Positions 1-20,701 of a stretch of 20,701 bases of DNA are shown here, in pieces. A program made the position numbers and the translations under genes. The notes under the pieces are model-generated. The model did no database searches and was not told the origin of the DNA. It was given only the letters and a program-made list of their open reading frames with translations. The DNA is from a virus: the IMG/VR virus record IMGVR_UViG_3300019871_000008, positions 1-20,701 of that record; one strand, 5' to 3'. Each line of letters begins with the position of its first letter. Position 1 is the first letter of the stretch.

Positions 1-313
1 CTGCGGCTACATCTATTGCTGTTGCAAAAGCTGTTCCCGATACTGCCGTAAACGCAGGAGCTACTCCGTCTTGTTTATACAGGCCTACAGACATCGTGGT
101 GCCGGTGCCGAGGTCATCGGTTGCTACTTTAACACTGTGGATAACTGCATCTACGGGAATTTCAATTGCCAAGATTGCGCTATCTGCCGCTGCACCATCC
201 GCTACTTCTATGGTGTCAGAGATTAATGTCGGACGACCTTTAAAAGATGCGCCAATGACTACCAAGGGGCGAGTAGTAGCCGCAGTCAATCTAGTGCTTA
301 GTTGTTGTGCCAT
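1..313 (-). CDS. Structural protein downstream of capsid gene, partial
   Basis: This gene reads leftward off the window edge, so only the first 104 codons are present. The ATG at 313 follows AAGGAA at a good distance. The protein begins MAQQLSTRLTAATTRPLVV and continues with alternating hydrophobic and polar stretches, rich in T, V, G and A, with no membrane helix; this suggests a beta-rich virion protein. It lies 67 bases after the major capsid gene in the same direction, where tailed phages often put a head-decoration, head-fibre or other head-completion protein. I do not recognise the family. A structural role is inferred from position and composition only. Confidence 0.6.
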   Translation of the reverse strand, partial: MAQQLSTRLTAATTRPLVVIGASFKGRPTLISDTIEVADGAAADSAILAIEIPVDAVIHSVKVATDDLGTGTTMSVGLYKQDGVAPAFTAVSGTAFATAIDVAA

Positions 314-380
314 TTTGATTCCTTAATTAATTGTTTGCTCGACCTCTAGGCTTCCCCAGAGGCCATCTTCTCAGTTATGC

Positions 381-1316
381 TTAGATGTCGCAAATGACAC
401 GAACCATTTTCTTTTCGTCCATACGAACAGCTCCTAGATCCATCATTGCGTTGATGAGCCATGGGTGACCATGACGATTGGTCTGAGCCTCTACGGTAAC
501 TTTAGGCTCATTCCAGGTAGCAAGAGTCATAGCTGACTTAGGGAAAATATATACATATTCATCGCCGCCAGTCAAATTCCCTGCGTCCGCCAGTGCTTGA
601 TACTGAATAAATTTAAGACCTTTGTATCCTGTCAAAACTCTAGCCAGACCAGGTTGAGCCAAAGGAGTTTTGTCCATGAAGTCACGACGAAGTTGGCCCA
701 ATGATTCAAGGCGAGTTTCTAATTTAGTAAACTGACTAGCTGTACCAACAACAACAATTTCGTCATTGTCCAAGTCTACAAAGTTCATAGCAAGAATATT
801 AAGCGCTGTTTTAATTTTACCTTCATGTAAACCGTTGTCTACGACAGTAGCAGATGCATTAGCTACACTATTAACTGCAATCGTGTTGTTAGAATCAAAC
901 GCAACGGTGCCAGGAATACCATCTAATTCACGGGCTGCTAATCCGCTCATAGCCGCATACAAAAGCGCATCTTTCTTGCGCCCTAGCCCCAAAGAAATAG
1001 CCGAAACAACCTGACTAGTTGGGTCTATGCCTCGGATTAGGTCTAAATGGTCAACAAAAGAAGAAGACGAAATAGATACAGGGGAAACTATCCGGCGCTC
1101 AAATGTAGCTGCGTCTGGCTCAATTAAAGACCAACGAGCGGTAACTTCGATAGCGTTGTCGATTGCGCCCATGCGGGAGATGGATAAACTAGTTCCTTCG
1201 CCCTTGGTTTGGGTCATAAGGGCAGATAATACGCTGCCTTTTTGTTGCAATTCATGTTCGATAACGTCTTTATACTTGCGGATGTGTAGGTCTACTGGGG
1301 TTCCGGTCAATGCCAT
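381..1316 (-). CDS. Major capsid protein
   Basis: The 311-residue product is the likely shell subunit (HK97 fold by family knowledge). The start is the ATG at 1316 (MALTGTPVDLH), preceded by GAGAGAAAACATC; an in-frame extension of 28 codons further upstream has no ribosome site. The central segment reading IDPTSQVVSAISLGLGRKKD then DALLYAAMSG matches the helix seen in podophage capsid proteins (DPTS-x-YVQA-x-MGRAxDD type). The gene follows a scaffold gene and has its own long leader with two sigma-70-like promoters, as expected for the most abundant virion protein. The length is normal for podophage capsids. Exact subfamily is unassigned. Confidence 0.85.
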   Translation of the reverse strand: MALTGTPVDLHIRKYKDVIEHELQQKGSVLSALMTQTKGEGTSLSISRMGAIDNAIEVTARWSLIEPDAATFERRIVSPVSISSSSFVDHLDLIRGIDPTSQVVSAISLGLGRKKDALLYAAMSGLAARELDGIPGTVAFDSNNTIAVNSVANASATVVDNGLHEGKIKTALNILAMNFVDLDNDEIVVVGTASQFTKLETRLESLGQLRRDFMDKTPLAQPGLARVLTGYKGLKFIQYQALADAGNLTGGDEYVYIFPKSAMTLATWNEPKVTVEAQTNRHGHPWLINAMMDLGAVRMDEKKMVRVICDI

Positions 1317-1545
1317 GATGTTTTCTCTCAAATGTAATAGTTGACAATTAGTCTTCGCACCGGTAATCTGTATGGTACGGGGCCATTTACTTGCGCCCAA
1401 GACTGGATAAGAGGGTTAACTTGATTGGATTATGACCGAAGTCGTCCGGAATGCCGCATTATCGTGGGAGTCCTGGGATTGTCCCTGATAGGTAGGCTGT
1501 GCTATTGAGACCCTTACTCAATAGTAACGTATTTGTAGCGTTGTA

Positions 1546-1574
1546 ATTATACGCTATAATTACTGCAATGTAAA
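1546..1574 (-). promoter_or_regulatory. Sigma-70-type promoter upstream of capsid gene (proximal)
   Basis: On the minus strand TTTACA (1574-1569), a 17-base spacer and a perfect TATAAT (1551-1546) form a second strong promoter about 94 bases downstream of the first. Its -10 lies inside the inverted repeat at 1543-1563 and its -35 touches the repeat shared with 8479-8522, so binding to either element could switch it. Function is inferred from the match to consensus only. Confidence 0.6.
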
Positions 1575-1615
1575 GCTTCTATGTAGTTACTGTATAGAAG
1601 CTGTATAGTATAGAT
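1571..1615 (-). repeat. Repeat shared with 8479-8522 (copy in the capsid leader)
   Basis: Read on the minus strand, this block and the plus-strand block at 8479-8522 both begin ATCTATACTATA (12 identical bases), have a variable 9-10 base middle, then share TACAGTAACTACATAG (16 identical bases) and a GCTTT tail. This copy starts about 18 bases after the predicted start of the distal capsid promoter, in the direction of transcription. See the paired entry and the findings. Confidence 0.75.
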
Positions 1616-1639
1616 GGAGGGAGGCGGGAAGGTGAACCG

Positions 1640-1668
1640 ATTGTACTAACTATCCCGCTTTCTGTCAA
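1640..1668 (-). promoter_or_regulatory. Sigma-70-type promoter upstream of capsid gene (distal)
   Basis: On the minus strand a perfect -35 TTGACA (1668-1663) is followed by a 17-base spacer and a -10 TACAAT (1645-1640). Spacing is ideal. Transcription would start near 1633, giving a leader of about 317 nt before the capsid ATG. The -35 element lies just past the scaffold stop codon, so this promoter would give the capsid gene extra expression independent of the scaffold transcript. Confidence 0.75.
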
Positions 1669-1680
1669 GGATTATCGTCT

Positions 1681-2610
1681 TTACGAATGTGCTATCCGAT
1701 ACAGATCATCTAATTCCAATTTAGCTTTGTTATGCCCTGGGTCTGAGCTATTCCAATATGGATGCTCCCTTCCGCTTTTCATCACGGCTGCAATTTTTGC
1801 TTCTGCGTCTGCTCTAGCTGTATTGAATGACGCTCCTTGGCTAGTAGCTATAGAGGAACCCTCTTGCATCCTAGAGCCTAATTCAGCAAATAAGGAGGCT
1901 ATCACTGGATTTGTGCTGGTGTGGGGGTCTTCCATTAGCTTGGCCACAGCTTCTGGAAATTTGGCGTGGTAGGACTTCAGAGCCATATTGGCGGCTGCCA
2001 TATTTTCGTCGAATTTGCTTCCCCATTGTTTGTGAAGAAGTTCCTCTGCTTTCGCTTTAGACTCTATGGCGGATTCATCGAATTTCTGTACCAAATTGTC
2101 ATAAACCCCCAAGATTGCGTCTACTTGGGTTTGATTCATCCCTGCTCCGTGGGCTGCTCCTAGCAACATTGCTATTTGTGGGTCTTTAAATGTCTCCCCA
2201 GTTTTTAGCTTAACATCATACTTGTCTGCAGCTTCTGGTCTACCCAATTTGGCATATAGGGCGGCCATTGCCTCCTTATCTTTGCCATCTGGTATTTTGA
2301 CTACCCCTTCTATGCTATTCAACTTTTCCATGAAGGCTGCTTTTTCTTCTGGGGAGGCTTTTTCTCCTGGGATTCTAAGGGATCCAGCTATCATTTTCTC
2401 TGCTGAGAGATAGCTTTTAGCCAATCCGGCAATGTCCTTGAACTTAGATAGCCCGACTTCCCCTCGTATATCCTCTGGTAGGGAGGATGCCCAAGAAACG
2501 TCGCTTACAGGCTCTGATGCAGGCGAAGGAGCAGCCGATGTAATCCCTGTGGATGATATTGGGGCTACCGGTGCTGTTGTTCCTGCGCTAACTTCAATTG
2601 ACTCGCTCAT
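1681..2610 (-). CDS. Capsid assembly scaffold protein
   Basis: The 309-residue protein is very probably the internal scaffold that directs procapsid assembly and then leaves the head. It has a long S/T/P/A-rich low-complexity N-terminus (about residues 1-45), then charged, helix-forming K/E/A/D-rich segments throughout, with the pattern LGRPEAADKYDVKL near the middle that is common in podophage scaffolds. There is no cysteine and no membrane helix. The ATG at 2610 follows AGGAGC. It lies between the portal/Bbp19-like genes and the capsid gene, which is the usual scaffold position. Length matches T7-like scaffolds (about 300 residues). Confidence 0.85.
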   Translation of the reverse strand: MSESIEVSAGTTAPVAPISSTGITSAAPSPASEPVSDVSWASSLPEDIRGEVGLSKFKDIAGLAKSYLSAEKMIAGSLRIPGEKASPEEKAAFMEKLNSIEGVVKIPDGKDKEAMAALYAKLGRPEAADKYDVKLKTGETFKDPQIAMLLGAAHGAGMNQTQVDAILGVYDNLVQKFDESAIESKAKAEELLHKQWGSKFDENMAAANMALKSYHAKFPEAVAKLMEDPHTSTNPVIASLFAELGSRMQEGSSIATSQGASFNTARADAEAKIAAVMKSGREHPYWNSSDPGHNKAKLELDDLYRIAHS

Positions 2611-2628
2611 GTAAAGCTCCTAGGTTGG

Positions 2629-2853
2629 TTATGTTTTGTGTTTACTAATTATATCAAAAAGGGATGCTATCAATTCAGACCTGCCCAAATAATAATATGT
2701 CAGGTGAGGGTCTTTAGATACGCTTGTAGACTTGACATTTGTATCTTTTAATATGTCTAATACAAACTTACCATCTACCGTGCTATATATCCTAGTCAGA
2801 GCTGCTTGAAAGTCTAAGATTTTATTGTTATGTGAGGTTATTCCATTCATCAT
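2629..2853 (-). CDS. Bbp19-like small phage protein
   Basis: The 74-residue product has an N-terminal helix, a middle stretch reading TRIYSTVDGKFVLDILKD, and a C-terminal GRSELIASLFDII. This order (F/Y-x-T-x-x-G-x-x-VLxxL, then a D-x-x-x-x-x-x-x-GR motif) is like the Bbp19 family of small podophage proteins encoded next to the portal. The exact role is not established. The ATG at 2853 overlaps the portal stop codon (ATGA), giving translational coupling, and AAGGAGC lies upstream inside the portal gene. A second ATG follows immediately and could also be used. Confidence 0.65.
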   Translation of the reverse strand: MMNGITSHNNKILDFQAALTRIYSTVDGKFVLDILKDTNVKSTSVSKDPHLTYYYLGRSELIASLFDIISKHKT

Positions 2854-4514
2854 TCTGGGCTCCTTTGCATCTTAGAGTTAATATCTGCTAATTTAACTCC
2901 ACTATCCAGTCTATTTTGTTGCTCTGCCTGCTTAGCTCTTTCTTGGCGCAATGCAGCAACTTCTTTATCTGCTCTAATAATTCCTTCAGGAACCCCAGAC
3001 ACACGTCCCAGCATTAGTCCTGCCTTATCTGCGTCTACTATATCTGTGATACTTGGCCCTAGAATCTGGGCTGCCACCCCTAACTGTTGTATCCAGCCTT
3101 GAATGGCGGTACCGTCTCTTAGTTTTTGCGACCTAACTATTTGGCTGACAAAATCTACTTTGATATCTATCCCTCGTTCTATCAAGATGTCTGGCACAGG
3201 AGGAAATTCTCCTGCCCTTAACAACATACTGAACGATCTTAAGAGCATTGGAGTAAGAAACTCGTGGTTTAGTCTTCCAGCAGTGGGGCCAAGAACTTTA
3301 TGGGCCTGCTCCATGCGCCTAGAAACCTCGTAGGCACTCATTTCACCTGTCGCAGTACGAGGAGGTAGGTAAAGTTTATCCAGATAGAAAATTTTCTGTA
3401 TAGTGTCTGAAAAGCGCTGATGAGCATAGTCTATTTGAGCGAAGTCCTTACCGGCCCGTAGAGGCTTAATGCTATCCACGTCATCCACTACGTTCAAGGA
3501 ATCTGCCCGAAAATCCAATTCAGCCATTGTGTTCTGTTTGCTGACCAACCATGCGGTAGTAACGGCGTCGTGATATGCTCTAAGACTCAGGGATACGAAT
3601 TTGTTAAGGGTTTTTATTTCTGGCTCTGCTACGTGGCCTGGCCCCCTACCAGTAACTTCGCCTGGCATGGTATCCCATCTAGTGACAAACACTGGGAATT
3701 CATGGTATCCTTCTTGCTTAACTATGTTCTTACAAGATTCTTCTACATACACAGATTCATAAGGCATTGAAGACGCGTCTATTATTCCTGATGGAGATTT
3801 TTGTGTTCCTGGAAGAATCCTTGGATAGATACAGTGAATAAAATTGTGCAATTCATCTAACTTATTATTAGCTATGTTGTCTTTTATCGTGTCTGAAACC
3901 ATATCTACGCCGAATCTCTCTACAGCTTGCTTAGCGGTCAATCTAAGTTTTCTAAATACTGTGTCTACAATGCCGTCCATGTTTTCGGCCCACACTATCT
4001 CTGCTAGATGGATAGATTTGAAGACAAATCCCCCAAAGGTTCCTGATGAGGTGGGTTTCTTTTGTTCTTGCAACATTATCATGTTTCCCAGAGCAGGGAA
4101 CATGGTGTAGTTTTTAGACGACTCCGAGTCTAGGTTAGATTCACCTAAATGATGATGCAGCTTAAAAGTAGCCAAATCAAGCCACTCAAGAGCCTCACTG
4201 TCGTTGTTAAGTTCTTCTTGAACAAATCTGAAATTGGGTCTTTCTGTTGGGTCGGCAAAGTCTCGGATGAACGCCGCAAGGTCTCTATTAGCGATAGTGG
4301 CCTCAGCTGTATAGACGTCATCCGTAGTTTTCTCCCCAGGAGAGTTGCTTTCTATATTACTAAAGGAGACCAACTGATTAGGCAGAACATATTTGCAAAT
4401 ATCTTCCCATCGTTGCTCTGCGTTCACTCTTTCTGTGGAGGAAAACAGGCTCTGTGATCTTTTTATAAGTTCCGTAGCCTTTTCTTCTCTACCAGAACCT
4501 TTCGTGTATTCCAT
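2850..4514 (-). CDS. Portal (head-tail connector) protein
   Basis: The 554-residue product fits the podophage head-to-tail connector family (Head-tail_con type), which forms the dodecameric ring through which DNA is packaged. Evidence is the length, position two steps before the scaffold, and the N-terminal helix reading ELIKRSQSLFSSTERVNAEQ followed by RWEDICKYVLPN, typical of this family (R-x-x-W-x-x-I-x-x-Y-x-x-P). Later parts include a TRWDTMPGEVTGRGPGHVAEP segment (quoted in part), also typical of connector proteins (GRGPG), and a Q/K/R-rich C-terminus. I chose ATG 4514 rather than a TTG 16 codons upstream because the upstream gene stops one base before it and CGGGA sits at a usable distance. 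Confidence 0.9.
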   Translation of the reverse strand: MEYTKGSGREEKATELIKRSQSLFSSTERVNAEQRWEDICKYVLPNQLVSFSNIESNSPGEKTTDDVYTAEATIANRDLAAFIRDFADPTERPNFRFVQEELNNDSEALEWLDLATFKLHHHLGESNLDSESSKNYTMFPALGNMIMLQEQKKPTSSGTFGGFVFKSIHLAEIVWAENMDGIVDTVFRKLRLTAKQAVERFGVDMVSDTIKDNIANNKLDELHNFIHCIYPRILPGTQKSPSGIIDASSMPYESVYVEESCKNIVKQEGYHEFPVFVTRWDTMPGEVTGRGPGHVAEPEIKTLNKFVSLSLRAYHDAVTTAWLVSKQNTMAELDFRADSLNVVDDVDSIKPLRAGKDFAQIDYAHQRFSDTIQKIFYLDKLYLPPRTATGEMSAYEVSRRMEQAHKVLGPTAGRLNHEFLTPMLLRSFSMLLRAGEFPPVPDILIERGIDIKVDFVSQIVRSQKLRDGTAIQGWIQQLGVAAQILGPSITDIVDADKAGLMLGRVSGVPEGIIRADKEVAALRQERAKQAEQQNRLDSGVKLADINSKMQRSPE

Positions 4515-4515
4515 A

Positions 4516-4701
4516 TTATATCCCGAGTAACGAGGTGGATTTTGAGCTTCGCAGTCCTGCAAGGTCTACTGATTGTCTAGCGATAGGGGTTCCCGAGGGA
4601 ACGGCACTTTCTTTTGCCGACTCTGCCTCTACGGGCCTCTCTTTAAAGACATCAGAAAAAGGCGTATGAGATAGGGCTGATTCAGCGCCTGCTTCGTCCA
4701 T
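4516..4701 (-). CDS. Small hypothetical protein before portal
   Basis: The 61-residue protein starts MDEAGAESALSHTPFSD and ends RSSKSTSLLGI. A GTG four codons upstream (4713) is possible but has no ribosome site; the ATG at 4701 lies one base after the stop of the preceding gene, so coupled translation is likely. It is followed one base later by the portal start. The C-terminal R-x-S-K-x-x-SLLG pattern is shared with the C-terminus of the next gene upstream (RRKKSRKQVSLLGL) and loosely with the one before (RRKSQKKNTSLYNL). Function unknown. A virion or head-assembly role is inferred from position. Confidence 0.6.
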   Translation of the reverse strand: MDEAGAESALSHTPFSDVFKERPVEAESAKESAVPSGTPIARQSVDLAGLRSSKSTSLLGI

Positions 4702-4702
4702 T

Positions 4703-5179
4703 CTATAAACCACTTAAATTTGAGGTAGGGTTGGTTAGGCCTAATAAAGACACCTGCTTACGAGATTTTTTTCTTCTTTCTTCAACGGAAGCTTGTTTAG
4801 CAGCATCTTCTTCCTTTGCTGAAACAAAAGGGTCTCCTCCTTTAGATATCATTTCTGAACCCTTTGTCCCGGCCATAGATACCTTTTCGGGAGAACTCAA
4901 AGCAAACCGAGGAGTATCTGAGGGAGAAGGCACAGGGCTAGCGGGGGAGGTTGGATCTGGGTTCTTTATCCCTAACTCAGCTGCTGTCCATCTCTCGTCT
5001 CCAGAAAACCCCCCCTTAAGGTCCCCTACTTTAGCGTTGGCCTTCTTCTCGGCTGCGTTCCTCTCGTTATATTTTTTTATCCCTTCTAGGGATTTCAAAC
5101 TATATTCATCCCCTATTCCAGAGCCACCCCCTCCTCCCCCTCCTAAAACCCCGTCTAAAATTCTTATAAATCCGCCCAT
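4703..5179 (-). CDS. Gly/Pro-rich small protein between terminase and portal
   Basis: This 158-residue protein starts MGGFIRILDGVLGG and runs into a seven-glycine tract (codons rich in G, bases about 5118-5145), then charged K/E/D stretches, a PTSPASPVPSPSDTP proline-serine linker, and a basic C-terminus RRKKSRKQVSLLGL. It looks mostly disordered. The first residues resemble those of the gene just upstream (MAAFVRLFSGLLFG), and the C-terminus resembles the neighbours on both sides, suggesting a tandem family. ATG 5179 overlaps the upstream stop (TAATG on the minus strand) and follows AAGGAGC. Such small proteins are common between TerL and portal in podophages, but I know no firm function. 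Confidence 0.7.
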   Translation of the reverse strand: MGGFIRILDGVLGGGGGGGSGIGDEYSLKSLEGIKKYNERNAAEKKANAKVGDLKGGFSGDERWTAAELGIKNPDPTSPASPVPSPSDTPRFALSSPEKVSMAGTKGSEMISKGGDPFVSAKEEDAAKQASVEERRKKSRKQVSLLGLTNPTSNLSGL

Positions 5180-5457
5180 TAAAATGCTCCTTTGTTTCCT
5201 AAAATATCTTCTGGAGCAGGTTCGTCCAGGTTATAGAGAGATGTATTTTTTTTCTGAGATTTTCTACGTGCCCTTATATTTTCCTCTACAGAATTCTTTG
5301 CAATTTCTTCCTGATCTTTAGTGGCCTGCTTTGTAGCCTGGTCCACTTCTTTAGGGAGTGCCGGAGCTACAGGTGGAGGTATTGGAGTTGGGGCCTGTGG
5401 GGAGTCCCCTGCATCTCCAAATAAAAGCCCTGAGAACAGTCTAACAAATGCGGCCAT
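5179..5457 (-). CDS. Pro/Ala-rich small protein after terminase
   Basis: The 92-residue product has a short hydrophobic start MAAFVRLFSGLLFGDAG, a proline-rich linker (PQAPTPIPPPVAP), then a K/Q/E-rich helical region and the basic RARRKSQKKNTSLYNL motif, ending PEDILGNKGAF. The overall plan (hydrophobic start, flexible middle, basic R/K-S-K-x-T-S-L end) is repeated in the next gene. The ATG at 5457 follows AAGGAA, 10 bases after the TerL stop. Function unknown; a head or packaging accessory role is inferred from its position between terminase and portal. Confidence 0.7.
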   Translation of the reverse strand: MAAFVRLFSGLLFGDAGDSPQAPTPIPPPVAPALPKEVDQATKQATKDQEEIAKNSVEENIRARRKSQKKNTSLYNLDEPAPEDILGNKGAF

Positions 5458-5467
5458 GATTGGTTCC

Positions 5468-6808
5468 TTAAATTAATTTAGTATCTCTTAGAATCTTTCT
5501 TGGTGGTCGTGCCCAATCGCTTCCGTCTAAAGAGAAAGCGTCTTTTCCTAGAAAGATATTCATAAAGGCATCCGCTGCGTGGTCGTTTCCGTCTTTAGAT
5601 GGCTCTGATGAGAAGGTGCTTTTTTTAGGGTCGAATTTTCTTCTATATAGCTCTAATTTTCTTAGGCCTACTTTTACCACAGGCTCGTTGAAGTAGAAAG
5701 AGTTGAACATATTTCTTAAGCCATTAATAGCGTGTATTTTTCTACTAGGCTTACCACAAAGCACAGAACTCCCCATTCTCTTTCTCTTATCTTCCGATAG
5801 GAGTATATCAAACATTTCTTTCGTTGTCAACACGGCCTCTATGCCAGGTCTACGTTGATTGCCATCATGGGGAAAATAGTGATACCTATATCTATATCCC
5901 TTATCAACCAGCATATCGTAGTACTTCCTTAGGGCTTTGCTGGAATCTTCATAGTAGTCTACTACATAATACCGAGACCCGTCCCTTTGGACAAACCATG
6001 CTACGGTATCGTCTTCTACCCCTAAATCCCAATAAGTGTCTGTAATTCTATTATCATCGTAATCAAAATGGCCCACCCTACCTTCATTTCTAGCTTTCTG
6101 TATGAGGTCTCCAAAATATGACCCCGAAGCCTTAACGGTGAATTTACAGTAATATTCCTGATCTGCCCTATCTCGTGTAGTTTCCCCAGAGTCTACTAGT
6201 TTATCGACATCCTCTTTGCTGATTATGCCAGTGTCCTCTACGGTAACTCTATCTACAAACCATTCGGGATTATTCTGCACCCTGCCAATCATGTCATAGA
6301 AGTGATTGGGACCGTCAGGGGTAGAGTTAATTATCGCCCATCCCCCATTGGCTTTCAGCATAGGCTGAATAATATTGGGCCATATAGTGGCACTATGCCA
6401 AGCATACTCAGACATTACAACGCCTAATGGATTGGGTCCCCTCAACCTATCTGGGTCCAGAGCCCCAACAACGCTAATTAGCGAGCCATTCTTGAGTCGT
6501 ATCTCCATTCTCTGGTCGTTTGTCTTCTCCACGAATTCCTTGGGAATCAGGTCTCTAATTTCCCTTCCAGTATTATCCATGCCTTGCCAAAGAACCTTTC
6601 TGCCCAGCTCTGCTGTAGGGAATATATAGAAATACATCCCAGGCTTCATCGCCGCCTGACGAATCAAATGCACCCAACTGACCACATCCTTCCCTGCTCG
6701 ACGGTGCCATAACAGAATAGCGTATTTGGCCCCGGAGCTTTCTAACCTTTTTAATACAGCTAATTGGTGATCTCTCGGAACAAATTTGTAAGGAATCTCT
6801 AAATTCAT
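5468..6808 (-). CDS. terL: Terminase large subunit
   Basis: The 446-residue motor protein pumps DNA into the procapsid and cuts it. The N-terminal ATPase shows a Walker A-like HRRAGKD (residues 35-41), Walker B VVMSE with the catalytic Glu near 134, and a coupling motif NSTPDG (161-166). The C-terminal RNase H-like nuclease shows YWDLGVEDDT with Asp 261, an Asp in FPHDGN (about 315), and GNDHAADAF with Asp 409 and 413. The ATG at 6808 follows GAGGA. It is shorter than T7 TerL but normal for related podophages. It is separated from the small subunit gene by an unusual 672-base gap with its own possible promoter. Confidence 0.95.
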   Translation of the reverse strand: MNLEIPYKFVPRDHQLAVLKRLESSGAKYAILLWHRRAGKDVVSWVHLIRQAAMKPGMYFYIFPTAELGRKVLWQGMDNTGREIRDLIPKEFVEKTNDQRMEIRLKNGSLISVVGALDPDRLRGPNPLGVVMSEYAWHSATIWPNIIQPMLKANGGWAIINSTPDGPNHFYDMIGRVQNNPEWFVDRVTVEDTGIISKEDVDKLVDSGETTRDRADQEYYCKFTVKASGSYFGDLIQKARNEGRVGHFDYDDNRITDTYWDLGVEDDTVAWFVQRDGSRYYVVDYYEDSSKALRKYYDMLVDKGYRYRYHYFPHDGNQRRPGIEAVLTTKEMFDILLSEDKRKRMGSSVLCGKPSRKIHAINGLRNMFNSFYFNEPVVKVGLRKLELYRRKFDPKKSTFSSEPSKDGNDHAADAFMNIFLGKDAFSLDGSDWARPPRKILRDTKLI

Positions 6809-6935
6809 TTTTAATCCTCTATTTGACTTCTATTTGAGCCCCAAAACTAGCGTTTTTTTCAATTATTTAACCTTCGTTCCAGCGAATTCGACCTACCAAA
6901 ATGGACTAAAAAGGGTCTATTCGCTGTTACAGAAC

Positions 6936-6964
6936 CATCTATCATATTTGTCCAGTTCTGTCAA
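6936..6964 (-). promoter_or_regulatory. Possible leftward promoter for terL and the head operon
   Basis: On the minus strand TTGACA (6964-6959), a 17-base spacer and TAGATG (6941-6936) with a TGn extension directly before the -10 hexamer. The -10 is weak, but the perfect -35 and extended -10 make it credible. Transcription would begin near 6929, about 120 bases before the terL start. Confidence 0.5.
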
Positions 6965-7126
6965 GTAAAATCTTTCTTAAATTCTTTTAAACCTCGCCGC
7001 AGGGTCTCTGCCCAGGGGCTTTTTAGTCGTCTAAATAGCATCTCACGACCACCCTGCGTCCCCTCAGGAATTTGTTTCACAATCAAAACCCGCTGTAGGG
7101 TCTTCCTTATCCCCCCTACCTAACTA

Positions 7127-7231
7127 TAGGTTTTGACTTTGACTTTTCGTTTCTAACCATAGGTTTTGACCTTTCTTATCAGGTTCTCTCTATCGCTTTA
7201 GATTTTGACTTTTCTTATCAGGTTCTCTCTA
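7127..7231. repeat. Three-copy direct repeat, TAGGTTTTGACTTT type
   Basis: Plus-strand copies begin at 7127 (14 matching bases), 7160 and 7199. The last two match over about 33 bases with two or three differences and are offset by 39 bases; both end in TTATCAGGTTCTCTCTA. The first and second are offset by 33. The core TTTTGACTTT is AT-rich. The copies contain TTGAC(T/C), 17 bases, then TCTAAC/TCTATC, a weak rightward promoter-like spacing. An iteron-like replication or binding site is an alternative. Confidence 0.65.
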
Positions 7232-7303
7232 ACTATGTAGTTTCTTAACAACATTCTGTCCAGCTTCTGCCCAGCAAACTGGGGGTGCGGCCCCTGAAAA
7301 TCG

Positions 7304-7347
7304 CTGGATAGAAGTCTTTCCAGAGGGCTGAGCAGCCTTCTACCCAG
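7304..7347. repeat. Long inverted repeat in the terminase gap
   Basis: Arms CTGGATAGAAG (7304-7314) and CTTCTACCCAG (7337-7347) pair over 11 bases with one imperfect position (7308/7343). The enclosed segment carries the smaller GGCTG/CAGCC inverted repeat. A separate CCCAG/CTGGG hairpin with a CAAA loop lies at 7270-7283. No T-run follows on either strand, so this is not a typical terminator. Confidence 0.5.
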
Positions 7348-7480
7348 TTTCTCTCTAGCATTCTGGCTAGCATCTCTATCGTGGGAGGGCGCTCAATAGA
7401 CCTCTTGGCAGGGCAAGGCGCGGAGTTGTAAGCACACTGTTCGCAGTCTTGTTAGGTTGCTTATCATATTACTTGTCAGT

Positions 7481-7957
7481 TTACTTGTCGGAATACGATG
7501 TAACAGATATCGATATAGGGCTCTCAGAAGCATCAGAAGGGCCCTTAGAGGTCTTCGCAGTAGGTGCAGAGGGAGTAGGCCTATGTTTGTTCAATAGAAC
7601 TTTTAATACGTCCACTTGCAACCTTCTCCGCTGAAGCTCGGCAGTTAGTTGTAACTTATCTTCAAAGACTGGCATCGGAGCAGATGCTATAGAGTATAGT
7701 TCGTCTGACCAGAGAGCTGAGCGGCTATCGTAAGCCATCTCATAAGCGTTCTTAAAGTCTGTGTGGGAACGTCTCCACCCCAAAATAGTATATGGAAACA
7801 ACTCCAAAGGCTCGCCATCTGAGTTGGTGTGTTTAGATGAGATGATCTCACAGAGTTGAGACAAGGTGTTGCCTTGTTCCATCAAGTCAACTACCAACGC
7901 TCCAATGCGCTTAGAGTATTTAAGTCTAGAGTGCTTCATACCTGGTTTGCCTGCCAT
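7481..7957 (-). CDS. terS: Terminase small subunit
   Basis: The 158-residue product likely recognises phage DNA and regulates the large subunit. After a basic start it has a helix-turn-helix-like region: SKRIGALVVDLMEQGNTLSQ, then LCEIISS, a short insertion, and LFPYTILGWRRSHTDFKNAY followed by EMAYDSRSALWSDELYSIA. This follows the small-terminase pattern of S/R-x-x-C...P-x-x-T-x-x-x-W, then FxxxYxxARexRAexxaDEIxxIA. The tail is basic and S/T/P-rich. I chose the ATG at 7957, after AAGGGG; it starts one base past the preceding stop. An ATG 11 codons further upstream overlaps that gene and has no better site. It is followed by the unusual gap before terL. Confidence 0.75.
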   Translation of the reverse strand: MAGKPGMKHSRLKYSKRIGALVVDLMEQGNTLSQLCEIISSKHTNSDGEPLELFPYTILGWRRSHTDFKNAYEMAYDSRSALWSDELYSIASAPMPVFEDKLQLTAELQRRRLQVDVLKVLLNKHRPTPSAPTAKTSKGPSDASESPISISVTSYSDK

Positions 7958-7958
7958 G

Positions 7959-8240
7959 CTATATACCCCTTCTGTGTCTGTATTCTGCAATTTCTCTATG
8001 GTATGCTTCTACTTTGATGTCTTTTTGAGAGGCTCTTGATAATAGGGCTAAAAAAGCTGCGTTGTCGACGTTTATGTCCAACCCTACAATATCTTGCAGA
8101 GCTTCTTTAAAGGACTCTGCGGACATTCCTGCTTCTAAGAGCCTGGCTGCCAACTCATTGAGCGGTATCGTGTCTTGCAGCAACCTGTCTCTAGGCTTCT
8201 TTGAGAGGAGATATCGGCAGGACTCTTTAGAAAAGCACAT
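7959..8240 (-). CDS. Small hypothetical protein, first gene of the left operon
   Basis: The 93-residue protein is charged and probably helical (ELAARLLEAGMSAESFKEAL, later AAFLALLSRASQKD). I do not recognise it. It is the first gene after the leftward promoter at 8295-8323; its ATG at 8240 has only a weak upstream GGG, and its stop codon lies one base before the TerS start, so the two are likely translated together. Position suggests a packaging or regulatory role, but nothing in the sequence proves it. Confidence 0.65.
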   Translation of the reverse strand: MCFSKESCRYLLSKKPRDRLLQDTIPLNELAARLLEAGMSAESFKEALQDIVGLDINVDNAAFLALLSRASQKDIKVEAYHREIAEYRHRRGI

Positions 8241-8294
8241 ACTCTGACCCTATACAGTTCAAAACAGCGGTTTAGATCCCAAGATCAAGGACAT

Positions 8295-8323
8295 ATTGTA
8301 ACATATTAGTGATATTTTAGCAA
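8295..8323 (-). promoter_or_regulatory. Leftward promoter of the packaging operon
   Basis: On the minus strand TTGCTA (8323-8318), a 17-base spacer and TACAAT (8300-8295), with TGT directly before the -10 giving an extended -10. Transcription would start near 8288, about 48 bases before the first gene. A GGAGC/GCTCC hairpin (8328-8342) abuts the -35. Confidence 0.65.
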
Positions 8324-8422
8324 CCTCGGAGCTTGCGGCTCCTGATTTCTGCTAAATTTCCCTATTAGGATGTCAGGATGATGTTTTATTTCATCAAATC
8401 CCTTCTGAGTTGCAAATAGTTC

Positions 8423-8451
8423 TTGACAGATGAATGAATAAGCTGTAAACT
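8423..8451 (+). promoter_or_regulatory. Rightward promoter 1 of the control region
   Basis: TTGACA (8423-8428), a 17-base spacer and TAAACT (8446-8451). The -35 is perfect and the -10 matches at four of six. Transcription would begin near 8458 and enter the repeat at 8479-8522 about 20 bases later, mirroring the order at the capsid promoter. Confidence 0.6.
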
Positions 8452-8478
8452 CTGCGATGTTCCAGCCAGTTCCTCTAT

Positions 8479-8522
8479 ATCTATACTATATAGTATACTG
8501 TACAGTAACTACATAGTGCTTT
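8479..8522 (+). repeat. Palindrome-rich repeat shared with 1571-1615
   Basis: This block matches the reverse complement of 1571-1615 as described there. This copy contains a perfect 16-base palindrome (TATACTAT/ATAGTATA, 8482-8497) and the palindrome ACTGTACAGT. It lies just downstream of rightward promoter 1, in the same orientation relative to transcription as the capsid-leader copy. It could be an operator for a phage regulator or an RNA element acting on the elongating polymerase. Confidence 0.75.
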
Positions 8523-8659
8523 CTACCTCGAATCCTGTGAGCGGGCCGTACTTCTGTCCCTTCTCTGGCCTCACGGCGCTGCACTACTGCGCAGACTGGT
8601 GCGCCAGGGCAAATTCGGCGCGACCTTCCCTAGTATTTTGGATAAATGGCCCCGTGATG

Positions 8660-8688
8660 TTGACTCCCTATGCAGAATACTGTATAAT
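8660..8688 (+). promoter_or_regulatory. Rightward promoter 2, strongest of the control region
   Basis: TTGACT (8660-8665), a 17-base spacer and a perfect TATAAT (8683-8688). This is the best rightward promoter in the region. Transcription would begin near 8695 and meet an intrinsic terminator about 100 bases later. Confidence 0.75.
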
Positions 8689-8694
8689 TAATAA

Positions 8695-8812
8695 ATTCAG
8701 CAAATCTATAAGCCGCCGCTAGGTGCGCATCTTGCCAAGCCTCTTTAGGCTACGTCTTTTTAGGTCGCCTCTCCTCGACCGCAGGAATAGAATCTTCGGA
8801 TTCTATTTTTGT
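8695..8812 (+). ncRNA. Candidate small RNA or early-operon attenuator
   Basis: A near-consensus promoter and an intrinsic terminator bound a transcript of about 118 nt with no open frame that has a ribosome site. Three successive hairpins are visible: AGCCT/AGGCT (8738-8742, 8747-8751), GGTCG/CGACC (8763-8767, 8776-8780) and the terminator stem (8786-8807). It could be a free small RNA or the attenuated leader of the early operon, released by antitermination. The 5' arm AGCCTCTT can also pair with AAGAGGCT at 8840-8847 downstream, which would fit an attenuation switch. Confidence 0.5.
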
Positions 8813-8815
8813 TTG
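8786..8815 (+). terminator. Intrinsic terminator with TTCG loop
   Basis: A perfect 9-base stem (AATAGAATC, 8786-8794; GATTCTATT, 8799-8807) closes on a TTCG tetraloop and runs into TTTTTGTTTG. The T-run follows on the plus strand only, so the terminator acts on rightward transcription. It is the clearest terminator in the window, placed about 100 bases after rightward promoter 2 and before any early gene. Confidence 0.75.
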
Positions 8816-8828
8816 TATCGCATACTTG

Positions 8829-8848
8829 CAGCCTTTGTTAAGAGGCTG
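8829..8848 (+). repeat. Inverted repeat after the early terminator
   Basis: CAGCCT (8829-8834) and AGGCTG (8843-8848) form a perfect 6-base stem with an 8-base loop. The sequence echoes the AGCCT/AGGCT hairpin in the candidate RNA at 8738-8751, so the two can pair with each other's arms. Confidence 0.45.
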
Positions 8849-8879
8849 AAGACAGCCAGCCCACACATTAGTTAAGAAA

Positions 8880-8899
8880 CTACCTAGATAACTAGGTAG
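8880..8899. repeat. 20-base inverted repeat, operator candidate
   Basis: CTACCTAG (8880-8887) and CTAGGTAG (8892-8899) are perfect arms around ATAA. The size and symmetry suit a dimeric repressor site. It lies between the terminator and rightward promoter 3, about 145 bases upstream of that -35. Confidence 0.5.
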
Positions 8900-9044
8900 A
8901 ACCCTGTGAGATCTACTACGATTCCGTACATTCTCAATAGAATTCCATGCAGAGAAGTTCACTGTACAATTACTTTCTCAACCTCTTTTTTGTTACTGTA
9001 CAGCGGGGTTTGGCGTGTACGCCGCTTTGCGCGGAAAAAACTGC

Positions 9045-9072
9045 TTGACATTTGTTTTGCCAAGAGTAAAGT
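9045..9072 (+). promoter_or_regulatory. Rightward promoter 3, proximal to the early genes
   Basis: TTGACA (9045-9050), a 16-base spacer and TAAAGT (9067-9072). Transcription would start near 9079, about 23 bases before the first early ATG. Two ACTGTACA motifs (8961 and 8995) lie upstream, 34 bases apart, and could bind a regulator. Confidence 0.6.
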
Positions 9073-9101
9073 TTAGTTATCGGTCTAACGAGGAGCGCAA
9101 A

Positions 9102-9398
9102 ATGAGAACTTTAAATACTGAGGAGATCAAGATAACGTTAGTTGAGGCTACCTCAACTGTGATATCCATCGTTAATAGGTCTACAGACAATTCTATGGAC
9201 TTAGTTTTCGTAGGAAGTCGAGCAGTTTTAAGGTTTGCGTTGCAAGATATAGCTAGCGCGGTGGCTAGAAAAGTAATAGGAAGAAATATGTTAGCAGATA
9301 TGCTAGAACAAATTGAAAAAGTAAACGAAGTATACAGAAACATAACTCGCAACATGACAAAAGAAGAGAAGGAAGTATTTAACACTAACATTTCATAG
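9102..9398 (+). CDS. Hypothetical early protein
   Basis: The 98-residue protein starts MRTLNTEEIKITLVEATSTV and is mostly helical, ending in a charged stretch (RNMTKEEKEVFNTN). I do not recognise it. An in-frame ATG at 9015 exists, but it lies upstream of the -10 of rightward promoter 3; the ATG at 9102 follows AGGAG at an ideal distance and is preferred. It is the first gene of the early operon, a position where phages often put host-takeover proteins, but that role is only inferred. Confidence 0.7.
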   Translation: MRTLNTEEIKITLVEATSTVISIVNRSTDNSMDLVFVGSRAVLRFALQDIASAVARKVIGRNMLADMLEQIEKVNEVYRNITRNMTKEEKEVFNTNIS

Positions 9399-9406
9399 GT
9401 GAGGCC

Positions 9407-9535
9407 ATGCTAACGGTATTCACAATATCCTTTATAGCGAGCTTTGTATTACTCACAACCCTAATGTGTCACCTTTTGGTGGCAGACTATGTAGAATATA
9501 TTCCAGAGGAAGAAAGCCATGAAATACATATTTAA
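9407..9535 (+). CDS. Small single-pass membrane protein
   Basis: This 42-residue protein has an N-terminal hydrophobic helix (VFTISFIASFVLLTTLM, then CHLLVA) and an acidic tail (YVEYIPEEESHEI). AGGTG precedes the ATG, and the gene starts nine bases after the previous stop. It overlaps the start of the next gene by 17 bases. Function unknown; likely inner-membrane. Confidence 0.55.
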   Translation: MLTVFTISFIASFVLLTTLMCHLLVADYVEYIPEEESHEIHI

Positions 9536-9620
9536 AGTTTGGGCGGCAGCAATATCAGTTACCGTACTTGAAGCCAGCCTGCTTATTACATTAATAATAG
9601 CACTGTATAAATTAAACTAA
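9519..9620 (+). CDS. Very small membrane protein
   Basis: This 33-residue protein starts MKYIFKVWAAAISVTVLE and is hydrophobic nearly throughout, ending ALYKLN. AGAGGA lies at a good distance inside the preceding gene, with which it overlaps. The overlap and ribosome site support a real gene, but its shortness leaves doubt. Function unknown. Confidence 0.5.
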   Translation: MKYIFKVWAAAISVTVLEASLLITLIIALYKLN

Positions 9621-9631
9621 GGGGATTTGTC

Positions 9632-9751
9632 ATGTGCTATATCACTTTATTCGTCATCCTAACAATAGCCGTAGTGTTAAGATTAAGAATTTTGAAGAAA
9701 AGAAAGAAAAATTTTCATAGAAAATGGGACACATCGTATTTTTTAGAATAA
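9632..9751 (+). CDS. Small membrane protein with basic tail
   Basis: This 39-residue protein has a hydrophobic N-terminus (CYITLFVILTIAVVL) then a strongly basic stretch (RLRILKKRKKNFHRK). AGGGG precedes the ATG. Its last 12 codons lie inside the 85-base block that recurs at 11453-11537, so the second copy carries a relic of this gene's end. Function unknown. Confidence 0.55.
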   Translation: MCYITLFVILTIAVVLRLRILKKRKKNFHRKWDTSYFLE

Positions 9752-9799
9752 CCCAGTTGACAATCCAAATAACAAGAGTATTATTGATACATAGACACA
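9716..9799 (+). repeat. Duplicated promoter block, copy 1
   Basis: About 85 bases match 11453-11537 with three differences. The block contains the end of the small gene above and a complete promoter (TTGACA at 9757-9762, 16 bases, TATTAT at 9779-9784), and stops just before the ribosome site of the next gene. Confidence 0.85.
9757..9784 (+). promoter_or_regulatory. Promoter in duplicated block, copy 1
   Basis: TTGACA (9757-9762), a 16-base spacer and TATTAT (9779-9784, five of six). Transcription would start near 9791, about 30 bases before the ATG at 9823. Its preservation in the second copy supports function. Confidence 0.7.
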
Positions 9800-9822
9800 C
9801 CAAACATCCCAGGAGAGACAAC

Positions 9823-10041
9823 ATGGACAGCAAGAAGAACACAAAAGTAGATATATCGGTTGATCAAAAAAGTTTTGATACTAATTTTAAATTAGCCAAA
9901 GAAGCATACAAAAAACAAATGGCTATAAGAAATCTAGAAAGGAGGCAACCTCCGGCTATAAGAAAGCTAGAAAGGAGACTACCCCCTGACCCGTTCTTTC
10001 TAATGGATCTAAGAACCCATATACTTAATAGTTCTAAGTAG
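9823..10041 (+). CDS. Small basic protein with internal duplication
   Basis: The 72-residue protein begins MDSKKNTKVDISVD, an N-terminus shared base for base (44 bases) with the gene at 15486. The middle repeats AIRNLERRQPP and AIRKLERRLPP in tandem (33-base units at 9922-9954 and 9955-9987), giving a basic, proline-containing hinge. AGGAGA precedes the ATG. Upstream in-frame starts read through the promoter block and are unlikely. Function unknown; the basic repeats could bind nucleic acid, which is only a guess. Confidence 0.6.
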   Translation: MDSKKNTKVDISVDQKSFDTNFKLAKEAYKKQMAIRNLERRQPPAIRKLERRLPPDPFFLMDLRTHILNSSK

Positions 10042-10071
10042 TTCTAAGCCTGTCTCCAAAGGGGAATTGAA

Positions 10072-10191
10072 ATGACTATATTATTAGAAATATCCTTTGC
10101 ACTTGCGTTGTCGCTTGTGGTGATATGGATATCTGATTCTCTGGCGAACGGCTCTACATCGCCGAAGAAGAAACCTGGAGAAAAGAAATGA
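10072..10191 (+). CDS. Small membrane protein with basic C-terminus
   Basis: This 39-residue protein has a hydrophobic helix (ILLEISFALALSLVVIWI) and a hydrophilic basic tail (SPKKKPGEKK). AGGGG precedes the ATG, and the stop overlaps the next start (ATGA). Function unknown. Confidence 0.55.
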   Translation: MTILLEISFALALSLVVIWISDSLANGSTSPKKKPGEKK

Positions 10192-10472
10192 AAAATCTGT
10201 TGAGAATAAACCCTAATGAAGATTTTGTGGTTATATCTAGAGCCACCAAAGACGATGTGTATGAAGCCACGACTTATTGTAACGTTAGAGATTTTCTAGA
10301 TGATGTAGGGGTAATAGACATCTCATACAAAGAAGCAACGGATTGGGCAGCCAGACTTCACTATTGTGAGATTATTCAGTCTAAAAAGCAGTACTATGCC
10401 GTATGCGAGGAAACAAAAAACACTCTGGCCGTGTATAAAGCACTACATGATGCGGATTTTTTAATCGTGTAG
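10188..10472 (+). CDS. Hypothetical protein
   Basis: The 94-residue protein starts MKNLLRINPNEDFVVISRAT. It is soluble, mixed alpha/beta by pattern, with several tyrosines and three cysteines. The start overlaps the preceding stop, and GGAGA lies upstream. I do not recognise the family. Confidence 0.65.
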   Translation: MKNLLRINPNEDFVVISRATKDDVYEATTYCNVRDFLDDVGVIDISYKEATDWAARLHYCEIIQSKKQYYAVCEETKNTLAVYKALHDADFLIV

Positions 10473-10499
10473 AATGATATAATAAATAAGGAGACCGTA

Positions 10500-10715
10500 A
10501 TGAACGTATTCCTAGCATCTTTAGAGAGGTATACAGAAAAAAAGTTGAACGAATTAATTTGTTACATCAAGTACGAGGAAGCAGCTAGATTAGTAAACCG
10601 CGAGATATCAAAGGAGCTTAAATGTAATATAGAGAGGCTATCATACCAAGTGGAGAAATACGAAATAGCAATAGGTATGTTAACGGAATTAGATGCGCGC
10701 AGACCGAGGTTTTAG
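10500..10715 (+). CDS. Hypothetical coiled-coil-like protein
   Basis: The 71-residue protein is charged and helical throughout (YTEKKLNELICYIKYEEAAR, later IERLSYQVEKYEIAIGMLTE). A strong AAGGAG precedes the ATG. Function unknown. Confidence 0.65.
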   Translation: MNVFLASLERYTEKKLNELICYIKYEEAARLVNREISKELKCNIERLSYQVEKYEIAIGMLTELDARRPRF

Positions 10716-10763
10716 AAACAATTGGCCAACAGGGCTGAATAGGCTCTTATCAGGAGAATAGAA

Positions 10764-11306
10764 ATGAAAAAGATTTTAGTTCTATTAGCATCAGTTATTA
10801 GCCTATCAGCATCTGCAAAAATATTCCGACTAGAAGTCCCGGAAGTTTTAGATAAAGCCGAAGAAGTATCAAATCTAGTTCATGTTATCCAAGATGCAGA
10901 CGAAATGGATACTGTTTTATTGGGTATAACCAGCGAAGGAGGTAGCGTTATTCAAGGAATGAGAATTATAGACGCCATTAAAACAACAAAAGCTGCCGTT
11001 AAATGTACTGTAGTGGGAATGGCCGCTAGTATGTCTGCATTGATCGCCACATCCTGCCCTTCGCTAAGAGCGGCACCAGGAGCAATTATATTGTTTCACC
11101 ACATATATACAGTAGACCCAAAAACAGGAAAGAAGAAGTATTCTGAGGATCCGACATTTAAAATGCTGGCAAAATTCACTAACGGTGTTATGAAAAACAT
11201 ATTATCCGAAGAAGATTTCTTAAGAGTCCTTCTTAAAGAAGACGTTGTAATATCTTCAGAACAGTTCTCTTTAGATATGTGTAATAAACTTAAAGTATGT
11301 GGATAA
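10764..11306 (+). CDS. Exported ClpP-like serine protease
   Basis: The 180-residue product looks like a ClpP/crotonase-fold serine protease with an N-terminal signal peptide: MKK, a hydrophobic core (ILVLLASVISLS) and an ASA cleavage motif near residue 18. The mature part shows GITSEGGSV (54-62, oxyanion region as in ClpP), GMAASMSALI with probable nucleophile Ser 89, and IILFHH with His 112 or 113; Asp 160 is a possible third residue. The spacing is close to ClpP (Ser 97, His 122, Asp 171 in E. coli). It would act in the periplasm or at the membrane, away from a cytoplasmic ClpX. AGGAGA precedes the ATG. Substrate unknown. Confidence 0.75.
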   Translation: MKKILVLLASVISLSASAKIFRLEVPEVLDKAEEVSNLVHVIQDADEMDTVLLGITSEGGSVIQGMRIIDAIKTTKAAVKCTVVGMAASMSALIATSCPSLRAAPGAIILFHHIYTVDPKTGKKKYSEDPTFKMLAKFTNGVMKNILSEEDFLRVLLKEDVVISSEQFSLDMCNKLKVCG

Positions 11307-11315
11307 GGAGATAAC

Positions 11316-11444
11316 ATGAGTCAATATAGAAAAACAGAGTATGCCGTTCTATCCTCAGACGGCAGAATGTTTTTAATAACCTCAGATCACAGCTGGGCCA
11401 GATTTATGGCAATAGTAGTAAACGGCGATATAGTTTGCCTATAG
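11316..11444 (+). CDS. Small hypothetical protein
   Basis: The 42-residue protein starts MSQYRKTEYAVLSSDGRMFL and ends VVNGDIVCL. It is soluble, beta-rich by pattern. A strong AAGGAG precedes the ATG, ten bases after the protease stop, so it is likely cotranslated. The stop codon coincides with the start of the second duplicated block. Function unknown. Confidence 0.55.
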   Translation: MSQYRKTEYAVLSSDGRMFLITSDHSWARFMAIVVNGDIVCL

Positions 11445-11452
11445 CCGTAGTG

Positions 11453-11537
11453 CATAGAAAATGGGGCACATCGTATTTTTTAGAATAACCCAGTTGACAA
11501 TGCAAATAACAAGAGTATTATTGATACATAGACGCAC
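11453..11537 (+). repeat. Duplicated promoter block, copy 2
   Basis: This is the second copy of the block at 9716-9799. The 12 bases just before it (ATAGCCGTAGTG, 11441-11452) also occur in the gene at 9632 (9665-9676), where 39 bases separate them from the block. Copy 2 is therefore a longer duplication with an internal 39-base deletion. Confidence 0.85.
11494..11521 (+). promoter_or_regulatory. Promoter in duplicated block, copy 2
   Basis: TTGACA (11494-11499), a 16-base spacer and TATTAT (11516-11521). Transcription would start near 11528, about 30 bases before the ATG at 11559, so the second half of the early region has its own entry point. Confidence 0.7.
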
Positions 11538-11558
11538 AAAAATTTTAGGAGAGATGAA

Positions 11559-11840
11559 ATGAGCAAATCTATTAGCAAAGATCAGCTTGTCAAAAAAGAA
11601 TATGACGAAGGGTATGCCAATGGTTATCGCGATAAGACCTCAGTTACTAGGCGTTTTGGCTTAGGTTTTGACAGCATCTTAGAAGAAGCATTAGGAGAAG
11701 CTTACGACGAAGGGTATGCGCACGGAATATCAGACAGGGAAGTTTCTGAGGGGATAGATAACATAACCTACTCAATCCCCAAGTATTTCCCTTGGGAGTT
11801 ACCGAAAATAGACTATAGACAAGGAGATAACCATGTATAG
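11559..11840 (+). CDS. Hypothetical protein with repeated YDEGYA motif
   Basis: The 93-residue protein contains EYDEGYANGYRDK and AYDEGYAHGISDR, two copies of a Y-D-E-G-Y-A-x-G motif about 35 residues apart. This periodic aromatic/glycine pattern is common in small phage proteins but I cannot name a function. AGGAGA precedes the ATG, and the next gene starts inside its end. A related YDKGFAEG motif occurs in the gene at 16603. Confidence 0.65.
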   Translation: MSKSISKDQLVKKEYDEGYANGYRDKTSVTRRFGLGFDSILEEALGEAYDEGYAHGISDREVSEGIDNITYSIPKYFPWELPKIDYRQGDNHV

Positions 11841-12099
11841 CCCAAAATCAAGGCTTCAATCGGAAATAATTAGAATTAAAACAACAATAGATGTGGAGAT
11901 CGAAAAATACGGCTCGCTCTTAGCGGGAGCGGATTATCTCTTTAGCCGCACAGATGTTCTTTCTAAAACGGATGAATTGATTCTTTCTGATATGATGTTG
12001 GTTCTGTCTAATTTTGAGCATCAAACCAAATTGGCTCTTGACAATCTTAAAGAATTGAAACTGTGTAAAAAAGAGATTAACGAAACAACTGGAGCCTAA
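11833..12099 (+). CDS. Hypothetical helical protein
   Basis: The 88-residue protein is helical with regularly spaced leucines (LALDNLKELKLCKKE at the C-terminus). It starts inside the previous gene after GGAGA, so the two are coupled. Function unknown. Confidence 0.65.
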   Translation: MYSPKSRLQSEIIRIKTTIDVEIEKYGSLLAGADYLFSRTDVLSKTDELILSDMMLVLSNFEHQTKLALDNLKELKLCKKEINETTGA

Positions 12100-12184
12100 A
12101 GTGGCCGTAAAGATACAAAACAGTTTTACTTTAGCAATAAAACGCAGTACAGTTGGTTTGTACTTAATAACACAGGAGAACAAG

Positions 12185-13225
12185 ATGACGGCTCCAGTAA
12201 GAACCCCTTCCTCCTCTATTCTTTTAGATGGAACGGAAGAAGAAAGCAATACAAAAAATCTAAATACTTGCTCTGGAGACCTCACGCCGGCCAAAATGAT
12301 GGCACACCTGGACAGCGTTGTTGTGGGACAAGCAGAGGCAAAGAAGAAACTGGTGTCTGCTACAATGATGCACTATTTGCGAGCAGGGCTATCTATCTCT
12401 AAGCAAACAGATAAAGAAGGCCTTAGTTCTTTTGCTATACATAAAACCAATGTCTTGCTTACCGGCCCTACGGGAGTAGGAAAGACCCTCATGTTAAGAA
12501 CGTTGGCAGAGTTCGCTGGATTCCCCTTTATAGAACTGGATGTAACTAAGTTGTCTCCGTCTGGATACGTAGGGGACAGTATATTTGAGGCCATTAAAGC
12601 CGGAATAGAATCGTTGTCTGCCAAGAGCGACTATAAATTCTGCCACAAATACAGCATGGTTTTTGTTGATGAACTAGACAAACTAAGCTTTAATGGAGTA
12701 AACGAGGCAGGCTGGTATAGAAAAATCCAAGGCTCCCTTCTCAAAATTGTAGAGGGAATGAAAATAAGCGCAGGGATTTCTACGCAAAACATGATGTTCG
12801 TCTTTGGGGGTAACTTTGAGGAGATGAGAAAAAACAGAAAAGGGGCAGGAAAGAAAGCCATAGGGTTTGGAGAGACGCTTGTAGACTCCTCTGTAGCGGA
12901 AGCAGAAACACATGAGCAACTTATGAAATGCGGAATCATGCCAGAACTTCTGGGAAGAATAGCCGTTATAGGAGAATTAGAGGATTTAACTAAAGAACAA
13001 GTAAAAGAGGTTATCCTTAACAGTAAAGCATCCCCGTATAGCAATTATGTGGAAGCTCTCGGCAGAGTCGGTTTGGTAGTAAAAGCTTCGGACAAGGAAA
13101 TAGATGAGATTGTAGAAAGAGCTATGAAGAAAAAAATCGGCCTCAGGGGTCTGTCATCTGTTCTCGCAGACTTCTTTATGCCGCACATACTAGAACATAA
13201 TTACGAAAATAAGGAAGGAAAATGA
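12185..13225 (+). CDS. ClpX-like AAA+ unfoldase
   Basis: The 346-residue product closely follows the ClpX/HslU plan. It has Walker A GPTGVGKT (94-101), a GYVG pore loop (127-130), Walker B VFVDELDK (159-166), the ClpX-like FVFGGNFEEM, an IGFG loop (226-229) matching the IGF loop that docks ClpX on ClpP, GIMPELLGR with the probable arginine finger (258), and sensor-2 GLRGL (319-323). The N-terminal zinc-binding domain of ClpX is absent, so substrate choice must differ. I chose ATG 12185 after AGGAGA; a GTG at 12101 adds 28 codons and has a weaker GGAG site. It overlaps the next gene (ATGA). Confidence 0.85.
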   Translation: MTAPVRTPSSSILLDGTEEESNTKNLNTCSGDLTPAKMMAHLDSVVVGQAEAKKKLVSATMMHYLRAGLSISKQTDKEGLSSFAIHKTNVLLTGPTGVGKTLMLRTLAEFAGFPFIELDVTKLSPSGYVGDSIFEAIKAGIESLSAKSDYKFCHKYSMVFVDELDKLSFNGVNEAGWYRKIQGSLLKIVEGMKISAGISTQNMMFVFGGNFEEMRKNRKGAGKKAIGFGETLVDSSVAEAETHEQLMKCGIMPELLGRIAVIGELEDLTKEQVKEVILNSKASPYSNYVEALGRVGLVVKASDKEIDEIVERAMKKKIGLRGLSSVLADFFMPHILEHNYENKEGK

Positions 13226-13779
13226 CGCCGGAACAATATGTGGAAATATTGCCCACTATTCAGATTCCTGTCAATTGGGAGAATTGGCTTAGAAAACCCA
13301 AAGACGGGATATGGGCCGACGATCCCAAAATAGCTAAAAGGTTAAAAAGATGTCTAATAAGAATCTTGCACAAGAAAAGAGGTAGCCCTAGCTACTACCA
13401 AGATGCGGACATCATAAGTATGCCGCAGAAAAACAGATATAGATATGCTTGGGCATACTACGGAGCGCTCTTTCACGAAGTGGGCCACTGGACAGGACAC
13501 CCTGATAGAATGAATAGGGGATTAGCGCACCCTGTAGATAACAGGGAAGCATATGCCAGAGAAGAGTTGATAGCCGAAATGGTTTCTAGGCGTCTATGCA
13601 TAGAATTTAACATGGAGGACGGAGAAAGACAGCACCTAGAATATCTTAAAATCTATTGGGATCACCTATGCTTCAACAGAGAGGACATATTCGTCGCCTC
13701 CGAGAAAGCCCATAAAGCATTAAGGTTTATAAATAGCGCTTTACTTATGTGCCCTAAAGAATACACTGGCCTCGTGTAG
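13222..13779 (+). CDS. ArdC-type zincin metallopeptidase
   Basis: The 185-residue protein carries the zincin motif HEVGH (85-89) in YYGALFHEVGHWTGHPDRMN, followed by AYAREELIAEMVSRRLC with acidic residues suited to the third zinc ligand. This matches the C-terminal metallopeptidase domain of ArdC antirestriction and related plasmid/phage proteins (FHELVHWTGH...YAREELVAE). The ssDNA-binding N-terminal domain of ArdC is missing. ArdC protects incoming DNA from restriction; whether this shorter form does so is unknown. The start overlaps the ClpX-like stop, so both are likely made together. Confidence 0.8.
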   Translation: MTPEQYVEILPTIQIPVNWENWLRKPKDGIWADDPKIAKRLKRCLIRILHKKRGSPSYYQDADIISMPQKNRYRYAWAYYGALFHEVGHWTGHPDRMNRGLAHPVDNREAYAREELIAEMVSRRLCIEFNMEDGERQHLEYLKIYWDHLCFNREDIFVASEKAHKALRFINSALLMCPKEYTGLV

Positions 13780-13813
13780 TACAGAACATCTGGTGAGAAT
13801 CTGGGAGATTGTC

Positions 13814-14728
13814 ATGATAGAAACTTTAAAGAGAGTGGTTGTTGAAGCCCCTAAGAACATTAGGCTCAAAGTTGCTTTAGGGGCCGTTGCTCTTTCTCTG
13901 CTCATAATATTAGAAATATATGGAACAGCTTTGATACCAGAATGGAGAAAGGCGTTTTACTCAGTACTAGAGAAAAAGGAGTCTGGACAGCTTTTTGGAA
14001 CACTGCAGTCCTTTGTATTTCTCATGAGCCTTTTAATATTTAGTCAGGCATTTAAACAATTCGTCGGAAGACGTACAGGACAGATCATAAGAACATACTT
14101 AACGGATTCTTTATACAAGCAATGGAAAGTTGGAGATGTAAACCGAGTGGACAACCCCAGTCAAAGAATAAATGAAGACTGCAAAATAGCTACAGATTGC
14201 GCTATAAGGGTAGGTACAGAAGTAGTTATCTCTGCCTCTTTAGTCATTCTTCTGATTTTAGAATCCATGAACAACCTAAAATTAGTTGGGTCGGCTCTTA
14301 TATACACCGTTATTATAAGCCTGGTGGCCATGCTTTTTAGAAAACCTCTAATTAAATCTGAGATAGCTACGCAGAAAGCAGAAGCAGATCATCGACAAGT
14401 ACTTAGCAAGATATCCTTGAACATAGAAGACGATAGCGCAAAGGAAAAGTTTTCTTCAGTATTATTTGCAACCAGAAAATATTTATCTACTTTGTTAGGA
14501 TACGGTATATTCAGCGCCAGCCAAGCTCAGCTTTCTGTTATCGTTCCCTGGTTAATACTTTCCGTTCCTTATTTCAGAGGGGAAATATCTTTAGGAGATT
14601 TCATGTCGGGGGTTGCAGTATTCGAACTTATTGTTGTAAACTCAACCATATTAGTAACACTCTTTCCAGAACTCACCAGAGCGCAGGCGTCCTGGATAAG
14701 AATCAAAGAATTTTATAACTCTTTATAG
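13814..14728 (+). CDS. SbmA/BacA-like inner-membrane protein
   Basis: The 304-residue protein has about six membrane helices (near 18-38, 62-82, 133-152, 158-176, 237-256, 265-285). Conserved features are EWRKAFYSVLE, YLTDSLYKQWKVGD and NPSQRINED (114-122), which match the SbmA/BacA and ABC_membrane_2 family (WR-x-x-FY, LT-x-x-x-x-x-W, NPDQRI-x-ED). No ATP-binding domain is fused or adjacent, as in proton-driven SbmA, which imports peptides and microcins. It is shorter than SbmA (about 400). ATG 13814 follows GGGAGA; a GTG at 13793 is possible. Peptide transport is inferred from family only. Confidence 0.75.
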   Translation: MIETLKRVVVEAPKNIRLKVALGAVALSLLIILEIYGTALIPEWRKAFYSVLEKKESGQLFGTLQSFVFLMSLLIFSQAFKQFVGRRTGQIIRTYLTDSLYKQWKVGDVNRVDNPSQRINEDCKIATDCAIRVGTEVVISASLVILLILESMNNLKLVGSALIYTVIISLVAMLFRKPLIKSEIATQKAEADHRQVLSKISLNIEDDSAKEKFSSVLFATRKYLSTLLGYGIFSASQAQLSVIVPWLILSVPYFRGEISLGDFMSGVAVFELIVVNSTILVTLFPELTRAQASWIRIKEFYNSL

Positions 14729-14746
14729 ATAAGACAGGAGAGCGAA

Positions 14747-14899
14747 ATGTTACCAAATCTATGGGACGAAGATCGACAAGAACTAACTGATGAAGAAGAG
14801 AACCAGCTAATGGACTTGTGGGATTGGTTGAACGAACAAGATCAGATAGATCGGCATCAGAATAACTTAAACAAATCGGCAGGAACAAACGATGACTAA
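14747..14899 (+). CDS. Small acidic protein
   Basis: This 50-residue protein is strongly acidic and tryptophan-containing (LWDEDRQELTDEEENQLMD, then LWDWLNEQDQ). AGGAGA precedes the ATG, and the end overlaps the next gene by eight bases. Small acidic phage proteins sometimes mimic DNA or inhibit host enzymes; here that is only a possibility. Confidence 0.6.
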   Translation: MLPNLWDEDRQELTDEEENQLMDLWDWLNEQDQIDRHQNNLNKSAGTNDD

Positions 14900-15119
14900 A
14901 AGCTTTGTGTTCGATGCGTGTCAAAACTTAGCTGTAGAAAATCTTCTATTAAGGTTTCTGCGGGAATGTCGTGCGCAAGGACTAGATGTCATAGAAAAAG
15001 ACACATTGGGAATGACAGAATGGCAGATGAGAAAAGAATTGTTGGAAATACAAAGATGCAGAAGCGAAAAGAGAAGATATCTATCACAAGAGATACTCAA
15101 CCTAAAATATTCTGGATAG
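14892..15119 (+). CDS. Hypothetical charged protein
   Basis: The 75-residue protein starts MTKSFVFDACQNLAVENLLL and has a basic, helical C-terminal half (ELLEIQRCRSEKRRYLSQEI). It starts inside the end of the previous gene after AGGAA. Function unknown. Confidence 0.6.
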   Translation: MTKSFVFDACQNLAVENLLLRFLRECRAQGLDVIEKDTLGMTEWQMRKELLEIQRCRSEKRRYLSQEILNLKYSG

Positions 15120-15122
15120 ACG

Positions 15123-15482
15123 ATGAAGACATACCCAACAGGAGGAAAAAAGGACGTTGCAGGAAAACTTCCATATCATCTTATACCAAAAGAAGCCATG
15201 GACTCCCTCGCAACAGGCTTAGAATGCGGCATCAAAAAAGGGTATGCTGCCCACAACTGGACCGCGGGCCTACCTTATATGGAAGTTCATGTCGCTGCTC
15301 TTTTGAGACATATATTTAAGTTTGCCTCAGGAGAAGACATGAACGAAGAACTTGACAAAGACGGAAAACCTTTCTACACTCATCATATAGACAACGCCAT
15401 GGCGCATTTAGCCATGTTGGCTACGCAGATAAGAAGAAGCAGGGTTGATTTAGACGACAGATGGAACACAAAAGGAGAGTAA
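15123..15482 (+). CDS. dATP/dGTP diphosphohydrolase-like domain (DUF5664)
   Basis: The 119-residue protein matches the DUF5664 pattern seen in phage dATP/dGTP diphosphohydrolases: GGKKDVAGKLPYHLIPKEAM near the start, then GIKKGYAAHNW, AALLRHIFKFASGED, and HHIDNAMAHLAMLATQ. This resembles K-x-D-x-GK-x-x-x-x-L-x-P, KY-x-x-x-NW, ALRH-x-x-x-W-x-x-GE, and H-x-x-H-x-x-x-x-x-x-x-L. The family acts on purine deoxynucleotides and in some phages accompanies 2-aminoadenine genomes; no purZ-like gene is visible here. The start is three bases after the previous stop with a weak ribosome site, so reinitiation is likely. Confidence 0.7.
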   Translation: MKTYPTGGKKDVAGKLPYHLIPKEAMDSLATGLECGIKKGYAAHNWTAGLPYMEVHVAALLRHIFKFASGEDMNEELDKDGKPFYTHHIDNAMAHLAMLATQIRRSRVDLDDRWNTKGE

Positions 15483-15485
15483 AAG

Positions 15486-15529
15486 ATGGACAGCAAGAAG
15501 AACACAAAAGTAGATATATCGGTTGATCA
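15486..15529 (+). repeat. 44-base direct repeat with 9823-9866
   Basis: The first 44 bases of this gene are identical to 9823-9866, starting at the ATG itself. Identity at DNA level, including third codon positions, points to recent duplication or gene conversion rather than protein-level conservation alone. Confidence 0.9.
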
Positions 15530-15677
15530 TATAAATAAAGTAAAAAAACTCTTGACAGAGGCACAAGAAGTACTTACATTATATCTAGAGACCGAAAAAG
15601 GCTCTATGCAGGCAGGTTGGGTGAATCAGGCTAAGATGAAACTTGAATTGACACAACAAACACTAAATCTTTTGTAG
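15486..15677 (+). CDS. Small protein sharing its N-terminus with the gene at 9823
   Basis: The 63-residue protein begins MDSKKNTKVDISVD, identical to the gene at 9823 over 44 bases, then diverges into a helical region (INKVKKLLTEAQEVLTLYLE). GGAGA precedes the ATG, three bases after the previous stop. A possible promoter lies within it. Function unknown. Confidence 0.6.
   Translation: MDSKKNTKVDISVDHINKVKKLLTEAQEVLTLYLETEKGSMQAGWVNQAKMKLELTQQTLNLL
15552..15580 (+). promoter_or_regulatory. Possible promoter for the replication genes
   Basis: TTGACA (15552-15557), a 17-base spacer and TACATT (15575-15580) inside the gene at 15486. It would feed the DNA-binding protein gene at 15706. It sits in coding sequence, so coincidence cannot be excluded. 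Confidence 0.35.
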
Positions 15678-15705
15678 TATAACGTAACATCCAAGGAGAG
15701 AAAAC

Positions 15706-16188
15706 ATGGCAGACAATCATTTTAGTACCGGAGTAGGCAAAATTAAATTTGCAGCCCTGGCACGCCCAATGAAAAACAAAGCTAACCCAGACAAGCTTGA
15801 ATACACAATTAAGCTTGACATAGATGCCACTACCCCAGATGGGATGGCTCTTAAGAAACATTTGGCCTCGATCAACCCAAAGAAGATCGTTACCACTAAC
15901 TTAACAGGAGATCGCATCGTTGCTGATGGCCACTTCTTAGTATCCTTCTCCACAAACCGACCACCAATGGTTCTGGATGCAGATGGGACCAAGTTAACCG
16001 GCGCAGATATTCCGTTCTTTGACGGTCGAGTAGACACCGGAGAAGCTTCGGCAGTGTACATGGTTGGAGATTTCGAAGGAAAGAAATATATTCGTTTAGT
16101 AGGCGTCAAGATCAAGGAGATCGTATCTGCCCCTAGGGAAGGCTCCACATCGGCGGATAAGATAGCAGAAATGCTCAAGGGAATCTAA
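15706..16188 (+). CDS. Putative single-stranded DNA-binding protein
   Basis: The 160-residue protein resembles the phage DUF2815/gp2.5-like ssDNA-binding proteins: an opening GVGKIKFAALARPMKNKANP, then YTIKLDI with D/T-rich segments, and alternating beta-strand patterns (IVADGHFLVSFSTNRPP; AVYMVGDFEGKKYIRLVGVK) ending in a short helix. In many podophages this gene lies beside polA and a YqaJ nuclease, as here. The acidic C-terminal tail typical of such proteins is not obvious. AGGAGA precedes the ATG. Confidence is moderate as the family has low sequence conservation. Confidence 0.6.
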   Translation: MADNHFSTGVGKIKFAALARPMKNKANPDKLEYTIKLDIDATTPDGMALKKHLASINPKKIVTTNLTGDRIVADGHFLVSFSTNRPPMVLDADGTKLTGADIPFFDGRVDTGEASAVYMVGDFEGKKYIRLVGVKIKEIVSAPREGSTSADKIAEMLKGI

Positions 16189-16202
16189 ACAAGGAGAACT
16201 AA

Positions 16203-16442
16203 ATGGATACGAAATTTAAGGCAGACAAAAATACCCTACAAAGGATATCTTTAGGAGACATTTTAGACCACGTCAAAAAACAAGGGATCAAAGCAGAATC
16301 AGCGGAAAAAGCATTAGACTCTATGCCCGATGAGTGGAAAAGGATGGTAGATAACCCGAATTGTTTTTTTGGCCCAACCTATTACCACACAATTCTTTCT
16401 AGAGCAGTTCTAATTGAAACAGGGCAGTTAGATTTAACATAA
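16203..16442 (+). CDS. Hypothetical protein
   Basis: The 79-residue soluble protein starts MDTKFKADKNTLQRISLGDI and includes MPDEWKRMVDNPNCFFGPTY. A strong AAGGAG precedes the ATG, 14 bases after the DNA-binding protein gene. I do not recognise it. Confidence 0.65.
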   Translation: MDTKFKADKNTLQRISLGDILDHVKKQGIKAESAEKALDSMPDEWKRMVDNPNCFFGPTYYHTILSRAVLIETGQLDLT

Positions 16443-16453
16443 GGGAATATAAT

Positions 16454-16606
16454 ATGGAACACGGCATCAAAAGAATAGGCACTAAGATTGCAATAGAATA
16501 CAGCGTTCTAACAGATGCGCAAAAAGTAGCCTTGATAGACGTTTTAGATAAAGAAAACATAGTCTTCGAGGCCATTGAAGAAAGCTTAACCGAGGAAACG
16601 ATATGA
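16454..16606 (+). CDS. Small acidic hypothetical protein
   Basis: The 50-residue protein starts MEHGIKRIGTKIAIEYSVLT and ends with acidic ESLTEETI. AGGGA lies upstream. It overlaps the next start (ATATGA). Function unknown. Confidence 0.55.
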   Translation: MEHGIKRIGTKIAIEYSVLTDAQKVALIDVLDKENIVFEAIEESLTEETI

Positions 16607-16779
16607 AGTCTATCAAACAGCTTATGGCTAAGATGTTGCATAAAGAATCCTACGATAAAGGCTTTGCAGAAGGGAAAACACACTATTTAGGTGGTCCAGA
16701 AGGATATCCACAAGGTCTTACAGCCGGGTATAGAGCCGCAAAAAGGAAGGAAAGAGTGTATTTTCCCAAGGAGATATAA
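16603..16779 (+). CDS. Small hypothetical protein, YDKGFAEG motif
   Basis: The 58-residue protein starts MKSIKQLMAKMLHKESYDKG and is basic and glycine-rich. Its first 12 residues resemble those of the next gene (MKLINRLIAKTLH), suggesting duplication. It overlaps its neighbours at both ends. Function unknown. Confidence 0.55.
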   Translation: MKSIKQLMAKMLHKESYDKGFAEGKTHYLGGPEGYPQGLTAGYRAAKRKERVYFPKEI

Positions 16780-16910
16780 TGAAACTAATCAATCGGCTTA
16801 TAGCTAAAACGTTGCACGTAATAGGTTTACTTCTTACTGGCGCAGTTGCACTTCTAAATATATTTAGACTTGCAGTAAAGACATCAGAAGATAAGCTTCT
16901 TATTAAGTAA
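16779..16910 (+). CDS. Small membrane protein
   Basis: The 43-residue protein has a related N-terminus (MKLINRLIAKTLH) and then a hydrophobic helix (VIGLLLTGAVALLNIF). AAGGAG lies at the end of the preceding gene; the starts and stops overlap (TAATG). Function unknown. Confidence 0.55.
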   Translation: MKLINRLIAKTLHVIGLLLTGAVALLNIFRLAVKTSEDKLLIK

Positions 16911-16927
16911 GAAAAAAATAGTAAGTT

Positions 16928-16958
16928 TTCCACCCAGGCCCGTCGAGCTTGGGTGGAA
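16928..16958 (+). other. Strong RNA hairpin before the DNA polymerase gene
   Basis: TTCCACCCAGGC (16928-16939) pairs with GCTTGGGTGGAA (16947-16958), 12 pairs including one G-T, around a 7-base loop. No T-run follows on the plus strand, so it may be a factor-dependent terminator, an RNA processing or stability element, or a protein-binding site separating the small genes from the polymerase. Confidence 0.55.
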
Positions 16959-17002
16959 CCCCTTAAATTAGACATCGGGATAGCTTCCCAAGGAGACTCC
17001 AA

Positions 17003-18991
17003 ATGCTAGCCATTGACTTTGAGACACATCTAATCTCTTCAGAACATCCCGCCCCAAAGCCCGTCTGTGTTTCTTGGTATGACGGCAAAAACTCCGGACT
17101 ATTTCGCGGCAAAGATATGGAACCCTTCCTTAAGAAGGCTCTTGCAAATCGCATATTGGTAGCCCACAATATGAAGTTTGAACTCTCTGTTATCTATGCG
17201 TGGTTTCCTGACCTTCGAGCAGACCTGGATAAGGGTCTTGAGGAAGATCGCTTCATGTGCACCCAAATAAACGAGAAATTGCTAAACTGTATCCGCAAGA
17301 TACCGGTAAATAGAACCAACTTAGCCGCTCTTGTGGACAATTACTTCAAGGAAGACATTTCAGACACAAAGACGGACCCCAATGCCTGGCGTCTGCGGTA
17401 CTCGGAGTTAGAAGACGTAGACATCTGGCCGCAAGATGCGATAGACTACGCCATCAACGACTCTATCTGGTGCTACAAAGTGGCCGAGCTTCAACTGGCC
17501 CCGCTGGACGTAGTAGACCCCAAAAGAGTAGAATTGTTAGACAAGGAGATAGTAGCTCTAGTTACCCCTGCTAGAAACAATCTAATAAAACACGGGTTCA
17601 TGAAAGAAGTCAAAGGAGAATTCAAAAAGAGCGCTAAATTGTTTGCAGAACATATTTCTAAAGTAGTGCCCCCAGAACATATACAGAAAACTATCAAGGG
17701 CAACATCTCCACCTCGGAAGAAAGCTTAGATAAATACTCTCAGGCGGTGGAAGACCCGATTATCAGCAGCTACATAGACGTCATGGAGTACGCCAACGTA
17801 CAAGCAGCCTTTGTTAAGAGGCTAAAGACAGCCAACCCGCACATTAGAACAGAGTATGGTGCAGTCATAAAAACAGGGAGGACTCATAGTAGATCTTCTG
17901 ATTTGTATCCATCGGTCAATATCCAACAGATGCCAAGAGAAGTTAAATTAGTCACGTATGATATTCGCAACTGCTATGTGCCAAGACCAGGATACAAAAT
18001 ATGTAGCATAGATTACTCAGGGCTGGAGTTAGCATCGGCTGCGAGTCAGCTGTATAAGTACTTCGGAGAATCCAGAATGAGAGATGCAATAAACTCGGGG
18101 GATACTCCCATAGATATGCACAGTATGTTAGCCCATCGCATTATGTCCTTGCAGTTGAAGAGAGATGTTTCGTACGAAGAGTTCTTGAGCAACAAGAAAG
18201 AGGGAGACTACAAGAAGATGCGCCAAATATCCAAGGCCGTCAATCTAGGGTTTCCTGGTGGACTTGGCTTTAGGACGATGAGAGGGCTACTGTTCAAGGA
18301 GGGGATAAAGACCAAGTATAAAGTGCTGAGTTCATCTCCCTATGAGAATATAATTAGAGCAGATTTGCGCAAATTTAAATCCATGGAGCCTAATCTTAGA
18401 TGCGAGAGGACGGGCTTCAGGGAGTACAGTTTAGTATATGATGAGCTTGTTACGTTGAAAGGAGAACTGTTTGATCTGTACCCAGAACTTGGCCTATTCT
18501 TAACAGAGAAACACGAGATGTTTAAGACAGGAGAGAAGAAACGCATGAAGGACGAGTTCGGTGAATGGGTGTGGGAAGAAATGTATTCCTATGACGTAGG
18601 GGGTTTCAAGAGAGACCATTGCACCTACACAGAATTTTGCAATGGATACCTTATGCAATCACCCTCAGCAATCGGAGCCAAGAGAGCCATAGTAAACACT
18701 ATTAAGAAATATAGAGGCACCGGTAAAGTAAACTGCCTAGCTTTCATACATGACGAAATTGTGTTCGAAGTTAAGGACTGCCCAGAAATGTTAGATTACG
18801 TTAAAGATGTTGCGTTCATCATGATAGACTCTATGCAAACTGTTTTGAAAGGAGTTAGAATAGCTGTGGAGGCTGACGTGATGGACTATTGGAAGAAATC
18901 TGGGGGATTCCATGTAGAAACATTCTTCAAAGACCCTACAGATACCGGAGTTAGTTGCAGACCAAATATGCAAGGCCTTGGCGTCCCTTAA
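17003..18991 (+). CDS. Family A DNA polymerase with 3'-5' exonuclease
   Basis: The 662-residue replicative polymerase has an N-terminal DEDDy proofreading domain (DFET, Asp 5 and Glu 7; AHNMKFE near 54-60, with Glu where Asp is usual; YAINDS with Tyr 149 and Asp 153). The polymerase domain shows motif A YKICSIDYSGLELASAA (Asp 337), motif B RQISKAVNLGFPGG (Arg 407, Lys 411) and motif C FIHDEIVFE (His 583, Asp 584). At the position of E. coli Phe 762 this enzyme has Leu 415, and at Tyr 766 a Gly. AAGGAG precedes the ATG. No 5'-3' exonuclease domain is present. Confidence 0.95.
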   Translation: MLAIDFETHLISSEHPAPKPVCVSWYDGKNSGLFRGKDMEPFLKKALANRILVAHNMKFELSVIYAWFPDLRADLDKGLEEDRFMCTQINEKLLNCIRKIPVNRTNLAALVDNYFKEDISDTKTDPNAWRLRYSELEDVDIWPQDAIDYAINDSIWCYKVAELQLAPLDVVDPKRVELLDKEIVALVTPARNNLIKHGFMKEVKGEFKKSAKLFAEHISKVVPPEHIQKTIKGNISTSEESLDKYSQAVEDPIISSYIDVMEYANVQAAFVKRLKTANPHIRTEYGAVIKTGRTHSRSSDLYPSVNIQQMPREVKLVTYDIRNCYVPRPGYKICSIDYSGLELASAASQLYKYFGESRMRDAINSGDTPIDMHSMLAHRIMSLQLKRDVSYEEFLSNKKEGDYKKMRQISKAVNLGFPGGLGFRTMRGLLFKEGIKTKYKVLSSSPYENIIRADLRKFKSMEPNLRCERTGFREYSLVYDELVTLKGELFDLYPELGLFLTEKHEMFKTGEKKRMKDEFGEWVWEEMYSYDVGGFKRDHCTYTEFCNGYLMQSPSAIGAKRAIVNTIKKYRGTGKVNCLAFIHDEIVFEVKDCPEMLDYVKDVAFIMIDSMQTVLKGVRIAVEADVMDYWKKSGGFHVETFFKDPTDTGVSCRPNMQGLGVP

Positions 18992-19018
18992 TGTTTGTCC
19001 TTATAGTTTTTATTTGTC

Positions 19019-19048
19019 TTGCATAAGTGGTACGTTGTGGTGTATAAC
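19019..19048 (+). promoter_or_regulatory. Possible promoter after the polymerase gene
   Basis: TTGCAT (19019-19024), an 18-base spacer and TATAAC (19043-19048). Transcription would begin near 19055, just before the ribosome site at 19061. The match is moderate. Confidence 0.4.
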
Positions 19049-19070
19049 TGCTTTTAAATAGGAGAGGAAA

Positions 19071-19295
19071 ATGAAGTTGAAAGAGATATTCGAGGAATGG
19101 CAATTGCAACCCGCAGAAAAGAGGGCGTTCAAGAAAATTGCAGAAAGTAAGCTTCAAGACCTACATAGATCGATTACCGACCCCAGAATGATGTGGGAAA
19201 ATAATTGTCACACAGGGATGTCCCTAATAGACACTATTTGTCTCATGGGAGAATCTGCGGTAGACGAGATGTTAAGCCAACCAAAGGAGAAATAA
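19071..19295 (+). CDS. Hypothetical protein
   Basis: The 74-residue protein starts MKLKEIFEEWQLQPAEKRAF and is charged and helical. AGGAGAGG precedes the ATG. It follows the polymerase by 79 bases and a possible promoter. I do not recognise it. Confidence 0.65.
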   Translation: MKLKEIFEEWQLQPAEKRAFKKIAESKLQDLHRSITDPRMMWENNCHTGMSLIDTICLMGESAVDEMLSQPKEK

Positions 19296-19296
19296 C

Positions 19297-19554
19297 ATGG
19301 CCTATGAAAAACAAAAACCCGCAGATGGGTTTAGTGAGAGAGCGGCAAAGGGGCAGGCGTATAATCTAGCCATCCTCACCGCTATAGCAGACGGAAAGCA
19401 GCATGACAATAAGTACATTTTACAACAATACTTTAGGCACAAAGAGTTCGCTAATATGCTACAATTAGCAGATGATAAAACTGTTATTCAGGCAATAGAT
19501 AAGCCAGAATTTGTCGACGCATTGGCAACCTTAAACGCAGCAATGTACGGATAA
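19297..19554 (+). CDS. Hypothetical protein before the YqaJ nuclease
   Basis: The 85-residue protein starts MAYEKQKPADGFSERAAKGQ and is helical with a C-terminal AATLN-like alanine-rich end. AAGGAG precedes the ATG one base after the previous stop, and the nuclease gene follows five bases after its own stop. A role alongside the nuclease is inferred only from context. Confidence 0.65.
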   Translation: MAYEKQKPADGFSERAAKGQAYNLAILTAIADGKQHDNKYILQQYFRHKEFANMLQLADDKTVIQAIDKPEFVDALATLNAAMYG

Positions 19555-19559
19555 AACAG

Positions 19560-20222
19560 ATGAAAGCCTATAAAGTTAGCTCACCAGAAGAATGGCACGC
19601 CATCAGGGCCAGGGTCACTACCGCTACAGAGGTATGCGCTATTTTGGGCCTGGACCCATGGACTTCAGTAGCTAAGATGTTAGATGAGAAGGCCAACAGT
19701 ACGTTTACAGGCAACGCATACACCTGGGTAGGACAGGCTTTAGAACTCGTGGTTGTCAAAGCGACCAATGAGCTTATGTCCAGAGACTTTAAGTTATTCG
19801 AAGATACAGGAGGAAAGGTTATATATGCAGACTTCGATGTAGGACTTGGTGCAACCCCTGATGCAACGGACGGTACGGATTTATTAGAATGCAAAACAAC
19901 GGGCACTAGAAATTGGTACAAGTGGGCTGATTGGCCGCCGATAAAGTATCTGTGCCAACTACAGGTGCAGCTTATCTGTACAGACTCTGCTGTAGGGTAT
20001 TTATCCGTCATGAGTACTGACCTCCAGCAATATGGCCCCGTTCTGGATATAAAACTTTCCGTCTTTCAGGTGAGCAGATCATTGCAGTTTGAGCAGGGGC
20101 TTAAAAGGGAGTTGCAGAAACACAACAAGTGCTTGGCAGAGGGAAAGGTTTTGAGGGTAGACAGGAAGCATTCCTCTCTCATGGCTTTTGAACTTCTTAA
20201 GTCGTATAAAAAGGTTCTCTAA
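19560..20222 (+). CDS. YqaJ/lambda-exonuclease-type nuclease
   Basis: The 220-residue protein has a PD-(D/E)XK nuclease core: GQALE (Glu 62), GATPDATDGTDLLECKTTG with Asp 101, Glu 110 and Lys 112, and CQLQVQL with Gln 133. These match the YqaJ recombinase/exonuclease family. It would digest duplex ends for recombination or degrade host DNA. It lacks a strong ribosome site and starts five bases after the previous stop, so translation is probably coupled. It is the usual partner of phage ssDNA-binding or annealing proteins. Confidence 0.85.
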   Translation: MKAYKVSSPEEWHAIRARVTTATEVCAILGLDPWTSVAKMLDEKANSTFTGNAYTWVGQALELVVVKATNELMSRDFKLFEDTGGKVIYADFDVGLGATPDATDGTDLLECKTTGTRNWYKWADWPPIKYLCQLQVQLICTDSAVGYLSVMSTDLQQYGPVLDIKLSVFQVSRSLQFEQGLKRELQKHNKCLAEGKVLRVDRKHSSLMAFELLKSYKKVL

Positions 20223-20234
20223 GGAGAGATGAAC

Positions 20235-20701
20235 ATGGCCGGACCGAAGATATTATTCTATGATATTGAGACTAGTCCCATGCAAGTATGGACGTTTCGC
20301 ATAGGAAACAAGATAAGCGTTCCCCATAGCGCCATAGTAAATGGCTCTAAGACGGACATTATCTGTGTTGCGTGGAAGTGGGCGCATGAAAGAGAAGTAC
20401 ACGGCTTGGATTGGGGTTGGGACAAACAGAACAGCAAAAATCTCATTAAGGCGTTTGATAAGGTGATTAATGAAGCGGATATAATAATAGGTCACAACGG
20501 AGATAAATTTGATTGGAGGCACCTTAACACCCAACGTCTTCTAAATAGGCTTCCGGCAATAAATTGGAATGTAAACTCTGAAGACACTTTAAAGCAGATT
20601 CGCAGACATTTCTATTTGCCTTCTTATAAGCTCGATCACGTAGCTGCAATTTTAGGAGTAGGAAATAAGTCTGCCATGTGCTTTAAGGACTGGGTAGATA
20701 T
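20235..20701 (+). CDS. DEDD-type 3'-5' exonuclease, partial
   Basis: The visible 155 codons run off the right edge. FYDIETSPMQVW near the start gives the Asp and Glu of exo motif I; IIIGHNGDKFDWRHL gives motif II; SEDTLKQIRRHF and YKLDHVAAILGVGNK continue the RNase H-like fold (RNase_H_2/DnaQ-like). The polymerase already has a proofreading domain, so this is a second exonuclease, perhaps for repair or host DNA breakdown. The ATG at 20235 lies eight bases after AAGGAG; an in-frame ATG two codons earlier is too close. Confidence 0.8.
   Translation, partial: MAGPKILFYDIETSPMQVWTFRIGNKISVPHSAIVNGSKTDIICVAWKWAHEREVHGLDWGWDKQNSKNLIKAFDKVINEADIIIGHNGDKFDWRHLNTQRLLNRLPAINWNVNSEDTLKQIRRHFYLPSYKLDHVAAILGVGNKSAMCFKDWVD

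Follow-up and report, generated by a model that had tools for sequence, protein, structure and literature searches.

A conserved early-region cassette of a podovirus-like phage with a putative exported ClpP-fold peptidase, a stripped ClpX-like unfoldase and an SbmA/YddA-type transporter

In this study, the early region of a 20.7-kb virus record (the window, which is the whole record and a fragment of a podovirus-like genome of approximately 40 kb) was found to contain a cassette of three conserved genes and one accessory gene, and we give about an even chance to the reading that their products act in two separate compartments rather than as a single machine. The cytoplasmic part would be a ClpX-like unfoldase, which appears to have lost the parts reading the usual substrates (zinc-binding domain and RKH segment, with an altered pore-2 loop) and would dock through its IGF loop on host ClpP and redirect it. 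Beyond the inner membrane, a ClpP-fold serine peptidase, once exported, would cut peptides without an ATPase, by analogy with SppA. In the inner membrane, an NBD-less transporter of the SbmA/YddA type, probably proton-driven, would move peptides or similar solutes, and joint peptide salvage by the exported peptidase and the importer is possible. The content, order, motifs and conservation of these genes, and the absence of an NBD gene from two relatives of approximately 40 kb, were established directly.

All four open reading frames (ORFs) lie on the + strand between positions 10764 and 14728. A first-pass annotation had named them as ClpP-like, ClpX-like, zincin and SbmA/BacA-like genes, and the ORFs and their Pfam and NCBIfam matches bear this out: the ClpP-like ORF (10764-11306, 180 aa; Pfam CLP_protease 1.7e-13), the ClpX-like ORF (12101-13225; Pfam AAA_2 1.9e-15, NCBIfam ClpX 1.5e-50), the zincin ORF (13222-13779, 185 aa; Pfam MPTase-PolyVal 4.3e-26) and the SbmA-like ORF (13793-14728; Pfam ABC_membrane_2 1.5e-15, SbmA_BacA 3.9e-8). 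The likely start of clpX is ATG 12185, with AGGAG 5' of it (346 aa), and that of the transporter gene is ATG 13814, with GGGAGA 5' of it (304 aa). The overlap previously described between the unfoldase and zincin genes is real and consists of four shared bases (ATGA). Tight packing, as the same annotation held, is limited to clpX, the zincin and the transporter, because two small genes (11559-11840 and 11833-12099) and a promoter-like repeat separate the ClpP-like gene from clpX. This 89-bp repeat (11453-11541, + strand; TTGACA-N16-TATTAT, strongly promoter-like) is 96% identical to a copy at 9716-9804 (+ strand), which lies 5' of leader genes and the ClpP-like gene. PADLOC returned weak matches only. 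A diaminopurine genome was considered because a dATP/dGTP hydrolase and PolA are present, and was rejected as the PurZ family PF00709 was unmatched in all three records (the window and its two relatives). The HslV-like gene of genome L005 had no Pfam match and a phrog match.

Two relatives of the phage, with genomes of 39.5 and 40.1 kb, carry the genes for the predicted exported ClpP, ClpX and the SbmA-like protein in the same order as the window, within approximately 3 to 5.3 kb. Co-occurrence of all four genes in relatives had been suggested as a check: these three are linked in both relatives, and the zincin, which was looked for in both, is absent. Relatives with the genes single and scattered were not met with. 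Strong constraint acts on the three conserved genes (pN 0.28-0.39, pS 0.70-0.79), and they were kept where most of the small genes around them were not kept in both relatives. The full set of ClpP-like, ClpX-like and SbmA-like genes was seen in only three genomes, all syntenic along their length, so the linkage may reflect shared ancestry and is weak evidence of cooperation. Megablast with the window and tblastn with the transporter gave no match among 50,697 phage records. The ClpX query alone yielded no confirmed relative in viral contigs, and no such transporter was found near other viral ClpX genes whose loci were fetched.

Structures were predicted for the transporter and the ClpP-like protein. 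The transporter (304-311 aa in the three genomes) is a six-helix type IV TMD, and its predicted fold matches Rv1819c (6tqe; Z 21.8, 21% identity) and SbmA (9g3g; Z 22.5). No ABC ATPase scored over the cut-off in the two relatives of approximately 40 kb or in the 20.7-kb window, the latter being a fragment. In the coupling-helix segment, the W-to-Q(RI) spacing is shortened to 11-14 residues, like that of SbmA (11); the 80 nearest cellular relatives, which are YddA-like, have 18-30 residues there, mostly 20-21. By this spacing, the coupling helices are missing. SLiPTs are defined by the loss of the NBD and coupling helices together with a glutamate ladder (PMC13316013). With the proton-driven peptide importers SbmA/BacA, which are SLiPTs, the phage protein shares the TMD-only build, the missing coupling helices, the type IV fold and equivalents of three of the six ladder glutamates (E193, E269 and E276), but TM0 (the N-terminal ~80 residues of SbmA), E203, E287, E378 and the Tyr368 gate have no match in it, and its identity to SbmA is 16%. 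Membrane acids found only in the phage proteins are E41, E143 and E278. By profile score it lies nearest to YddA/BclA and Rv1819c (YddA 58.1 bits, SbmA 21.6 bits), and it carries a DNPxQRI-type signature as in YddA/BclA; yet those proteins have an NBD and coupling helices, and the phage protein has neither. In genome contigs, a profile with E. coli YddA added recovered YddA-like transporters whose identity was 22-27% and of which nearly all were full-length, and a profile from the phage-only alignment recovered none. The best NCBIfam match, NF009036 / PRK12369 'putative transporter' (326 aa, a similar length; 1.8e-13), reached 50.5 bits where the cut-off is 385, and the transporter is therefore not a member. 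It resembles an SbmA-like secondary transporter without an NBD, and it would probably be proton-driven and may act as an importer. The literature searched on SbmA with phage ClpX/ClpP and on phage-encoded SbmA contained no report of a phage-encoded SbmA, and, going by the library searched, an NBD-less SbmA-like transporter is unreported in phages.

The ClpX-like protein keeps the AAA+ motor of E. coli ClpX (Walker A/B, pore-1 Tyr, Arg finger and sensor-2 Arg), and its ClpP-docking loop reads IGF, IGF and MGF in the three genomes. Unlike E. coli ClpX, it has a changed pore-2 loop and lacks the zinc-binding domain and the RKH segment: no CxxC precedes Walker A in any of the three proteins, and the RKH segment is shortened or unlike in all of them. 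Among 77 viral ClpX proteins, 70 have at least two CxxC before Walker A, and only these three clearly lack both the zinc Cys4 and the RKH. In E. coli ClpX, the RKH loops read substrates and the IGF loops dock ClpP (PMC7112951). Most likely, judging by these motifs, the phage protein plugs into host ClpP with an altered choice of substrate.

The ClpP-like protein begins with a signal peptide (MKKILVLLASVISLSASA^KIF) and has Ser89, His112 and Asp160 as its Ser-His-Asp set, which is kept in all four ClpP-like copies. Its predicted structure matches ClpP 6hwn (Z 18.5, rmsd 4.5, 150 aligned). It thus shares the Clp fold and the triad with ClpP, but in the phage proteins the signal peptide stands where the axial N-terminal collar of ClpP would be and the ClpX-docking pocket residues are lost, Arg192 being missing in three of the four copies. 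On account of this replacement and loss, the protein most likely acts as a peptidase in the periplasm rather than as the partner of the unfoldase; if exported, it cannot be that partner. Export is probable and was called by a simple rule only, which the L002 copy, with a weaker hydrophobic core, fails. In phage L183, an exported-looking ClpP was found with neither a transporter nor ClpX in the 6 kb checked on each side, meaning that the peptidase can do without the transporter. The periplasmic SppA, which shares the Clp fold, works as a Ser-Lys enzyme; the phage protein is probably exported like SppA, but keeps His and Asp. An exported ClpP-fold peptidase is little described in phages. The ClpP-like matches on plasmids are mostly annotated as head maturation proteases of phage-like plasmids.

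The zincin contains HEVGH and a downstream Glu, and it has the MPTase domain (HEXXH + Glu) of the ArdC and polyvalent-protein zincins (PMC5512222) but stands alone. It matches only the C-terminal part of its phrog (169-303 of 324), with no other Pfam domain, and corresponds to the C-terminal half of ArdC without the N-terminal ssDNA-binding ArdC-N domain. It is an accessory gene, a passenger of the window phage only.

The first-pass annotation proposed a single module. Spelled out, phage ClpX would pass substrates to phage ClpP, the zincin would complete the digestion of the peptides, and the SbmA-like protein would carry them across the membrane. The clustering and the clpX/zincin overlap are consistent with it, but the signal peptide and lost collar and docking residues of the ClpP-like proteins and the absence of the zincin from both relatives do not support such a machine, which we regard as highly improbable. 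We give still less credence to the ClpP-like protein being a head maturation protease. ClpP-related proteases of that kind are among the closest curated models (2.4e-14, below cut-off); but the gene belongs to the early + strand block and is distant from the - strand capsid genes, its product bears a signal peptide, and another protein (1681-2610) with a weak protease-profile match (phrog_458, 4.6e-7) adjoins the major head protein.

A possibility of real, if minor, weight is that these are unrelated host-takeover genes, adjacent through the clustering of early genes and shared ancestry: ClpX would retarget host ClpP, the zincin would counter restriction, and the peptidase and transporter would do separate envelope jobs. 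The synteny of the three genomes, the coming and going of the zincin, and phages that have ClpX without the transporter or an exported ClpP without nearby ClpX or transporter fit this account; the retention of these three genes in both relatives, unlike most small neighbouring genes, argues against it. Alternatively, the transporter might act as a decoy: as a bare TMD it would pair with, and poison, a protomer of the host's SbmA or YddA, so that peptide antibiotics or a later phage could not be taken up. Its bare TMD, incomplete glutamate ladder and missing TM0 would suit this role, and dimers are the working form of members of this fold class (PMC13316013); but ~25% identity to cellular relatives is low for mixed dimers, and a pure decoy would not need the three ladder glutamates that are kept, so we consider a decoy unlikely.

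Under the favoured two-compartment reading, the peptidase and the importer may cooperate. In a fuller version, held only tentatively, the phage would run salvage across the envelope: the periplasmic peptidase would make peptides, an ATP-free, SLiPT-like and independently NBD-less importer would take them up, and the stripped ClpX would make host ClpP break down host protein as a general source of amino acids. As a natural variant, this reduced ClpX could show which parts of ClpX select substrates and which serve only to dock ClpP. Judged by the library searched, no SbmA/YddA-type transporter without an ATPase has been described from a phage before, and this one would be the first. An origin of SbmA as a secondary transporter from an ABC transporter domain was proposed in 2026 (PMC13316013), and the phage protein is possibly a second, parallel case of this transition.

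The window, a complete virus record of 20.7 kb, has its capsid, portal-type connector and terminase genes at the left, on the minus strand, and an early/replication block at the right, on the plus strand. This block comprises ClpP-like (10764–11306), ClpX-like (12101–13225), zincin (13222–13779) and SbmA-like (13793–14728) genes, followed by dATP/dGTP hydrolase, SSB, PolA and YqaJ-type exonuclease genes. Open reading frames confirmed the four genes described in the first-pass annotation, and clpX and the transporter probably start slightly downstream of the mechanical ORF starts. The connector was approximately 30% identical to podovirus connectors of Pelagibacter, Yersinia and Vibrio phages. 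No DNA-level neighbour was detected among the phage records of the GenBank collection. Two IMG/VR phages, namely, G001 (locus L002, 39.5 kb) and G002 (loci L003 and L005, 40.1 kb), were real relatives, and their protein matches to the window were colinear along the genome and mostly 30–80% identical. Three genomes, all metagenome contigs, formed the sample, and the genome-wide comparison covered the L005 contig except for its last 133 bases. A dATP/dGTP diphosphohydrolase-type protein (window 15123–15482) followed by SSB and PolA is reminiscent of diaminopurine phages; PurZ was sought owing to this likeness, and none was found in the three records. In L005, an HslV-family peptidase (8317–8886; phrog_1040, 5e-17) adjoins SSB and PolA, and the ORFs listed for this block in the window and in L002 include no counterpart.

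Exported ClpP, ClpX and SbmA-like genes were kept in the same order in both relatives, upstream of the dATP/dGTP hydrolase, SSB and PolA, but the zincin was found in the window only and is absent from both relatives; the proposed co-occurrence of four genes thus holds for three. Synonymous change in these three genes was near saturation with pN of 0.28–0.39, thereby indicating that the proteins are under constraint, whereas the small neighbouring genes were mostly not kept in both relatives. L005 carries two copies of the exported ClpP, which are diverged (1976–2614 and 2997–3584) and separated by a terminator-like stem (2637–2655) and a promoter-like site (2685–2712). No SbmA-like gene was found at the other viral ClpX loci fetched, 22 of which held an ordinary ClpP without signal peptide.

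The ClpP-like structure model (pLDDT 87) matched ClpP throughout (best 6hwn, Z 18.5, rmsd 4.5, 150 aligned), and all four copies keep the Ser–His–Asp triad at the positions of S97, H122 and D171. Where ClpP has its axial collar and first helix, these proteins start with a Lys followed by hydrophobic residues and a site of the Ala-X-Ala type; of the four copies, three passed a simple, home-made signal-peptide rule, and the weaker L002 copy failed it. The ClpX-holding pocket residues and Arg192, whose role in ClpP–ClpX contact is described together with that of the IGF loop (PMC7112951), were largely lost. Cys81 and Cys98 occur in every copy, and three copies also have a pair of Cys at the C terminus, a pattern that would fit disulfides outside the cytoplasm.

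The ClpX-like proteins matched ClpX best (1.5e-50; 172 bits, under the NCBIfam cut-off of 359) and retained intact motor residues and an IGF loop (IGF, IGF and MGF in the three genomes); the residue that corresponds to V274 is hydrophobic. They have no zinc-binding Cys4 domain or RKH segment, a clear double loss confined to these 3 of 77 viral ClpX proteins, and their pore-2 loop is altered. In E. coli, ClpX needs its RKH loops to handle ssrA substrates and its IGF loops to bind ClpP (PMC7112951); hence, the phage protein is most simply read as an unfoldase that would join host ClpP while selecting new substrates. Related tricks include the ClpP or adaptor ClpS carried by jumbo phages (PMC7824862) and the phiKMV-like acetyltransferase that may target ClpX and HslU (PMC7552054).

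The transporter was modelled (pLDDT 78) as a six-helix transmembrane domain of the type IV ABC class. Many ABC exporters matched it about equally well (Z 21–25), so fold alone cannot choose among them; the matches include Rv1819c (21% identity, Z 21.8) and SbmA (9g3g, Z 22.5). Profile scores favoured YddA (58.1 bits) over SbmA (21.6 bits), and the nearest cellular proteins were YddA/BclA types (22–27% identity). A Walker A motif follows the transmembrane domain in 73 of the 80 nearest cellular relatives; the remainder were six full-length proteins (580–650 aa) and one cut by a contig end. No nucleotide-binding domain gene was found in the three records, and the phage transporters, like SbmA, have no coupling-helix segments. 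Within the SbmA glutamate ladder (PMC13316013), E193, E269 and E276 are kept, whereas E203, E287, E378 and Tyr368 are not; other acidic positions, within the helices or close to them, are conserved among the phage proteins themselves (E41, E60, E143, E157, E278 and E293). The phage transporter is best read as a YddA-derived transmembrane domain whose ATPase was lost, a course that resembles the path proposed for SbmA (PMC13316013).

An 89-bp direct repeat (window 9716–9804 and 11453–11541, 96% identical) holds a near-consensus sigma-70-like promoter (TTGACA-N16-TATTAT, 16-base spacer) and is probably a duplicated early promoter. The leader genes and the ClpP-like gene would fall under the first copy and the clpX–zincin–transporter group under the second, which would allow common timing of both. 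A 40-base exact pattern did not find the repeat elsewhere in IMG/VR, and the L002 record yielded no similar repeat. Promoter-like sites with 16-base spacing precede the same block in L005; the total number of promoter-like sites was close to that expected by chance in L002 and the window, and just slightly above it in L005. A 52-bp repeat (window 9820–9871 and 15483–15534, 94% identical) starts two small genes (MDSKKNTKVDISVD...), which suggests a gene-start duplication.

Beyond the observed gene content, gene order, motifs and constraint, we infer peptidase export, docking of the unfoldase on host ClpP, proton-coupled import by the transporter, and any cooperation among them. Our preferred explanation, held at about even confidence, places the activities in two compartments: the peptidase would be exported, the unfoldase would dock on host ClpP and the transporter would act as a proton-coupled importer. 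The main rival, distinctly less probable, is that the genes serve host takeover independently and have been kept through shared ancestry; because synteny extends across the three phages, linkage is weak evidence for cooperation. The single four-gene unfold–cut–transport machine originally envisaged is less likely than either, and a transporter acting as a decoy is also less likely.

Beyond these relatives, an unrelated 171-kb phage (locus L183) encodes a protein of the ClpP fold that bears a lipoprotein-type signal (5836–6498), with no ClpX or transporter within 6 kb on either side; the same locus encodes a protein that combines WGR and PARP catalytic domains (9489–10772). The occurrence of this signal-bearing ClpP-fold protein in an unrelated phage suggests that exported Clp-fold peptidases may be a recurring phage device.
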